From Rhodohalobacter sp. 614A (GTDB taxonomy: Bacteria > Bacteroidota > Rhodothermia > Balneolales > Balneolaceae), in assembly GCF_021462415.1 (NCBI RefSeq), contig NZ_JAKEDS010000003.1, positions 586,743-650,742 of the forward strand: a DNA stretch of 64,000 bases. Reading direction: 5' to 3'. The translations under genes and the position numbers were made by a program. The notes under the pieces were generated by a model. The model did no database searches. It had not been told where the DNA came from and saw only the letters and a list, made by a program, of their open reading frames with translations. Below, piece after piece: positions 1 through 64,000 of the stretch. Within the stretch, counting starts at the first letter, position 1. Each line of letters starts with the position of its first letter.

Positions 1-336
1 CTTCACAGCCTTGTGGAGAATCTCAATTCCCCTTCAGTGAAAGAAATTTATAATAACATGCTGCAACAGACTATCTCTGCATTTGAAGAGATGATAAAAC
101 ATGAAATCGAACTCGGAAATTTCAGGGATGACATTCCGCTGAAGACTTCAGGATTTTTTCTCTATAAAACCAGCCTGGCTATCAATGAACAGATGCAGGC
201 TTTTGGCGAAATCACTCCCAAAAAAAGTATCAAAAAACGAAAGCCGGTTTATGAAGGAAAAGTGGATGAACTCATGCAAACAGTGGACAACTACATTGTA
301 CTTTTGAAAAATGCTCTAGATAAGGAGATGTCATGA
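1..336 (+). CDS. TetR-type regulator, C-terminal part (5' end outside window)
   Basis: The reading frame is open from the first base, so the gene starts upstream of the window and only about 111 C-terminal residues are visible. The visible part is helical and charged, with no DNA-binding motif, which is what a TetR ligand-binding domain would look like. The stop overlaps the start of the ABC ATPase in an ATGA, so it is translationally coupled to the exporter operon, a common layout for a local repressor of an efflux pump. The TetR assignment rests on context and general look, not on a diagnostic motif. A GTG at 13 is an internal codon rather than a likely start. Confidence 0.5.
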   Translation, partial: LHSLVENLNSPSVKEIYNNMLQQTISAFEEMIKHEIELGNFRDDIPLKTSGFFLYKTSLAINEQMQAFGEITPKKSIKKRKPVYEGKVDELMQTVDNYIVLLKNALDKEMS

Positions 337-1184
337 TACACGTTAATAACCTTCAATTTCAGTATCCAAAAGCTGATTCTCCCACATTGAAAGGAATCAG
401 TTTCGATATAAAACAAGGCGAGCTGTTCGGCTTTCTCGGTCCCTCGGGAGCGGGAAAAAGTACCACACAAAAAGTGCTTTTTAAAACTCTCGTCAACTAT
501 ACCGGTGATGTAAAAATTGACGGCAAAGACCTGAAAAGCTGGGATATCTCCTATTATGAAAAAATCGGTGTGGGATTTGAATTGCCGAACCACTACCAGA
601 AACTGACCGGCCTTGAAAATCTCGATCTGTTCGGATCATTTTATCCCAATGGACAAAAAAAGGACAAAACTGAACTGTTCGAAATGGTGGGTTTGGAAGA
701 TGCCATCAACAAACCGGTGGAAGCCTATTCAAAGGGAATGAAAGTGAGGCTCAATTTTATCCGGGCTATTCAACACGATCCGGATATTCTCTTTTTTGAC
801 GAACCGACCGCCGGACTGGACCCGGTCAATTCTCAAATGATCCGCCGACATATCCAGGATCTTCAAAGGAAAGGAAAGACCATTTTCATCACCACACACA
901 GCATGCACACGGCGGATGAATTGTGTAATCGGGTTGCTTTTATTGTGGATGGTGAGCTTCGAATTACTGACTCCCCGGAATCCCTGAAATCGAAATATGG
1001 AAAAGAAGCTGTTCTTGTGGAATTGAAAAATGGGCAGTCGCAGGAATTTTCTATTCAGAATCTCGGTCATAACAAAGAGTTCCTGGAATTCATCAAGTCG
1101 GATGATGTTCAGCGTATCCACACTATGGAAGCAACTCTCGATGAAGTGTTCATCAACGTAACCGGCAAAGCTCTGGACAAATGA
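333..1184 (+). CDS. ABC transporter ATP-binding protein (ABC-2 exporter type)
   Basis: This is the cytoplasmic ATPase of an ABC-2 type exporter. Walker A GPSGAGKST lies at residues 36-44, a YSKGM signature (the variant usual in ABC-2 ATPases instead of LSGGQ) at 132-136, Walker B ILFFDE at 152-157 followed by PTAGLD, and the H-loop near TTHSMHTADE. The length of 283 residues includes a C-terminal extension typical of drug and polymer exporters. AAGGAG at 322-327 serves as ribosome binding site. Start and stop overlap both neighbours by ATGA, so regulator, ATPase and two permeases form one operon. The substrate is not evident; multidrug export is a guess from the TetR-like neighbour. Confidence 0.9.
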   Translation: MIHVNNLQFQYPKADSPTLKGISFDIKQGELFGFLGPSGAGKSTTQKVLFKTLVNYTGDVKIDGKDLKSWDISYYEKIGVGFELPNHYQKLTGLENLDLFGSFYPNGQKKDKTELFEMVGLEDAINKPVEAYSKGMKVRLNFIRAIQHDPDILFFDEPTAGLDPVNSQMIRRHIQDLQRKGKTIFITTHSMHTADELCNRVAFIVDGELRITDSPESLKSKYGKEAVLVELKNGQSQEFSIQNLGHNKEFLEFIKSDDVQRIHTMEATLDEVFINVTGKALDK

Positions 1185-1885
1185 AAGCACTCGCCAAACA
1201 ACTCCGATGGCAGTTTGTACTTCTTCAAAAGAACAATATCATCAGTATCAGTATTGTAGTGACGTTAATTTATGGACTTCTTCTCTTCTTTCTTCGATCA
1301 ACCGCCAACATCGACAAGGTGCTTGTTTCACTGATTCTGAATGATCCGACCGTAATTGGCTATTTCTTTATTGCACTGGCCATTTTTACCGAGATGAAGC
1401 ATAAAATTCTACCTGCCATTTTTGTCACACCGATTAGCACTCATCATTATATTCTCTCAAAATCTTTGTCTCTCTCGATTATCGGCCTGATTTGTTCACT
1501 TGGGCTGGCGATTTCCATCAAAGGATTTTCGTTTGATATTGCGGCTTTCAGTATCGGTGCTTTTGGGATTTCCTGGCTGGCGGCTTTGCTTGGAATTGTT
1601 GTGCTTTCTTACAGCGATGATTTTCTGAAATTTGCGCTGCTTTCGTTCCCGGTTTTTCTGCCGGTGGTTAATTTGCCATTGCTGCATTATTTAAACGGGA
1701 TCGATCTCGGTTTTGTCGTTCAACTGCTTCCGGTTCAGGGCGGACTCCACCTCATCGCAGAATCCCTGAATGAGAGCGCTCCTTTCTCTTGGTTTTCAGT
1801 AGTCTCCCTTGCGATCTGGACTCCTCTTTTCTACTTAGCAGCTTACCAAAGATTCCGTTCAACCATTATCCCCCAAACGCCATGA
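1181..1885 (+). CDS. ABC-2 type transporter permease subunit 1
   Basis: A 234-residue integral membrane protein with about six hydrophobic segments, the first near residues 20-40 (IISISIVVTLIYGLLLFF). It follows the ATPase with a 4-base overlap and overlaps the next permease the same way, so the three proteins probably form one exporter with two different permease chains. The arrangement ATPase-permease-permease of this size recalls the three-gene fluoroquinolone exporters of actinobacteria, but that is only a similarity of layout. Confidence 0.8.
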   Translation: MKALAKQLRWQFVLLQKNNIISISIVVTLIYGLLLFFLRSTANIDKVLVSLILNDPTVIGYFFIALAIFTEMKHKILPAIFVTPISTHHYILSKSLSLSIIGLICSLGLAISIKGFSFDIAAFSIGAFGISWLAALLGIVVLSYSDDFLKFALLSFPVFLPVVNLPLLHYLNGIDLGFVVQLLPVQGGLHLIAESLNESAPFSWFSVVSLAIWTPLFYLAAYQRFRSTIIPQTP

Positions 1886-2592
1886 GAAAAATCATCAAAT
1901 TAGCTCTGACTGACTTTAAGCTCATTTTCCGGGATCCGTCACTTTATGCCTTTATTGTACTCCCGGTTCTGCTGTATGCACTGATGGTTTGGTTTCTTCC
2001 CGCACTTGTCGAGCGATATGAAGTGCTCATTCCGTACATCCCGTTATTTCTGGTGATTGGCGTTATCGAAAACACACAAATGTTCTGCTTCATCAGCAGC
2101 ATGGTATTGATTGAAGAGAAAGAAACCAGCGTTGCCAAAGTGTATGGTGTCTCCCCTATCAATGGCTTTCAATTCATCTTATCCCGGTTTATCCTTCCTT
2201 TCCTGATCACGGTTTTGTTGAATGTGGGCCTCATTGCCGTCCAGCCGTTTTATGAAATTGGGCTGTGTACAAATATCGCAATTTCAATATTAGCCGCCCT
2301 GGTTGTGCCGGCTTACGTTCTCGGCATCAATACACTTGTAGAAAACCGGATGCAGGGAATGATTTACATCAAAGCGTTTAACATGATTGTACTTCTTCCC
2401 TTTGCTGCATTTTTCGTTCCCGACGGACTTGTACACTTCTTCGGATTTCTCCCTACTCACTGGCTTTTCCAGAGTATTGTAAATAGTACCGAGGGACTTT
2501 CTTTCTTGTTCTTTGGACTGATCGGGACACTCTATTTTGGAGGATTAATCATCTGGCTGAGCCGCCAATTTCTGAAAAAGCATTTTGTTTGA
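1882..2592 (+). CDS. ABC-2 type transporter permease subunit 2
   Basis: A 236-residue membrane protein with six predicted helices, starting MRKIIKLALTDFKLIFRDPS, a typical cytoplasmic lead-in of ABC-2 permeases. The frame stays open upstream to 1789, but the ATG at 1882 is chosen because it overlaps the stop of the preceding permease in ATGA, as at the other junctions of this operon. It is the last gene of the exporter operon and is followed by a structured intergenic region. Confidence 0.8.
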   Translation: MRKIIKLALTDFKLIFRDPSLYAFIVLPVLLYALMVWFLPALVERYEVLIPYIPLFLVIGVIENTQMFCFISSMVLIEEKETSVAKVYGVSPINGFQFILSRFILPFLITVLLNVGLIAVQPFYEIGLCTNIAISILAALVVPAYVLGINTLVENRMQGMIYIKAFNMIVLLPFAAFFVPDGLVHFFGFLPTHWLFQSIVNSTEGLSFLFFGLIGTLYFGGLIIWLSRQFLKKHFV

Positions 2593-2677
2593 TAGGGAAT
2601 GACTGTGGGAAAGTTGGTGGGATAGTAGACCCAACGACGGTGGATTTCTTAGGTGAGAAAAATCCGTTTTTCATGGC

Positions 2678-2786
2678 GTCATATTGAGCGCAATTTCGAG
2701 GGTGTTTTTCCCTCGAAATGTAGTCGAAATTTGAGTTTTCGACTTCGTTCCGACAAGAACACCGTCGGAACTGCGCTCAAACTGAC
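2678..2786. repeat. Multi-stem intergenic palindromic repeat (REP/BIME-like)
   Basis: A 109-base element closed by imperfect 15-base inverted arms, GTCATATTGAGCGCA at 2678-2692 and TGCGCTCAAACTGAC at 2772-2786 (13 of 15 pair). Three further perfect stems nest inside: 2693-2702 with 2710-2719 (ATTTCGAGGG), 2723-2729 with 2737-2743 (GTCGAAA), and 2747-2754 with 2764-2771 (GTTCCGAC). The product would be a branched cruciform or RNA with three arms. It lies in the 366-base gap 2593-2958 between convergent genes. Repeats beginning TCATATTGAGCGCA are familiar between genes in Bacteroidota; their role is unknown. Confidence 0.75.
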
Positions 2787-2851
2787 GTGGCTGAAAGTGA
2801 CGAAGATAAACCATTGAGCTTTCTGATTCGCCTCAATTGGCTTGAGAACAG

Positions 2852-2890
2852 GCAAAAAAAAACGCCGATCCCTGTATAGAATCGGCGTTT
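2852..2890 (-). terminator. Rho-independent terminator of the M3 peptidase gene
   Basis: A perfect 10-base stem, AAACGCCGAT at 2860-2869 with ATCGGCGTTT at 2881-2890 and an 11-base loop. Read on the minus strand it is followed by a run of T (the A-tract from 2854). It lies 69 bases past the stop of the minus-strand peptidase gene. Read on the plus strand only three T follow, so it would serve the exporter operon less well. Confidence 0.85.
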
Positions 2891-2958
2891 GATATTGTTG
2901 AATAATTTGCTGTCAGGGCATATCGCCTGCTCCTTCTATTCGAGGGAAATCTTATAAT

Positions 2959-5091
2959 CTAATTTCCGGCTGTTAAACCACGTCTGCGGAGGAGATGGGT
3001 TACATCCGGCTCTCCATTTCTGTAGGCTTCGTACAATTCCATGGCATCGCTGCTGCCGCCCCTGGAAAGGATATAGTCCCTGTATCGGTCGCCATTTTCG
3101 CGGGTGAGTCCGCCATTTTCCTGCATGAAGGCAAATGCATCGGCCGCAAGAATTTCACTCCACATATATGCGTAATAATTCGCAGCATATCCGCCGGCAA
3201 AAATATGCGAAAAGTAAGGTGATTTATATCTTGGGGGGATGGCGGCCATATCAAGATTGTACTTGGCCAGAGACTGATCTTCAAACTCTACCACATCATC
3301 CGGGATTTCCGTAGAATCCAGGAGGTGCCATTCCAGGTCTACCATGGTAGCACCAAGATACTCTTGTGTATCAAAACCCTGGTTAAAGTTTCGGGCAGCA
3401 ATCACTTTATCTAATAACTCAGAAGGAATCTGCTCACCGGTTTCATAATGAACGGCGTAGTTTTTCAGTACTTCGGGTTGAATTGCCCAGTCTTCCTCAA
3501 ATGTTGAGGGGAATTCCACAAAATCGCGGGGAACCGACGTACCGCTTTGCGACGGATAATAAACATCAGAAAAGAGTCCGTGTACAGCATGTCCCATCTC
3601 GTGGAAAAGTGTGGTCACATTGTCAAAACTGATCAGTGCCGGTTCACCTTCAGCCGGCGGCGGGATGTTCAGCACATTTACAACCACTGGCTTTTGATTC
3701 AGAAGTTCAGACTGAGACACAAAGGAGTTCATCCAGGCGCCTCCGCTTTTTGAATCACGTGTAAAATAGTCCGCGTAAAACAGGCCTATTTGCCCTCCTT
3801 CTTCATCTAATACATTAAATGTCCGAACATCTTCATGGTAAACCGGAAGGTCAAATCGTTCTTCAAACGTAATGCCGAATAGCTTGTTCATGGTAAAAAA
3901 CACGCCATCTTCAAGAACCCGGTTTAGTTCAAAATAGGGACGCACTTGCGATTCATCGATATCATATTCTGCCTGGCGAACTTTCTCTGCGTAGTATTCC
4001 CAATCCCATGGCTGTACTTCTCCTTCAACACCATCTTCGTGCATCATTTGAGTGATTTTTTCAGCTTCACGCTCGGTATTGGTAATTACATTTGGGATGA
4101 GATCCGTAAGCATATCCAGCACATTTTCCGGATTTTGTGCGGTTTGCGGATCATGCCGGAAGGATGCGAAGTTGGGGTAACCTAAAAGAGACGCACGTTC
4201 GGCACGAAGCTCCACAAGTTCCAGGATAAAAGGCCGGTTGTCTACGCCGCCGTCTTCGCCAATTCCCCGATAGGCGGACGCTTTCCACACTCTCTCACGA
4301 AGATCGCGATTATTCAGGCTTGCCAGGATAGGTACACGGGTGGTGTTCGTAATCGACAGCAGGTATTGATCTTCATGGCCACGGGCATTGGCAGCTTCTT
4401 TTGCCGCGGCAATCCGGTCGTCACTCAGGCCGTCCAGTTCTTCCACATCATCAACCAAAACCACACGGTCGTTGGTCATTTTCAGCAGGTTTTCGTCGAA
4501 ACGGGTTGTCAAAGTTGACATCCGCTCATTGATTTCCCGCATTCGCTGTTGCTCATCATCAGTCAAAAGTGCGCCGGCCCGTACAAAATCACGATAGGTA
4601 TCTTCAAGAAGTTTGAGCTCGGACGCGTTTATATCCAGTTCATCACGATTTTCATAAAGTGTTTGCACGCGCTCAAAAAGATCCCCGTTCAGGTAAATAT
4701 TATCGGAGTGTGCAGCCAGTTTCGGCGCCATTTCTGATTGGATAGCCTGCAGCTCGTCATTCGTGTGCGCCGACGTGAGGTTGTAAAATACACTGCTGAC
4801 TCTCCCCAATAATTGCCCGCTCCTTTCCATTTCTACAATGGTATTCTCAAAGGTGGGCGCTTCAGAATTGGTGGCAATTGAATCAATTTCAGCGAGGTGT
4901 TGTTCCATTCCATCCTCAAAAGCAGGCCGATAATGTTCGATAGAAATCGCATCAAAATCGGGAGCTTCAAGTGGAAGTGTGCTGGGTGAATAAAACGGAT
5001 TTTCAGTCATAGATTCATCTTCACTGTTACAGGCAGATAGCAGAAAGAAAACTACCACGGTAACAGATAATAGTTTTATAAGTTTGTTCAT
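2959..5091 (-). CDS. M3 family zinc metallopeptidase, lipoprotein (Dcp/oligopeptidase A-like)
   Basis: A 710-residue thimet-oligopeptidase family protein, which would trim short peptides. HEMGH at residues 497-501 supplies the two zinc histidines and the catalytic glutamate; it sits inside the family block TLFHEMGHAVHGLFSD, and the downstream PRDFVEFPSTFEEDW segment carries the third ligand glutamate. The start at 5091 is preferred over the longer open frame (to 5154) because it gives MNKLIKLLSVTVVVFFLLSAC, a lipoprotein signal with the Cys at residue 21; the enzyme is then membrane-anchored and faces the periplasm. Dipeptidyl carboxypeptidase is the closest functional guess. It has its own terminator. 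Confidence 0.92.
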   Translation of the reverse strand: MNKLIKLLSVTVVVFFLLSACNSEDESMTENPFYSPSTLPLEAPDFDAISIEHYRPAFEDGMEQHLAEIDSIATNSEAPTFENTIVEMERSGQLLGRVSSVFYNLTSAHTNDELQAIQSEMAPKLAAHSDNIYLNGDLFERVQTLYENRDELDINASELKLLEDTYRDFVRAGALLTDDEQQRMREINERMSTLTTRFDENLLKMTNDRVVLVDDVEELDGLSDDRIAAAKEAANARGHEDQYLLSITNTTRVPILASLNNRDLRERVWKASAYRGIGEDGGVDNRPFILELVELRAERASLLGYPNFASFRHDPQTAQNPENVLDMLTDLIPNVITNTEREAEKITQMMHEDGVEGEVQPWDWEYYAEKVRQAEYDIDESQVRPYFELNRVLEDGVFFTMNKLFGITFEERFDLPVYHEDVRTFNVLDEEGGQIGLFYADYFTRDSKSGGAWMNSFVSQSELLNQKPVVVNVLNIPPPAEGEPALISFDNVTTLFHEMGHAVHGLFSDVYYPSQSGTSVPRDFVEFPSTFEEDWAIQPEVLKNYAVHYETGEQIPSELLDKVIAARNFNQGFDTQEYLGATMVDLEWHLLDSTEIPDDVVEFEDQSLAKYNLDMAAIPPRYKSPYFSHIFAGGYAANYYAYMWSEILAADAFAFMQENGGLTRENGDRYRDYILSRGGSSDAMELYEAYRNGEPDVTHLLRRRGLTAGN

Positions 5092-5240
5092 ACGATTTGT
5101 GTTTATAGATTGGGAAAAATCTCTAAGCTCTTGAATATGTAGATTAGCTTGCATTCCATCTTTGTAAGATAGCAGTATTGGAAATAGATTTTTAATCTTT
5201 TTGAGCGGTGATACACGAACTCTCTCACCTTAAATCAACA

Positions 5241-6134
5241 TCATTCATCCGGATAGATTGATTTTTTAGCAGCTAATAACGTGTTTTTCATCAGCATGGC
5301 CACCGTCATTGGCCCAACGCCACCGGGAACCGGTGTTATCCAGCTCGCTTTCTTTTTGATGTTTTCGAAATCACAATCTCCAACCAGTTTATAGCCTTTT
5401 TCAGTCGTTTCATCCGCAACACGATTGATGCCGACATCAATCACAACCGCCCCTTCTTTTACCATTTCAGCCTTGATAAATTCCGGCTGACCGGCAGCTA
5501 CAACAAGAATATCCGCTGAAATTGTATGACTGGTCAAATCCCGTGTATACTTGTGGCAAATGGTTGTTGTGGCTTTGCCGGATGAATTTTCACGCGAAAG
5601 CATGATTGCCATGGGAGATCCCACAATATTGCTCGCACCAACCACAACAGCATGCTTGCTCTTTACCGGGATGCTGTAGTATTTGAACAACTCAAAAATT
5701 CCCGCAGGTGTGCATGACCGAAATGTTGGCTGGTCCACAGTCAGGCGCCCCACATTCATCGGATGAAACCCATCGACGTCTTTTCTATGATCAATGCTTT
5801 CAATCACATCATGTGAGGAAAGGTGCGAAGGCAGCGGTAACTGAACCAAAAGTCCGTCAATCGAGTCATCTTCATTGAAGGAACGGATGGTTGTTTTTAA
5901 CTCCTTTGCAGAAACGGTATCTGGCAGATGTTCGGTGTCGGTTTCAATGCCAACTTTTTTACACGCCCGGGTTTTAGCACCGATATACGTAGTGGATGCC
6001 GGATCTGTGCCCACCTGTACGACCTTTAAAAAAGGCCGGCGATTTCCCGCGTTCACCCAGTTCTCCACATCCTCTTTAATGATGGACATGGTAATATCTG
6101 CAACTTTTCTACCGTCTATAATTTTAGCTGACAT
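5241..6134 (-). CDS. folD: FolD, methylenetetrahydrofolate dehydrogenase/cyclohydrolase
   Basis: This bifunctional cytoplasmic enzyme interconverts 5,10-methylene-, 5,10-methenyl- and 10-formyl-tetrahydrofolate, feeding purine and formyl-methionine synthesis. The catalytic pair Tyr50 and Lys54 (YIGAK), Gln98 in LLVQLPLP and Asp121 in VDGFHP are all in place. The NADP-binding GASNIVGSP loop and the C-terminal PVPGGVGPMTVAML signature are intact. The length of 297 residues is normal. The M3 peptidase gene starts 149 bases downstream on the same strand. Confidence 0.97.
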   Translation of the reverse strand: MSAKIIDGRKVADITMSIIKEDVENWVNAGNRRPFLKVVQVGTDPASTTYIGAKTRACKKVGIETDTEHLPDTVSAKELKTTIRSFNEDDSIDGLLVQLPLPSHLSSHDVIESIDHRKDVDGFHPMNVGRLTVDQPTFRSCTPAGIFELFKYYSIPVKSKHAVVVGASNIVGSPMAIMLSRENSSGKATTTICHKYTRDLTSHTISADILVVAAGQPEFIKAEMVKEGAVVIDVGINRVADETTEKGYKLVGDCDFENIKKKASWITPVPGGVGPMTVAMLMKNTLLAAKKSIYPDE

Positions 6135-6198
6135 TTAAATAAGTACTTGAAGTTTGAAATTTGGAGTGCCGAAAGTTAAGCTTTCTCGAATAACTTTT

Positions 6199-6561
6199 TC
6201 ATTCTCGGAGTTTCTTTCCAATAGATGTAAAAAGAGCTAATAATTCATTTATTTCATTTTTTAGAAATTCAATTTCATCTGCAGAAACCCATTTTTGATG
6301 CTCGATTAATAAAAGCCCGTATTCAGTTTCACTAGCTTCAGATTCACAGATTTTTATTTTATGTCTGAAATCATCGGCTTTACTTCTGGCTCTATTTGCC
6401 TCGCGATAATTTGCCCCCACGCTGGTAGCCGATTTAGTTAGCTGGTTCCTAATGGCCCTGCCTTCGGGAGTATTTGGTAATTTTGATGAGAGACGAATAA
6501 CAAGTATGGAAAAATCCATAGTTCGTTTCTCTAAATTTTTTCCAAATTCCTTGTTATCCAT
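6199..6561 (-). CDS. Four-helix-bundle protein (23S rRNA-IVS/S23 family)
   Basis: A 120-residue, all-helical protein of the family first met in intervening sequences of 23S rRNA genes. Family marks are LSSKLPNTPEGRAIRNQL, then SATSVGANYREANRARS, and a C-terminal helix ending LLALFTSIGKKLRE. Stand-alone copies are common in Bacteroidota and are not tied to rRNA; here it sits between the NtrC-type regulator and folD. Biochemical function is unknown; the fold forms pentamers in solved examples. Base composition is more AT-rich than folD next door, which fits a mobile gene. Confidence 0.85.
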   Translation of the reverse strand: MDNKEFGKNLEKRTMDFSILVIRLSSKLPNTPEGRAIRNQLTKSATSVGANYREANRARSKADDFRHKIKICESEASETEYGLLLIEHQKWVSADEIEFLKNEINELLALFTSIGKKLRE

Positions 6562-6610
6562 TGAAACAACTTTCGTTCACTCCAAACTTTAGTCACTCTC
6601 AACTCAATCA

Positions 6611-7981
6611 CTACCGTTCTATATCGTATTTCTTCATTTTGTTATAAATGTGGCTCCGCTGAATATTGATGGCATCGGCGGTGGCGGATACATTCCAGTC
6701 ATATTTTTCGAGCTTTCTAAGCAGGAATAATCGTTCGGCTTCTTCTTTGTATTCATGGAAACTGTCCGTCTGGTCAAGCAAATCATTCAGCACATTCGAA
6801 GGTTTTTTCTTCTGAACCACCAGTTGTTCCACATCTTCAGCTGTAATCTCATCTTCGATAGAAAGAAGAGCCAAACGCTCCACTACATTCTGAAGCTCCC
6901 GAATATTACCTGACCACGGCTGTTTTTCCAGCATTTCGAGCGCACCATCTGAAAGAGATTTCCCTGAAAATATAATTTCACGCTCCGAAAGCTGCTGCAA
7001 GAACCATTTCGCGAGAATCGTAATATCGTCCTTTCGCTCACGAAGTGGCGGGAGATGAATCGGAATTACATTCAGTCGATGGAAGAGATCTTCCCGAAAA
7101 TCTCCTTCTTCAATCAGTTCATGCAAATCCTGATTGGTTGCAGACAATACGCGTACATCCACATCAATTCGTTCTGTACCGCCAACCCGTGTGATCTGAT
7201 TTTCCTGGAGAGCACGAAGTACTTTTGCCTGGGCATCGAAGCTCATATCGCCAATTTCATCCAGGAAAAGTGTTCCACCGTTGGCCTGTTCAAACTTTCC
7301 GATTCGCCGCGATGATGCACCGGTAAACGCACCTTTCTCATGACCAAAAAGTTCACTTTCCAATAATTCTGAAGGAATGGCTGCACAGTTCACATCCACA
7401 AATTTTTTGGATGCCCGTGTACTTTTCTCATGGATGGCCCGTGCTACCAGTTCCTTTCCCGTTCCATTCTCGCCGGTAATGAGCACCCGGCTGTTGCTCG
7501 GAGCCACCTTTTCAATCATCTTCTTAATCTTTTGAATGGCCGGGCTTTTACCGATAATATCCGTACTTCCGTGAAGCTGTTTGCGAATCTGTTTATTCTC
7601 ACGAATCAGTTCGCTGCTTTGAAGTGCATTGCGGATACTGGTCAGAAGGCGGTTCAAATCCGGGGGTTTTTCAAGAAAATCAAAGGCCCCGTTTTTTGTA
7701 GCTTCAACCGCTATTTTAATAGTTCCGTGACCGGAGATCATAATGACAGGCAGCTCGGGTTTGATCTCTTTGATTTTGCCGAGAACTTCAACGCCATCCA
7801 TACCTTTCATCTTGATGTCCAGCATCACCAGGTCAATTTTCTCTTTCCTGATGGCTTCAAGCGCTTTCTCCCCGTTTTCTGCCTCAAGAGTAGCATAATC
7901 CTCAAATTCGAGAATCTCCTTCAGGGCATTTCGGATGCTCTGTTCGTCATCTGTAATCAGTATGGTTGTTTTGGAACTCAT
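6611..7981 (-). CDS. NtrC-family sigma-54-dependent response regulator
   Basis: A 456-residue activator of sigma-54 promoters. The receiver domain has acidic Asp11/Asp12, the phospho-acceptor Asp55 (LVMLDIKMKGMDG), Ser83 and Lys105. The AAA+ domain has Walker A GENGTGKE at 170-177, the sigma-54-contacting GAFTGA at 217-222 and Walker B LFLDEIGD at 238-245. A Fis-type helix-turn-helix closes the protein (IQRSHIYNKMKKYDIER). No histidine kinase is encoded alongside, so the partner is elsewhere. The start overlaps the stop of dacB by one base, so the two are co-translated. What it regulates cannot be read here. Confidence 0.95.
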   Translation of the reverse strand: MSSKTTILITDDEQSIRNALKEILEFEDYATLEAENGEKALEAIRKEKIDLVMLDIKMKGMDGVEVLGKIKEIKPELPVIMISGHGTIKIAVEATKNGAFDFLEKPPDLNRLLTSIRNALQSSELIRENKQIRKQLHGSTDIIGKSPAIQKIKKMIEKVAPSNSRVLITGENGTGKELVARAIHEKSTRASKKFVDVNCAAIPSELLESELFGHEKGAFTGASSRRIGKFEQANGGTLFLDEIGDMSFDAQAKVLRALQENQITRVGGTERIDVDVRVLSATNQDLHELIEEGDFREDLFHRLNVIPIHLPPLRERKDDITILAKWFLQQLSEREIIFSGKSLSDGALEMLEKQPWSGNIRELQNVVERLALLSIEDEITAEDVEQLVVQKKKPSNVLNDLLDQTDSFHEYKEEAERLFLLRKLEKYDWNVSATADAINIQRSHIYNKMKKYDIER

Positions 7982-9456
7982 TAATATTCAGAATAAAGAT
8001 ATTCGAGAATTCGCTGGTGAATCAAATCTACATGAGAGGTTCTGGCGGTGTAGTTATTTGTAAAGATCGATACGATCAGCTCCTGCCCGGAATTTGTATC
8101 CAGATACCCGGAGAGGGCTCTTACCCCTGAAACGAATCCCGTTTTGCCATAAAAATTGCCGTGAACCGTACTGTTTCTGAACCGGTGGCTCAACGTTCCG
8201 TTCACTCCTCCAACAGAAAGAGATTCATATAGGTACGAAAAATAGTCTTTCTCTTTCACCTTTAAAAGGTATTGGTTAAAATCCTCCGCCTTTAAAAGTG
8301 TAGCCGGAGCCATTCCGGAAGCATCGCGGAGGCTGACCAATGTTGTATCAAATCCCATTTCACGCATATAATCTTTGAGCATTTGAAGACCGAGTTCTGT
8401 AGAACCCTGAACTCCGTATACTTCCGCCACCGTTTTTTTCAGAAACATTTCGGTGTAGAAGTTATCGCTCTCCCGGTTCATCCATTGAATGAGTTTATGC
8501 AACGGCTCAGACCTGTGATCATCCAGCAGAGCCATCCCGGATTGATCCAAATAATAGTTCTTGTCGATGAAAATTTGCCCTGTAACTTCGATCCCGCTTC
8601 TTTCAAGATATCGTTGAAATGTATCCATAAAATAATAAGCCGGTTCCAGTACGGATAACGGCTCGGTTTCATAATATCCTTGCGGCAGTGTACTTCGAAG
8701 AATGATGACATTCGTTCCCAAAACGCGCCGGTACGATTCATCATACTCAGTTCCCCGCGGTGTGATTTGTTGCTCATTCACAAATTCAACATAAGGTGTG
8801 TTGAATGGAAACCACTGGATATCAGGAATGGAGCCAACCGGTCCGTCGGCAATTACCTCAAGATCCACTACATTGGAGTTAAAAGAGAGCGCACTGATTT
8901 CGGGTGCATAATAAAATGACAAATCACTCCACTCCCACCCTTCCGGATACGGAACGTCATCAAACAAGCCATCATATCCTACCAAATTTCCATTTATTTT
9001 TTTGATTCCTTTTCGCTTCAGGATTTCAGTCCATTTTTCAAAAAGAAAGAGCGGATCATCTTCATAAAACGTTCCGTCGATAGAGGGATCACCGGAACCT
9101 TCCACAACAAGATCTCCCGTCCAGATACTGTCTGACTGCATTCCATGTCCGTAGAGTTTTGTTGAAAAACGAAATTCAGGTCCCAGGATATCGAGATAGG
9201 CTCCCGAGCTTATCAACTTGAGATTGGAAGCCGGACGGATGATTTTATCCGCGTTATAACTTTCTATCACTTTACCGCTGCCATCCCTTACCTGGACAGC
9301 CCAAAGGGCGTTTGATGCTCGGCTGGTTGTAATCAGGTTCAGAATAGTATCGGAAACCTGCGTTTGGGAATGACCGGAGGAAACGCCTAAAAAGAGAATC
9401 CCTATCAAACAAATGAAAGGGATTTTAAAATTTCTGTTGGTTTTGATATTTAACAT
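7981..9456 (-). CDS. dacB: D-alanyl-D-alanine carboxypeptidase/endopeptidase (PBP4, peptidase S13)
   Basis: A periplasmic penicillin-binding protein that removes terminal D-Ala and cuts peptide cross-links in peptidoglycan. All three active-site motifs are present: SxxK as Ser77-Asn-Leu-Lys80, SxN as Ser330-Asp-Asn332, and KTG at 438-440 (YGKTGFVSG). The N-terminus is a Sec signal ending near GHSQ. The start at the ATG 9456 is preferred; a GTG at 9468 in frame is possible, and neither has a clear ribosome binding site. At 491 residues it matches the family. It lies between the PtsN-like gene and the NtrC-type regulator. Confidence 0.93.
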   Translation of the reverse strand: MLNIKTNRNFKIPFICLIGILFLGVSSGHSQTQVSDTILNLITTSRASNALWAVQVRDGSGKVIESYNADKIIRPASNLKLISSGAYLDILGPEFRFSTKLYGHGMQSDSIWTGDLVVEGSGDPSIDGTFYEDDPLFLFEKWTEILKRKGIKKINGNLVGYDGLFDDVPYPEGWEWSDLSFYYAPEISALSFNSNVVDLEVIADGPVGSIPDIQWFPFNTPYVEFVNEQQITPRGTEYDESYRRVLGTNVIILRSTLPQGYYETEPLSVLEPAYYFMDTFQRYLERSGIEVTGQIFIDKNYYLDQSGMALLDDHRSEPLHKLIQWMNRESDNFYTEMFLKKTVAEVYGVQGSTELGLQMLKDYMREMGFDTTLVSLRDASGMAPATLLKAEDFNQYLLKVKEKDYFSYLYESLSVGGVNGTLSHRFRNSTVHGNFYGKTGFVSGVRALSGYLDTNSGQELIVSIFTNNYTARTSHVDLIHQRILEYLYSEY

Positions 9457-9499
9457 GAAACGGTACACGGCAATAGTGAAAAGACTATCAAAAAAGCGT

Positions 9500-9970
9500 T
9501 CAGGAACCGAAATATTTTACTTCCTCGTCATGAAAAGCCTTGTATATCTCTTCGGCATTTTGGCATTCAGAAAGTGTTTCTCTGAAAGTTGTGCTGTTCA
9601 TTAACCGGGAAATCCGGCTTAAAAGTTTGATATGCAACCTGTTTTCTCCGGCCGGACCTACCAATAAAAAAGCCATTTTTACAGGTTTTCCATCAATAGA
9701 ATCATATTCAATAGGATCTTTCAAGACTGCGAAGCTTCCATAATTTTCCTCGATGGAAGCTACCTTCCCGTGAGGAATGGCGAGATTTTTTCCCACCCCG
9801 GTAGACATGATTTCTTCTCTTTCAAAAACGGCGTCCCGAATGTCTTTCAATTGATTTTCGTTTACCTTTTTCTTCAACACATCAACCATCTTGTGAAGAA
9901 GCTCTTCTTTATTTTGAACCTGTAGATTTGCAAGAATGGTGGACTGATTAATGAGTGAGTAGATGTTCAT
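9500..9970 (-). CDS. PTS EIIA domain protein, PtsN-like
   Basis: A 156-residue single-domain EIIA of the fructose/nitrogen type. The phosphorylated histidine is His67 in GKNLAIPHGK. No EIIB or EIIC gene is nearby, so a regulatory role, as for EIIA-Ntr, is more likely than sugar uptake. It is the first gene of the minus-strand group PtsN-like, dacB, NtrC-type regulator, with 43 bases to dacB. The sigma-54 activator two genes downstream recalls the classical link of PtsN with rpoN loci, but here the neighbour is the activator, not rpoN. Confidence 0.88.
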   Translation of the reverse strand: MNIYSLINQSTILANLQVQNKEELLHKMVDVLKKKVNENQLKDIRDAVFEREEIMSTGVGKNLAIPHGKVASIEENYGSFAVLKDPIEYDSIDGKPVKMAFLLVGPAGENRLHIKLLSRISRLMNSTTFRETLSECQNAEEIYKAFHDEEVKYFGS

Positions 9971-10150
9971 AAAATTCGTTCAAATCACAATTTTCAATTA
10001 GCAATAAAATTCATGCCGTTCCTCATGTACTCAAAGGTAAGAATCAAAAATGTTAAATACTGATTTCTATTTGGCATAGATAACATTGTATTTCCGTTTT
10101 TTGAGGCTTCCATTTTTAGTACTTTCCAACATAACTTTTTAGCCGTTTTG

Positions 10151-10813
10151 ATGATTCAAGCTGCAGCCGCCATATTAAAAAAAGAGATCACCCAGGAATT
10201 GCGCACCAAGTATGCGCTCAACACCATTCTTGCATTTACAGGTGCCACTTTGCTGTTGATTTTGTTCACGCTCCGGGCGCATCAAATGGACCCGACTCCC
10301 AAAAGCGGTCTTGTTTGGATTATCATTTTATTCGCATCCATGACGGGAATGACGCGCTCTTTTGTGCAGGAAGCGGAAAAAAAAACATGGGCTTTTTTAC
10401 AGCTTCATGCAAATGCAACTGAAGTTTATCTTGGCAAACTGATCTACAACTTCCTGTTTTTGCTGTTGCTGCACGTTTTTACCTTTTTCTTCTATTTGAT
10501 TATGATGGACATGGCCATCCAGAGCCATCTCTATTTTATGAGTGCCATCATTTTTGGTGCGGCATCGCTGGCCTCCGTAACCACGCTCACTTCTGCAATG
10601 ATTGCCCAGGCCGACCGGAAAGGCGCGCTTTTTTCTGTTCTTTGCATTCCGCTTGTTGTTCCTCTTCTCCTTATCTTAACCCGTGTTACACGTTTTGCGT
10701 TGATTGAAGGAGCCGCAAGCGGAGCTCTGAATGATCTGGCTGCTTTGGTTGGGTATTGCGGAGTTACAATTACAGCGGGTATTTTACTTTTTGATTACAT
10801 CTGGAATGATTAG
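10151..10813 (+). CDS. ccmB: CcmB-like heme exporter permease
   Basis: A 220-residue protein with six hydrophobic segments matching CcmB, the permease of the CcmAB transporter used in cytochrome c maturation. It starts MIQAAAAILKKEITQELRTKYA, the typical amphipathic entry, followed by the conserved GLVWIIILFASMTGMTRSF stretch. The ATG at 10151 is preferred over the TTG just before it. No ccmA, ccmC or ccmE is present. The stop directly abuts the holB start, so it is co-transcribed with a replication gene. Confidence 0.85.
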   Translation: MIQAAAAILKKEITQELRTKYALNTILAFTGATLLLILFTLRAHQMDPTPKSGLVWIIILFASMTGMTRSFVQEAEKKTWAFLQLHANATEVYLGKLIYNFLFLLLLHVFTFFFYLIMMDMAIQSHLYFMSAIIFGAASLASVTTLTSAMIAQADRKGALFSVLCIPLVVPLLLILTRVTRFALIEGAASGALNDLAALVGYCGVTITAGILLFDYIWND

Positions 10814-12016
10814 ATGAAAATTTTTAACGAACATATTTCCTTTGGTGACCGGCGGCTTGTTGGGCAGGAGAAGGCAAAAAATCAGATTGAACGAATTTTA
10901 TTGTCCGATCGACTGGCACACTCCTACCTGATTACCGGTCCCAACGGTTCGGGAAAAACGGCTTTTGCGCTTGCACTGGCCGAGGTTGTAAATGGTGTCA
11001 ATCACTTAACGGATTTGAAAGACCTCGCACTCTCACGAAAATCGAGCTGGTTTACTCATCCAGATATTCATGTTTTTATTCCCCTGCCCTCAACTATGGG
11101 AAATGATGAGCTTCAGTCGAGACTGGAATTGCTTGCCAAAGATCCCTACGAAATTGTGGATTTCACACTCAGGCCGGCCCTGAATGATGCTGATTCCTCA
11201 AAAAACCGCCGTGCATTTTATTCGATTGATTATTATCACGAAGAAATTCGTCCTAAATCCGTATACAAACCAAATGAAGGCCGGCGGACGGTTATTGTAC
11301 TCACAAATGTGGATACAATGCGTAAAGAGACCGCCAACGCATTTTTAAAACTGCTGGAAGAACCCTCCGGAAATATCCTTTTTATTTTAACGGCAACGCA
11401 GCCCGATCAACTGCTTCCGACCATCATTTCGCGATGCCAGCAAATTCGGCTGCATCCTTTAGCAAAAGATGAAGTGGCTGACGGCCTCATTAAATATGAT
11501 CAGGTAAAACCGGATGATGCCGAACTGCTGGCCAGGCTTTCGGGTGGCAATTACTCAACCTGCCGTTTCCTGGAAATTGAGACACTTCAGCAAATCAGAA
11601 ATGAGTCGGTGGAATTTCTGCGGTATTCTTATACACAAAGCGTTCCGGAGTTGTTAAACCTGATTAATGACTGGAATAAAAACCTGAACAAAGAAAATCA
11701 GATTGCACTTTGTAATACGCTGGAACAGTTACTTCGGGACATTACCGTCTTCCGGGAAACACAAAATGAGAACCTGATTACAAATATTGATCAGCTGGAT
11801 GTGATCGAAAAATTCTGTTCGGCTATGACGGACGCACGGCTCGAAGATATGATTGACCATATCCAACAGGTGAAAGGATTACTTTATCAAAATGTGCAGT
11901 TTAAATATATCGGTGTTGCACTTTCGCTGCGCTTCTTCTATTTGATGCGCGGCATGGACCCGGCAATCGATAAAAACAGCAAGTGGAAACACCTGCCGGC
12001 TTTAATTGAATATTAA
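10814..12016 (+). CDS. holB: DNA polymerase III delta-prime subunit
   Basis: A clamp-loader subunit. Walker A GPNGSGKT lies at residues 42-49, after the usual N-terminal LVGQEKAKNQIERIL. The block KETANAFLKLLEEPSGNILFIL and the SRC sensor motif (TIISRCQQIRL) are characteristic of delta-prime/gamma proteins. At 400 residues it is slightly longer than the enterobacterial protein. An insertion (about residues 90-160) separates Walker A from the LTNVDTMRKETANAFLK block and may hold the zinc-module region, though the usual four cysteines are not visible. It sits between ccmB and dapF with almost no spacing. Confidence 0.93.
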   Translation: MKIFNEHISFGDRRLVGQEKAKNQIERILLSDRLAHSYLITGPNGSGKTAFALALAEVVNGVNHLTDLKDLALSRKSSWFTHPDIHVFIPLPSTMGNDELQSRLELLAKDPYEIVDFTLRPALNDADSSKNRRAFYSIDYYHEEIRPKSVYKPNEGRRTVIVLTNVDTMRKETANAFLKLLEEPSGNILFILTATQPDQLLPTIISRCQQIRLHPLAKDEVADGLIKYDQVKPDDAELLARLSGGNYSTCRFLEIETLQQIRNESVEFLRYSYTQSVPELLNLINDWNKNLNKENQIALCNTLEQLLRDITVFRETQNENLITNIDQLDVIEKFCSAMTDARLEDMIDHIQQVKGLLYQNVQFKYIGVALSLRFFYLMRGMDPAIDKNSKWKHLPALIEY

Positions 12017-12018
12017 TC

Positions 12019-12846
12019 ATGAACGGTTCAACCATACATTTTACGAAAATGCAGGGAGCAGGAAACGATTTCATCCTGTTCGACAACCGTGCTTTAAAGA
12101 TGAGCGAGGACGAGCTTGCTAATCTTGCTCCTTCCATCTGCAACCGGAAATTCGGAGTTGGAGCTGACGGGGTTATTGCTCTTCAATTTGATGAAACCAA
12201 AAAAGCCGACCTGGTGATGCTCTATAAAAATCCCGATGGCAGCGATGCGGGAATGTGCGGCAATGGCGCGCGGTGTTTTTCGGCTTTTGCGGAAACCCTC
12301 GGATCGCCAAAAAATTTCACATTCCGGGTTCATGACAAAGTGTATAAAGCCAAAGTAAAAAAGCAGTCGGTTATCATCGAATTTCCGCTGGAAACGGCCG
12401 TTCAGGAAATTACGGTTGCCAAAGAGGCGTTGCTGAATGTGTACACAAATACTGAACATGTGGTATGTCCCATTCAACAGCATGAGCTGGAAAATGAACA
12501 GGCTCTGACCAATCACGGACGGTTTTTCCGAAATCATCCCGATTTTCAACCCATTGGAACCAACGTGAATTTTATTTCCGGAACGGATGATCATCACCTG
12601 AGCCTTCAAACGTATGAACGCGGCGTAGAAAATCTGACGTTGGCCTGCGGAACCGGTGCGATTGCTTCAGCTCTTGCATGGCATCATTTACAGCAGGCGA
12701 ATAGCGGAGATTTTTTATATGATGTGAAAGTAAAAGGCGGCACTCTTCTGGTTCATTTTACGTTCAACAAAGAGAGCGATACATATTCAAATATCAAACT
12801 GGAAGGTCCTGCTGCATTTGTTTTTGAAGGTCAGTACTTTGTTTAA
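12019..12846 (+). CDS. dapF: Diaminopimelate epimerase
   Basis: Converts LL- to meso-diaminopimelate for lysine and peptidoglycan synthesis in the cytoplasm. The two catalytic cysteines are Cys80 in MCGNGARC and Cys210 in LACGTGAIAS. The opening FTKMQGAGNDFILFDNR is the family N-terminus. At 275 residues the length is normal. It begins two bases after the holB stop and is followed five bases later by the DUF5103 lipoprotein gene. Confidence 0.97.
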   Translation: MNGSTIHFTKMQGAGNDFILFDNRALKMSEDELANLAPSICNRKFGVGADGVIALQFDETKKADLVMLYKNPDGSDAGMCGNGARCFSAFAETLGSPKNFTFRVHDKVYKAKVKKQSVIIEFPLETAVQEITVAKEALLNVYTNTEHVVCPIQQHELENEQALTNHGRFFRNHPDFQPIGTNVNFISGTDDHHLSLQTYERGVENLTLACGTGAIASALAWHHLQQANSGDFLYDVKVKGGTLLVHFTFNKESDTYSNIKLEGPAAFVFEGQYFV

Positions 12847-12850
12847 CATA

Positions 12851-14155
12851 ATGGCACCCAATACTATAGCCAGGTCGCTTTCTATACTCATCTGTACTGT
12901 TCTCAGTTTAAGTTTTGTCGGATGCGGATCATTGAGTACTTCCGTAAACCAGCCTGTTTCTCAACCCGAAAATCTTTTCAATATTGCCCCTCAGATTATT
13001 GCTGGTGATTCTATTCGGTCGATACAGTTTCATCGTGTGGGAAACCCGTCTTCAGCTCCCATTTTAAACCTGTGTGAAAACAATCAACTGCAACTTCAAT
13101 TTGAGAATCTTTCCATTGATTCAAAATCTTACAGGGTTTCCCTGAGTCACCACAACCCTGACTGGAGTCGCTCAGGTCTGCCACCAGAACGGTTTATGGA
13201 AGGATTTCAAACACTTCCGATCAATGACATGGAAGTCAGCCGAAACAATCGGCCGAGATATCGCCAATACACGTTTACGTTCCCGACGGAGCAGTTTCAG
13301 ATCACCAAAAGTGGGAATTACCTGTTAAAAGTTGAAGATTCCGATACCGGTTACCTGATACTGTCGCTGCCTTTTTTTGTCTCGGAAAATGCCGGAGCGC
13401 TGACCTCATCGGTTGAAGAGATTTCAGTTCCGCGACAAAACCTTCGCCGGATGCATCGGCCGGTCAGCCAATATTCACTGCCCGATTTTGTGGAACAGCC
13501 ACAATTCGATCTGGAATTCTATTTTGCCCAAAACCGGTTTTGGGGACGAGCCCGTCAGGCCGATGAACTCGATTTCTCTGCACCCGATCATGTCCAGTTT
13601 GAGGTAAGCCAGCGTGAAGCATTTATCGGCGATTATGAATTTAATTTTTTGGCATTAAACGAGCTTTCTCAAACTGACAATAATGTTATGGAGGCATATC
13701 CCGCAGAGGTACCTCCAAGGCTTATTCTTCGTGATGATGCGGAAGGGTTTACGTCGTCGCAAAGGATCAATCCGGCGAGAGTTGGGCCATTCGGAGAACC
13801 CGACATGAATTTGAATGCCGGTTATGCAAACGTTGTTTTCCGGTTTGATTTGGAATCTCCTCCCGATTCAACCACTGCTGTGCATTTGCTTGGAGATTTT
13901 AACAATTGGTCGGTCAGTAGTAATAACCAGTTGATGTATGATCAACAAACGGATCGATGGACGGCCAACGCCATCATCAAAAAAGGAAATTACAAATATA
14001 AATATGTATGGGTCGATAATGAGGAAATTCAGGACCTCTATCTCGATGATCAGTTTGTAAACAACCGCCAGCAATATCATGCGTTTGTTTACATGCGGGA
14101 TTCGGCCGAATTTTATTATCGTTTGTTACAGGTTCAGACATTTTTTTCAGAGTAG
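12851..14155 (+). CDS. DUF5103 lipoprotein (type IX secretion plug-like)
   Basis: A 434-residue lipoprotein, with lipobox SFVGC in the first 30 residues. The N-terminal domain fits DUF5103, now often named type IX secretion system plug protein: SIRSIQFHRVGNPSSAPIL opens it, and FPTEQFQITKSGNYLLKVED is a strong family block. The C-terminal ~100 residues form an early-set fold like glycogen-binding CBM48 (AVHLLGDFNNW, then GNYKYKYVWVDN), also usual in this family. The ATG at 12851 is chosen over an upstream in-frame ATG inside dapF because it gives the signal peptide and a 4-base spacing. In T9SS the plug closes the SprA pore; whether this organism has SprA cannot be seen here. Confidence 0.85.
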   Translation: MAPNTIARSLSILICTVLSLSFVGCGSLSTSVNQPVSQPENLFNIAPQIIAGDSIRSIQFHRVGNPSSAPILNLCENNQLQLQFENLSIDSKSYRVSLSHHNPDWSRSGLPPERFMEGFQTLPINDMEVSRNNRPRYRQYTFTFPTEQFQITKSGNYLLKVEDSDTGYLILSLPFFVSENAGALTSSVEEISVPRQNLRRMHRPVSQYSLPDFVEQPQFDLEFYFAQNRFWGRARQADELDFSAPDHVQFEVSQREAFIGDYEFNFLALNELSQTDNNVMEAYPAEVPPRLILRDDAEGFTSSQRINPARVGPFGEPDMNLNAGYANVVFRFDLESPPDSTTAVHLLGDFNNWSVSSNNQLMYDQQTDRWTANAIIKKGNYKYKYVWVDNEEIQDLYLDDQFVNNRQQYHAFVYMRDSAEFYYRLLQVQTFFSE

Positions 14156-14161
14156 AAGATT

Positions 14162-15367
14162 ATGAGATTATTGAAATTTTTTGGCGCTTTTTTGGTGACG
14201 ACACTCATTCTATTTGCATTCGTCTTTGGGCTTAACTGGAATGCTTTCACCACTTTCATTGAAAACCGTGAAGGTATGGCAGAAGGAAGTGAATGGGTTT
14301 CCAAAACGGGTTCACTACAAGGTTTATCCGAATTTATGGGAGAAAAACCGGAAAATTCATCTCTTGCCAGCATTGTCATCGTGGACCAGGATTCCGCGAT
14401 CTACTATCAGCAAAACATTCCGAGAGTAATGGGAACCACGGCCAATTTTTTTATTCTGCTGGCTTATGCATCAAAATTCGATTCTGGTGAAATCAACCCT
14501 GATCAAACCATTCAATGGCCTGAAGTTTCGCGTTATCAATTGCCCGAAGTGGAGGAATCGATTCATAATGAAGCACTTCATGTTGCAGATGAACGGGGGT
14601 GGATCGACAACGAATCCATTTCCTACATGCATGCACTTGAGCTTCTGGCACAGTACGGGGATTTGGCGCTCGCCGATTATTTATGGTGGCAATTGGATCC
14701 AAATATCTGGGCTGAACTGCAGGATACACTTACCCTCTCCTCCACAGAAATGCCTTTGCCATATTCAGGTTTGTACCAGGCTATTTCTCCCGGTTTGACG
14801 GAAAAACCAAATTCTGAAATCGTCAACAATTGGCAAGGTAAAAGTTCAGATGAATGGCGAAATCATGTGATTGATTTATCCCGGACATATTTGAATGATG
14901 CGGATTTTCGGGAGCAGGTTCAGGATTATATGGATGATGACAGATTGGGCAATACGTTTATGGAAGAACGCGATGCTATGATTCTCTTCCCAAAAACTAC
15001 TGCGGGAGAGATGTCCGGTCTTCTCAAAAAAATGGTTCGGGATTCCTTAATCAATGAAAATATCAGCCGAACGATGAGGGACTTCATGGATTGGCCGATG
15101 GATAACCAACCGCAAATTGAGCAAGATTTCACCGAATACGGCGCAATTTATGATAACAGAATGGGGCTGATGAACGGAATCGATTTTGGCATATCGGCTT
15201 ATACCGGCGATACCACGGTGCAGGCTTTCTACCTTGATCAGCTACCGGTCGGCTTCTGGTTTCATGCGTCTGGCAGCCAGATGCATCAGGATTTTATGCA
15301 ACGCATGATTTATGATCCTGCCATGATTGAGCAGATGCATTCGGTTGTTGAAAAGCAAAATAATTAA
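14162..15367 (+). CDS. Class A beta-lactamase-fold protein lacking the active-site serine and lysine
   Basis: A 401-residue protein with one N-terminal membrane anchor (LVTTLILFAFVFGL). Residues 80-200 follow the outline of serine hydrolases: GTTANFFILLAYASKFDSG aligns with the helix bearing SxxK, and YMHALELLAQYGDLALADYL with the region bearing SDN. In this alignment Thr92 replaces the nucleophile Ser and Asn95 replaces the Lys, and the SDN triad reads YGD. No KTG is seen near the end. It is therefore probably non-catalytic, perhaps a peptidoglycan- or ligand-binding protein. It follows the DUF5103 gene by six bases. The fold assignment is by eye. Confidence 0.6.
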   Translation: MRLLKFFGAFLVTTLILFAFVFGLNWNAFTTFIENREGMAEGSEWVSKTGSLQGLSEFMGEKPENSSLASIVIVDQDSAIYYQQNIPRVMGTTANFFILLAYASKFDSGEINPDQTIQWPEVSRYQLPEVEESIHNEALHVADERGWIDNESISYMHALELLAQYGDLALADYLWWQLDPNIWAELQDTLTLSSTEMPLPYSGLYQAISPGLTEKPNSEIVNNWQGKSSDEWRNHVIDLSRTYLNDADFREQVQDYMDDDRLGNTFMEERDAMILFPKTTAGEMSGLLKKMVRDSLINENISRTMRDFMDWPMDNQPQIEQDFTEYGAIYDNRMGLMNGIDFGISAYTGDTTVQAFYLDQLPVGFWFHASGSQMHQDFMQRMIYDPAMIEQMHSVVEKQNN

Positions 15368-15394
15368 TTTGATGTTCCTTTAAGAAAATTACTT

Positions 15395-15880
15395 ATGAAT
15401 AAATACTATTTCACTTTCCTGGTCTGGCTGTTGCCGGCTTACTTCATTTTTCAATGTGGATACCAGATCTATACCTATGTTGGTATTGTCTCAACCTACA
15501 ATGACGGAACAAGTTATGTGGCAAAAGTCACTGATTTTGACGTGAAACAAATTGCCGCCCAAACCAATGGTTATGTGGTGTTAGAATTTAATACTTCTGA
15601 TGGAGAAACGATTGAGCGCCAGCTCTCTTTGCCGGTTCAGTTTGCCCAGGTAATTATGGACTCTGAAGTGATTCCCATTCGCTATAAAGAAGATTCCGGC
15701 AAAACGATTGTGATGATGCCTGTTTTTGAGCTTCAGAAAAAAGTGATCCGGGTAAACATTGCCGTTACAACAATAGGATTAATCGCAACACTGATTCTTT
15801 CATTTTTTGCTTCCAGATACGCACTGAGAAAATTAAAAACAGGTGATGAAAAGCTGGAAATTGAACGAATTGACGAGTAA
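15395..15880 (+). CDS. DUF3592-like small membrane protein
   Basis: A 161-residue protein with a hydrophobic segment at each end (about residues 6-30 and 116-140) and a soluble beta-rich stretch between them. The middle part, VVLEFNTSDGETIERQLSLPVQ followed by IPIRYKED, is the pattern of DUF3592 proteins. Function is unknown. It is the last gene of the plus-strand run that begins with ccmB. Confidence 0.6.
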   Translation: MNKYYFTFLVWLLPAYFIFQCGYQIYTYVGIVSTYNDGTSYVAKVTDFDVKQIAAQTNGYVVLEFNTSDGETIERQLSLPVQFAQVIMDSEVIPIRYKEDSGKTIVMMPVFELQKKVIRVNIAVTTIGLIATLILSFFASRYALRKLKTGDEKLEIERIDE

Positions 15881-15883
15881 TGG

Positions 15884-15905
15884 ATTTCCCTCTGGAGAGG
15901 GGAAT
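15884..15905. terminator. Candidate hairpin between convergent genes
   Basis: CCCTC at 15888-15892 pairs with GAGGG at 15897-15901 around a TGGA tetraloop, and A/T bases on each side extend the stem with a bulge. It lies between the stops of two convergent genes (15880 and 15913). There is no strong T-run, so termination is only possible. Confidence 0.35.
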
Positions 15906-15912
15906 TACTACT

Positions 15913-17124
15913 CTACTCCACCTTCACCGTTACGCCCGGCGGATATGCATAATCATTCCATATTCGGTTTAACTCATCCGGATTGGGCTCGCCATCGTAT
16001 GTAACATACCGGTATCGAACTACATAGGGAGATCCCGGTTCGATTCGCATTTCCCCAAGCTGCATGGGGGCATAGACAAAATATGGTTCGTCCGGATGAA
16101 TTCGAACGGGTTGTGGAAACCGAAAATTTTCCGGGTGATCCATCGCCGTAATTCCAGCTAATTCTCCATCACTCCACCCGCCAATATGCGTCCATTTTGG
16201 CCGGGTGGTATTTCCGTCTCTTCCCAATCCATCTGAGGTTAGAAAAGTCACGTTCTCAGGATCATCCCACTCTCTATTCCCCCGAAATCCAACACCTCCA
16301 TAATGATATTCCGGCAAGATAAGCGGCTTACCAGTATTCACGCTTTGAGTCACAACAAGATCAAAAACCTGGTACCTCTCATCCTCTGGTGATTTATAAA
16401 GATAAACCTGCCATTCCTCATTCAAAGCAATTACCGGTTCAGGAGCAGAAAGGTCTGTAAAAAAATGTCTGGCTTTAAATCCAGCATGAACCGGCCCCTC
16501 CCAGGAAGCTTGCAATGAATCTGCCTGATCTACCCTTCCTGAATTGCTGTGGATATTCCAAAAATCCGGGGTTCGACCCTCGAATTCAGTCTTTGTCCAG
16601 GCCGACCAAATCCCTGAATGATGTGGATGTTGAGGATTGAGATGAGTTGTTAAAAGAACACCTTTGGGAGAGTATACAGGATGAATATATCCGCCGCGTT
16701 TGTATCGTTCATCTAACTCTTCCGGCGGATTATTGTCTCCGTGATAGTATGAAAGAATTTCTTGTTCACCTGATGAAAAGGTGATTTGAGTTGAATCAAC
16801 CGCTTTGGAAACCGCATTTTCTGCAGAAGTTGGAACTCCGTTAAATGTATAAACTCGTGATGTACCGGCATCCAATTCATCAAGAATGAACCATCCTCTG
16901 TTCGCATTATTCACCTGAAGTATAGCAGATTGACCGGAAGGGCTTATCAATTCGTAAGATCCGGATTCTACCCGATTAGGAAAGTAAAAGGAAACGATGG
17001 TTTCCGAACGGTCAAAAGTCCCCGCAGAGACGTGAATTTCATATTGATGCTGCGCACTACAAATTGAAGGGTTCGCCATCACAAGAATGGTAAAAAAATT
17101 AAACAGAAGAGAAATTTTTTGCAT
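15913..17124 (-). CDS. DUF6807 (PmoA-like) secreted protein
   Basis: A 403-residue secreted protein, signal peptide ending near SICSAQ. The body fits DUF6807, annotated in databases as PmoA-like: HPVYSPKGVLLT, then HPHHSGIWSAW and the late PENFRFPQPVRIHPDEPYFVY block. The name does not imply methane oxidation. In Bacteroidota and Planctomycetota these proteins often accompany Gfo/Idh/MocA oxidoreductases and DUF1080 proteins in sugar-oxidising clusters; such genes occur 20 kb away in this window. The ATG at 17124 is chosen over 17145 because the signal peptide then begins directly. Confidence 0.8.
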   Translation of the reverse strand: MQKISLLFNFFTILVMANPSICSAQHQYEIHVSAGTFDRSETIVSFYFPNRVESGSYELISPSGQSAILQVNNANRGWFILDELDAGTSRVYTFNGVPTSAENAVSKAVDSTQITFSSGEQEILSYYHGDNNPPEELDERYKRGGYIHPVYSPKGVLLTTHLNPQHPHHSGIWSAWTKTEFEGRTPDFWNIHSNSGRVDQADSLQASWEGPVHAGFKARHFFTDLSAPEPVIALNEEWQVYLYKSPEDERYQVFDLVVTQSVNTGKPLILPEYHYGGVGFRGNREWDDPENVTFLTSDGLGRDGNTTRPKWTHIGGWSDGELAGITAMDHPENFRFPQPVRIHPDEPYFVYAPMQLGEMRIEPGSPYVVRYRYVTYDGEPNPDELNRIWNDYAYPPGVTVKVE

Positions 17125-17205
17125 GATTACGGATCGTTTTGTCATCAGATGAGGGAACGTCTAAACAGGTAGAATTAAAACTGCTCACTCATCAGGTAAC
17201 TTTGA

Positions 17206-17251
17206 GAGATTTTGAATGGTGGGATTAGTATATCCCAAATCCCCAAATCTC
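17206..17251. other. Nested hairpin between SDR and DUF6807 genes
   Basis: Outer arms GAGATTT at 17206-17212 and AAATCTC at 17245-17251 enclose an inner stem GGGAT/ATCCC at 17221-17225 and 17232-17236. It lies six bases past the SDR stop and 82 bases before the DUF6807 start, both on the minus strand. No T-run follows, so it may be a weak terminator or a leader structure. Confidence 0.35.
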
Positions 17252-17256
17252 ACAAA

Positions 17257-18012
17257 TCAAATCATATAAGAACCACCATTGATGTGAAATGTCTGGCCGG
17301 ACATATGCGGAACATCTCCTTTGGAAAGGAATGCAACGAGATTGGCAACCTCTTTAGGGTCGGTAATTTCATCAAATGCCGAGCCTTGGGTGAGATATTC
17401 TTCTCCGTAAACTGAAACAGCTTCCAAGGCCATATCGGTGTCGATAAAACCGGGTGCAATGGAATAGGCGCTGATTCCCATTTTGCTAAAATTACGGGCG
17501 ATGCTTTTTGTAAAAGCAACCATTCCGGCTTTGGATGCTGCATAAGCTGCAAATTCCTGGGTATCACCGCGATAGGCCGCCCGGGAAGCGATATTGATGA
17601 GCACTCCTTTTGATTGATGATCTGTATGAATATTTACAAACCACTTGCTCAATAACGCTGTTGAACGAAGATTGACATCCAATGTTCGATCCCAAACCTC
17701 AAGCCATTTTTTATCATCATCTGAGAAATCCATATCTACTGAAATTCCTGCGTTATTAATAAGAACATCTATTCCGCCTGATTTTGAAAAAAGCGGCTTT
17801 AGCTGAAATTCAATATCGTTCTTACTCCCTAAATCAACGTGAATTCCATTAAAATTTTTATGGGATGAGAGTTCGTTTGGGAACTCCGATTTTCTTGCGG
17901 TACCCGTAACTCTAAATCCTTCTTTGAGCAGTTTCTTTGCAATCTCTAACCCAATTCCTCTTGATGCTCCGGTTACAATGGCGTGTTTTTGAGGAGTATT
18001 ATTCTTTGTCAT
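17257..18012 (-). CDS. SDR family NAD(P)-dependent oxidoreductase
   Basis: A classical short-chain dehydrogenase/reductase of 251 residues. The cofactor motif TGASRGIG lies near residue 15, NNAG near 87, and the catalytic Ser, Tyr and Lys at about 143, 157 and 161 (NIASRAAY, YAASKAG). Asp/Arg discrimination of NAD versus NADP cannot be made safely, though TARKSE after the second strand suggests NADP. The C-terminal SGQTFHINGGSYMI is typical of 3-oxoacyl-ACP reductase-like members. The ATG at 18012 follows an in-frame TTG. Confidence 0.92.
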   Translation of the reverse strand: MTKNNTPQKHAIVTGASRGIGLEIAKKLLKEGFRVTGTARKSEFPNELSSHKNFNGIHVDLGSKNDIEFQLKPLFSKSGGIDVLINNAGISVDMDFSDDDKKWLEVWDRTLDVNLRSTALLSKWFVNIHTDHQSKGVLINIASRAAYRGDTQEFAAYAASKAGMVAFTKSIARNFSKMGISAYSIAPGFIDTDMALEAVSVYGEEYLTQGSAFDEITDPKEVANLVAFLSKGDVPHMSGQTFHINGGSYMI

Positions 18013-18205
18013 CAAAGGAAGTTATCTGGCTTGAAGTTCATTCAGGTAAGTTTAATAGGGCATTATAATACAACTCTTTAGCGTTAGGATATGTTCGTAT
18101 TTTGATATTAATTCCGCTTAATTCATATTACTCTGATTATTTTAAGAGTAACATGAACAAAACTTACGTACGAAGCAAGGATAACATGAATAGTGTTGGT
18201 GATAT

Positions 18206-18220
18206 GCCAATGTTGGCAAA
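18206..18220. repeat. Left inverted repeat of the putative cassette
   Basis: Core TGTTGGCAAA at 18211-18220; with the preceding bases it forms a self-palindrome TGCCAA-TG-TTGGCA at 18205-18218. It lies 18 bases before the ATG of the esterase-like gene and is the inverted counterpart of 19466-19480, with one mismatch in 15. Confidence 0.7.
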
Positions 18221-18238
18221 CATTTAAAAAAAAACTGA

Positions 18239-19456
18239 ATGAACAAAATCTTAACTTTTTTAATTGCTCTAACTTTTTGCTCTTGTAATGCTCAAACCGA
18301 TTTCAATTCAACAATTGAATTTACTTCAGATTTAGAGAAGTTTGAAAACCTGTCAAAGTTGAAAGAATCCTTCAAAGGTGTGGAAATAATAGCAATTGGA
18401 GAAAATACGCACGGATTAGGAGAAGTATATAAAGCCAAAGCAGAATTGATTAAGTTCTTATATCAAGAATTAGGATTTGATTTAGTTCTTTTTGAATCAG
18501 GATTTGGTGATGCCGCATTAGCTTGGGAGCAAATGGACTCACTATCATCAAAAGAATATACGAACATTTTTAGCTCTAACTTTTACTACAATTCAGAAGA
18601 AATAGAAAATCTTGTAAGTTATGTGAAATCACAAAATGGAACATTAAAAATCCAAGGTTTTGATTGCCAACCACAACAAAATTATCTGATAAAACGAATG
18701 ACTGAAATTGTTGAACCTTTGGATTCCATATTTGCTAAATCTGTTTCATTAGAAATGAGAAGTTTTAATAATCTTTATCAATATGAAAATGACAAAGACA
18801 CATTAGCATTTATCAATCAACGAGACAGATTTATTGACTTCTTGGACAATTACAGCACATTTTTAAGTGAAAAAACAAACGAATTACTTAATTCGGGAGT
18901 TACAGAAAATGAAATAAGTGCTATAAAAAAATCGAATAAAATTTTTATTCAAACATATTCAAGAATCAATATCGGAGAAATAATGAGTTGGCCATTAGCG
19001 GATAACATAAGAGATAACTCAATGTTTAACACCGTTAAATCTTTCAAAGAAGAAAATCCTAAATCAAAAATTATTATTTGGGCTCAAAACAGCCATATTG
19101 AAAATAAAACAAAGCCGAATTACAATGTAGATTGGATGGGACATCATCTTAAAAAAGCCTTTGGCGATAAGTACTATTCAATTGGAACAGTTGTTTATAG
19201 TGGTAAAAACCTGAACTACAACGGAACGTTTGATTTTGAGCATAAAGACAGTACGTTTCTAGCTTATCATCTTAACAAATTTCAAAAAGAAAAATATATT
19301 TTGGACTTAAGAAAACATAACAAAAATGATTTTACCAAGAAGTTGCTATTAGGAATGGAAAATAATGGAAATACAGCTGACTTCATTGCAAAAGATAGAT
19401 TTGATGGTCTACTTTTTATTAATTACAGCGATATACCAAAGTTAATTCAAAAATAA
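18239..19456 (+). CDS. Erythromycin esterase-like lipoprotein
   Basis: A 405-residue member of the erythromycin esterase (EreA/EreB, succinoglycan biosynthesis) family. GENTHG at residues 54-59 supplies the Glu and His of the active site, LFESGFGD near 85-91 the next acidic residue, GFDCQP and the late WAQNSHI the remaining conserved positions. The N-terminus MNKILTFLIALTFCSC looks like a lipoprotein signal. Known family members hydrolyse macrolide lactones, but many chromosomal homologues have no known substrate, so resistance should not be assumed. The codon use is strongly AT-biased compared with neighbours, and the gene lies inside a bracketed cassette. Confidence 0.85.
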   Translation: MNKILTFLIALTFCSCNAQTDFNSTIEFTSDLEKFENLSKLKESFKGVEIIAIGENTHGLGEVYKAKAELIKFLYQELGFDLVLFESGFGDAALAWEQMDSLSSKEYTNIFSSNFYYNSEEIENLVSYVKSQNGTLKIQGFDCQPQQNYLIKRMTEIVEPLDSIFAKSVSLEMRSFNNLYQYENDKDTLAFINQRDRFIDFLDNYSTFLSEKTNELLNSGVTENEISAIKKSNKIFIQTYSRINIGEIMSWPLADNIRDNSMFNTVKSFKEENPKSKIIIWAQNSHIENKTKPNYNVDWMGHHLKKAFGDKYYSIGTVVYSGKNLNYNGTFDFEHKDSTFLAYHLNKFQKEKYILDLRKHNKNDFTKKLLLGMENNGNTADFIAKDRFDGLLFINYSDIPKLIQK

Positions 19457-19465
19457 TAAAAACGA

Positions 19466-19533
19466 TTTGCCAACAATGGCTATGAGTAGTTACGTGCTAA
19501 ACCACGCAACTACTCATAGCCGATACCGTTACT
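19466..19533. repeat. attC-like palindrome at right cassette end
   Basis: Arms of 19 bases, starting GGCTATGAGTAGTT at 19478-19496 and ending CTACTCATAGCC at 19503-19521, pair with one mismatch (a G-T wobble in RNA) around a 6-base loop. Outside them GCCAAC at 19469-19474 and CCGTTAC at 19526-19532 stand where the R'' and R' boxes of an attC site would be, though neither fits the classical consensus fully. It could also act as a two-way terminator between the convergent genes. Confidence 0.65.
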
Positions 19534-20038
19534 CTCTCTTCTTTCGATAAATCGGCACATTGGAGCAAGCTTCTCCGTACATCAACTTCTTTACAAGAGG
19601 AAGCAATTTTTTGGTAGCGTACATGTACACATCGGCGGGCACATCTATTTTACTGCATCCTTTCAGAAGTACAAACCGGTCTTCATATTTGGTCCAGTCA
19701 GTTTGGTCGATCTTTTGCCTGAAAATTTGGCTCATGGCTTCCTGCTTGTTTCCAAAAAGAACATCCATGGAGTGAGCCGCCGCATGCTGAACGACCAGCA
19801 TATAAGCCCATTTCGGAATAATGGCATCCGTTGAGCAGGTTACTGCCAGATAAGATCCCTCATACTGCTCCCAATTATGAGCTTCCATTTTTTCGCGGTA
19901 CTCAGACTCTTTTAAAATCAATTCCTGGAAAAGAAAATCTTTCAAGTCCAGTTCAAAGATCTGAACACCGGCTGCAAACTTTTCAAGATCAACCGTTTCA
20001 AGTTTGGATTGCTGAATTTTATTTACAATTTCTGACAT
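19529..20038 (-). CDS. DUF2480 family protein
   Basis: A 169-residue soluble protein of the DUF2480 family, which in Bacteroidota and relatives is often encoded beside Suf genes. Family blocks are FELDLKDFLFQELILKESEYR, ITPKWAY-like IIPKWAYMLVV and the C-terminal YGEACSNVPIYRKK with one conserved cysteine. The ATG at 20038 is chosen; the frame is open further upstream through a repeat-rich stretch that does not look coding. A role in Fe-S assembly is inferred only from position behind sufA. Its stop codon overlaps the right limit of the putative cassette. Confidence 0.85.
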   Translation of the reverse strand: MSEIVNKIQQSKLETVDLEKFAAGVQIFELDLKDFLFQELILKESEYREKMEAHNWEQYEGSYLAVTCSTDAIIPKWAYMLVVQHAAAHSMDVLFGNKQEAMSQIFRQKIDQTDWTKYEDRFVLLKGCSKIDVPADVYMYATKKLLPLVKKLMYGEACSNVPIYRKKRE

Positions 20039-20040
20039 GT

Positions 20041-20180
20041 GAGTAGTATTGAGTAGCGAGTACTGAGTATTGAGATTCTTTTCAGGAATTAGGAGAATTA
20101 AATGGTTGAGTAAATGCGGTTGATGTGTTTGTCTTTCTATCAATAAACCGTCTCACTACTCGATACTCAATACTTGCTAC
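20041..20180. repeat. TACTGAGTATTGAG-type repeat cluster
   Basis: Degenerate copies of the theme GAGTAxTxAGTATTGAG occur at 20041-20075, and inverted copies (CTACTCGATACTCAATACT) at about 20155-20175. The two groups can fold into an imperfect long hairpin. They fill the gap between sufA and DUF2480. Low-complexity repeats of this kind are scattered between genes in many Bacteroidota. Confidence 0.65.
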
Positions 20181-20186
20181 TAATGA

Positions 20187-20522
20187 TTAAAGAGAAAACG
20201 ATTCTCCGCACGAGCAACTTCTGGATGCATTGGGATTGTGGAAATGGAATCCCTTGCCGGTGAGGCCCTCAGAATAATCGAGCCTTGTGCCGGCCAGATA
20301 TAAGAAACTTCGTGTATCTACCACAATCTTGATCCCGTGATCTTCAAAGGTTTTATCACCATCTGATAATTGATCGGTTGCATCGAAATCAAGATCGTAG
20401 GTAAGCCCGGAACAACCACCACTCACTACAGAAACACGAAGAGGTGTATCCGCAGCAAGATGTTGCTCATCCCGAATTCTTTCTATGCGTTTTGCCGCTG
20501 TATCACTAATGGTTATCGACAT
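20187..20522 (-). CDS. HesB/IscA-type Fe-S assembly protein (SufA-like)
   Basis: An A-type carrier of 111 residues that accepts Fe-S clusters from the SufBCD scaffold and passes them to target proteins. The three cluster ligands are Cys37 (GGCSGLTYDL), Cys103 and Cys105 (SCSCGESF). It is encoded 43 bases after nfu in the suf operon. SufA, IscA and ErpA cannot be told apart by sequence alone; position in the suf operon favours SufA. Confidence 0.95.
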   Translation of the reverse strand: MSITISDTAAKRIERIRDEQHLAADTPLRVSVVSGGCSGLTYDLDFDATDQLSDGDKTFEDHGIKIVVDTRSFLYLAGTRLDYSEGLTGKGFHFHNPNASRSCSCGESFSL

Positions 20523-20565
20523 AATTGAGATTGCCTCAAATGTTTAGCCAACTATATATCTCGAA

Positions 20566-21117
20566 TTAAACTGAAATCACCTGAATTTCCGGATCAATTC
20601 GTTTTACCATGCTTTCGATGGCATATAACGTTCCGGAGGTGGCTGTGGGACATGTTCCACAAGCACCCTGGTAGTGAACCTTAAGACGATTGCCGTCAAG
20701 TCCTAAAATCTTCAGGCCACCGCCATCAGCCAGCAAATAAGGGCGTACCTGCTCATCCAGAAGCTTGTTGATTTCAATCAGGCGCGGATCATCCGATTCC
20801 TGAACTTCTTTGGTAGCATGCACTTCGTCATCTTCCTCAATGTTTTCCTGCGCTTTTGCCTGCCGGATTGGCGGGGCAAGTTTCCTCAACAATTCAGACC
20901 AAACTGCATTTCCATCCTGAGTAACTGTTACGTAGCGGTCTACATAATACAAGTTAATCACGTGATCGATCTTAAACAGCGCGGTGGCAAGTTCATCTCC
21001 ATCTGCTTCCGTACGGTTTTCGAAGGACCGGGTAACGCCGTTTGTAAGAGGCTCTGCAAGTACAAACCGCATGGCGTCGGGGTTTGGCGTACGTTCTATT
21101 TCTTTAATCTTTGGCAT
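20566..21117 (-). CDS. Nfu-type Fe-S carrier (Nfu_N plus NifU domain)
   Basis: A 183-residue two-domain protein. The N-terminal Nfu_N domain begins IERTPNPDAMRFVL; the C-terminal NifU domain carries the cluster-binding Cys153 and Cys156 in GACGTCP and the LLADGGGLKILGLDG stretch. An acidic linker of about 25 residues joins them. It delivers 4Fe-4S clusters. The gene starts 12 bases after sufS in the operon. Human NFU1 and bacterial Nfu share the same layout. Confidence 0.95.
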   Translation of the reverse strand: MPKIKEIERTPNPDAMRFVLAEPLTNGVTRSFENRTEADGDELATALFKIDHVINLYYVDRYVTVTQDGNAVWSELLRKLAPPIRQAKAQENIEEDDEVHATKEVQESDDPRLIEINKLLDEQVRPYLLADGGGLKILGLDGNRLKVHYQGACGTCPTATSGTLYAIESMVKRIDPEIQVISV

Positions 21118-21129
21118 TGTTCTAATGGT

Positions 21130-22374
21130 TTATTCAAAAAATGTTTTCGCGTATTCAATTCCGTCTACAAGCCTGTCGATATCGTCTTTGGTGTTATAAA
21201 ACGAAAGTGATGCCCGTGTTGTTGCCGGTACTCCAAATCGCCTTAACACGGGTTGAGCACAATGATGGCCGGTTCTGACGGCAATTCCTCTTTTATCAAG
21301 AATCATTCCGAGATCGGATGCGTGTATATCGTCAAACACAAAGGATACTACGGAAGCCCGATTGGCAGAATTTCCAACCAGTTTCAATCCATCAATCTTT
21401 GTAACCCGTTCAACCGCATAATTTACAAGTTCGTGCTCGCGGGTTTCTATTTGATCCATCCCTATATCATTGAGATAATCGAGAGCGGCGCTGAAACCAA
21501 CGGCAGCGGAAATGGGCGGTGTTCCGGCTTCAAACCGAAAGGGCACCACATTAAATGTTGTTTCCTCGAAACTCACTTTGTCAATCATATCTCCGCCCCC
21601 GCGATAAGGAGGCATGGCATCGAGTAATTTCTTTTTGCCGTAAAGAATTCCAAATCCTGTGGGACCGCACATTTTGTGAGCAGAAAACGCATAAAAATCA
21701 GCGTCAATATCCTGCACATCTACCGCCTGATGCGGAACAGCCTGAGCTCCATCTACCACTAAAACGGCTCCATTTTCATGAGCAATTTCGCCAATTTTTT
21801 TGATTGGATTCATCGTCCCCAAAGCATTGGATACATGAACCACGGATACAATCTTTGTCGAAGAAGTAATCAGATCTTTATAAGCCTCCAGATCTAATTC
21901 ACCGGAATCGGTAACCGGAATTACTTTGATGATGGCACCTGTTTTTTTGGCGATCATCTGCCACGGGACAATATTCGCGTGGTGTTCCATCTCGGTGAGG
22001 ATGATCTCATCTCCTTTCGACAGATTTTCCAAACCGTAACTGTTGGCAACCAGATTCAGTGAATCGGTAGTGCCCGTGGTATAGATCACTTCATACTCAT
22101 GATCGGCATGAATGAGCTCCTGTACTTTTGTACGTGCTTCTTCATAAGCATCCGTCGCTTTTTGACTGAGCGTATGAATGCCACGATGTACATTTGCATG
22201 CTCATGCCGGTGATAATGATCCATCCGGTCGGCCACCTGTTTGGGCATCTGGCTGGACGCCGCATTGTCGAGATAAACCAATGGTTGTCCATTCACCGTT
22301 TGATTCAGAACAGAGAAATCTTTCCTGATCTTATCAAAATCTACTGCCGGTATGTCTTTTACTGCCTGGGGCAT
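21130..22374 (-). CDS. sufS: Cysteine desulfurase SufS
   Basis: A PLP enzyme that takes sulfur from cysteine for Fe-S clusters. Lys234 in SAHKMCGPTG binds PLP, and Cys372 in RTGHHCAQP carries the persulfide; the RTGHHCAQPVLRRFG block and its short loop are typical of group II SufS/CsdA enzymes. The length of 414 residues is normal. No sufE is present in the window, so the sulfur acceptor is either SufU-like or SufE encoded elsewhere, or the Nfu neighbour. Confidence 0.97.
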   Translation of the reverse strand: MPQAVKDIPAVDFDKIRKDFSVLNQTVNGQPLVYLDNAASSQMPKQVADRMDHYHRHEHANVHRGIHTLSQKATDAYEEARTKVQELIHADHEYEVIYTTGTTDSLNLVANSYGLENLSKGDEIILTEMEHHANIVPWQMIAKKTGAIIKVIPVTDSGELDLEAYKDLITSSTKIVSVVHVSNALGTMNPIKKIGEIAHENGAVLVVDGAQAVPHQAVDVQDIDADFYAFSAHKMCGPTGFGILYGKKKLLDAMPPYRGGGDMIDKVSFEETTFNVVPFRFEAGTPPISAAVGFSAALDYLNDIGMDQIETREHELVNYAVERVTKIDGLKLVGNSANRASVVSFVFDDIHASDLGMILDKRGIAVRTGHHCAQPVLRRFGVPATTRASLSFYNTKDDIDRLVDGIEYAKTFFE

Positions 22375-22404
22375 TTATTCTTTTCCTGTTTTAGGAATTT
22401 CTTT

Positions 22405-23736
22405 TCAAGAGGTTACTTGCTCTTTCTCTTCGCTATTCGCTTTTGTGTATCGGTAAACTTCGTCAATCAGAAGTTTGTGAACCGAATCCACTTTTACATT
22501 CTCAATCGTTTCGAGCGCAAAAGCATACGTCAGAACTTCTTTGGCTTTTTCTTCTGTCATTCCACGGCTTTGGAGATAAAAAACCTCTTCGGGATCTAAC
22601 TGACCCACAGTTGCACCATGAGAGCAAAGAACGTCATCCGCAAAAATCTCCAACTGCGGTTTTGCATTTACCAGTCCATCCAAAGAAAGCAGAAGGTTTC
22701 TGTTTTCCTGGAAAGAGTCGATTTTCTGAGCGTCACGCCGAACAAAAATTTTCCCGTTAAAAATGCTGTGTGCTTTTCCGTTCACCACAACTTTGTGCAA
22801 TTGATGGCTTTCAGCGTGTGAAAATCTGTGATCCATCACCGAATGAGTATCTGCAATCTGTTCGCCGTCAATCAGCACAAGTCCATCTACAGTAAAATCA
22901 ACTTCTTCATCTTCCTGGATAACCCTCGGTTCATTTCTTGAAAGTTTTGCACCGAGAGTAATCGTATAAGAATGATATTCAGAATTCTTTTCAACGTAGG
23001 TAATGGGCCGGGCAACATGCACTGCTTCCCTGCTATCCCGCTGTATACGAACGTGATGGATGTGAGCGCCTTGTTTAACTTTTACTTCACTAACAGGAAT
23101 CGTCATATATGTATTTTCAGAAAGGCCGATGTGATCTTCGATAATGGTCACATCAGATTCTTCTTCCGCCACAACCAGCATTCGCGGTGTTGCCACATAT
23201 GGATTCTTTGCATCTGTGTAAATATTTAAAACCTGGATGGGCGCTTCTGCTTTTGCACCTTTTTCAAGGTGGATATAAGCTCCGTCTTCGAACATCACGC
23301 CATTGTACGGCACAAAGACATCCCCATCGTAATTCACCAGTTTATCAAGGTATTCCCGGACAACTTCTTCATCAGAATGATCCGAAAGATTTCCCACGGT
23401 AACACCTTTGCCCAATCCACCGATAGAGGAATATTTCTCATGAAATTTTCCATTTATAAATACCAACCGGCTTCGGTCAGATTCAGGGATAAAATATTTC
23501 TCAATATCAATGGCGGGTAGCGTGCCGGCTTCATTCATACGAACGAAATTGGTTCGGGTGATTGGCCGGAGATCGGTAAACCGCCACTCTTCAATTTTTT
23601 TGTGGGGAAACCCGGTTTCATTGAGCCTGGCCGAATTCTTTTCATGGAGTTCTTTCCATTTTGTCTGGCCATTTTCGGGGGCTACCTCCGCAAGCTGGTG
23701 TAAAATAGATGGTTCTACTTTTGATGGTAGTGCCAT
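22405..23736 (-). CDS. sufD: Fe-S cluster assembly protein SufD
   Basis: A 443-residue SufD, partner of SufB in the SufBC2D scaffold. The C-terminal core shows HSVMDHRFSHAESHQLHKV and the late CSHGATVGQLDPEEVFYLQSRG, where the conserved His of SufD is in GATVGQ. The N-terminal helical part (KWKELHEKNSARLNETGFP) is normal for SufD. Its start overlaps the sufC stop by one base (TAATG). Confidence 0.96.
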   Translation of the reverse strand: MALPSKVEPSILHQLAEVAPENGQTKWKELHEKNSARLNETGFPHKKIEEWRFTDLRPITRTNFVRMNEAGTLPAIDIEKYFIPESDRSRLVFINGKFHEKYSSIGGLGKGVTVGNLSDHSDEEVVREYLDKLVNYDGDVFVPYNGVMFEDGAYIHLEKGAKAEAPIQVLNIYTDAKNPYVATPRMLVVAEEESDVTIIEDHIGLSENTYMTIPVSEVKVKQGAHIHHVRIQRDSREAVHVARPITYVEKNSEYHSYTITLGAKLSRNEPRVIQEDEEVDFTVDGLVLIDGEQIADTHSVMDHRFSHAESHQLHKVVVNGKAHSIFNGKIFVRRDAQKIDSFQENRNLLLSLDGLVNAKPQLEIFADDVLCSHGATVGQLDPEEVFYLQSRGMTEEKAKEVLTYAFALETIENVKVDSVHKLLIDEVYRYTKANSEEKEQVTS

Positions 23737-24509
23737 TACTTAACCTCTCCGTTTACAGTTGCATGAGCTTCCAGCCAGTCATATCCCTGTTCTTCAAGTG
23801 TGAGGGCGAGATCTTTGTCACCAGACTTAACGATCTTTCCGCCGATCATCACATGCACGTAATCAGGCACAATGTAATTCAGTAATCGCTGATAGTGTGT
23901 AATGAGTACAACGGCATCATCATCGCCGTGAAGTTTGTTAATTCCGTTTGAGACTACCTTCAAAGCATCGATATCAAGGCCGGAATCGGTTTCATCGAGC
24001 AGTGCAAGTGATGGTTCGAGAACCGCCATCTGGAATATCTCATTTCGTTTTTTCTCACCGCCGGAAAATCCTGTATTGACACTTCGCTCAAGGAAATCGG
24101 GTCTCATTTCAACGAGATCAAGTTTCTCGCGAATGTAATCGTCAAATTCGAGGGGATCCAATTCTTCTCGTCCCCGTGACGCAGCAATGGTATTGTAAGA
24201 CTCCCGCAAGAGAGTTGTATTGGTTACACCCGGTACTTCCACTGGATATTGGAACGCAAGAAATACTCCTGCATGAGCTCGTTCATCTGGGTCGAGTTCG
24301 AGAATGCTTTCGCCGTTAAACAGAATATCGCCTTCCGTAACTTCGTACTCGGGGTGACCCGCAATTACTTTGGCAAGGGTACTTTTCCCGCTTCCATTCG
24401 GGCCCATTATGGCATGGATTTCTCCTTTTCCAATATTGAGGTTAACTCCTTTGAGGATTTCAGTTCCGTCTTCCTCAACTTCTGCATGAAGATTCTTTAG
24501 TTCTAACAC
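23736..24509 (-). CDS. sufC: Fe-S cluster assembly ATPase SufC
   Basis: The ABC-type ATPase of the SufBC2D scaffold, 257 residues. Walker [10 protein letters not shown] lies at 36-44; the Q-loop is in [13 protein letters not shown], the signature is [11 protein letters not shown], and Walker B ends [13 protein letters not shown]. The replacement of the usual DEP by DET is standard for SufC. It is 70 bases behind sufB, with a hairpin in the gap, and overlaps sufD. Confidence 0.97.
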
Positions 24510-24552
24510 GTTAAATTAATTATCTGGTTTTATTTTTATTTTATATCGTTTA

Positions 24553-24573
24553 ACTCTCAATTTTTCTGAGAGT
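24553..24573. other. Hairpin between sufB and sufC
   Basis: Perfect 7-base stem, ACTCTCA at 24553-24559 with TGAGAGT at 24567-24573, loop of seven bases. It is seven bases past the sufB stop on the minus strand. An A-rich but not T-rich stretch follows, so it is more likely an RNA processing or stability element than a full terminator. Confidence 0.4.
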
Positions 24574-24579
24574 AAAAGT

Positions 24580-26022
24580 TTATCCAACACTTCCTTCAAG
24601 TTTGATGCCAAGCAGCTTATTGGCTTCAACGGCAAATTCCATCGGCAATTCTTTCAGTACCTCTTTACAGAATCCGTTTACGATCAGAGAGATGGCATCA
24701 TCCTCGCTGATTCCACGTTGTTGCAGGTAAAAAATCTGATCTTCACCCACCCGTGAAGTTGTAGCTTCGTGCTCAACTTTTGCCGTCGGGTTTGAAGATT
24801 CAATGTACGGGAATGTGTGAGCGCCACACGTTTGTCCAATCAGCATAGAATCACACTGAGAATAATTCCGTGCATTCTGTGCTTTTTTACTGATCTTCAC
24901 CTCGCCACGGTAACTATTATTGGACCGTCCGGCAGAAATACCTTTCGAAATAATGGTACTCTTCGTGTTTTTGCCAATGTGAATCATCTTGGTTCCGGTA
25001 TCAGCCTGCTGTTTTTTACTGGTTACAGCAACGGAGAAAAATTCTCCGACTGAATTATCACCCTGTAAGATGACGCTCGGGTATTTAAGAGTTACGGCCG
25101 AACCGGTTTCGAGCTGAGTCCAGGAAATTTTTGAATTGTCTCCCCGGCATGCACCTCGCTTGGTAACAAAATTGTAGATACCTCCTCTTCCTTCTTCATC
25201 ACCGGAATACCAGTTCTGAATGGTTGAGTATTTGATTTCAGCGTTGTCCAAAGCAACCAGTTCAACAACGGCTGCGTGAAGCTGATGTTCATCATACATC
25301 GGGGCCGTACAGCCTTCCAAATAGCTTACATGGCTGTTCTCTTCGGCGATGATGAGCGTGCGTTCAAACTGACCCGAATTCATATTGTTGATCCGGAAAT
25401 AAGTGGACAATTCCATCGGGCAGATCGTATCCTTCGGCACAAAACAGAATGATCCATCTGAAAATACCGCTGAGTTCAACGCCGCATAAAAATTATCGCG
25501 GGCAGGTACCACAGAACCCATATATTTTTTCACCAGTTCAGGATATTCCTGGATTGCTTCAGAAATGGAGCAGAAAATCACTCCTGCTTCAGCCAGCTTT
25601 TCTTTAAAGGATGTAAAGATTGAGACACTATCAAAAACCGCATCCACAGCCACACCCGAAAGCATTTTTTGTTCTTCGAGCGGAATTCCGAGCTTCTCGT
25701 ATGTTTCCCGGATATTCGGATCTACTTCATCAAGGCTGTTGAGTTTCGGTTTCTTTTTGGGAGCAGAATAGTATTGAAGCTTGTCGAATTTGGGTTTCTC
25801 ATAGGTGGCGTTGAACCAGTCCGGTTCTTCCATTTCTTTCCAGCCACGATACGCCTTCAACCGAAATTCGGTCATCCACTCAGGCTCATTTTTCTTTTCA
25901 GAAATTAAACGAATAATATCTTCATTCAGGCCAGTGGGGAAATCTTCATATTCAACTTCTGTGGTGAATCCATATTTGTACTCTTCGCCAATCATGGATT
26001 CGAGAGCTTTTGTCTCACTCAT
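24580..26022 (-). CDS. sufB: Fe-S cluster assembly protein SufB
   Basis: The 480-residue core scaffold protein of the Suf machinery and first gene of the operon. Conserved stretches are [62 protein letters not shown] (residues around 280) and [19 protein letters not shown] with the conserved cysteine. No IscR/SufR-type regulator is encoded upstream; the next gene upstream is pta. Confidence 0.97.
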
Positions 26023-26285
26023 AAAATCTTATATCTCAAATTTTAAACTTCTCATTCTAAGGTAGAACACCTGAAAACCGATTGCAGTTCACAGGTTTGC
26101 TAAAAACGCCTTGTTATACTTATCTGGAATCAGTCAATATAAGCAAAATCGTTTCTGCAATAAAGCTTTATCGATCAATCTTAATTTAAAGAGTACCCTG
26201 CCTTAAATGCCAATTGAAAGACGTTATAGACATGATAGAGTTCCTATGATAAGAGGAGTTTTTTCTCTGATTTGAGATCGCCAAT

Positions 26286-27272
26286 TTAAGTTGTGCTTAA
26301 CACCACTCCAACGGAAGCAGCATTGATGATATCCTCAACCGAACAACCTCTTGAGAGATCAAGGTATGGCTTTTCGAGTCCCTGAAGAATGGGCCCCGTT
26401 GCTACAGCCCCGGCTAAACGTTCGGTGATTTTGTAGGCAATATTTCCCGCATCAAGATTAGGAAAAATAAAAACGTTTGCATTTCCTTCCAATGGAGAAT
26501 CAGGAGCTTTCCGGTTGGCCACTTTGGGTACAAATGCAGCATCGAACTGGAGTTCCCCGTCCATTTTCCAGCTACTGTTCTGCTTGCGGGCAGTTTTATA
26601 AGCTTCTTTCACAATATCAACCCGTTCATGGCTGGCACTGCCTTTGGTTGAAAATGACAGGAATGCAATACTCGGTTCGTCTCCGGTCAGCAGCTGATGA
26701 GTTTTTCCAGAGTCCAGCGCGATGGAAGCCAACTGAACAGGCGTGGGATATGGAACGACGCCACAATCCGCGTAAGTAAAAACTCGTCCGTCGGGCATTT
26801 CCATCAAAAAAGTACTTGAAACGATGGATGAATCTTTCGCCACTCCAACCGTTCTGAGAGCTCCCCGAATAACATCGGCTGTAGAAGCCACGGAACCGGC
26901 CACAACGGCATCAGCTTTTCCCTTTTCCAACAGCCACCCGGCTGTGTACAATGGATCGTTACATAACGAATTAATTTGGTCGGCCGTCGGATTTTTGTGA
27001 GCGAGCTGCGCTTCAAAAAAACTGTATTTCTCTTGTTTGAATTCAGGAACGTTAACCGGCAAAATTGTGATTTCATCAGGAATTACCACATTATGCTCTT
27101 TGGCAAGTTCATGGATATTTTGCTTATCACCAATCAGAATGGGAGTGGCAATGCCGTTCTCTTCCAAAATATTTGCTGCCCGAATCACACGGATATCGCG
27201 TTCGGCTTCAGGTAAAATAACCCGCTTGCCAAGTTCTCTCGCTTTCGACCGAATTGTTGAAATAATACTCAT
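26286..27272 (-). CDS. pta: Phosphate acetyltransferase
   Basis: Interconverts acetyl-CoA and acetyl phosphate. The 328-residue single-domain form matches the short Pta: GKRVILPEAERDIRVIRAA at the start, KADAVVAGSVASTADVIRGAL, the SFSTKGSASHERVD block and FPNLDAGNIAYKITERLAGA near the end. No ackA is adjacent. It is the last gene of a long minus-strand train, 45 bases after the EamA transporter. The 263 bases between pta and sufB show no further gene. Confidence 0.95.
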   Translation of the reverse strand: MSIISTIRSKARELGKRVILPEAERDIRVIRAANILEENGIATPILIGDKQNIHELAKEHNVVIPDEITILPVNVPEFKQEKYSFFEAQLAHKNPTADQINSLCNDPLYTAGWLLEKGKADAVVAGSVASTADVIRGALRTVGVAKDSSIVSSTFLMEMPDGRVFTYADCGVVPYPTPVQLASIALDSGKTHQLLTGDEPSIAFLSFSTKGSASHERVDIVKEAYKTARKQNSSWKMDGELQFDAAFVPKVANRKAPDSPLEGNANVFIFPNLDAGNIAYKITERLAGAVATGPILQGLEKPYLDLSRGCSVEDIINAASVGVVLSTT

Positions 27273-27317
27273 TTTTTGCTGTTATGGTACCGCTTAAATA
27301 TTAAGATGACATGTAGT

Positions 27318-28178
27318 TCAAAAGAGTAACAAAATGGAAATAATGGTCAGAAGAATTCCGGTCCACTGTAATTTTGTGAATCGATCCTTCCAGAACACCA
27401 CACCAACCAGAGTTCCGCCAAGAACCGTTAACACATTTACAGCACTAAAAACGATCGCCCCGTTCATTCTCTCCAGGGCTTCAATCAAAAAAGTGGCTGC
27501 CAGTAAATTCGGGATTCCGACACATGCGCCAATCAGAAATTCTTTCTTTGTGAAATTCCATTCTCGTTTGATAATCACCGTGGAAATTCCAATCAGAAAA
27601 GCAGTAAAAAAGACAATGCCCATGAACTCCCCTTTTGAGAGAAGTTCCGAAAACTCGCGTTCATAAACTTTCAGGGAAGCATCCCCAATTCCGGTCATGA
27701 TGAATAATACCGGGAGCATCCAGCCGGAACTTGTATTCCTATCAAACAGGGATTCCTTGTTCGGCAAAAGCAGGTAGAGAACAACGAACACGAGTATCAA
27801 CCCAATCCATTGAACCCATGTTAACAGTTCGAGATACCACAACGTGGAAAGCAATACCGGGATGATCAGTGAAACTCTCATTGCCGCAACACTGATTCCC
27901 AACCCATTCTGATCCACCGATTTACTGTAAACAAAAAAATTGTAGATGAAGATAATCCCAACAAATACTGCCAAAAACATCGGGAAAATTAAATCTGACG
28001 AAAATGTATGAGTTCTCTCCTGGCGCTCATAAATCAGAAATGCTGTTGGAAACGCAATCAGATAATTAACTGTAATGACCCTAAGCGTGCTTAATTTTTG
28101 TTGCTCTGTTACTTTAAAAAAATGAGCAATCAGGATAGACGACAGGACGCATAGAATAATGTAAATCCACCCGACCAT
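27318..28178 (-). CDS. EamA/DMT family transporter
   Basis: A 286-residue protein with ten hydrophobic segments in two similar halves, the layout of drug/metabolite transporters. The second half contains AIVFSAVNVLTVLGGTLVGVVFWKDR, the usual EamA end, and a final TGILLTIISILLLF helix. The substrate is unknown. Its start overlaps the stop of the upstream lipoprotein gene by one base (TAATG), so the two are translationally coupled. Confidence 0.85.
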   Translation of the reverse strand: MVGWIYIILCVLSSILIAHFFKVTEQQKLSTLRVITVNYLIAFPTAFLIYERQERTHTFSSDLIFPMFLAVFVGIIFIYNFFVYSKSVDQNGLGISVAAMRVSLIIPVLLSTLWYLELLTWVQWIGLILVFVVLYLLLPNKESLFDRNTSSGWMLPVLFIMTGIGDASLKVYEREFSELLSKGEFMGIVFFTAFLIGISTVIIKREWNFTKKEFLIGACVGIPNLLAATFLIEALERMNGAIVFSAVNVLTVLGGTLVGVVFWKDRFTKLQWTGILLTIISILLLF

Positions 28179-29914
28179 TATTCTGAAAGGTCGATCGTAA
28201 AATTACCAAAAGCTTGTATTTCCTGCGGACGATCATGCAATCGCCGGGCTGTGTAGTCTACATTATTTTCGAGATGCCGGACAATTTGTGAAATCTCTGT
28301 ATTTCTTCTTTTTAAAGCATCTGCCAAATAGTAATTGAAAATGTGGTGGCGTTTATTTTCCGTTCCGCTGCTAATAAAAAGCGATGAATGCTGTCCCGGA
28401 CGATTACTGAAAATAATGGCTGAATTCGGAATTCTTCTCAACAGGCTGTTTGAGAATTTTTGCAATGCAGTTTGTGCATTGCGGCTATTATTCTGATTGT
28501 TTGCACCATTGACAGTACCAAATTCCAGATCAGCGAACAGAACGGCTGAAGATGGATTGATTCGTTCGAATAATTCCCGTACTGTCGTTTCGAGTTGTGA
28601 ATCATGATTGAGGGCATTGTTTTGATCCAGGTAAATGTTGCTGGAATCATCAATAAAAGCGGAACCGGAAAGATAAACGATCAGCGTTCCGGTAGAATCC
28701 ATTGGGGAAACTGTGGACAAACTGTCTTGCCAGTTTCCGGTTGAATCGATCTGAATTTCATGAATTTGATCTGGATTCATTTGCAGAGCATATCTCATAT
28801 AAAACCGAAACAGATCATGATCACGTGCCAGGTATTGGCGCGGCTCCGAAGAACTTGTAAAACCATTTGTGAGAATTACAGCTCTGTCATTCGGATTATT
28901 TTGGCGAAGAACGGGTACGGAATTTTCGACATCAATCTCACCAAAAGGTATTTCGGCAAACTCGAAGATATCCGGTGAGCCTGATTCTGTTTCCGACATC
29001 CATTCTATTTCACCGGCACTTTGCGAAACAAATACCTCTGAACCTCCAAACCGAACGCGGTACCAATCTTCAGAATAAACCTCAATTAATTCTAATGAAC
29101 TTCCATTTCCCACTTCTGTAACCACATTTAATTCGCTCACTGTGGGAGCATTTCGAATAATGGCAACGGGCCTGGTGATGGTTACAAATGGCGCAAGAAA
29201 ATCTGTAACCGGAACGGTTTGAGACGTTTGAAATCCATTGTAAGCGAGTTTTACTTCAATGGATGAATTGGAATCGATATCGTCATCAATATAATCGAGA
29301 AACGACACCAGGTTGATATCAAAGGTTCCATCAGAAATCACGATATCTGATTCAGAAAACACATTTTGGCCTTCATAATTAATCTCCAGGTTGATGTTTA
29401 AATCTTCATTAACCGAATCTGTTCTCAGCGTATCCGTTATAATTTCTGTACCGCTTCTCCGCTGCAGACGGGATTCACCTGTATGAATCGGCTCGCCGAC
29501 CGGCTCCATATTTGTAAATGACAGGCCAGCAAGAATAGCTGCAGTAACATTAAATGCAATCTGCTGACCAACGGACAAGGAAGGGAGAATCAGGTCTGTA
29601 TTTCCCGCAACAGCCGCAAAGGTGGCTCCGGTCAACCCAAGAATTAAAAATTTCCATTGAGGTTTATAATTTTGGACACTCCGCTCCACCCTCACTCTTC
29701 TTTCGTACTCCTTTTCAACCACTTTGTAAGTCGCAAAACTCATCACCGGATTCTCTACAGAAGGTTCGTCTTGCAGCAGCAAAATATGTTCTTCACTTAA
29801 AATGACGGGTTCTTTATCCAGGTTCACAGAGTTTTGATCCGTCACAACCCATCTGCTTGAGGAGCAGGAGCTTGTAATCAACAAGCATGCTATGAGGATA
29901 AGAATCCGTTTCAT
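28178..29914 (-). CDS. Lipoprotein with SH3-like domain and degenerate caspase-like domain
   Basis: A 578-residue lipoprotein (lipobox ITSSC, Cys17) with two hydrophobic segments at about 88-104 and 117-133. Residues 250-300 look like a bacterial SH3 domain (VEVGNGSSLELIEVYSEDWYRVRF-type pattern). Residues 326-578 follow the outline of caspase-like peptidase C14 domains: DRAVILTNG, ARDHDLFRFYM, LIVYLSGSAF, VLFADLEFG. The histidine expected in the GHG turn is Ser418, and the cysteine expected in DACxxG is Glu464, so it would be inactive. The caspase assignment is by eye. It lies directly after an outer-membrane barrel gene (10-base spacing), so the two may work together at the outer membrane. 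Confidence 0.6.
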   Translation of the reverse strand: MKRILILIACLLITSSCSSSRWVVTDQNSVNLDKEPVILSEEHILLLQDEPSVENPVMSFATYKVVEKEYERRVRVERSVQNYKPQWKFLILGLTGATFAAVAGNTDLILPSLSVGQQIAFNVTAAILAGLSFTNMEPVGEPIHTGESRLQRRSGTEIITDTLRTDSVNEDLNINLEINYEGQNVFSESDIVISDGTFDINLVSFLDYIDDDIDSNSSIEVKLAYNGFQTSQTVPVTDFLAPFVTITRPVAIIRNAPTVSELNVVTEVGNGSSLELIEVYSEDWYRVRFGGSEVFVSQSAGEIEWMSETESGSPDIFEFAEIPFGEIDVENSVPVLRQNNPNDRAVILTNGFTSSSEPRQYLARDHDLFRFYMRYALQMNPDQIHEIQIDSTGNWQDSLSTVSPMDSTGTLIVYLSGSAFIDDSSNIYLDQNNALNHDSQLETTVRELFERINPSSAVLFADLEFGTVNGANNQNNSRNAQTALQKFSNSLLRRIPNSAIIFSNRPGQHSSLFISSGTENKRHHIFNYYLADALKRRNTEISQIVRHLENNVDYTARRLHDRPQEIQAFGNFTIDLSE

Positions 29915-29923
29915 GATGGTAGT

Positions 29924-31222
29924 TTACAGTGAGATGACTCCGCCGATACCAAACAAATACCTGAACTTAAATGCGTCTTCCATTCCGGGCTCTGAAAGCC
30001 AGAAAGGCATATCAAACCGAACAACAAAACCGCGTGGCTTGCCGAGATTATCAGGAATATTGAATGCCAGTGAGAATCCAGCTCCAGCATCAGATACCCA
30101 GTCATCAGGCATATTATTTTCACTGTCCAGTTCGGTACCGGCGTCGTAAAACAGGTATGAATTAAAATGTAAAAAATCGGAGAGGTAAGGAATTCTTTGG
30201 AATAAGACGTCCACCGGATTCCAATAATCAAACTCGATATTTAAAGCCGTGATGGATTTGGAAAGAGGTGGAGTAATATCCGAATCCCCAATTGCGGCGA
30301 AATTACTGATCTCCTGCTCTGTATACCCTCTCAGGTTTGCTCCACCGGCTACCTGCAAATGTCCGCTGTTCATCCAGGGTTGAGGAATAGTTCCTTTTGC
30401 GCGTGTAATTCCGTTTTCCATCCAATGAACGGCCGGTTTACTGCTGACCGGAAAGAGATACTCCGGATCGGCGGCATCAGAAGCAAGGCCTGTAAATGAC
30501 CGGAGCCGAAATCCCCAGTTATCATTAAAAGGGATATCCTGAAGGGCTGTAAGGGTAAAAACGGAGTACGTATCATCCAAATATTGGAAACTACCTGTTG
30601 TCTCTAGCTGAAACCAACCGAGAGGATTGTCATCCTGAAGTCTGAATGTAAGGGTTGATAAAAATTTATCATCATCGCTCCAAAGAACCGGAAATGGAGT
30701 ATATTCGTCATCAAATCTTTTTTGATAGGATTGATAAAACCGAAGCTCCCGATACTTCCTTTCATCAAATCCTTGCTGCCAGCGTTTGTTGAACGCTATT
30801 CCATGATTGTGATAGCCCGTACGAATTGAGCTTAGAAATTGCACACTGGCTTCACTGCCAAAATCAGACCAAGCCAGGATCGGTTCGGTGAACGATACAT
30901 AGTAAGAAACAGGATTATCAGGAAACCACGTGCCCAGCCAAATCCCGGCATCAAGCCGATGAGGACCGTCATTGAATGTTCCCGGTACTTGTCCTCTTAC
31001 ACGAAGGCCGAGTCTTATACCGTCAACGTCGTTATACCAGGCATCGGGTGCAGGAAGGAATTCATAACCCGAACTTTGGGCATGAACATTTTGGAAAGTA
31101 ATGAGCGGTGCAAATAAAAAAAGCGCTAAAATCAGTTTAGTGATACGAGCCAATCGTCTAAAATTTGATTGGAAGTTATAATGTCGTGCACGAGTTTTAA
31201 CAAACGGCGTTGTTCCGGCCAT
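29924..31222 (-). CDS. Outer-membrane beta-barrel protein, Omp85-like without POTRA
   Basis: A 432-residue protein with a signal peptide ending near NVHAQ and alternating amphipathic strands to the end. The segment GGANLRGYTEQEI resembles the (V/I)RG(F/Y) loop-6 motif of Omp85/surface-antigen barrels, and GFVVRFDMPFWLS and FKFRYLFGIGG would be final strands. There are no POTRA repeats. The ATG at 31222 lies 91 bases inside the NUDIX gene; a TTG at 31153 would start the signal peptide immediately and cut the overlap to 22 bases, and is a serious alternative. Confidence 0.7.
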   Translation of the reverse strand: MAGTTPFVKTRARHYNFQSNFRRLARITKLILALFLFAPLITFQNVHAQSSGYEFLPAPDAWYNDVDGIRLGLRVRGQVPGTFNDGPHRLDAGIWLGTWFPDNPVSYYVSFTEPILAWSDFGSEASVQFLSSIRTGYHNHGIAFNKRWQQGFDERKYRELRFYQSYQKRFDDEYTPFPVLWSDDDKFLSTLTFRLQDDNPLGWFQLETTGSFQYLDDTYSVFTLTALQDIPFNDNWGFRLRSFTGLASDAADPEYLFPVSSKPAVHWMENGITRAKGTIPQPWMNSGHLQVAGGANLRGYTEQEISNFAAIGDSDITPPLSKSITALNIEFDYWNPVDVLFQRIPYLSDFLHFNSYLFYDAGTELDSENNMPDDWVSDAGAGFSLAFNIPDNLGKPRGFVVRFDMPFWLSEPGMEDAFKFRYLFGIGGVISL

Positions 31223-31590
31223 GGTATGACTTCAATGGCTTTTTCAATATTAAACCATTGTGCAACGCTGTGTTCTTTATCCAAAACCGGCGAAGCTGAA
31301 TCCTCAATTTGGGCAGCAAATGCCGGGATGGTTAAAATTTCGTCTGTATGATGTTCGTAAAATTTGTTGAGACTGGGAATCGTCCAGAACGTAACAGGTT
31401 TTAAGCGAGTCTCTTCATAAAGTTCCCGAAGAGCTGCTTCCCAATATGTTTCGCCCTCCTCCACTTTACCACCGATCATTCGCCACTGGCCATCGTACAG
31501 CTGACCTTTTGCACGTTTTAACAGCAAATATTCGGCATTGTCCTCTTTTACCCTGTAGGGATAGAGGTCAATGAGTTTTTTTTTAACCAT
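31132..31590 (-). CDS. NUDIX hydrolase
   Basis: A 152-residue pyrophosphohydrolase. The Nudix box runs from Gly41 to Leu63 (GKVEEGE, then LRELYEET), with Arg at the place of the usual second-last Gly. The substrate is not evident; the length and the box resemble dATP/8-oxo-type or nucleotide-sugar NUDIX enzymes. It overlaps the upstream uxs gene by 8 bases and the downstream barrel gene, so it is within one transcript with nucleotide-sugar genes. Confidence 0.9.
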
Positions 31591-32530
31591 TTTTTAAGAC
31601 CTGTTCCTTAAAATAGTCCATTGTTTTTCTCAGTCCTTCACTCCTGCTGGTTAATGGCCCCCAATCCAAAACTCTTTTTGCTTTGGAGATATCCGGCTGC
31701 CTTACCTGTGGGTCATCTTCGGGAAGCTCTCTGAATTCAATCTCACTTTTGCTCCCGGTAATTTTTATAATCTCTTTGGCAAAATCGAGAATCGTTACTT
31801 CTTCCGGATTGCCAATGTTTACCGGTTCTACTTCGTCACTTTCGGCGAGGCGATAAATGCCTTCAATCAAATCATCTACATAAGTAAAAGACCGCGTTTG
31901 GCTTCCATCTCCAAAAACAGTGAGCGGCTTATTTCTGAGCGCCTGACGAAAAAATGTAGGTAAAGCACGGCCGTCTTTGAGTCTCATCCGGGAACCGTAA
32001 GTGTTAAAAATCCTCACAATTCGGGTTTCTATTTTGTGATAACGATGATAGGCCATGGTCATAGCCTCGGCAAAACGTTTGGCTTCATCGTATACGCCGC
32101 GCAGACCGGTTGGATTGACATGCCCCCAATAAGTCTCTTTTTGGGGATGTTCGAGCGGATCTCCATACACTTCACTTGTTGATGCAAGCAGAAATTTGGA
32201 CTTTTTAGCCCTCGCAAGCCCTAATGCTTTATGCGTTCCAAGCGAGCCCACTTTGAGGGTTTGAATGGGCATTTCAAGGTAATCAATGGGTGATGCCGGA
32301 GATGCAAAGTGCAGAATTAAATCGATAGGCCCGTCTACGTACAGGTAATTGGTGACATCGTGCTTGATAAACTTAAACCGGTCGCTTCCAAAAAGGTGAG
32401 CGATGTTGCTCTCCGCACCGGTAATAAGATTATCCATGCAAATTACATCCCAGCCGTCATTATGATATCTGTCACATAAATGCGAACCAAGAAACCCTGC
32501 GCCGCCTGTAATTAGAACTCGTTTATTCAA
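31583..32530 (-). CDS. uxs: UDP-glucuronate decarboxylase (UDP-xylose synthase)
   Basis: An extended SDR of 315 residues that decarboxylates UDP-glucuronate to UDP-xylose. GGAGFLGSH lies at 9-17, the catalytic Ser119 and Glu120 in [14 protein letters not shown], and Tyr147 and Lys151 in YDEAK. The [12 protein letters not shown] stretch with Glu120 is the mark of UXS as against epimerases. It lies directly downstream of UDP-glucose dehydrogenase, completing the route UDP-glucose to UDP-glucuronate to UDP-xylose for surface polysaccharide. Confidence 0.95.
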
Positions 32531-32561
32531 TAGTTACCGGGTTAAATTGTTCAACAAATCC

Positions 32562-33914
32562 TTATGAAGGAATCGTTTGCTTTATATTGACACTTGGGCG
32601 GCCTACACTAATATACGTCAAGCCGGCTTCCTCAGCCCTTTTCAGATCGTAAAGATTACGTCCGTCAAAAATGACCGGCTCTTTCATTACTTCTGCAAAC
32701 CGTGACAGGTCGGGACGCCTGAATTCATTCCATTCAGTACAGATAATCAGCGCGTCAACATCTTCGATCACCGTGTCGCGATCATTCATGAATTCCATAT
32801 TCGCCAACGTTTCCTCAGACGATGCCACTCGGAAAGTTTCGATGGCTTCCGGATCATAAGCTTTCATTTTTACACCCATTTTGGCGAGCTGATCCGTAAT
32901 ATACAGAGAGGGAGCTTCGCGAATATCATCCGTTTCGGGTTTGAATGACAGTCCCCAAATTCCTACGGTTTTTCCTTCTAAATTTCCATTATAGAAGAGT
33001 TTCATTTTCTCGACAATGGACGTTTTTTGAGATTCATTCACTTTCATCACTGAATCAAGAATCTTAAAATCGTAACCAAATTCACCCGCTGTGTGATGAA
33101 TTGCCTGAACATCTTTCGGGAAACAGCTTCCGCCGTAACCAATGCCAGCAAAGAGAAAACGCTTACCGATCCTGGTATCTGTACCAATTCCACGCCGGAC
33201 ATTATCCACATCCGCACCAACTTTCTCGCATACATTTGCGATTTCATTCATAAATGTAATTTTTGTGGCAAGCATGGCATTGGCTGCGTATTTGGTCAGC
33301 TCGGAGCTTCGTTCATCCATAATGATGATAGGATTGCCACTTCGCACAAACGGCTCGTAAAGTGCCGTCATAAGATCTGCCGCTTTTTGGCTTCGGGTTC
33401 CTACTACAACCCTTTCCGGCTTCATAAAATCTTCTACAGCAGCGCCTTCTCTGAGAAATTCCGGATTGGAAACCACGTCAAAGTCGGCATCCGTTTTGGA
33501 TGCAATTTTTTCGTGAACTTTGTCAGCCGTTCCTACAGGAACCGTACTTTTATTCACAATTACTTTGTAGTCGGGGTATTTATTAAAAAGATCACCCAGA
33601 TCGTCAGCTACTTTTAAAACAAAGCTCAGATCTGCCTGGCCATTTGCCCCGGGAGGCGTGGGAAGGCAGAGAAAAATGATTTCTGATTCTTTAAATGCAT
33701 CTTCAAGTTGAGTTGTAAAGGTGAGCCTCTTTTCACGAATGGCACGATCGAAAACACGATTCAGGCCGGGTTCGTAAATCGGCACTTCTCCTTTTTGCAT
33801 TCGTTGAACTTTTCTTTCATCGATATCCACGCACATTACGTCATTGCCACTATCTGCAAAACATGTGCCCGTTACAAGACCAACATAGCCGGTACCAATT
33901 ACTCCAATCTTCAT
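32562..33914 (-). CDS. ugd: UDP-glucose 6-dehydrogenase
   Basis: A 450-residue NAD-dependent enzyme that oxidises UDP-glucose to UDP-glucuronate. The N-terminal Rossmann motif is GTGYVGLVTG (residues 7-16), the catalytic Cys264 lies in GYGGSCFPKD, and the C-terminal part has the WGLSFKPETDDIREAPS block. It is 31 bases upstream of uxs and three bases behind greA. Confidence 0.97.
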   Translation of the reverse strand: MKIGVIGTGYVGLVTGTCFADSGNDVMCVDIDERKVQRMQKGEVPIYEPGLNRVFDRAIREKRLTFTTQLEDAFKESEIIFLCLPTPPGANGQADLSFVLKVADDLGDLFNKYPDYKVIVNKSTVPVGTADKVHEKIASKTDADFDVVSNPEFLREGAAVEDFMKPERVVVGTRSQKAADLMTALYEPFVRSGNPIIIMDERSSELTKYAANAMLATKITFMNEIANVCEKVGADVDNVRRGIGTDTRIGKRFLFAGIGYGGSCFPKDVQAIHHTAGEFGYDFKILDSVMKVNESQKTSIVEKMKLFYNGNLEGKTVGIWGLSFKPETDDIREAPSLYITDQLAKMGVKMKAYDPEAIETFRVASSEETLANMEFMNDRDTVIEDVDALIICTEWNEFRRPDLSRFAEVMKEPVIFDGRNLYDLKRAEEAGLTYISVGRPSVNIKQTIPS

Positions 33915-33917
33915 TTC

Positions 33918-34388
33918 TTAACGCTCAATATTTAATATTTCAAGTTCAAGAGTTCCTGCGGGTACATCTACGGAAACCTTTTCTCCTACTTCAGTTCCGA
34001 GAATAGCTTTTCCGATTGGCGAATCCACAGAAATTTTACCCTCTTTAAAGTTGGCTTCGTCTTTTGAAACCAGGGTATATTTCATCTTCTTGTCGGTTTT
34101 CTTATTTAAGATTGTAACTGTAGACAAGAGATATGCCTTTGATGTATTAATATCATCTTTATTAATAATTTGCGCGGTGGCAAGTGTATTCTCAAGTTCG
34201 GCAATTTTCTTTTCAAGATGTCCCTGGGCTTCCTTTGCTGCATCATATTCAGCATTTTCACTCAGGTCACCCTTTGCCCTTGCTTCGGCAATTTCCTGTG
34301 CAATTTCTTTTCTGCCCCTTGTTTTCAGGTCTCTTAACTCCTCATCTAACTTTTCGTATCCTTCTTTAGATAGATAGTTTTTTCTCAT
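33918..34388 (-). CDS. greA: Transcription elongation factor GreA
   Basis: A 156-residue factor that rescues backtracked RNA polymerase. The N-terminal coiled coil shows LSKEGYEKLDEELRDLKTRGR and RAKGDLSENAEYDAAKEAQ with the two acidic tip residues; the C-terminal domain has SPIGKAILGTEVGEKVSVDVP. It leads the train greA-ugd-uxs-nudix and further genes. Confidence 0.96.
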   Translation of the reverse strand: MRKNYLSKEGYEKLDEELRDLKTRGRKEIAQEIAEARAKGDLSENAEYDAAKEAQGHLEKKIAELENTLATAQIINKDDINTSKAYLLSTVTILNKKTDKKMKYTLVSKDEANFKEGKISVDSPIGKAILGTEVGEKVSVDVPAGTLELEILNIER

Positions 34389-34417
34389 AGCGTTGATCTA
34401 GTTCGGCTTTAAAATAG

Positions 34418-34443
34418 AAATAGCAGTACAATCACTGCTATTT
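34418..34443. other. Hairpin in the greA leader
   Basis: A perfect 10-base stem, AAATAGCAGT at 34418-34427 with ACTGCTATTT at 34434-34443, around a 6-base loop, 29 bases upstream of greA. On the minus strand CTATTTTAA follows, so it may end the DoxX transcript weakly or lie in the greA leader. greA leaders are known to be regulated in E. coli. Confidence 0.45.
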
Positions 34444-34604
34444 ATGATCCAATTATTTGACTATTATTCAGATTAGTAAAAATATGATGATATGCGCTGT
34501 TTCCCAACCAGTTTTTTCTCTTGATTGCCGATTGCGTTCATCAAGCGGCCCTGCATTAAATTTGATCAGGTTTTGCCAGACTGATTATCTTTTCAAAACG
34601 CTCT

Positions 34605-35036
34605 TTATCTATACCCTCTCGATCTCTTATTGAACGTTTTGTCGACAGAATATTTACCCGCACCTGTCAAAAACAGAACGATAAACATTACCAGAAAAAG
34701 AACACCTTTCTCTTTTTGGCTGAAAGGGTCGCTACCGTGGGCAACAAATACCACTACGATCATATTTATGATGAGTGGAATTAAAGCCAGGCGTGTCCAC
34801 AATCCTATCAAAACAAAAAAAGCACAGATAGCTTCGGCAAAGGTAACAAGGAAGAGAGAGGTGGTTGGGCCAATGCCTAAGGGATCACCAAAACCGAAGT
34901 TTCCTTCCAGTATTCTCATAAGTTTAGGGATTCCGTGAGTCATGATAAGACAGGCCGCTCCAATTCTGAGCAACAGAACAGCTACGTCGGGGCTCACAAT
35001 TTCATTCAGTCGAGGGGAATTCAGCATTTTAAACAT
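34605..35036 (-). CDS. DoxX family membrane protein
   Basis: A 143-residue protein with four hydrophobic segments and the DoxX marks LLRIGAACLIMTHGIPKL and FAEAICAFFVLIGLWTRL. Function of the family is unsettled; some members are subunits of membrane quinone-linked systems. It is the last gene of the sugar-oxidising group, 64 bases behind the sulfatase. Confidence 0.88.
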   Translation of the reverse strand: MFKMLNSPRLNEIVSPDVAVLLLRIGAACLIMTHGIPKLMRILEGNFGFGDPLGIGPTTSLFLVTFAEAICAFFVLIGLWTRLALIPLIINMIVVVFVAHGSDPFSQKEKGVLFLVMFIVLFLTGAGKYSVDKTFNKRSRGYR

Positions 35037-35100
35037 CAGTAATTTACAAGCTTATCTTTTACATTTTAGTGAATGGTTTTTCAAACTTGATGAAATAGCA

Positions 35101-36573
35101 TCATTGTTTGACGTGAATTTTCTTTTCATTGGCTCTAAAAAGGCCGGGTGGGCGGAACCGAACATCTGATGCATCGTTTTCGGAGAAAGTCCTGAACATT
35201 TCAGATTTCATTTCCTGAATCCGTTCCTGGTGCTCAGGAGCATCAATCAAATTGTACATTTCCTGAGGATCCGTTTCCAGATCGTAGAACTCATTTTTAT
35301 CCCACAATCCGTGATAGTAAATATACTTGTACCGATCTCCACGGATGGCATAAACCGTGGGTGTTTGTGGAAAAGCATCCTCCCAAAAGTATTGATATAC
35401 AAATGTTGATCGCCAGTCATCCGGAGTATTTCCGGCTAAAATTGGCAGAAACGACTGGCCATCAACCACATGATCTTCAGGCATGGAGCCGTCGGCAATA
35501 TCCAAAAAGGTGGGAGTCATGTCGATATTCATAATATTCTCCTCAATAACGGTTCCCGGTTCAATAAAACCCGGGGCCCATGCCAACAAGGGTACGCGCA
35601 TGGACTCTTCATACGCCTGGCGCTTGTCAATCAAACCGTGTTCTCCAAGCATAAAACCATTATCTCCCATGTAAAGAACCAGGGTTTCTTCTGCCAGGCC
35701 ATTTTCTTCCAAGTAATCAAGAACTCTTGCAATGCTTTCGTCCACACCCATTAGCGATTCGCTGTATCGAACGATCAAATCTTCCAGGCTCTGCGGGTGA
35801 TCATCCCGATTATGATACATATAATCCACACCGTGCCAACTGTAGCGCTGTTCCCGAACCCAATCCGGTTTTCCTTCATAATTCCGCTCAATATTCTTCA
35901 TAGACTGCGGCATGGGGATATAAGAATCTGCGTACATACCCTCATGACGTTCGGCCGGTTCGAATTCTGCATGGACTGCTTTATGCGACAGATAAGCAAA
36001 AAACGGTTGATCACGATCAATTTCGTCCAACCAGTCAAGAGTAAGATCGGTGAGAATATCCGTTACATATCCTTCGTATTGATCCCTCTCACCATCCACG
36101 TTCAATGTGGGGTTGTAGTAAACTCCCTGTCCGCGAAAACTCACCCATCGGTCAAATCCGGGTTTGGGATCATCACTTTCACCGCCGATATGCCACTTTC
36201 CAAAAAATGCGGTTTGATATCCTGCATCTTTCATCGCTGTTGAAACCAATGACGTACCTTCCGGAAGCGTGTTGGTATTATCCACAACGCGATGACGAAA
36301 TGTATACTGCCCCGTAAGAATAGACGCCCGGCTTGGTGAACAAAGCGAAGTACTGACAAATGCGTTGGCAAGATGTGCTCCCTCTTCAGCCATCCTGTCC
36401 ATAGCAGGAGTTTCCAGAAAGTCCGGGCTATTGGGATGAAAGCCCATGTAATCATACCGGTGATCGTCACTCAGTATAAAAATGACATTCTTTGGGGTTT
36501 GTTGTGCGGATGCAAATGAATTAAAAATCAAAGAAAGAGACGCGAGCAATAAGAGAGTGCTGAACCGTTTCAT
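35101..36573 (-). CDS. Secreted sulfatase (Cys-type)
   Basis: A 490-residue sulfatase, signal peptide ending near SFASAQ. The site of formylglycine formation is Cys78 in CSPSR, followed by ASILTGQYTFRH; metal ligands appear in ILSDDHRYD and MGDNGFMLGEHG. Activation needs a formylglycine-generating or anaerobic maturase enzyme encoded elsewhere. It would remove sulfate esters from a glycan in the periplasm. The ATG at 36573 is chosen over 36606 because the signal peptide then starts directly. It lies between DUF1080 and DoxX genes. Confidence 0.93.
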   Translation of the reverse strand: MKRFSTLLLLASLSLIFNSFASAQQTPKNVIFILSDDHRYDYMGFHPNSPDFLETPAMDRMAEEGAHLANAFVSTSLCSPSRASILTGQYTFRHRVVDNTNTLPEGTSLVSTAMKDAGYQTAFFGKWHIGGESDDPKPGFDRWVSFRGQGVYYNPTLNVDGERDQYEGYVTDILTDLTLDWLDEIDRDQPFFAYLSHKAVHAEFEPAERHEGMYADSYIPMPQSMKNIERNYEGKPDWVREQRYSWHGVDYMYHNRDDHPQSLEDLIVRYSESLMGVDESIARVLDYLEENGLAEETLVLYMGDNGFMLGEHGLIDKRQAYEESMRVPLLAWAPGFIEPGTVIEENIMNIDMTPTFLDIADGSMPEDHVVDGQSFLPILAGNTPDDWRSTFVYQYFWEDAFPQTPTVYAIRGDRYKYIYYHGLWDKNEFYDLETDPQEMYNLIDAPEHQERIQEMKSEMFRTFSENDASDVRFRPPGLFRANEKKIHVKQ

Positions 36574-36705
36574 GTCTGGTGATTTAATACTGTAATTAGG
36601 ACACAATAAATAGTAAGTATAATGAACCGAAATCTATAAATCTGATTTAATTTGTAAAAACAAAAAATCGCGGATTCAGACTGAATTCAACTCTGGTTTC
36701 CCATC

Positions 36706-37509
36706 TTATTCAAGATGATCTTTAATACTGAATTGATCGTTGTCCAGCGGACGAATCCAGATATTTCGATAGCTCACTTTTGAATTATGATCTTGCAGCA
36801 TTATAGGTGCTTTGCCATGCTTATTATATTCGGGATAGCCAATGTAGGGAGTATGACCATAAATCTCGGTATTATTCTGAACCACCACGCCGTTCCAAAT
36901 AACCGTAATTCGCGCCGGTTCTTTCATGGATCCATCTTCATTAAACCGTGGTGCTTTGTAGGAAATATTATAAGTTTCCCACTCACCCGGCTTCCTGGTC
37001 GGGTTTGCCAACGGAGAGGTCTGCTTGTAAATACTTCCGGCCATTCCATTGATATAGGTAGGATTTTCATGAGCATCCAAAACCTGCAATTCATAGATCT
37101 TCTGAAGAAAAACGCCGCTGTTTCCCCGATTCTGTCCCTTGTGTTCCATATTCATCGGAGATCTCCATTCAATATAGAGTTGAACATCCCCGAAGGATTC
37201 TTTGGTTTGAATATTGCCCGTTCCCGGAACAACAGTCATCGCTCCGTCTTCTTCGATGTCCCATTCTGCTTCTCCACCATTTACCGATTCCCAGTTACTC
37301 AAATCGGTTCCATCGAAAAGAATAATCGCATCAGACGGGGCATCGATTGAGGTATTCTCACCTGCGCTAATAACAGGTGGTTCGGGCTCGTAAAATTCGG
37401 TGTCAGCTGGTTCCATTTCCTGATCCTGTGCACATGATATGGACACCATCCCCAGCATCAAAAAAAGTATACTTAGAAATATAGTTGTTGATGTTATTGC
37501 TGTTTTCAT
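36706..37509 (-). CDS. DUF1080 (3-keto-disaccharide hydrolase-type) lipoprotein
   Basis: A 267-residue secreted or lipid-anchored protein (VSISC lipobox) of family DUF1080/PF06439. Family marks are IILFDGTDLSNWES, EWRSPMN, GNSGVFLQKIYELQVLDAH, WETYNISYKAPRF and the final VSYRNIWIRPL. Some members cleave 3-keto-glycosides, in line with the Gfo/Idh/MocA gene just upstream. The ATG at 37509 is chosen; the frame remains open to 37593 but that part reads through a palindromic repeat. Confidence 0.9.
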   Translation of the reverse strand: MKTAITSTTIFLSILFLMLGMVSISCAQDQEMEPADTEFYEPEPPVISAGENTSIDAPSDAIILFDGTDLSNWESVNGGEAEWDIEEDGAMTVVPGTGNIQTKESFGDVQLYIEWRSPMNMEHKGQNRGNSGVFLQKIYELQVLDAHENPTYINGMAGSIYKQTSPLANPTRKPGEWETYNISYKAPRFNEDGSMKEPARITVIWNGVVVQNNTEIYGHTPYIGYPEYNKHGKAPIMLQDHNSKVSYRNIWIRPLDNDQFSIKDHLE

Positions 37510-37560
37510 AAACAATGATTCAAGTTTAAAAGTTTTTAGTTCGGTGAATGGAAAGAATAA

Positions 37561-37664
37561 GTCATTGCGAACGGAGTGAAGCAATCTCCACATGTTAACT
37601 CCAAAAAGTGTTTTGGAGATTGCCGCGTCGCCATCCCGAAACGTCGGGATTCCTCCTCAATGAC
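37561..37664. repeat. Multi-stem intergenic palindromic repeat (second type)
   Basis: Outer arms GTCATTG at 37561-37567 and CAATGAC at 37658-37664 enclose two inner stems: GCAATCTCC at 37581-37589 with GGAGATTGC at 37615-37623, and ATCCCGA at 37633-37639 with TCGGGAT at 37644-37650. The element fills the gap between the Gfo/Idh/MocA and DUF1080 genes and lies within their shared transcript. It has the same architecture as the element at 2678-2786 but a different sequence. Confidence 0.75.
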
Positions 37665-37678
37665 CTTCAAAAAATTCC

Positions 37679-38998
37679 TTACACGCTCGGAAATGTCCAG
37701 GGACTTCTATAATCCGGTTTGATGATATCTGCATATTCGTGTTCATCAACCAATTTTCCATCACGCCCCCATTTCAGGGTATCGCCGGTGAGATAGGAAA
37801 GATTTCCCCAATGCGCATAGGAAGCAGCCAGATGCCCCGCCTCAATCGGTGTATTTGGAGTCTCATTTCCGCGAATGCTTTCGATCCAGTTATGGGCATG
37901 CACATCATGATAAGACGAATCCCCTTCCTGGAACGGAACGGGTTCAATTCTTGGATGATCATCCTGATCCATCACGGGAATAATTTCCCATCCTTCCCGA
38001 TTCACAACTAAAGTTCCGTCGTTTCCAACAAATGCGATTCCATAGTGGCGGTTATAAGGGCCCATTTCCAAACCACCGGTATGTTTCCAGGTCATATTAT
38101 AATCGTTGAAAGCATAGGTGGTAGTTTGCGTATCAGCCACTTCCATGGATCGGTTTAAACCGGAAAAGATACCCCCAATAGAGTGAACGGAGTTGGGAGC
38201 GCCATCAACATTCATTGCCCAAAGAGCGATATCCAGAAGGTGAACACCCCAATCGGTTTGAACGCCACCGCCGTATGCCCAATAGTACCGCCACGACCCG
38301 TGGAATCGATTTTGATTGAAGGCACGATCAGGAGCCGGTCCTAACCACATATCGTAATCTACACCCTGTGGAACGGAGCTGTTGTCAACAGGTTGTGCGC
38401 CGGCTCCATATCCAAAATTGCCCCAAAGATTTACATCACGAATCTTTCCAAGACGCCCCGATTGAACGACCTCAACCACTTTTTGCCAATGCTCTCCGCT
38501 TCGTTGTTGCTGGCCAACCTGCACTACTTTTCCATAGTGGTTCGCAGCTTTTTTCATGATATCAACTTCAGCGATGGAATTGGCAAGCGGTTTCTCGACG
38601 TAAACATGTTTGCCGGCTTGCAATGCATGTACTGTTATCAGGCAGTGCCAGTGGTCAGGAGTTCCGACAATAACTGCATCCAAATCACTGTTTTCGAGTA
38701 ATTCCCGATAATCTCCATACAGCTGAGGTCGCTCGCCTGTCATCTCTTCAATATCAGCAGCCCTGTCTTCAAGTACATTCCGATCCACATCACAAAGCCC
38801 GATACAATGCACGCCATCTATCCTCAGTGCATTTTCAAGATCTCCAAATCCCATCGATCGGCAACCGATCAGCGCAACGTTTACGGTGTCGGATGGAGCA
38901 ACGGTCAAATTTTTTAGTCCTGCCAGGGGAGCAACGGTGGCACCCGCAATCACACTGCCGGAGGTTCGTATAAACTGACGTCTTGTAAATTTGGTCAT
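37679..38998 (-). CDS. Gfo/Idh/MocA oxidoreductase with Tat signal
   Basis: A 439-residue NAD(P)-dependent sugar oxidoreductase exported by the Tat route (RRQFIRTSG, then a hydrophobic AGATVAPLAG). The Rossmann part begins VNVALIGCRSMGFGD, and VYVEKPLANS carries the conserved EKP lysine. QTDWGVHLLDIALWAM supplies the likely catalytic Asp/His. Export suggests the cofactor is tightly bound. With DUF1080 downstream it may oxidise glycosides at C3. It is the first gene after the susD terminator. Confidence 0.92.
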   Translation of the reverse strand: MTKFTRRQFIRTSGSVIAGATVAPLAGLKNLTVAPSDTVNVALIGCRSMGFGDLENALRIDGVHCIGLCDVDRNVLEDRAADIEEMTGERPQLYGDYRELLENSDLDAVIVGTPDHWHCLITVHALQAGKHVYVEKPLANSIAEVDIMKKAANHYGKVVQVGQQQRSGEHWQKVVEVVQSGRLGKIRDVNLWGNFGYGAGAQPVDNSSVPQGVDYDMWLGPAPDRAFNQNRFHGSWRYYWAYGGGVQTDWGVHLLDIALWAMNVDGAPNSVHSIGGIFSGLNRSMEVADTQTTTYAFNDYNMTWKHTGGLEMGPYNRHYGIAFVGNDGTLVVNREGWEIIPVMDQDDHPRIEPVPFQEGDSSYHDVHAHNWIESIRGNETPNTPIEAGHLAASYAHWGNLSYLTGDTLKWGRDGKLVDEHEYADIIKPDYRSPWTFPSV

Positions 38999-39168
38999 GG
39001 TTTTAAAGGTTTATTCGGTTTGAATGGTTGAGTAAAATTGCAGATTGTTGCTCTAACAATAATTGAAAAATCCATATCATGAAAGCGGTTTTTACCCTAA
39101 TAAGACACTTCGTATCAGAACAATTGTGCTTTCATTGAAGCTCTATCATACTACGTGAAGCTTGAAAT

Positions 39169-39207
39169 AAAAAAGTCCGAATGACAAACCATCAATCGGA
39201 CTTTTTT
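39169..39207 (-). terminator. Rho-independent terminator behind susD (module 1)
   Basis: Stem AAAAGTCCGA at 39171-39180 with TCGGACTTTT at 39196-39205 and T-run on either strand. It lies 32 bases past the susD stop and separates the uptake genes from the Gfo/Idh/MocA group. Confidence 0.85.
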
Positions 39208-39238
39208 AAAATGAGTCTGAAAACTTTGAATGACTATT

Positions 39239-40990
39239 TTAATATCCCGGATTTTGGTCCAGGTTAGGATTTGTGCTTAACACTCGAGAGGGATAAGGAA
39301 AAAGTTCCCGGTATCCTTCTGAAGGGCTTTTATCCCACCATTCTGCCTCGGTAAATTTTCCGAACCGAATTAAGTCTGTTCTCCTTCTTTTTTCCCCAAT
39401 AAATTCTCTTCCCCATTCGGCAAGCATTTCATCCAGGGTCAAGTCGGAATCCGTGTAAGAATATGAACTATAATTTTCAAAATTCCGCTGTTTTACGGTA
39501 TTCACATATTCTGCTGCTCCCGGTTTATTTTGGCGTATCAAACTTTCTGCAAGCATGTAATAGGTTTCAGCCAATCTATACTCCACATAATCTGCATTCA
39601 TTACGCCTTCAAAATTTTCAGGATATACAGCATATTTTACTAACCGTACACCAGAATTCTCTTCTCCGTTAGCAGTTGTGGACTCCGTTTCACCTTCGGA
39701 AGCACGGGCTACAAAATCTACATGAACCAACGGGTAATTTCGATATTCTTCAGCTCCCATTGCGGTTTCACCGGTAATGGGGGAATCCTGCAATCCATGA
39801 AGAAACATTCCCTGAACCTCGTCGTAATTCTTGTTTTCAAGGCCGGCAGGTCCAGAAAAATTAAATGCTTGTTTGCGTAAATCCTCATCATGATATTGTT
39901 CGTACGGATTACCAATCCCGATTTCCCAATCATATTTCTCCAAAAGCTGCGGATTATAATCCTCATGGGGAATGAACACCGGTTGAGATTCATTGGGTGC
40001 ATAATCTTGTCCCGGAACTGGAGGTTTGTGAGAAGGCTGAAGGTGCATACCATTATTTCCTCCCCCTGCAGAACCAAAGATTCTTGGCGCCTGATAGTGA
40101 TACCAGCGTTCTTGCAAGAAGCCGCCTCCCGTATATGTTCGCTCCCGGGGGAATCCAAAAATAATTTCTCTTGAATTCTCTGCATTATCATGGACAAATG
40201 GGCCATAAAAGGTGTCATCCAGTTCGAAGTTTCCGTGCTGTCCCTCAATAATTTCACGGGTTAACCGCTCAACCTCGGCATATCTGGACTCTCCGGTCCA
40301 CACTTCTGAATTGAGATAATATCGTGCCAGCAAATGTTTTGCAGCGGCACGGTTCAGTCGTCCTCTTGTATCTTGATAAGATCCGGATGGCAAATAATTT
40401 GCGGCATCTTCCAGATCTTGTACCACCCATTCAAATACTTCCTCTCTCGGGGAAGGATCCGGAGGGGTGCCAAAAGCCGATTCCGATATCGGAACCGTTC
40501 CCCACAGACTCAACAGGTGATAGTAATACGTTGCACGCAACACCCGCATCTCTGCCAAATGGGCCTGTTGGTCTTCCACCGTTAAACCTCCGGGGATCGA
40601 TTCATAATCCAGTTGGCTCAACTCATCGAGTAGTGTATTGGTTAAGGAAATACCTATCCAGGCTCCCCGCCAAGTCTCATATATTTCAGGTTCTTCTGAA
40701 GTCCACTGGTGACGATGAAAGCGAATGAATTTACCTTGATCAAACCAGTGCCCTCCTTTTTGACTGATGACAATCTGATCTGCAGTCAATTCTTCAAGAG
40801 TCATCAAATGCATTTCTCTGTAGAACCAAGCCCCATGCTCATAAACCCTGAGAATGGCTGCGGTGACCTCTGTACGGTTGTTGTAAAAGTTATTACGATC
40901 TATTCCGCTGTACAGAGTTTCATCAAGATCCGTGCAGGAACTGATGAGTATTAATACGAATAGTGCTAGTATGGAAATTAATTTCTTCAT
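39239..40990 (-). CDS. SusD/RagB family glycan-binding lipoprotein (module 1)
   Basis: A 583-residue outer-membrane lipoprotein (lipobox ISSC, Cys19) that binds glycan and forms a lid on its SusC partner. It shows the SusD N-terminal domain with TPR helices (MRVLRATYYYHLLSLWGTVPI, RAAAKHLLARYYL) and the family end LDQNPGY. The length is at the upper end for the family. The gene is 11 bases behind susC and followed by a terminator. Confidence 0.95.
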   Translation of the reverse strand: MKKLISILALFVLILISSCTDLDETLYSGIDRNNFYNNRTEVTAAILRVYEHGAWFYREMHLMTLEELTADQIVISQKGGHWFDQGKFIRFHRHQWTSEEPEIYETWRGAWIGISLTNTLLDELSQLDYESIPGGLTVEDQQAHLAEMRVLRATYYYHLLSLWGTVPISESAFGTPPDPSPREEVFEWVVQDLEDAANYLPSGSYQDTRGRLNRAAAKHLLARYYLNSEVWTGESRYAEVERLTREIIEGQHGNFELDDTFYGPFVHDNAENSREIIFGFPRERTYTGGGFLQERWYHYQAPRIFGSAGGGNNGMHLQPSHKPPVPGQDYAPNESQPVFIPHEDYNPQLLEKYDWEIGIGNPYEQYHDEDLRKQAFNFSGPAGLENKNYDEVQGMFLHGLQDSPITGETAMGAEEYRNYPLVHVDFVARASEGETESTTANGEENSGVRLVKYAVYPENFEGVMNADYVEYRLAETYYMLAESLIRQNKPGAAEYVNTVKQRNFENYSSYSYTDSDLTLDEMLAEWGREFIGEKRRRTDLIRFGKFTEAEWWDKSPSEGYRELFPYPSRVLSTNPNLDQNPGY

Positions 40991-41001
40991 TTTATAAAAT
41001 T

Positions 41002-44000
41002 TTAGAATCCAATATTTATGCCAAGGGAGAAGGTTGTTGTACGCGGATAAAAACTTCTGCCATCAATACCTGGTTCCAAACCCGTAGAACCAACTTCGGG
41101 ATCCAAGCCAGAGTATTTTGTAAATGTGAGAAGATTTCTTGCGGTGGCGTAAACCCGCATATGGCGGATATTGTACTCTCTTAAATCGAAGCTATATCCA
41201 AGAGTAAGATTATCAAGTTTTATATAATCTCCGCGTTCAAGATAGTAGTCCGAGTATTGTGTAGGTGCATTTATATGAGAGTATTTGTCAAGCACATCCT
41301 GAAGTTGATTATAACTTGCAAGGGTAGCCGGGTTTGCATAATACATCGGGGTTAAATTCAGCACATCGTATAAAAACTCTCCTCTGAAAAAGATATTTAA
41401 ATCCCAATTTTTATAAGCAAATCTATTACTCCAGCCTCCATTCATTTTTGGCAAGCCATTACCGATATAGCGTCTGTCATCTAATGACATTTGATCGGGG
41501 GTAGCGGTTGAACCATCTTCTTTGTAAAAGAGCCAGTTCCCATCCTCCGTAAACCCGGCGTGCTTATATCCATAGAAACTACCGATACGCTTGCCCTCTT
41601 CGAGTCGCATGGCAGGACCAAGAGATCCCGGAGCCGGTAAATCAGCCAGTTCAATATAGCCTCGCTGATAGAATTCATTCGACAGGCTTGAAACTTCGTT
41701 GTGCAGATAGGACCAATTAACCGTTGAAATCCATTGGAAATCTTCGTTATTCATTACCCTGTATTCCACCAAGACTTCAATCCCTTTATTATTTATGGAA
41801 CCTACATTTGTGAATATATCAGAGTGAACACTTGGGGGTTGGGGAGCATCATAATTAAAAAGAAGATCCTCGGTAGTTCGATTATACAAATCGATATTAC
41901 CACTTATCTTTCCTTCGAGGAAAGAGTAATCGATTCCAAGGTTAAACTCTTTTTTCGTCTCCCATCGCAGATTTGGATTTGGATTCTGAGCCGGTCCCCA
42001 TCCTGCATACCAGCTATCTGTCTGATAATCGTAATAGTTTCCAAAAGTACCCAGAGTTACCAACGATTGATACGGGTCGAAATCCTGGTTGCCAGTTTCT
42101 CCGTAGCCAAAGCGTATCATCAGGTGGTCCAGGACATCAATGTTGTTCATAAATGGCTCATTTGTTAATCGCCATCCAACAGACAGGGCAGGAAATGTTC
42201 CCCATTTATTTTGATTTCCAAACTTGGAAGATCCCTCATGCCTTACACTGGCAGTCAGTAAATATTTGTTATCGAAGGAATAGTTAATCCGCCCAAAAAA
42301 GCCGATTAATTTGCTCTGATCTTTATAGGTATCCATGTTGGCGCGGCCATCAGTTAAAAACTGGCCCGCTCCGATATCGTACCAGCTTGTGGCATCTGTT
42401 ATGAAATCGAAATTTTCGGCAGAAAACTGATCATAATTAAAATCCTGATAACTATAACCGGCTAAAACATTGAATCTGTTGCGGTCAAAATCGAACTCAG
42501 AGTCCAGTGTAAAATCAAGAGTGTTATTCTCCCAGAATCTATCCTGTCTATAGGCGAGGCCATCGTAGTCATTATTTTTGGACTGAAATGCTTCACGGGA
42601 AATATACCTGAAATCTTTAATCATATTATTTTCATAGGCATATAAAACAGATGCTTCCAGCCATTGTGTAACAGATAAAGAGGCTCGAACACTTCCCAAA
42701 AGCAATCTTCGCTCCGCTCCGTCTTCATGTTGTTTCAGGCGGGCAACAGGGTTGTACTGATTGTGCATTCCCAATGGATCATAAAACTGCCCGGGGCTTT
42801 CCGGATCATAAACCGGAGACGTTGGATTTCGAATCACTGCCTGCTCAGACACCCCATTGGTGCCATATTCATTCTCAATAAAAGTACTCTGTAAATTGAG
42901 CTGTACATTCAACAAATCATTGAATCCGGTATGATCAATATTAATTCTACCTCCATAAGAGCGCCGGGAGGTTTCGATCATAATTGGCTTCGCATCTGTA
43001 TAGTTTATGCTACCTCTGTATCGAGTATTCGCTCCGCCGCCGGTAATTGCAAAATTATGCTCTTGTGTGAATGGTGTTTGTTGTATTTCATCGTACCAAT
43101 CGGTTTCATACCCAAAATCCTGATTTTCCGCTAACCTTCCCTCCGCAATTAATTGCCGATACTGGCTTGCAGTTAAAACCTCAACTTCGTTGGATATCAT
43201 TTCTGTTTGAAGGGTTGTCTGATATTCAAATTGGGTTTCTCCGCTCACTCCTGATTTTGTAGTAATATGAATTACCCCATTTGTGCCCCGGGTACCATAT
43301 ATAGCCGCAGCCGATCCGTCTTTCAGAACTTCTATGGATTCTATTTCGTGATTGGAAATGTTCTCTAAACTCGCGCCAGGCACTCCATCCAGAACAATTA
43401 ACGGTCCTCTTCCGGCTTCAATAGATGAAACGCCCCGCAATTGTATTCCAACGTCTGCATTGGGGTCAAATCCGGATCTCGAAATGGTAAGACCCGCTAC
43501 CCTTCCCTGAATCATGTCCAAAGGATTGATCGACACTCCTTTATTAAAATCATCGTCCTGAACAGAACTTACCGACGAAGTGATATCCTCTCTTCTCATT
43601 GTACCATATCCTACAACCACAATATCATCAAGGGTTGTAACATCGGGCGATAAATGAATATCTATTTGAGATCTGCCGTTAATTTCTACTTCCTGCCGGA
43701 TATAACCGACATAACTTACCGCCAAAATATTCAGATCATCGGGTACAGACAGTGAATATTCTCCATCTATATCCGTTGTCGTCCCTATGATGGATCCTGT
43801 AGCTTCTTCAGATCCTTGCGAAACAATGTTTACTCCGGGAAGCGCTTCCCCCGTCTCCGCATCAAACACGCGACCGGCAACTGTATGCTCATAGGCATCA
43901 AATGTATTTTCATTGCTCCATTTAGGGGCTATACCGATTGTTCTGTAACCGATCTGTTTATAAGTAAGTCCGGAATCCTTCAGTAAATTTTTAAGAATGG

Positions 44001-44271
44001 TGCTCAATTCCCTGTTCGGGTGAAGAACCTCCAACTCTGCAACCTTCTTCTTATCTAGAAGCTGACTTCTGTAGAGAAACAACACGTTAAACCTTTTTTC
44101 AAGAATAGTTAAAGCCTGTTTAAGGTCGGTACCTTTCTCTATTGTATCGTTATACTGTTTATATGGGATATCGTAAGTAACTAACTGATTCACTCCCTGA
44201 GTTGCTTTCAACTCTCTCGGAGGCGTTAGCAGGAAAACAAAAAACAGGATTATGTAGCCATATTTCTTCAT
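41002..44271 (-). CDS. SusC/RagA TonB-linked outer-membrane transporter (module 1)
   Basis: A 1089-residue TonB-dependent transporter. After the signal peptide an STN domain (about 45-120) allows signalling to the FecR gene upstream; a carboxypeptidase-regulatory-like domain (AGRVFDAETGEALPGVNIVS) follows, then the plug with the SusC-type GYGTMRREDITSSVSSV and LDMIQGRVAGL blocks, then the barrel. The last residues GINIGF end in an aromatic, as barrel proteins do. It makes a pair with the downstream susD and forms one regulatory unit with fecR and the ECF sigma. Confidence 0.96.
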   Translation of the reverse strand: MKKYGYIILFFVFLLTPPRELKATQGVNQLVTYDIPYKQYNDTIEKGTDLKQALTILEKRFNVLFLYRSQLLDKKKVAELEVLHPNRELSTILKNLLKDSGLTYKQIGYRTIGIAPKWSNENTFDAYEHTVAGRVFDAETGEALPGVNIVSQGSEEATGSIIGTTTDIDGEYSLSVPDDLNILAVSYVGYIRQEVEINGRSQIDIHLSPDVTTLDDIVVVGYGTMRREDITSSVSSVQDDDFNKGVSINPLDMIQGRVAGLTISRSGFDPNADVGIQLRGVSSIEAGRGPLIVLDGVPGASLENISNHEIESIEVLKDGSAAAIYGTRGTNGVIHITTKSGVSGETQFEYQTTLQTEMISNEVEVLTASQYRQLIAEGRLAENQDFGYETDWYDEIQQTPFTQEHNFAITGGGANTRYRGSINYTDAKPIMIETSRRSYGGRINIDHTGFNDLLNVQLNLQSTFIENEYGTNGVSEQAVIRNPTSPVYDPESPGQFYDPLGMHNQYNPVARLKQHEDGAERRLLLGSVRASLSVTQWLEASVLYAYENNMIKDFRYISREAFQSKNNDYDGLAYRQDRFWENNTLDFTLDSEFDFDRNRFNVLAGYSYQDFNYDQFSAENFDFITDATSWYDIGAGQFLTDGRANMDTYKDQSKLIGFFGRINYSFDNKYLLTASVRHEGSSKFGNQNKWGTFPALSVGWRLTNEPFMNNIDVLDHLMIRFGYGETGNQDFDPYQSLVTLGTFGNYYDYQTDSWYAGWGPAQNPNPNLRWETKKEFNLGIDYSFLEGKISGNIDLYNRTTEDLLFNYDAPQPPSVHSDIFTNVGSINNKGIEVLVEYRVMNNEDFQWISTVNWSYLHNEVSSLSNEFYQRGYIELADLPAPGSLGPAMRLEEGKRIGSFYGYKHAGFTEDGNWLFYKEDGSTATPDQMSLDDRRYIGNGLPKMNGGWSNRFAYKNWDLNIFFRGEFLYDVLNLTPMYYANPATLASYNQLQDVLDKYSHINAPTQYSDYYLERGDYIKLDNLTLGYSFDLREYNIRHMRVYATARNLLTFTKYSGLDPEVGSTGLEPGIDGRSFYPRTTTFSLGINIGF

Positions 44272-44317
44272 GTTTTTCTAATTGTAGCTGGTGATTGTTA
44301 TTGTTTTGGTAGATATT

Positions 44318-45406
44318 TTAAAAACTTGTTTTTTCGATAATTACTGTATCGTTCACTTGGGTAATGCTGATATTCAGGACCTCAGAAACGGCATTTATAA
44401 GGGCTTCCAGGCTATAAAAGTCGACTGCCCCGGACAGCTTAATTTCGAGCAGTTCAGGATCCTCAACCTCAACATCTACGCCATATGTTCTTTCGATTCG
44501 ATGAACCAGATTTAAAAGTGGCGTATCATCAAAGAAAAGCTCGTTAGAGATCCATGAGGTATACACCCTGGGATTAACTTCTCTCATTTCAATGCCCGTT
44601 TGATGCTTGCTCCAGGTTGCCATTTCTCCCGGAGCTAAAATTGTAGCCAATGAATCATTTTCATCAACGTCAGAAGCAGTTACGCGAACTTTGCCTTCCT
44701 CCAATACTACTTGCGTTCCGGCCCCATAAGTTGAAACTGTAAATCTTGTCCCCATGACGGAGGTTGTTCCGTCTTCCGTTTCTACCTCAAACCGGGGAAT
44801 TTCTGCATCCTGATTTCTATTGGGTTGAATAGCAAAAAAAGCCTCTCCTTTGTGCAAGGTGACCCGAAGAGTAGGTTGTTGCAACCAATTTTCTTGATAG
44901 GATAACTCCGATCCTGAAGCCAAAATAATTTCAGAACCGTCCGGCAATGAAATGGTTTTCTTTTCACTAAACTCTGTACTAACTGTATGGACTCCAATTG
45001 ATTGGGCATCTTCTGTCCATACACCCTGCTGCATATACAAAGCAATTGCCCCAGACATGGCAACAACAAGTAATATTGCAGCTGCTTTCAAAAATATACT
45101 CAACGAATTTCCTGTACGATGTTGAGCCTGTGAAATGTCTCGTGATCTCTTTTCAGCCAGAATTTTCTCTTCAATCCTTTTCCAGTCTTCTTTCTGATAA
45201 GACAAATGGGAGGATTCAAATGAAATACCCGTGATAATACGTTGGGCTTCTAGAGCTAGCTCTCTGTTCCCCTGACTTTGCTGTATCCACAAATCCCATT
45301 CTTCGGCTTCTTTCGCTTCAGCCTCTCCTATAGCCCAGCGGACAAAAGAAGGGTTATTCATTAATTCTTGTTGAGTAAATTTCTGAGATTTCACGTATTT
45401 GCCCAT
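44318..45406 (-). CDS. FecR-type anti-sigma factor (module 1)
   Basis: A 362-residue inner-membrane protein with one membrane helix at about 103-127 (SIFLKAAAILLVVAMSG). The N-terminal cytoplasmic part would bind the sigma factor; the periplasmic part has the FecR domain (GSEIILASGSELSYQ, FEVETEDGTTSVMGTRFTV, LEEGKVRV) and a C-terminal STN-like DUF4974 domain. It would relay a signal from the SusC STN domain to the ECF sigma. It lies 46 bases before susC. Confidence 0.95.
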   Translation of the reverse strand: MGKYVKSQKFTQQELMNNPSFVRWAIGEAEAKEAEEWDLWIQQSQGNRELALEAQRIITGISFESSHLSYQKEDWKRIEEKILAEKRSRDISQAQHRTGNSLSIFLKAAAILLVVAMSGAIALYMQQGVWTEDAQSIGVHTVSTEFSEKKTISLPDGSEIILASGSELSYQENWLQQPTLRVTLHKGEAFFAIQPNRNQDAEIPRFEVETEDGTTSVMGTRFTVSTYGAGTQVVLEEGKVRVTASDVDENDSLATILAPGEMATWSKHQTGIEMREVNPRVYTSWISNELFFDDTPLLNLVHRIERTYGVDVEVEDPELLEIKLSGAVDFYSLEALINAVSEVLNISITQVNDTVIIEKTSF

Positions 45407-45639
45407 TTAGTGTCGAATAGTCTGATTTGACCAGACCATTCAACTTTTAAAAACAATCTTTAACCTATAGAGCAAGTGAAATCAATTTGTACTCAGTGAA
45501 TTTTAACTTTTTTTGATTTTTTTCTTAGAACTCAGAAAACCGATGGATGTATCTTTGCTATCGCTCACCATTACAAAGAACAAGGGCTTCTGATGCATCG
45601 AAATGGAAAGGCAGTAGAATCAAAAAAAGTTGGGGATTC

Positions 45640-46287
45640 TTAGCTAATAAAGAACCACAGAGCCGGTAAGACTTGAATAAAAACGGAAAGAACCGGTGTA
45701 GCGGTCTGGTCTTCGAAACTTGTCCTCAGCCTCTCCAAAGCCCTGTAAATGTGGTTTCGGATGGATTGATAATTAATCGACAAAATTTCTTCAATCTCTT
45801 CGTAACTCATTCCGTTGTAATATTTCAGGAAGAGAACTTCTTTTTGGCGTTCGGGCAAATCTTCGAGCGCATTCAACAGTATTTGTTTTTGGTTCTCTTC
45901 CAATTCTCCCTGGATGATGCTTTCCTCAATTGAAATCTGAACAGACGCTGCAGGTTCTTCTGCAAAAAAATCCAGCGGACTTATTTTTCTCTCCTGCCTC
46001 AGTGTTTTTAGAATTTTTCTCCGCAATGATGCCAAAAGATATGCTTTGACTGACCGAACCTCATCCAGGTACTCTTTGCGATCCCAAAGAGTAACAAAAA
46101 GGGCTTGAATAGAATCCCGGACCAACTCTGTCTGAGCACAAAGCTGTAACCCATAACCATACAAATCCTGATAAAAAAGATTGAAAAGTTGTTCGTACGC
46201 TTTCAGGTCTCCTTTCTTAAAAGCCTGCCAGAGCTGTTTCTCCTCTTGAAACGAAGAATCCGAATTATTCAATTGATCGATAGTCAT
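45640..46287 (-). CDS. ECF RNA polymerase sigma factor (module 1)
   Basis: A sigma-70 family ECF factor of about 215 residues. Region 2 contains AYEQLFNLFYQDLYGYGLQL and region 4 has DLPERQKEVLFLKYYNGMSYEEIEEILSINY. The chain ends in a hydrophobic tail (VLSVFIQVLPALWFFIS) that may touch the membrane. The ATG at 46287 is preferred over 46305 because AAGGA precedes it by six bases. It is separated from fecR by 233 bases in which no gene is seen. Confidence 0.93.
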   Translation of the reverse strand: MTIDQLNNSDSSFQEEKQLWQAFKKGDLKAYEQLFNLFYQDLYGYGLQLCAQTELVRDSIQALFVTLWDRKEYLDEVRSVKAYLLASLRRKILKTLRQERKISPLDFFAEEPAASVQISIEESIIQGELEENQKQILLNALEDLPERQKEVLFLKYYNGMSYEEIEEILSINYQSIRNHIYRALERLRTSFEDQTATPVLSVFIQVLPALWFFIS

Positions 46288-46305
46288 GGTAGTCCTTAAC
46301 TCCAT

Positions 46306-46771
46306 CGTTGAGGATGCATATTTATGTAGACATATACATCTTCAGAACAAGCTGTTTTCTTTCTGACGATTCAGGAACTAAATCATAAATAATATACTAA
46401 TGTATCTGTAGTTGTAATTCAATATAAATTTTTGGGATGTCCCATGATTCAGGCGGATTTCAAAATCTCACTTTTTCATTCATAACCTGCATTTATAATA
46501 GCAGACCAGTTCCTTGATCAAGATTTCTTTTCCTGAAAAATCCTGATCAAACATTTATAACCATCGTTAATGGATGGGCAATAAATACAACGAGGAGCAA
46601 AATTATTTTGTGATACTAACCGCAAATCATACCGGATGCTGCCACACCTCTCCCAAACGTCCAAACTGGAATATCAGGAATAACAAATAAGGCTGGATGG
46701 AAAGAGTTAAGGTTATCAGCTGCGTACAACTCGGAATTTCTTACCGGTGCTGCTGTTTACTATCTAAAACA
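46306..46771. other. 466-base gap between ECF sigma and sulfatase genes
   Basis: No complete gene is visible. The right half holds a coding-like relic (46616-46757); the left part, next to the sigma factor, is AT-rich and would contain its promoter, though no clear -7/-33 pair stands out. Confidence 0.6.
46616..46757 (-). pseudogene. Short coding-like relic behind the sulfatase
   Basis: On the minus strand 15 bases after the sulfatase stop, about 45 codons stay open between two stops and read like protein: near the middle ELYAADNLNSFHPALF, near the end WTFGRGVAASGMICG. The composition and the hydrophobic/Gly pattern suggest the C-terminal end of a flavoprotein-like dehydrogenase (LYAA..., TFGR..A), but the match is weak. 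There is no start codon in frame, so it is a remnant if real. Confidence 0.35.
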
Positions 46772-48244
46772 CTAAAGTTTTCCCGGTTCTCTTTTGTTTT
46801 CTCCCTTTCTATCCGTTAAATCATCTCCAAGATCTTGCCGGGCTTCTTCTACAAGTTCCATTAACTCTTCGAGCACCTCAGGATGTTGATCAATTACATT
46901 ATACCGCTCGCCCGGATCTCTTCGTAAATCATATAAAGCCATATTTGTAGACTGGATATGCCTTTCGCCCGGATAGCCATCTTTTCCTGGCAGTTTTCCC
47001 TCATACGAATTCCATTTATGCGGAAGCACCAATTTCCATTTCCCATTCCGTACCGCCTGTAAATCGTTTTCATTATAATAGAAATACAGGCTTTTTCGGG
47101 GTTGACTATTTTTTTCCCCTTTCAGCAATGATGAGATATTAACGCCATCTATTTTATGATCCGGAAGAGAGGCACCCGTAATCGCCGCGATGGTAGGTAA
47201 TATATCAATTGTGGCCGCCATATAATTGTTAATCAGCCCCGCAGGAACTACTTTGGGCCAGTGTATAATTGCAGGAACGCGGTTTCCTCCCTCCCATGTT
47301 GTTTGCTTCCCTTCTCTGAGACCTCCGGCCGATCCCGCATGATTGCCATAATTGAGCCAGGGTCCGTTATCACTGGTAAATATTACCAAGGTATTATCTT
47401 CAATTTCATTATCCCGAAGAACCTGCAACAACTGCCCAATCGACCAGTCAACTTCCATCATCATATCCCCATATAGTCCCTGATCACTTTTTCCTCTAAA
47501 TTTATCTGAAACTCCCAAAGGCACATGAGGCATTGCATGAGCAAAGTATAAGAAGAAAGGTTGCTCTTTGTGTCGCTCTATAAACTCCACCGCTTTTTTG
47601 GTATATCTGGTTGTTAGCCGGTCCTGGTCCAGATGATCTTCCAAGTATTCGATGGTTTCATTTCCTTCTATAAGAGGAAGCGGCGGGAAATACTTTGCAT
47701 GAAAAGAACCACTATCAGCCGGAGTTCCGTCATAATCCACCGGCCACATATCGTTGGAATAAGGAAGTCCAAAATATTCATCGAAGCCATGTTGAAGGGG
47801 AAGAAATTTCTGTGCATCGCCTAAGTGCCATTTACCTACCATTCCTGTAGCATAGCCCTGGTCTTTCAAAAGTTCTGCAATGGTTACTTCATTACTATTT
47901 ATACCGATATCCGCATTGGGCATTAAGGCTCCTGTAATCCCGATACGAGTTGGATACGAACCGGTAAGCAATGCCGCCCTGGAAGCACTGCAAATGGGAG
48001 ATACCGTATAAAAATTGGTAAATCTCATTCCTTCCGAAGCCATTTTATCAATATTCGGCGTTTGATAATTCATGGCCCCTGTCGAGCCAATATCCCCATA
48101 TCCCATATCATCCATGTAGATAAGAATAATATTTGGATTGGAAGTATTTTCCTGGGCAGCTACAAGGTTCCCTGACAACAGAAATCCCGTCAGCGATGTC
48201 ATAAACAAATAATAGATTCTAAATATTGATAGGTGTTTGATCAT
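46772..48244 (-). CDS. Secreted sulfatase (arylsulfatase A-like, Cys-type)
   Basis: A 490-residue sulfatase with a signal peptide ending near LVAAQ. The formylglycine site is Cys85 in CSASR, followed by AALLTGSYPTRIG; metal-binding IYMDDMGYGDIG and FTSDNGPWLNYG are present, as is the KWHLGD loop. It is a different subfamily from the other sulfatase (35101-36573). It is transcribed after the susD terminator of module 2, so it may have its own promoter in the 236-base gap. Confidence 0.94.
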   Translation of the reverse strand: MIKHLSIFRIYYLFMTSLTGFLLSGNLVAAQENTSNPNIILIYMDDMGYGDIGSTGAMNYQTPNIDKMASEGMRFTNFYTVSPICSASRAALLTGSYPTRIGITGALMPNADIGINSNEVTIAELLKDQGYATGMVGKWHLGDAQKFLPLQHGFDEYFGLPYSNDMWPVDYDGTPADSGSFHAKYFPPLPLIEGNETIEYLEDHLDQDRLTTRYTKKAVEFIERHKEQPFFLYFAHAMPHVPLGVSDKFRGKSDQGLYGDMMMEVDWSIGQLLQVLRDNEIEDNTLVIFTSDNGPWLNYGNHAGSAGGLREGKQTTWEGGNRVPAIIHWPKVVPAGLINNYMAATIDILPTIAAITGASLPDHKIDGVNISSLLKGEKNSQPRKSLYFYYNENDLQAVRNGKWKLVLPHKWNSYEGKLPGKDGYPGERHIQSTNMALYDLRRDPGERYNVIDQHPEVLEELMELVEEARQDLGDDLTDRKGENKREPGKL

Positions 48245-48438
48245 TTTTAAACAAGATTATAATGAACGAATGGAATTCACTTTGTACTCTTCTCAGAGGT
48301 TGAAACCTTCATTCAACTCAAAACTAATTTATCTTAATTTCTTTCGGTTGGAGCTATTCAGAATTAGCGTTCATTTTAGATGGAGTTCATGGATAAAGTA
48401 TTCGGTAAGAGAACTTATTTTTCTTCATTCGCTTCGAG

Positions 48439-48476
48439 GAAAACTCCCACCTTCTTTTCCGTAAGATGGGAGCTTT
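48439..48476 (-). terminator. Rho-independent terminator behind susD (module 2)
   Basis: CTCCCACCTT at 48444-48453 pairs with AAGATGGGAG at 48463-48472 with one mismatch; TTTTCC follows on the minus strand. It begins eight bases past the susD stop. Confidence 0.75.
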
Positions 48477-48480
48477 CTAT

Positions 48481-50070
48481 TTACCAGCCGGGATTTTGAG
48501 TTAAATTTGAATTCAATGCTCTTTCTGTAGATGGAATGGGCCATAAATAATCACGAGAAGCATTAAATTGCTTCTCTCCGGCAAAGGTGACTTCTATTTG
48601 TTTGGGCTCACCATTTTCTACATATCTGGCACCATATACTCTACCCGGAATCACATCTTCCGCGATCTCCCATCTTCTGATGTCAAATAACCGATGGCCT
48701 TCAAAAGCTAACTCAACAGCTCTTTCTTTTCTTACAATATCTCTCATTTCACTCTGAGAAGATGCATCTGCCGCTGTTATTGCCGGCATATTTACACTTT
48801 CTCTTTGTCTTACTTTATTTATCGCTTCATAAACAGACGGATCGATTTGATTCATCTCTATTTTAGCTTCTGCATAGGTTAGCAAAACTTCTGCATATCG
48901 CAGCAAAGTAATATTAAGGCCCGAATTTGAGGGATTTCCATAATCTTCATCTGCCACATACTTGCGGATGTTAAATCCTGTTTTTGTTGATCTGATAGAC
49001 AGTTCTACATTATCAGATCCGCCATCTCCCGGAGGGGTTGATTTAAAAATATTTCCATTTGGCAGAACCGTTTCACCGGAAATAAATACAGAAGCTTTTA
49101 ATCTTGGGTCACGATTTTCATAGGGATTCATAGGATCAAAACCACTTCCCGGTTCGTCAATACTCATTCCGTTATCCATCTCATACAAATCTATTATAGA
49201 AGCGGTCGGTACAAATCCACTTCCGGTCTGTCCTTCTATTTGGCTGGCCGGAGCAAGGATTGCATATATGTTATGAGAATTTATATCCGGCGCATATTCT
49301 TTGGCCAATAACACTTCTGAATTTCCCTCTCCTTCATACTGAAATAAATTGAAATAGGATGGATACAAACTGTAAACATTGCTATCGATGACCCGCTTTG
49401 CTGCTTCTGCTGCCTTCTCAAATCTTTCGGCATATAACATGGCTCTCGCTTTTAAACCATTTGCCGTACCTTTACTGATTCTCAACCCGTTCTGGGCCGG
49501 CAGTAGCGAAGCGGCTTCTTCAAGCTCAGTTTCTATGAAATCCCATATTTGCTCCGCGGAGGTTCGGGAAACGGACAAGCCTTCTTGAATATCGATGGGG
49601 GTTGTTATCAATGGCACATCTCCAAACAACATTACCAATTTGATATAATGATAGGCACGAATGGTTTTCACCTCCCCGGTATATTGATTGATAAGCTCCG
49701 GGGCTCCATCTACATTATCTATATTGTTCATGAAGTCGTTTGCTCTGCGAATGCCTACATAAGCTCTGTTCCATTCAACATCAAACCGGTTCATGGAAGA
49801 AGACATAATTCCCCGCTGGATATCAAAATTATCTCCGTCAAAAGCCGCATTTGTAAATGCATGATCGGTTACACCATCGTACGAAAAAATGTGTTCGCCA
49901 TCGAGCGTTACATATGCAGCATTTGCAGCCGCTTCGGCATCTTCAACCGTTTCCCAGAAAATGTCTGAAGAAACCCGATCGGTAGGTACCGTTTCTAACA
50001 GATCTGGCTGACAACCTGCTATTCCAAGAATCAATAAACTTATAGGTAACAAAAATATCTTTTTTAACAT
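48481..50070 (-). CDS. SusD/RagB family glycan-binding lipoprotein (module 2)
   Basis: A 529-residue lipoprotein (lipobox GIAGC) with SusD features: ETVPTDRVSSDIFWETVEDAEAAANAAY near the start, IRAYHYIKLVMLFGDVPLIT, ERAVELAFEGHRLFDIRRW and the end LTQNPGW. The ATG at 50070 is chosen because AAGGA precedes it by six bases; an ATG at 50088 lies just upstream. It resembles the partial SusD at the right edge more than the SusD of module 1. Confidence 0.95.
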   Translation of the reverse strand: MLKKIFLLPISLLILGIAGCQPDLLETVPTDRVSSDIFWETVEDAEAAANAAYVTLDGEHIFSYDGVTDHAFTNAAFDGDNFDIQRGIMSSSMNRFDVEWNRAYVGIRRANDFMNNIDNVDGAPELINQYTGEVKTIRAYHYIKLVMLFGDVPLITTPIDIQEGLSVSRTSAEQIWDFIETELEEAASLLPAQNGLRISKGTANGLKARAMLYAERFEKAAEAAKRVIDSNVYSLYPSYFNLFQYEGEGNSEVLLAKEYAPDINSHNIYAILAPASQIEGQTGSGFVPTASIIDLYEMDNGMSIDEPGSGFDPMNPYENRDPRLKASVFISGETVLPNGNIFKSTPPGDGGSDNVELSIRSTKTGFNIRKYVADEDYGNPSNSGLNITLLRYAEVLLTYAEAKIEMNQIDPSVYEAINKVRQRESVNMPAITAADASSQSEMRDIVRKERAVELAFEGHRLFDIRRWEIAEDVIPGRVYGARYVENGEPKQIEVTFAGEKQFNASRDYLWPIPSTERALNSNLTQNPGW

Positions 50071-50099
50071 GGTTCTTCCTTTATCCATTAAAGTTTTTT

Positions 50100-53000
50100 T
50101 TAAAATCTGAGGTCGACACCGATTGTATATTGCCGAACCTGAGGATAATAAGTAGCTCGTGAGGTCGGAGTTTCGGGATCAAGTCCCCAATCTCGTTTCA
50201 ACTCAGAAAACACCGTGAGAAGATTTGTTGCGCCTATATACACTCTTGCATTATTCAGGGAAAATTTCTCGGTAATTCCTATTGGGATATTATATGACAG
50301 TACAAGATTTTTTAATCGTAAGTACTTCCCGTCTATCATTCTTAGCTCACTGGTTTCATCATTTCGTCGATCATATTTTATCGGACGGGGCCACCTGGCA
50401 TCCGGATTTTCAGGAGTCCAGTAATCTTCATACATGGCATGTGTAAAGGTTTCAAATGTTACTATTTGTTGTAAGCCTCCGGTTAATCGGATTTTGTGCC
50501 CCGCAGCTCCCTGCCACTGTGAAAAAAGCTCAAAATTTTTGTACATCAGGTTAATGGTCATACCGTAATCGTATCTTGGGAAGCTCTGCCCAAGATATGA
50601 CCAATCTTCCGGGCTAATCTCTCCATCGCCATTTAAATCCACGTACTTGATATCTCCGGGAGCCGTATTATTGTTCAGAGTGGGATAATTATCCACTTCT
50701 TCTTGTGTACGAAACAGGCCATCGGTGAGATATCCCCAATGGGAGTTAATCGGTAACCCTTCTTTCACGATTGTAGTGGGATTATTTAAGTCGGATCCGT
50801 TGTTAATGAAAGGGCCTGCACCAGCAAGATCTTTTACCTTATTTCGGTTATCACTAAAATTGGCATTAATGCTGTAGCTGAGCTCATCTCCTCCGCGATA
50901 GGTTAGCGATACTTCGTACCCTTTATTTTCCACCACCCCGGCATTTTGTGCAGCCGGATCCAACCCAACGACTCCAGGAATAGGCAGATTCAGCAAAATA
51001 TCGTCCGTTACCTTATCGTAGTAATCGAAGGATAACATGAGTTTGTTTTGCATGATCCCCATATCAATACCGATATCTGTTTGTTTGGTTTTCTCCCACG
51101 TAAGATCCTGATTTGCCAGCCTGGATTGGGCCAGAGCAATGACCGCTTCATCATTGAAAGAGTAATCCACATTCGCGAGGGTTTCATAAAATGAATACAA
51201 ACCTATAGCCTGGTTTCCTGTTTGTCCCCAGGATGCTCTCAGTTTAAATTCATTTACAAATGTTCCCACAGCTCCAAGGCCATCCCAAAACTTCTCTTCG
51301 GATAGCACCCAACCGAGTGAAAAAGAAGGGAAAAAGCCATACCTGTTGGACTTGTTAAATCGGGAAGAGCCGTCGTACCGGGCATTAACTTCTGCAAGAT
51401 ATCTATTATCAAAATTGTAGTTGATCCTGGAGAAAAAGGAGCGAAGTGCATATTCAGAATCAAAGCCTGTGGCATTCCGATTATCGTTGGAACCCTGTCC
51501 TAATGCTTGAACATCGTTATTGTAGAAATTTTCTCTATAACCGGTGATTTCTTGATTCTGATGGTCAATGGTAGAATATCCCAACAAACCAGTAACCCCA
51601 TGTTTGTTAAAATCCTGCTTGTAGGTAAGCAAGCTATTTAGCGTATATTCTACATTATCAATTCTTACTTCATTCAGGGAATTGATTTGGCGTTGCATAA
51701 CCCGGCCTGTAATAGGATCCTGGTTATAATAACGATCTAAAAATTGCTTATTTCTGACATCCACATAACGCATTGCATACTGCGTGGAGAATGTAAGGCT
51801 GGGTAAAATGTCGAATTCTCCTTTGATGCTACCCACAAAATTCATGTTCGTGGTGCGGTTTTTGCCAGAAAGATTGGCATCTACCAAAGGATTATCCCCT
51901 TGTCCGGCTACCCCATATTCTCCTGTGGAATGTTGAGGCCATGCAAATTTGCTTCTATGGAGCATGGCATCGAAAACAGCCGTTTCACCATCTCCGGGTT
52001 CCGTATATTTTCTTTGTCTGAAGTTAACATCGCCACTTATTCTTATCCGTGAAGACAACTTCGCATCCGTATTAATCCTGATCTCATTGAGGTTGTGGCT
52101 AAAATTAGATACTAATCCTTCCACATCCTGGTAGCGGATGCTCGCCAAAGCTCTTATCGATTCACTTCCTCCGCTTACAGAAATGGAGTGGTTTTGTTGT
52201 GGCGCCGCTTTTAAAATTCCAAGTTCATCTCTTCGAAACCAAGGAAACGGTAACGGATATTCCGGGCTTGGAGCATTGCTTACATAATTTTGAATGTATT
52301 CGTCAGTGTATCGTGCATTTTGACCAGAATTTAAATAGGCCGCATTTTCCATCCTGAAATACTCTTCCAACCCCACATGTTCAGGGCGATTTATTGCATC
52401 TTGAATAGCATAATATCCATTGTAACTAACATTTAATTTTTCAGCCTTTCCCCGTTTTGTTGTAATAAGTATTACTCCATTGGCCCCGCGGGAACCGTAA
52501 ATAGCGGTTGATGAAGCATCCTTAAGCACCGAGATGTTTTCAATATCCTGAGGGTTGATATTATTAATTCCCTGTTCAATCCCGTCCACAATAATAAGCG
52601 GACTACTACTTTCTCCCAATGTTGTAATCCCCCGAACTCGGATATGGATATCATTTGATCCGGGTGCCCCGCCCTGATCCAGCACAGTTACTCCCGGCGC
52701 AAATCCCTGCAAGCTTTGACGAGCATCGGATATGGGGCGTCTGGCAAATTCCTCACCTTCAATCTGGGCAACTGAATTTGTCTGGCTAATTCTCTCCTGT
52801 ACTCCATATCCTACCACAACAATATCTTCCAGCATTTGCACGTCTTGGTTCAACTCAATATTAATTTCCGTGCGTCCGTCAATGGGTACTTCTAACCTTT
52901 GATATCCCACATAACTAAAAACGAGTATCGTTACATCATCAGGAACTTCAAGTTCATATTGACCATCCATATCTGTGGTAGTCCCAATAGGCGCACTTCC

Positions 53001-53522
53001 GGCTTCTCCTGCATCCTTAGCAACCACATTTACACCGGGAAGCGCTTCTTTAGTTTGAGAATCAATGACTGTTCCGCTGATAGCCTGTTCTAGTTGATTA
53101 GAAGATTTATTTTCTTCTCCCCTCTCAAAAAAGAAAAGTTGCCCTGCCTCTGATATTCCAAATCGAAGAGAGGTTCCTTCCAATACACTCCAAAGAGCGT
53201 CTTCTACAGTAGCCTTTCCCGGCTCAACGAATATTTCCTTAGACATGGGAATCAACTCTTCACTGTAGGATAGCTTTAGATTGGCTTGTTCGGCGATGTT
53301 CTCCAAAACCTCTCTCAGCATTTTTTCGCCGCCATCCAGATAGATAACCTTTTTTAGTTTTTTTGAAGAATCAATTCCATCCTGTGATATCCCGGCTTGC
53401 TGGGTGGCTAAATCCACTAACAACTGCTGGCTATGTGCTCCATTTGCAGATATACAAACCATAAATAATAATAACCACATGGTCTTTATCACCTGGTTAG
53501 ATAACTGTATCTGTTTTTCCAT
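50100..53522 (-). CDS. SusC/RagA TonB-linked outer-membrane transporter (module 2)
   Basis: A 1140-residue transporter with signal peptide, an STN domain (about 60-130), a regulatory-like domain (ISGTVIDSQTKEALPGVNVVA), plug (GYGVQERISQTNSVAQIEG, DARQSLQGFAPGVTV) and barrel ending IGVDLRF. The STN domain fits signalling through the fecR gene upstream. It would import oligosaccharides together with the susD 29 bases downstream. Confidence 0.96.
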   Translation of the reverse strand: MEKQIQLSNQVIKTMWLLLFMVCISANGAHSQQLLVDLATQQAGISQDGIDSSKKLKKVIYLDGGEKMLREVLENIAEQANLKLSYSEELIPMSKEIFVEPGKATVEDALWSVLEGTSLRFGISEAGQLFFFERGEENKSSNQLEQAISGTVIDSQTKEALPGVNVVAKDAGEAGSAPIGTTTDMDGQYELEVPDDVTILVFSYVGYQRLEVPIDGRTEINIELNQDVQMLEDIVVVGYGVQERISQTNSVAQIEGEEFARRPISDARQSLQGFAPGVTVLDQGGAPGSNDIHIRVRGITTLGESSSPLIIVDGIEQGINNINPQDIENISVLKDASSTAIYGSRGANGVILITTKRGKAEKLNVSYNGYYAIQDAINRPEHVGLEEYFRMENAAYLNSGQNARYTDEYIQNYVSNAPSPEYPLPFPWFRRDELGILKAAPQQNHSISVSGGSESIRALASIRYQDVEGLVSNFSHNLNEIRINTDAKLSSRIRISGDVNFRQRKYTEPGDGETAVFDAMLHRSKFAWPQHSTGEYGVAGQGDNPLVDANLSGKNRTTNMNFVGSIKGEFDILPSLTFSTQYAMRYVDVRNKQFLDRYYNQDPITGRVMQRQINSLNEVRIDNVEYTLNSLLTYKQDFNKHGVTGLLGYSTIDHQNQEITGYRENFYNNDVQALGQGSNDNRNATGFDSEYALRSFFSRINYNFDNRYLAEVNARYDGSSRFNKSNRYGFFPSFSLGWVLSEEKFWDGLGAVGTFVNEFKLRASWGQTGNQAIGLYSFYETLANVDYSFNDEAVIALAQSRLANQDLTWEKTKQTDIGIDMGIMQNKLMLSFDYYDKVTDDILLNLPIPGVVGLDPAAQNAGVVENKGYEVSLTYRGGDELSYSINANFSDNRNKVKDLAGAGPFINNGSDLNNPTTIVKEGLPINSHWGYLTDGLFRTQEEVDNYPTLNNNTAPGDIKYVDLNGDGEISPEDWSYLGQSFPRYDYGMTINLMYKNFELFSQWQGAAGHKIRLTGGLQQIVTFETFTHAMYEDYWTPENPDARWPRPIKYDRRNDETSELRMIDGKYLRLKNLVLSYNIPIGITEKFSLNNARVYIGATNLLTVFSELKRDWGLDPETPTSRATYYPQVRQYTIGVDLRF

Positions 53523-53555
53523 CGATATGCTCCTTTTTGTTTTTATGATAGACTT

Positions 53556-54659
53556 CTATGTATCCTTTATTACTTTTTCACCCGACAGTTCTTCGTCCTG
53601 AAAAACAATGGTCCGTCCATTGCGCTCAAAAGACACTTTCATGGATATGGCCATGACCTGAAGCAGTTCACTCATCGCCATATTATCATATGTTGCGGTT
53701 AGTGTTCTTTTCCTTAACCCGGCCAGCGGTCCCTCTACTTTACATTCAACATCAAACCAGAGCTCCAAACGATTTAATACTTCCGGAAAGGGTGTACGGC
53801 GAAAGACAAGTTTTCCTTCGGTCCATCCCACATATTGATCCATATCCTCAATATCCGAGACCGTTAGCCCCCCGATTTCGCTAAGAATCCCTAATTTGTT
53901 AGGCGTGATTTCTACAATTTCCCTTTGCATATTCCCATCGGCCATTTTACCGATAGAAACCAATCCTTCTTTTACAGCCACCTCTACGCCGACAGAATCA
54001 TAGGCAGTTATATTAAACTGGGTACCCAAATCTTTTGTATACACCTCATTGGAAATCACCACAAAAGGGTTTTCTTCGTCGTGGGTTACTTCAAAAAAAG
54101 CTTCCCCTTCCAGAAAGAGCGTGCGGTTTCCAGTCCCGTAATTTTGAGGAATCCTTAGCGTACTGCTTGCATTCAAAACAACTTTTGAGCCATCGCTAAG
54201 TTTTAAGTTCGAACGCTGTCCTTTTACCGTACTTATTTCCTGGTAGCTAATGACAGATTCCAGATGAGAATTATTCAACAGATTGTGCTGCCTGACAACA
54301 AAAACCATTGCCGCAATTAATAACATGGCCGCCACCAGAGAATACGACCAAAAAGCCCGGCCACGTTTCTTTTTTTGTTTGACAAGCTGAATTCTTTTGG
54401 CGGAATTGCCTGACATGTTCTCATAACCTGAGACATCCGCATTTCCGATTTCGGCATTCATTTTGCCTTTTTTGAAATCATTCCAGGCAGACCGGTCATC
54501 CAAATCAAAAGAAACCTCTTCCCTTTCACTCCATCCCTCTATAAAAGAGGTAAAAAAATCTTCGTTCGCAGGATCTTTCTGCAACCATTCTCCCAGCTTG
54601 CGAAGCTCGTGCTCATCACACTTCCCCTGCACGTATTTATAAAGTAATTCCCAGTTCAT
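53556..54659 (-). CDS. FecR-type anti-sigma factor (module 2)
   Basis: A 367-residue inner-membrane protein, membrane helix near residues 100-118 (FWSYSLVAAMLLIAAMVFVV). FecR domain blocks are KLSDGSKVVLNASSTLRIPQN, FVVISNEVYTKDLGTQFNI and the C-terminal DUF4974 part (FPEVLNRLELWFDVE). It has the same role as the module 1 copy and shares little identity with it. The sigma factor gene lies 129 bases upstream. Confidence 0.95.
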   Translation of the reverse strand: MNWELLYKYVQGKCDEHELRKLGEWLQKDPANEDFFTSFIEGWSEREEVSFDLDDRSAWNDFKKGKMNAEIGNADVSGYENMSGNSAKRIQLVKQKKKRGRAFWSYSLVAAMLLIAAMVFVVRQHNLLNNSHLESVISYQEISTVKGQRSNLKLSDGSKVVLNASSTLRIPQNYGTGNRTLFLEGEAFFEVTHDEENPFVVISNEVYTKDLGTQFNITAYDSVGVEVAVKEGLVSIGKMADGNMQREIVEITPNKLGILSEIGGLTVSDIEDMDQYVGWTEGKLVFRRTPFPEVLNRLELWFDVECKVEGPLAGLRKRTLTATYDNMAMSELLQVMAISMKVSFERNGRTIVFQDEELSGEKVIKDT

Positions 54660-54788
54660 AAAATGTTTTACGTCTTCATTCGGTGGGAATACGAGCGAAT
54701 TTCCTTTTACCCTTACATGGTTTTGAAAAAAATCAGGAGAAGAGGAAAATCACCTAAGTAACGAAAGCTTTCTATCCGTGAGGATGTT

Positions 54789-55394
54789 TTATAAAAATGG
54801 GAAGAGTCCTAAAATTACCCCTATACATAAGATGGATACATATTTCGATAAGTGCTCTCTTAATTTTTGAAAAACCCTTCTCATGTGCGTCTCTACTGTT
54901 TTAACAGATATGTCTAAATATTCTGAGATTTCCAGATAGGTAAGACCTTCATTTCGGTTCAATTCAAAAATTTGCCGGCCCTTCGGTGGTAATTCTTCAA
55001 CGGCCTTCTGAAGAGACTGATGAAAAATCCGGGAATCGTACTTTCCCTCCTCTTGAATACTTAGTTGCAGATCTTCCTCTATCTTCTGTTTGGCTTCTAT
55101 GATATACTGATCCACAATTTTTTGATGCTTGATATGATCTAACGCTTTGTTTCGGGCCATTTCATAAAGCAAGCCGCGCAAATGGCCCGAAGAATTTAAA
55201 TTTTCCCTGTCATTCCAAACATCTGTAAAGACCTCTTGCACAATTCCTTCAGCCAGAACTCTGCTACGAACAAATTTCCAAATGTAGCGGCAAAGTGGTT
55301 CATGATATTTTAGAAATACAATCTCAAAGGCATATTCATCGCCTTCCTGTATTTTTTCAATCAGTAAACTTTCACTATTACTGGTACGACTCAT
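54789..55394 (-). CDS. ECF RNA polymerase sigma factor (module 2)
   Basis: A 201-residue ECF factor. Region 2 shows FEIVFLKYHEPLCRYIWKFV and DVWNDRENL; region 4 has ELPPKGRQIFELNRNEGLTYLEISEYLDISVKTVETHM. Like the other copy it ends in a hydrophobic tail (VSILCIGVILGLFPFL). It is the first gene of module 2; the upstream 329-base gap must hold its promoter. Confidence 0.95.
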   Translation of the reverse strand: MSRTSNSESLLIEKIQEGDEYAFEIVFLKYHEPLCRYIWKFVRSRVLAEGIVQEVFTDVWNDRENLNSSGHLRGLLYEMARNKALDHIKHQKIVDQYIIEAKQKIEEDLQLSIQEEGKYDSRIFHQSLQKAVEELPPKGRQIFELNRNEGLTYLEISEYLDISVKTVETHMRRVFQKLREHLSKYVSILCIGVILGLFPFL

Positions 55395-55723
55395 ACTTCA
55401 CTTTTATCCCATCTATTTCAACTCGCAGGATATTTTAATTGACTCAACAAAGCCTTTCACCCCATAACATGTATACAAATCAACATCCTAAATACAGATA
55501 AGAGCAAGGGTAATCAGCTCACTTTTTAAAATGGCTTAAGTTAGGTTACGATTGAAATTTCTGCTACCCTTACATGTATTTTTAGATAGAACAGATTTTC
55601 TTTTGGAATGGCGGAAAAATGAAAATAAAAACCCTGAACAATCAAATTATTCAGGGTTGGACATTGCGTTAAATATAAGTCGCTACGTTATGATATCAGA
55701 GCAAAAACATTCATAACATCATT
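55395..55723. other. 329-base gap between cstA and ECF sigma
   Basis: Holds the terminator of the cstA-like gene at 55622-55658 and, nearer the sigma gene, AT-rich sequence. No gene or further repeat is visible. Confidence 0.6.
55622..55658 (-). terminator. Rho-independent terminator behind the cstA-like gene
   Basis: AACCCTGAA at 55630-55638 pairs with TTCAGGGTT at 55650-55658; on the minus strand TTTTATTTT follows. It lies 66 bases past the stop of the carbon-starvation transporter gene. Confidence 0.85.
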
Positions 55724-57451
55724 CTATTTTGTGAGCTTACTTTTTCTGAGTAGGGCAAAAGCCTCAAGTAATATCCAGATTGTAAAACCAAGAATAATAC
55801 TCCCCATTAAAAAAAGCAGTGGATCCATAGTGTTTTCTCCATATCCCGACCACTCAAAAAGAACTTGCTGAATCATTGCCCAAAGTGTCATACTCAATAA
55901 AAAAACCATCGGCACAAATGTATAAATAATCGGACGACCTTTTCTCTTCAGCCAAATTGTAATCAACAGGAAACTAATACCTGCCAGTAATTGATTGGAT
56001 GTTCCAAAAAGTGGCCACAAAAGATATCCGCCTGAGCCAATTCCTTTCGGACCTTCCGGAAGCAGAACCAGTGCCGCACTTGATACAACCGAAACAGATG
56101 TTGCTACATGAATATTTGTCAACGGTTTGATTTCATAGACCTCTCCCAGCTCGGATATGATATATCGCATAAGCCGTACAGATGAATCCAGGGTGGTTGC
56201 TGCAAAACTAACTACAATAACGGCAATAATCGTACGAGCTACTTCTGCCGGAATCCATAATCCCGTAGCTAATTGACCGGCCCCCTGAATAAATGCATTT
56301 AATCCATGTTCGCCTGCGGCCGCAAATGATGAATATGTGGACGCGAAAGCTTCACTACCTGAGAAAAATGTGCCCACCGCTAAAATTGTAATAATGGCGA
56401 GAGCTCCTTCTCCCACCGCCCCTAAGTATCCAACAAATCTTGTATCCGTCTCTTTGTCAATTTGTTTTGAGGTCGTTCCTGAGGCCACCAATCCATGAAA
56501 GCCGGAAACTGCCCCGCAAGCAATTGTAATAAATAACAAAGGAAACCAGCTTACATCAGAAGCGGCTTGGTTTTTCATAGGAGCTGTAACATCGGGAGCC
56601 ATAATAGCCAGTCCTGCATACAAAACGATAAGCCCCAAAATCAGCTGTTGAGCGTTGATAAAATCTCTTGGTTGTAACAGTTTCCAAACTGGCAAAACTG
56701 ACGCAATATAAACGTAGACCATCAGTATGATAATCCAAACTAAAAAGGCCATAGACAGTCCACTGAGTCCCATAAATCCAGTTTGATTTTCCCCACCAAA
56801 CATCTGAACCAAATCTATTTGTAAAGCCGGAATATATGAGGCGAGAACAGCCGTACCATACATCACAAACAGTACAAATATGCTGGGAATCAATATATTT
56901 CCCTGGCGTTTATATGTATAATATCCAATCCATACAGCCAGTGGAATTTGGATAAAAACGGAAAGTACACTTGCCGGAAAGGATATAAACAGGTTGGAAA
57001 TTACCCAGGCAAAAACCGCGTTAATCATCAGTACCAGAATCAGAATAATAAAAAGAAATAGTATTCTGGCCCGTTTACCGATCAGCTGATCTGCCAAAGT
57101 TCCAATCGACCGACCTTTATGCCGAACGGAAAGAACCATGGTTCCAAAATCATGTACACCAGCGGCGAATATTGTGCCCAATGCTACCCATAAAATCGCT
57201 GGCAGCCATCCCCAATAAATGGCGATGGCGGGTCCTACAATGGGAGCGGCACCTGCAACTGACGTAAAATGGTGTCCCAAAACAATCCACTTATTGGTTG
57301 GAACGTAATCCCTGCCGTCTTCAAGTTCATGCGCCGGGGTCTGAAAATCAGGATCGAGTTTATAAATCCGTTTAGCAATAAAGGAGGAATAAAACCGATA
57401 GCTGACATAAAATGATGCTAACGCTATTGTAGCAAGCCAAAGACTATTCAT
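55724..57451 (-). CDS. cstA: CstA-family carbon starvation transporter
   Basis: A 575-residue inner-membrane protein with about 16 helices. Family blocks are GHHFTSVAGAAPIVGPAIAI and WLPAILWVALGTIFAAGVHDF near the start and FGTSNQLLAG near the end. Characterised members take up pyruvate or peptides. It is the last gene in the cluster of FAD oxidoreductases on the minus strand, 36 bases behind the nearest one, so it may import a breakdown product. Confidence 0.94.
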   Translation of the reverse strand: MNSLWLATIALASFYVSYRFYSSFIAKRIYKLDPDFQTPAHELEDGRDYVPTNKWIVLGHHFTSVAGAAPIVGPAIAIYWGWLPAILWVALGTIFAAGVHDFGTMVLSVRHKGRSIGTLADQLIGKRARILFLFIILILVLMINAVFAWVISNLFISFPASVLSVFIQIPLAVWIGYYTYKRQGNILIPSIFVLFVMYGTAVLASYIPALQIDLVQMFGGENQTGFMGLSGLSMAFLVWIIILMVYVYIASVLPVWKLLQPRDFINAQQLILGLIVLYAGLAIMAPDVTAPMKNQAASDVSWFPLLFITIACGAVSGFHGLVASGTTSKQIDKETDTRFVGYLGAVGEGALAIITILAVGTFFSGSEAFASTYSSFAAAGEHGLNAFIQGAGQLATGLWIPAEVARTIIAVIVVSFAATTLDSSVRLMRYIISELGEVYEIKPLTNIHVATSVSVVSSAALVLLPEGPKGIGSGGYLLWPLFGTSNQLLAGISFLLITIWLKRKGRPIIYTFVPMVFLLSMTLWAMIQQVLFEWSGYGENTMDPLLFLMGSIILGFTIWILLEAFALLRKSKLTK

Positions 57452-57487
57452 GATCTAAATTATATAGTTTTTTTCATGAAGCAATTT

Positions 57488-59221
57488 TTATTTCTGATTC
57501 CACTCGAGCCGCTGATTCAATTCCCTCAACCGGTTCAGATAACGTTCCATATCGATATCCTGCACCCCCACGCCTTCCTCCATCGCCTGCGCCGCCGCCA
57601 CTCCCGCCGACTCCCCGGCTATCATAAACGTCGGCTCCATTCTTGCCGAGGCATACCCCAGGTGAGACGCCGAAAACAACACCGGCACCAACAGGTTCGT
57701 CACCTCATGGCGCTGCGGGGTAATCGAACGGTACGGAATCGGGTACGGAACATTGGTCGGCCCCCTTGAACCGCCTACAAACATATTCCCTTCAATGGCC
57801 ACATACGTGGTATCATTACGCGTAAACCAAATCCGGCGGGATGGATACGTGTCAATTCCATACTGGGCCAGGCCAATCGGATCCTCAATCTGCGTACGGT
57901 TATATACATCATGGGCCGTTATCGTATACTCTCCCACCATCCGGCGGCTCACCCGAATGTAGAGCTGGTGCGGCCACCCGTTGGTATCCGGATGATGGTA
58001 GCCGTCCAGGCCCAGACTTTCCGTCTGCTCCCGGAAAAACGCCGGTACCCGCTCGTCGGTACTCAGAAAATGATGCAACCCCCGAAGATAATCCTGATGA
58101 GCTTTCCACACCCGGGCCTTGGTCCCGTAGTCCCCCCCCGCATACACATGGCTGATCCCCAGCGGAGCCATCGTTATCAAGGACGCTCGTTGATAATTGT
58201 AAACTCCTGAATTAATCCACCCCGGAAAAATCATGCTCAGCTGTTGCTCCAGTTCTTCCCGATCCTCGGCCGTTTCCTTGATGTATTCCACATACCGGCC
58301 CACCAACTCATAATCCATCGGATCATAATCCTCCGGGGGCGTAATGGGAACCCGGCGATCCGGGTCCGAAGTCACATAAAACCGGTAGTTATATGCCTGG
58401 GTGTAGTGATCCCCAGCTCCCTGCTCTTTGCCATGATCATCCTCCACCATCGCCAGCAGTCCGCTTTGCGGATCCCCCGGTTCCACAAAAGGACTGATCG
58501 GGGTGAGGTTTCCCAACGGACGAACACCGGCAAACTCTTCTCCATAATCCATCTTCGATTCCCGGCCCACACGGTTGGATACCCCCGAGCGGGCCATCAG
58601 TTCTCCTTCGTAACTGGCATCAATAAATATCTCCGCCTCCACCCGCAGATGGTCATCGGTCTGGGCTTCTGCCGGAGGCAGCCCGTTGGAATCAAACGGA
58701 GCCAGGTCAAACACAGCCTCCACTATTCGGGTTTTCTTCTTGAGGGTATGGCTGACCCGGTGATCATAAATCACACGAATCCCATACTCCTCCAATAAAT
58801 CCAGAAAATCAGATCGTATCTCACGGGGACTTTGTTTTTCCATGAGACCTCTGTATTGACCATGTGGATTGTGAGCAAGACCTTCCATTTCATGCTGTTC
58901 TAATGAATCTGCTCCCAAAACTTTTAATATATCTCGAGTAGTACCACCCACTGCTTCATAATTAGGCATATCCTGTAGAGGTTTGAGACCGGCACCAAGA
59001 ATACCGCCTACCCATTTGCTCGGTTCTACAATCAAAACAGATTTCCCCTCCCTTTTGACTGAAATTGCCGTCATGATACCCGAGGGCGTAGCTCCATATA
59101 CTAATACTTCCGTTTTAACTTTATCATCCACTTTTTTTGCATTACTATCTACACTAGTAGCGGCTTCTATAGTTATAGAGATTATTAGTATTAAAATTAT
59201 TGATAACCATTTCATATTCAT
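57488..59221 (-). CDS. FAD-dependent oxidoreductase A (FAD_oxidored family)
   Basis: A 577-residue secreted flavoprotein of the PF12831 type, common in sugar-use clusters of Bacteroidota and Planctomycetota. The FAD-binding motif YGATPSGIMTAISVKREG sits after the signal peptide, WVGGILGAGLKPLQDMPN is the next family block, and EIFIDASYEGELMARSG and MIAGESAGVAAAQAM mark the C-terminal FAD part. The last 450 residues are identical to those of gene D (61277-62965), except in a few bases near the end, while the first 130 differ. The start ATG at 59221 is chosen over a TTG at 59236; an ATG at 59215 is also possible. Confidence 0.9.
   Translation of the reverse strand: MNMKWLSIILILIISITIEAATSVDSNAKKVDDKVKTEVLVYGATPSGIMTAISVKREGKSVLIVEPSKWVGGILGAGLKPLQDMPNYEAVGGTTRDILKVLGADSLEQHEMEGLAHNPHGQYRGLMEKQSPREIRSDFLDLLEEYGIRVIYDHRVSHTLKKKTRIVEAVFDLAPFDSNGLPPAEAQTDDHLRVEAEIFIDASYEGELMARSGVSNRVGRESKMDYGEEFAGVRPLGNLTPISPFVEPGDPQSGLLAMVEDDHGKEQGAGDHYTQAYNYRFYVTSDPDRRVPITPPEDYDPMDYELVGRYVEYIKETAEDREELEQQLSMIFPGWINSGVYNYQRASLITMAPLGISHVYAGGDYGTKARVWKAHQDYLRGLHHFLSTDERVPAFFREQTESLGLDGYHHPDTNGWPHQLYIRVSRRMVGEYTITAHDVYNRTQIEDPIGLAQYGIDTYPSRRIWFTRNDTTYVAIEGNMFVGGSRGPTNVPYPIPYRSITPQRHEVTNLLVPVLFSASHLGYASARMEPTFMIAGESAGVAAAQAMEEGVGVQDIDMERYLNRLRELNQRLEWNQK
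57490..58831 (-). repeat. Near-identical 1342-base block, copy 1
   Basis: This stretch matches 61279-62620 with a constant offset of 3789 bases and no gaps. Only three differing bases were seen by eye, all within the first 90 bases (57552-57572). The block covers the C-terminal three quarters of FAD gene A. It is G+C-richer than the flanks: 62% in 57601-57660 against 42% in 58861-58920. Confidence 0.9.
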
Positions 59222-59556
59222 GTTTTTTAAGCTCAAATATTCTTGTTCTAATTTTAGATTTTCGAAGTTCGTCTCGCCCAGACCGTTTGCCTAATTCAAC
59301 AAGAAGTTCTCGGGACATGCCACCGATGGCTTTACAGTTAGGCATATTCTGAAGAGGCCTAAGTCCGGCACCAACAATGCTTCCCTTTTTGCATATATTG
59401 CTGAAAGTATTCCTGAACCAGTTGCGTCATATATCAGTACATCAACCTGTTCAACATTCCTGTTTTGTTGTAATTTGGCTCTGAGTATCCAGCCGTATGA
59501 AATAAACATGCTATTGACTGTAATGGTATAAATGATAACTGAGCCGATCTTATCAT
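59222..59556 (-). pseudogene. Decayed N-terminal fragment of a fourth FAD oxidoreductase
   Basis: Between genes A and C on the minus strand two frames carry pieces of the same family. In one, VDVLIYDATGSGILSAIYAKRE matches the FAD-binding start; in the next frame SIVGAGLRPLQNMPNCKAIGG and SRELLVELGKRSG match the following block. About 15 codons between them, including the expected IEPSRWVGG motif, are missing and the frame shifts there. A likely old start ATG is at 59556. The fragment stops at the start of gene A, so only about 90 codons of an original 560 remain. Confidence 0.8.
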
Positions 59557-59567
59557 TCTCTTTTTTT

Positions 59568-61250
59568 TTAATCTTTCCAAAGCTGGTTTACCGGATATTT
59601 TGAATACTCTTCAGGGTGCGTTTCCCAACGAGGAGGGCGTTGTCTCACTGGATCAGATAAATAATTATACCGCCACATTCGATAGCCTTTCCCATCCCAT
59701 TCTAATATTTGATCGTATTTCTTTAGTAAACTTGTAAATTCCCTGGGATCAATATCTTGTACAGGTTGATTATTTTTTAAAGCCAAAGAAGCTGCTATTC
59801 CTGCTGATTCTCCCATAACCATGTAGGTTGCTTCCATTCTGATTGAAGAGTATGCAATATGGCTTGCAGACATGCATAGGGGTACTAAAAGATTTGTCGC
59901 TTCCTCTTTTTCCGGAGTTATTGCTCCATAGGGGATCTGATAGGGGCCAGGATTTGCTAAAATCCATAATTGTCCTTCATATGCAATTGTCCCATCCTCA
60001 AGAACTACTAACTGATTGGGGTATACGTCAATCTTGTAGTAACCCATTCCAATAATTGGACTGGGAGGATCAGTCTGGAGTTGGATATCTTGTTGAGTCA
60101 TTACATACTCTCCAATCATTCTTCTTCCTTGACGTATATAAAGATGTGGCCAGCCATTCGTAGATTCATTTTGGTTAGACAATAAACGGACCTCTTTTCC
60201 TGTAAAATCATTTAAAGTTCTTACATGATCGACATGCGTCTGCCAAATTTCGGATCTCGTTTCCCAATCACCATCAGGATAATTAACCTGGCTACCAGGA
60301 ATAGAACCCGTCATTAATTGAGGTCGATTAAAGTTTTCTTCGGGCCACGTAAGTTCATAACCAGCATCTACATATCTTCTCAGCAATTCATATATGTCTT
60401 CATTTTTAGTTGCAGGTAAGCCAATCGGAAATCCAGGATATTCTGTAGTTGGGTTATCCTCCCAAGCAAGTTTAAAATTGTATAACATGAAGTATTCGCT
60501 GGCCTCTCCCTCCTCTTTTTTAAGATGTGTTAGAGGGTATAATAATCCACTTTCGGGATTGCCCTTCTCTTTATATGGATCTACTCCGGGAAACTTTTCA
60601 TCAATTAAAACTCCGGCTAATGATTCCTCATATTTTTCATTTGATTCTTTCCCAACTCTATAAGAAACACCAGAATAAGCCATCAAATCTCCCTCATAAC
60701 TCGCATCTATAAAGACTTCTGCTATCACTTTCGTTAAATTATCTGAGGCTCTTTCTGGTATTGGAACACCATTTTTATCAGGAGGTGCATATTCGAAAAT
60801 AGCTTCTTTAATCATTCCATTTTCCTTTTTTACAGAGGTGAGCCTATAATTCTTTATTACTCTGATTAAATCCTCATATTCATTTAACATCTCTTGAAAT
60901 GTTGACACATTAAATTTGCCAGCCCCTTGTTTATGCCTCAAATTTACCTGGGTAGTATCTTTTCGATAGAATTCACCCGTAAGCCCTCCAAGATGATCAG
61001 CATATGGAACATCCTGTGCCATTCTAAAACCAGTTCCCATTAATCCACCAATTTTATTGAAGGGCTCCACTATTATCACTGAATACCCTTCTCGAGCTGT
61101 TGCAACTGCTGCGTTTATTCCTGCTGCAGTTGCCCCGTAAACCAAGAGGTCTGATTTCATTTCATGTTTTATAACACCATCTGAACCTTGCCCATGAGAT
61201 ATGTAAGTCACTATAGTCAATATGCATATTGTCAGAATACACTTTTTCAT
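59568..61250 (-). CDS. FAD-dependent oxidoreductase C (FAD_oxidored family)
   Basis: A 560-residue secreted flavoprotein, signal peptide ending near SHGQ. The FAD motif is VYGATAAGINAAVATAREG, then VEPFNKIGGLMGTGFRM; later blocks are EVFIDASYEGDLMAYSGVSYR and VMGESAGIAASLAL. It is a full-length but divergent paralogue of A and D, and more AT-rich than the shared block in them. The substrate is not known; family members include enzymes acting on sugars or polysaccharide-derived acids. Confidence 0.9.
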   Translation of the reverse strand: MKKCILTICILTIVTYISHGQGSDGVIKHEMKSDLLVYGATAAGINAAVATAREGYSVIIVEPFNKIGGLMGTGFRMAQDVPYADHLGGLTGEFYRKDTTQVNLRHKQGAGKFNVSTFQEMLNEYEDLIRVIKNYRLTSVKKENGMIKEAIFEYAPPDKNGVPIPERASDNLTKVIAEVFIDASYEGDLMAYSGVSYRVGKESNEKYEESLAGVLIDEKFPGVDPYKEKGNPESGLLYPLTHLKKEEGEASEYFMLYNFKLAWEDNPTTEYPGFPIGLPATKNEDIYELLRRYVDAGYELTWPEENFNRPQLMTGSIPGSQVNYPDGDWETRSEIWQTHVDHVRTLNDFTGKEVRLLSNQNESTNGWPHLYIRQGRRMIGEYVMTQQDIQLQTDPPSPIIGMGYYKIDVYPNQLVVLEDGTIAYEGQLWILANPGPYQIPYGAITPEKEEATNLLVPLCMSASHIAYSSIRMEATYMVMGESAGIAASLALKNNQPVQDIDPREFTSLLKKYDQILEWDGKGYRMWRYNYLSDPVRQRPPRWETHPEEYSKYPVNQLWKD

Positions 61251-61276
61251 TACTTCTCTGTTTGATTGATATTACT

Positions 61277-62965
61277 TTATTTCTGATTCCACTCGAGCCG
61301 CTGATTCAATTCCCTCAACCGGTTCAGATAACGTTCCATGTCTATATCCTGCACCCCCACTCCTTCCTCCATCGCCTGCGCCGCCGCCACTCCCGCCGAC
61401 TCCCCGGCTATCATAAACGTCGGCTCCATTCTTGCCGAGGCATACCCCAGGTGAGACGCCGAAAACAACACCGGCACCAACAGGTTCGTCACCTCATGGC
61501 GCTGCGGGGTAATCGAACGGTACGGAATCGGGTACGGAACATTGGTCGGCCCCCTTGAACCGCCTACAAACATATTCCCTTCAATGGCCACATACGTGGT
61601 ATCATTACGCGTAAACCAAATCCGGCGGGATGGATACGTGTCAATTCCATACTGGGCCAGGCCAATCGGATCCTCAATCTGCGTACGGTTATATACATCA
61701 TGGGCCGTTATCGTATACTCTCCCACCATCCGGCGGCTCACCCGAATGTAGAGCTGGTGCGGCCACCCGTTGGTATCCGGATGATGGTAGCCGTCCAGGC
61801 CCAGACTTTCCGTCTGCTCCCGGAAAAACGCCGGTACCCGCTCGTCGGTACTCAGAAAATGATGCAACCCCCGAAGATAATCCTGATGAGCTTTCCACAC
61901 CCGGGCCTTGGTCCCGTAGTCCCCCCCCGCATACACATGGCTGATCCCCAGCGGAGCCATCGTTATCAAGGACGCTCGTTGATAATTGTAAACTCCTGAA
62001 TTAATCCACCCCGGAAAAATCATGCTCAGCTGTTGCTCCAGTTCTTCCCGATCCTCGGCCGTTTCCTTGATGTATTCCACATACCGGCCCACCAACTCAT
62101 AATCCATCGGATCATAATCCTCCGGGGGCGTAATGGGAACCCGGCGATCCGGGTCCGAAGTCACATAAAACCGGTAGTTATATGCCTGGGTGTAGTGATC
62201 CCCAGCTCCCTGCTCTTTGCCATGATCATCCTCCACCATCGCCAGCAGTCCGCTTTGCGGATCCCCCGGTTCCACAAAAGGACTGATCGGGGTGAGGTTT
62301 CCCAACGGACGAACACCGGCAAACTCTTCTCCATAATCCATCTTCGATTCCCGGCCCACACGGTTGGATACCCCCGAGCGGGCCATCAGTTCTCCTTCGT
62401 AACTGGCATCAATAAATATCTCCGCCTCCACCCGCAGATGGTCATCGGTCTGGGCTTCTGCCGGAGGCAGCCCGTTGGAATCAAACGGAGCCAGGTCAAA
62501 CACAGCCTCCACTATTCGGGTTTTCTTCTTGAGGGTATGGCTGACCCGGTGATCATAAATCACACGAATCCCATACTCCTCCAATAAATCCAGAAAATCA
62601 GATCGTATCTCACGGGGACTCATCTCCTCTCTAATGATCCGTCTAACTTCTTCCAATTCCATATCTGCACCGTTTTGAATACCTAATTCGAGCATTAATT
62701 CTCGAGTTTTTCCACCCACTGCTTCATAATTAGGCATGTCCTGCACCGGCTTTAATCCCGCCCCGAGAATGCCTCCCACCCAGCGGCTCGGTTCAATGAT
62801 AACCACAGACAAACCCTCCTTTTTTGCCGCATAAGCAGCCATGATACCGGATGGGGTGGCTCCATAAATGCAAACATCAACCTCATAATTTTGAGGTTTA
62901 TCATCCGCACAAGAATTTAGAAGAGATAGAATAAGGAGGTAAGAAATCAGATGTAGTAACTTCAT
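61277..62965 (-). CDS. FAD-dependent oxidoreductase D (FAD_oxidored family), lipoprotein
   Basis: A 562-residue lipoprotein (MKLLHLISYLLILSLLNSC). FAD motif YGATPSGIMAAYAAKKEG, then IEPSRWVGGILGAGLKPVQD. From residue SPREIRSDF on, the sequence is identical to gene A. The ATG at 62965 is chosen over 62974 because it starts the lipoprotein signal directly. It is the first FAD gene behind the partial susD at the right edge, with about 100 bases between them. Confidence 0.92.
   Translation of the reverse strand: MKLLHLISYLLILSLLNSCADDKPQNYEVDVCIYGATPSGIMAAYAAKKEGLSVVIIEPSRWVGGILGAGLKPVQDMPNYEAVGGKTRELMLELGIQNGADMELEEVRRIIREEMSPREIRSDFLDLLEEYGIRVIYDHRVSHTLKKKTRIVEAVFDLAPFDSNGLPPAEAQTDDHLRVEAEIFIDASYEGELMARSGVSNRVGRESKMDYGEEFAGVRPLGNLTPISPFVEPGDPQSGLLAMVEDDHGKEQGAGDHYTQAYNYRFYVTSDPDRRVPITPPEDYDPMDYELVGRYVEYIKETAEDREELEQQLSMIFPGWINSGVYNYQRASLITMAPLGISHVYAGGDYGTKARVWKAHQDYLRGLHHFLSTDERVPAFFREQTESLGLDGYHHPDTNGWPHQLYIRVSRRMVGEYTITAHDVYNRTQIEDPIGLAQYGIDTYPSRRIWFTRNDTTYVAIEGNMFVGGSRGPTNVPYPIPYRSITPQRHEVTNLLVPVLFSASHLGYASARMEPTFMIAGESAGVAAAQAMEEGVGVQDIDMERYLNRLRELNQRLEWNQK
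61279..62620 (-). repeat. Near-identical 1342-base block, copy 2
   Basis: Counterpart of 57490-58831 at an offset of 3789 bases. The identity stops sharply at the codons for SPREI on the N-terminal side; upstream of it genes A and D differ in most bases. Confidence 0.9.
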
Positions 62966-63002
62966 TTGAAACAATACTTAGGGAAAAATTCACCTGAAAA
63001 TC

Positions 63003-63023
63003 TGGCAAAGATAACTTTAGCCA
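63003..63023 (-). terminator. Weak hairpin behind the partial susD
   Basis: TGGCAAAG at 63003-63010 pairs with CTTTAGCCA at 63015-63023 with one bulged A; GATTTTC follows on the minus strand. By analogy with the other two susD genes a terminator is expected here, but this one is weak. Confidence 0.35.
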
Positions 63024-63068
63024 AATTTCCAGGTAGTGATGGCGCTGTGTATGGGAATTGGTTAAAGC

Positions 63069-64000
63069 TTAATATCCAGGGTTTTGCTCAAGATTGGGAT
63101 TTATATCAATCTCACTTTGAGGTATGGGCCACTTCTCGTTAACCCCTTCAATAAAAGCCTTACTCCTATAAAAGAATAATCCTTCATTATTGATTTCAAA
63201 TTCATTGTAGAATCCAGTCGAAATGATATCAGGATCTATAGTCAATTGAATGCCATAAAACTTGCCTGTCAATGTTTCGGCAGCTATACCCCACCTCAAT
63301 AAATCGAAGAATCGTAGCCCCTCAAAAGCTAATTCTACTCTTCGTTCCTTTCTTACAATTTCTCTTAACTCATCAACACTGGTGGTTGTAACCGGCGGCA
63401 TATTCACTGCTTCTCTTGTTCTTATCTTATTGATTGTTTCATCCAACAAGTTCTGTGTGATGGGTTGACCACTCTCTAACATTGACTCCAGATAACTTAG
63501 CAACACTTCGGCATACCGAATCAATGGATAATCCCCACCATAATTCGTCGTACTTCCTTCATAATTTTCATCGGCGAATTTTTTTAAAGCAATGCCACTC
63601 CAGTCTCTTCTGGGTAGTCGGTCTGGGGCATTAAGTGAATCCGGATGGGCAACATATAGATTCCCTTTAAAAACTGTTCGTTCCGGTATAAAAAATGACA
63701 TATCCAATCTAGGATCTCTGTTTTCATACCGGTTTTGCGGGTCATACAATGGCGATTCATAAATGCCTTCGCCATCAATCATTTCAAAATCCTTCAACAG
63801 ATTTGCAAAAACATTTGTCTGATGATAACCTCCGTATTGAAATGGCCAGATTGTTCTTTGGATTGAAGTATTAGCGCCATTCTGTTTCGCCTTGATTGAT
63901 AGTATAATCTCGTTACTCGTTTCTCCTTCTTCAATAAATAATGCCTTCCATCGGGGATCAATAGTATGAACTCCCATATCAATAACCTGTCTATAAGTGG
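63069..64000 (-). CDS. SusD/RagB family lipoprotein, C-terminal part (5' end outside window)
   Basis: About 310 C-terminal residues of a SusD protein; the frame is open to the last base of the window. Marks are YENRDPRLDMSFFIPERTVF, YPLIRYAEVLLSYLE, INKIRTREAVNMPPV, RKERRVELAFEGLRFFDLLRWG and the end LEQNPGY. A SusC gene is expected just beyond the window. With the FAD oxidoreductases and cstA downstream it forms a third uptake module. Confidence 0.95.
   Translation of the reverse strand, partial: TYRQVIDMGVHTIDPRWKALFIEEGETSNEIILSIKAKQNGANTSIQRTIWPFQYGGYHQTNVFANLLKDFEMIDGEGIYESPLYDPQNRYENRDPRLDMSFFIPERTVFKGNLYVAHPDSLNAPDRLPRRDWSGIALKKFADENYEGSTTNYGGDYPLIRYAEVLLSYLESMLESGQPITQNLLDETINKIRTREAVNMPPVTTTSVDELREIVRKERRVELAFEGLRFFDLLRWGIAAETLTGKFYGIQLTIDPDIISTGFYNEFEINNEGLFFYRSKAFIEGVNEKWPIPQSEIDINPNLEQNPGY

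Follow-up and report, generated by a model that had tools for sequence, protein, structure and literature searches.

A probable relic of a non-canonical integron with an esterase cassette in Rhodohalobacter sp. 614A

Canonical integrons combine an integrase gene (IntI), a recombination site attI at the 5' side of this divergent gene with a G|TT crossover, and arrays of single-gene cassettes whose attC sites show R''/R' complementarity and an imperfect stem. Going by the title of a 2001 paper by Messier and Roy, as cited in PMC2426708, the additional domain is reportedly needed for integron integrase activity. According to IntegronFinder 2 this extra domain distinguishes IntI; it is used for recognising integron integrases and regarded as needed for activity (PMC9024848), and an earlier integron survey retained only sequences containing it (PMC2426708). 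Few integrons in Bacteroidetes were reported by IntegronFinder 2, which by default requires two attC sites (PMC9024848). Our literature search, with preprints and most subscription journals outside its reach, returned no description of attI/attC systems with integrases lacking the additional domain.

We investigated an esterase gene and its surroundings in a 64-kb stretch of the genome of Rhodohalobacter sp. 614A, referred to as the window. Since two attC sites are the default requirement of IntegronFinder 2, the single attC of the window would go unreported. The locus resembles a CALIN as defined by that program (PMC9024848) in having an attC and no intact integrase, but differs in that it retains an attI and an integrase remnant. 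We consider it very probable that positions 18037-19528 are the relic of a small integron, made up of a broken integrase gene, an attI and an esterase cassette with its attC, whose intact form is run by a XerA-like tyrosine recombinase of about 280 aa. The features are collected in Table 1.

Table 1. Position of the cassette, the attI-like element and their neighbours in the window
Feature	Position	Strand	Evidence or remark
Short-chain dehydrogenase (SDR) gene, left flank	17257..18012	-	PF00106; adjoins DUF2480 in relatives
Possible whole insert (remnant, attI and cassette)	18022..19528	.	Inferred from relatives' spacers; left limit tentative
Decayed N-terminal remnant of the ~280-aa integrase, MN*AELISKYEHILTLK...	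18037..18126	-	Weak alone, E 0.026; fixed position; clearer remnant at C4:36201
attI-like element, 134 bp, ending GCCAATG|TT	18079..18212	+	Dispersed family; fixed offset at 12 intact integrase loci
Cassette 5' core GTTGGCAAA (R' half)	18212..18220	+	Perfect complement of R''
Gene cassette, 1316 bp	18213..19528	+	G18212|T18213 to G19528|T19529; R'/R'' complementarity; start and 3' box shared with relatives elsewhere, flanks not
Cassette gene, erythromycin-esterase-family protein, 405 aa	18239..19456	+	PF05139, 1.2e-28
attC site	19466..19530	+	R'' 19466-19474; stem 19478-19496/19503-19521; spacer 19522-19527; G19528|TT
DUF2480 gene, right flank; stop codon at cassette border	19529..20035	-	PF10652

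The cassette starts at G18212|TTGGCAAA and ends with G19528|TT at the DUF2480 stop codon. The 3' attC box TTTGCCAAC is the exact complement (9/9 nt) of the cassette's own start GTTGGCAAA, and because the 5' core thus pairs with the R'' box at the 3' end, 18213-19528 has the anatomy of an attC cassette. In the L''/L' stem 18 of the 19 positions of each arm are paired, and the unpaired spacers are short (3 and 6 nt); with regard to extrahelical bases, the attC arm shows one mismatch and the unequal spacers, without a clear bulged base. Folded as a single strand the palindrome reached -19.3 kcal/mol versus -4.9 for shuffled sequences (z = -7.9; 0/200). With a custom attC scan the esterase attC was the sole site in the window, and 119 kb of shuffled sequence gave none. 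Elsewhere in the Rhodohalobacter sp. 614A genome a genome search yielded no further copies of the palindrome, and a loose GCCAAC...CGTTAGGC pattern had zero matches in this genome.

Most of the outline had been anticipated in the initial annotation. The erythromycin-esterase-like gene, the 19-nt-arm palindrome and the right limit at the stop codon of a DUF2480 gene are borne out by the domain matches and the folding, the proposed 15-nt inverted repeat matches at 14/15 positions (18206-18220 / 19466-19480), and the cassette is AT-rich as claimed, with 30% GC vs 43% in the rest of the window. Its left limit at 18084 had to be given up: since GTTGGCAAA perfectly complements TTTGCCAAC, the real limit is G18212|T18213, and 18084-18212 belongs to a separate repeat family. 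Position 18084 was rejected as cassette start, as it has no complementary 3' box. With the left limit moved, the suggested integron-cassette layout is stronger than originally claimed.

Relatives of the esterase, most of them full-length and with 62-81% identity, were found in Marivirga, Sediminibacterium and other Bacteroidota. In several of them the start (TTGGCAAACATT or TTAGCAAACATT) and the 3' box (TTTGCCAAC or TTTGCTAAC) are conserved, with different flanks outside. Since start and 3' box are kept while the flanks and even the attC stem differ, the esterase gene moves as a cassette. When the homologous cassettes were compared (window 19466-19530; L041, L043-L045, L047), the gene ends and the R'' box were kept and the attC stems were entirely different, which looks as if attC sites had been exchanged under the same gene. 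In its 3' arm the window attC also resembles attC sites near the short integrases described below, with 95% identity in genome G284 and 93% in genome G088 over 43 nt. Because of this near-identity the window cassette appears to be part of a pool handled by these integrases. A strong hairpin between two converging genes might alternatively be a plain transcription terminator, the esterase being a chance insertion; we regard this as barely credible in view of the exact R''/R' complement, the G|TT limits, the homologous cassettes with the same 3' box and different stems, and the near-identical attC arms in cassette arrays.

We then turn to the insertion locus. An esterase present here in all close relatives, the case named in the initial annotation as speaking against a mobile cassette, was not found: in none of 24 same-genus DUF2480 loci was the gene nearby, and it occurs in cassette form elsewhere. 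The SDR gene was adjacent to DUF2480 in 13 of these 24 loci, and in several same-genus relatives the spacer between the two genes is only 6-12 nt. Judging by these spacers, excision of 18022-19528 would possibly leave the DUF2480 TAA, 9 nt and the SDR ATG. On the other side of DUF2480, the gap to HesB (window 20045-20180; L008, L013, L015, L022) holds short repeats of the type GAGTATTGAGTAGTGAGTA / CACTACTCGATACTCAATACT, whose form varies among several species.

A DNA search with 18013-18238 identified four more places in the Rhodohalobacter sp. 614A genome, giving five copies of the attI-like element in total, each followed by an accessory gene. Matches were present in 31 of 129 genomes of the order, and most copies end in ...CCAATG|TT or a near variant, after which sequence and genes differ. 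With a profile built from 31 copies, the element was located at all 12 intact loci of one clade of tyrosine recombinases of about 280 aa, always divergent, at the 5' end of the gene and at a fixed offset: 48 nt overlap the start of the integrase gene and the remainder reaches away from it. On account of this fixed divergent position in 12 intact loci, the 134-bp element behaves as an attI. The same profile search did not find it at the canonical IntI loci examined (L048-L097). Orphan copies often retain a stop-ridden N-terminus of the integrase gene, which at C4:36201 is recognisable with an E-value of 3e-8. The earlier statement that no integrase is present is correct for an intact gene, but 18037-18126 holds such a stop-ridden N-terminal remnant, which is short and by itself weak (E 0.026).

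The other copies in Rhodohalobacter sp. 614A carry different cargo. At C4:36201 it is a 436-aa protein with a GldB-like match; two tandem elements at about 2077.7-2079.5 kb of C1 (L107:7725-9536), alike in their upstream flanks and without recognisable attC, are followed by an unknown 208-aa protein and a Mrr-type restriction enzyme. The copy at about 1470-1472 kb of C1 (L108:3253-5463) precedes a 736-aa PrrC-like AAA protein with PADLOC PDC-S06 as best match (4e-271), and by this predicted cargo defence-type genes ride attI-like sites. A recognisable attC is not seen at every attI copy and is missing from 3 of the 5 copies in this genome; decay would explain these attC-less copies, without being proof of it.

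We also compared the short integrases with known recombinases. Against the integron-integrase model TIGR02249 they scored 200-212 bits, below the cut-off of 265, and the match consisted of two segments that leave out the middle. Their best NCBIfam model was NF040815 (XerA; cut-off 220) with 219-239 bits, the NCBI description of which includes 'integron integrase', and the best solved relative was XerA (5hxy). The interval from catalytic box I to HxxRH measured 92 residues in 11/11 short integrases of the attI clade versus 134 in 25/25 IntI, so that an insertion of about 42 residues found in every canonical IntI measured is lacking; in other short Bacteroidota integrases the interval was 91-99 residues. 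The catalytic Arg, HxxR, GH and Tyr are invariant in the short integrases. The tree separated IntI (100/100) from the short integrases with attI (100/99), each as a clade of its own. In length and domain make-up they are like the XerA, XerC and XerD recombinases, from which they differ in context, namely an attI with cassettes instead of a dif site. The hallmarks of canonical integrons, a divergent integrase with attI at its 5' side, the G|TT crossover and arrays of single-gene attC cassettes at attI, were found in the intact relatives, whereas of the integrase the window keeps a remnant only. In view of the missing IntI-specific insertion, scores below the IntI cut-off and a conserved 134-bp attI of its own, we regard the window system as a variant form of integron and not as a canonical member.

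Of the 29 distinct attI copies ending in G|TT, 10 have an exact 9-nt complement of their crossover sequence within 3 kb, including 7 of the 11 with an intact integrase; with cores swapped between copies the figure was 0.95% (p about 1e-13). This statistic counts the presence of a match and not its place, and the match listed for the window is an 8-mer that occurs by chance within the gene (+451), not the real R'' at 19466-19474. The strict attC scanner had 0 matches in the 119 kb of shuffled sequence, and at a slightly lower threshold the number of attC hits per 10 kb was 1.3 near short integrases, 1.0 near canonical IntI and 0.2 for the DUF2480 loci that served as controls. At L142 in genome G088 four consecutive cassettes all match their own R'' (8/8), as do most cassettes at L146 and L147. 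Seven attC sites adjoin the short integrase in G186, a genome that also has IntI. Five lie beside a more distant short integrase in G284, where the cassette start TTGGTGGC matches the R'' GCCACCAAC. The 'perhaps Bacteroidota-specific cassette mobiliser' of the initial annotation is supported by the intact relatives, in which a non-canonical integrase and attC cassettes accompany the attI-like element.

The main rival is that the esterase cassette was placed into a secondary G|TT site by a canonical IntI acting in trans, with the 134-bp stretch being a mere upstream region of an unrelated recombinase gene. Canonical integrases above the TIGR02249 cut-off occur in 64 of 129 genomes of the order, a genuine attC cassette like that of the esterase should be recognised by them, and since several genomes (e.g. 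G061, G063, G078, G091, G115) contain both a short integrase and IntI, cassettes there could be made by IntI. However, the conserved end of the 134-bp element is precisely the point at which the cassette is joined, as are different cassettes in many other copies. The rival is further weakened by the absence of the element from the canonical IntI loci examined and by cassettes adjoining short integrases in genomes without IntI above the cut-off: G088 and G064, 98-99% complete, have a short integrase and attI and no IntI above the cut-off, and none was found in G284. We therefore consider capture by IntI unlikely. As recombinases below the cut-off and without the IntI insertion nevertheless head attC arrays, some in genomes without canonical IntI, we read the window as a relic of a non-canonical Bacteroidota integron.

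In the Rhodohalobacter sp. 614A genome itself neither an intact short integrase nor an IntI above the TIGR02249 cut-off was found, so its five attI-like copies are probably immobile now. Five other tyrosine recombinases are encoded, and XerC/XerD or another of these host enzymes might be thought to move cassettes at dispersed sites. This is very improbable: in intact loci the element lies at the start codon of the integrase gene, and the copies in Rhodohalobacter sp. 614A keep remnants of that integrase. For the same reason the genome looks like a decayed state, and the window copy would have lost its integrase through decay after insertion.

In the intact form of the proposed non-canonical integron, the XerA-like integrase of about 280 aa would be transcribed away from attI, recognise the G|TT core that closes the 134-bp site and join attI to attC on a circular cassette, allowing genes to be captured one after another downstream of attI. 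By its genomic context the short integrase is the putative catalyst of this attI x attC recombination, presumably acting on folded single-stranded attC, and attI may drive expression of the cassettes. The intact loci with their short integrase suggest a gene-capture system missed by current searches. Beyond the window, we lean towards a large class of Bacteroidota integrons whose XerA-like integrases lack the additional domain of IntI, in which each lineage has its own attI and one cassette pool is used across distant families.

If such a class exists, attC recombination would not need the additional domain, and integron surveys requiring this domain have missed the class. Short-integrase integrons could account for part of the integron gap in Bacteroidetes and could reveal a route by which a major phylum captures genes, some of them of defence type. 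With attC arrays beside domain-less integrases, the evolution of attC recombination from Xer-type recombination becomes directly testable.

Further arrangements of these sites were observed in other genomes. At L158:3452-4650 and on the reverse strand of L173 an orphan attI-like element lies inside an apparent cassette, with the start G|TTATAGGGC and a matching R'' GCCCTATAAC downstream; other cassettes may therefore carry and spread attI. The start G|TTATAGGGC likewise precedes the attI-like element at L162 and L176. A near-identical attC of about 98 nt was seen in several genomes (L140, L143, L146, L147, L170), frequently with a short palindrome around CGCTCCGCTCTTC at its head and sometimes located directly behind attI, like a gene-less mini-cassette.
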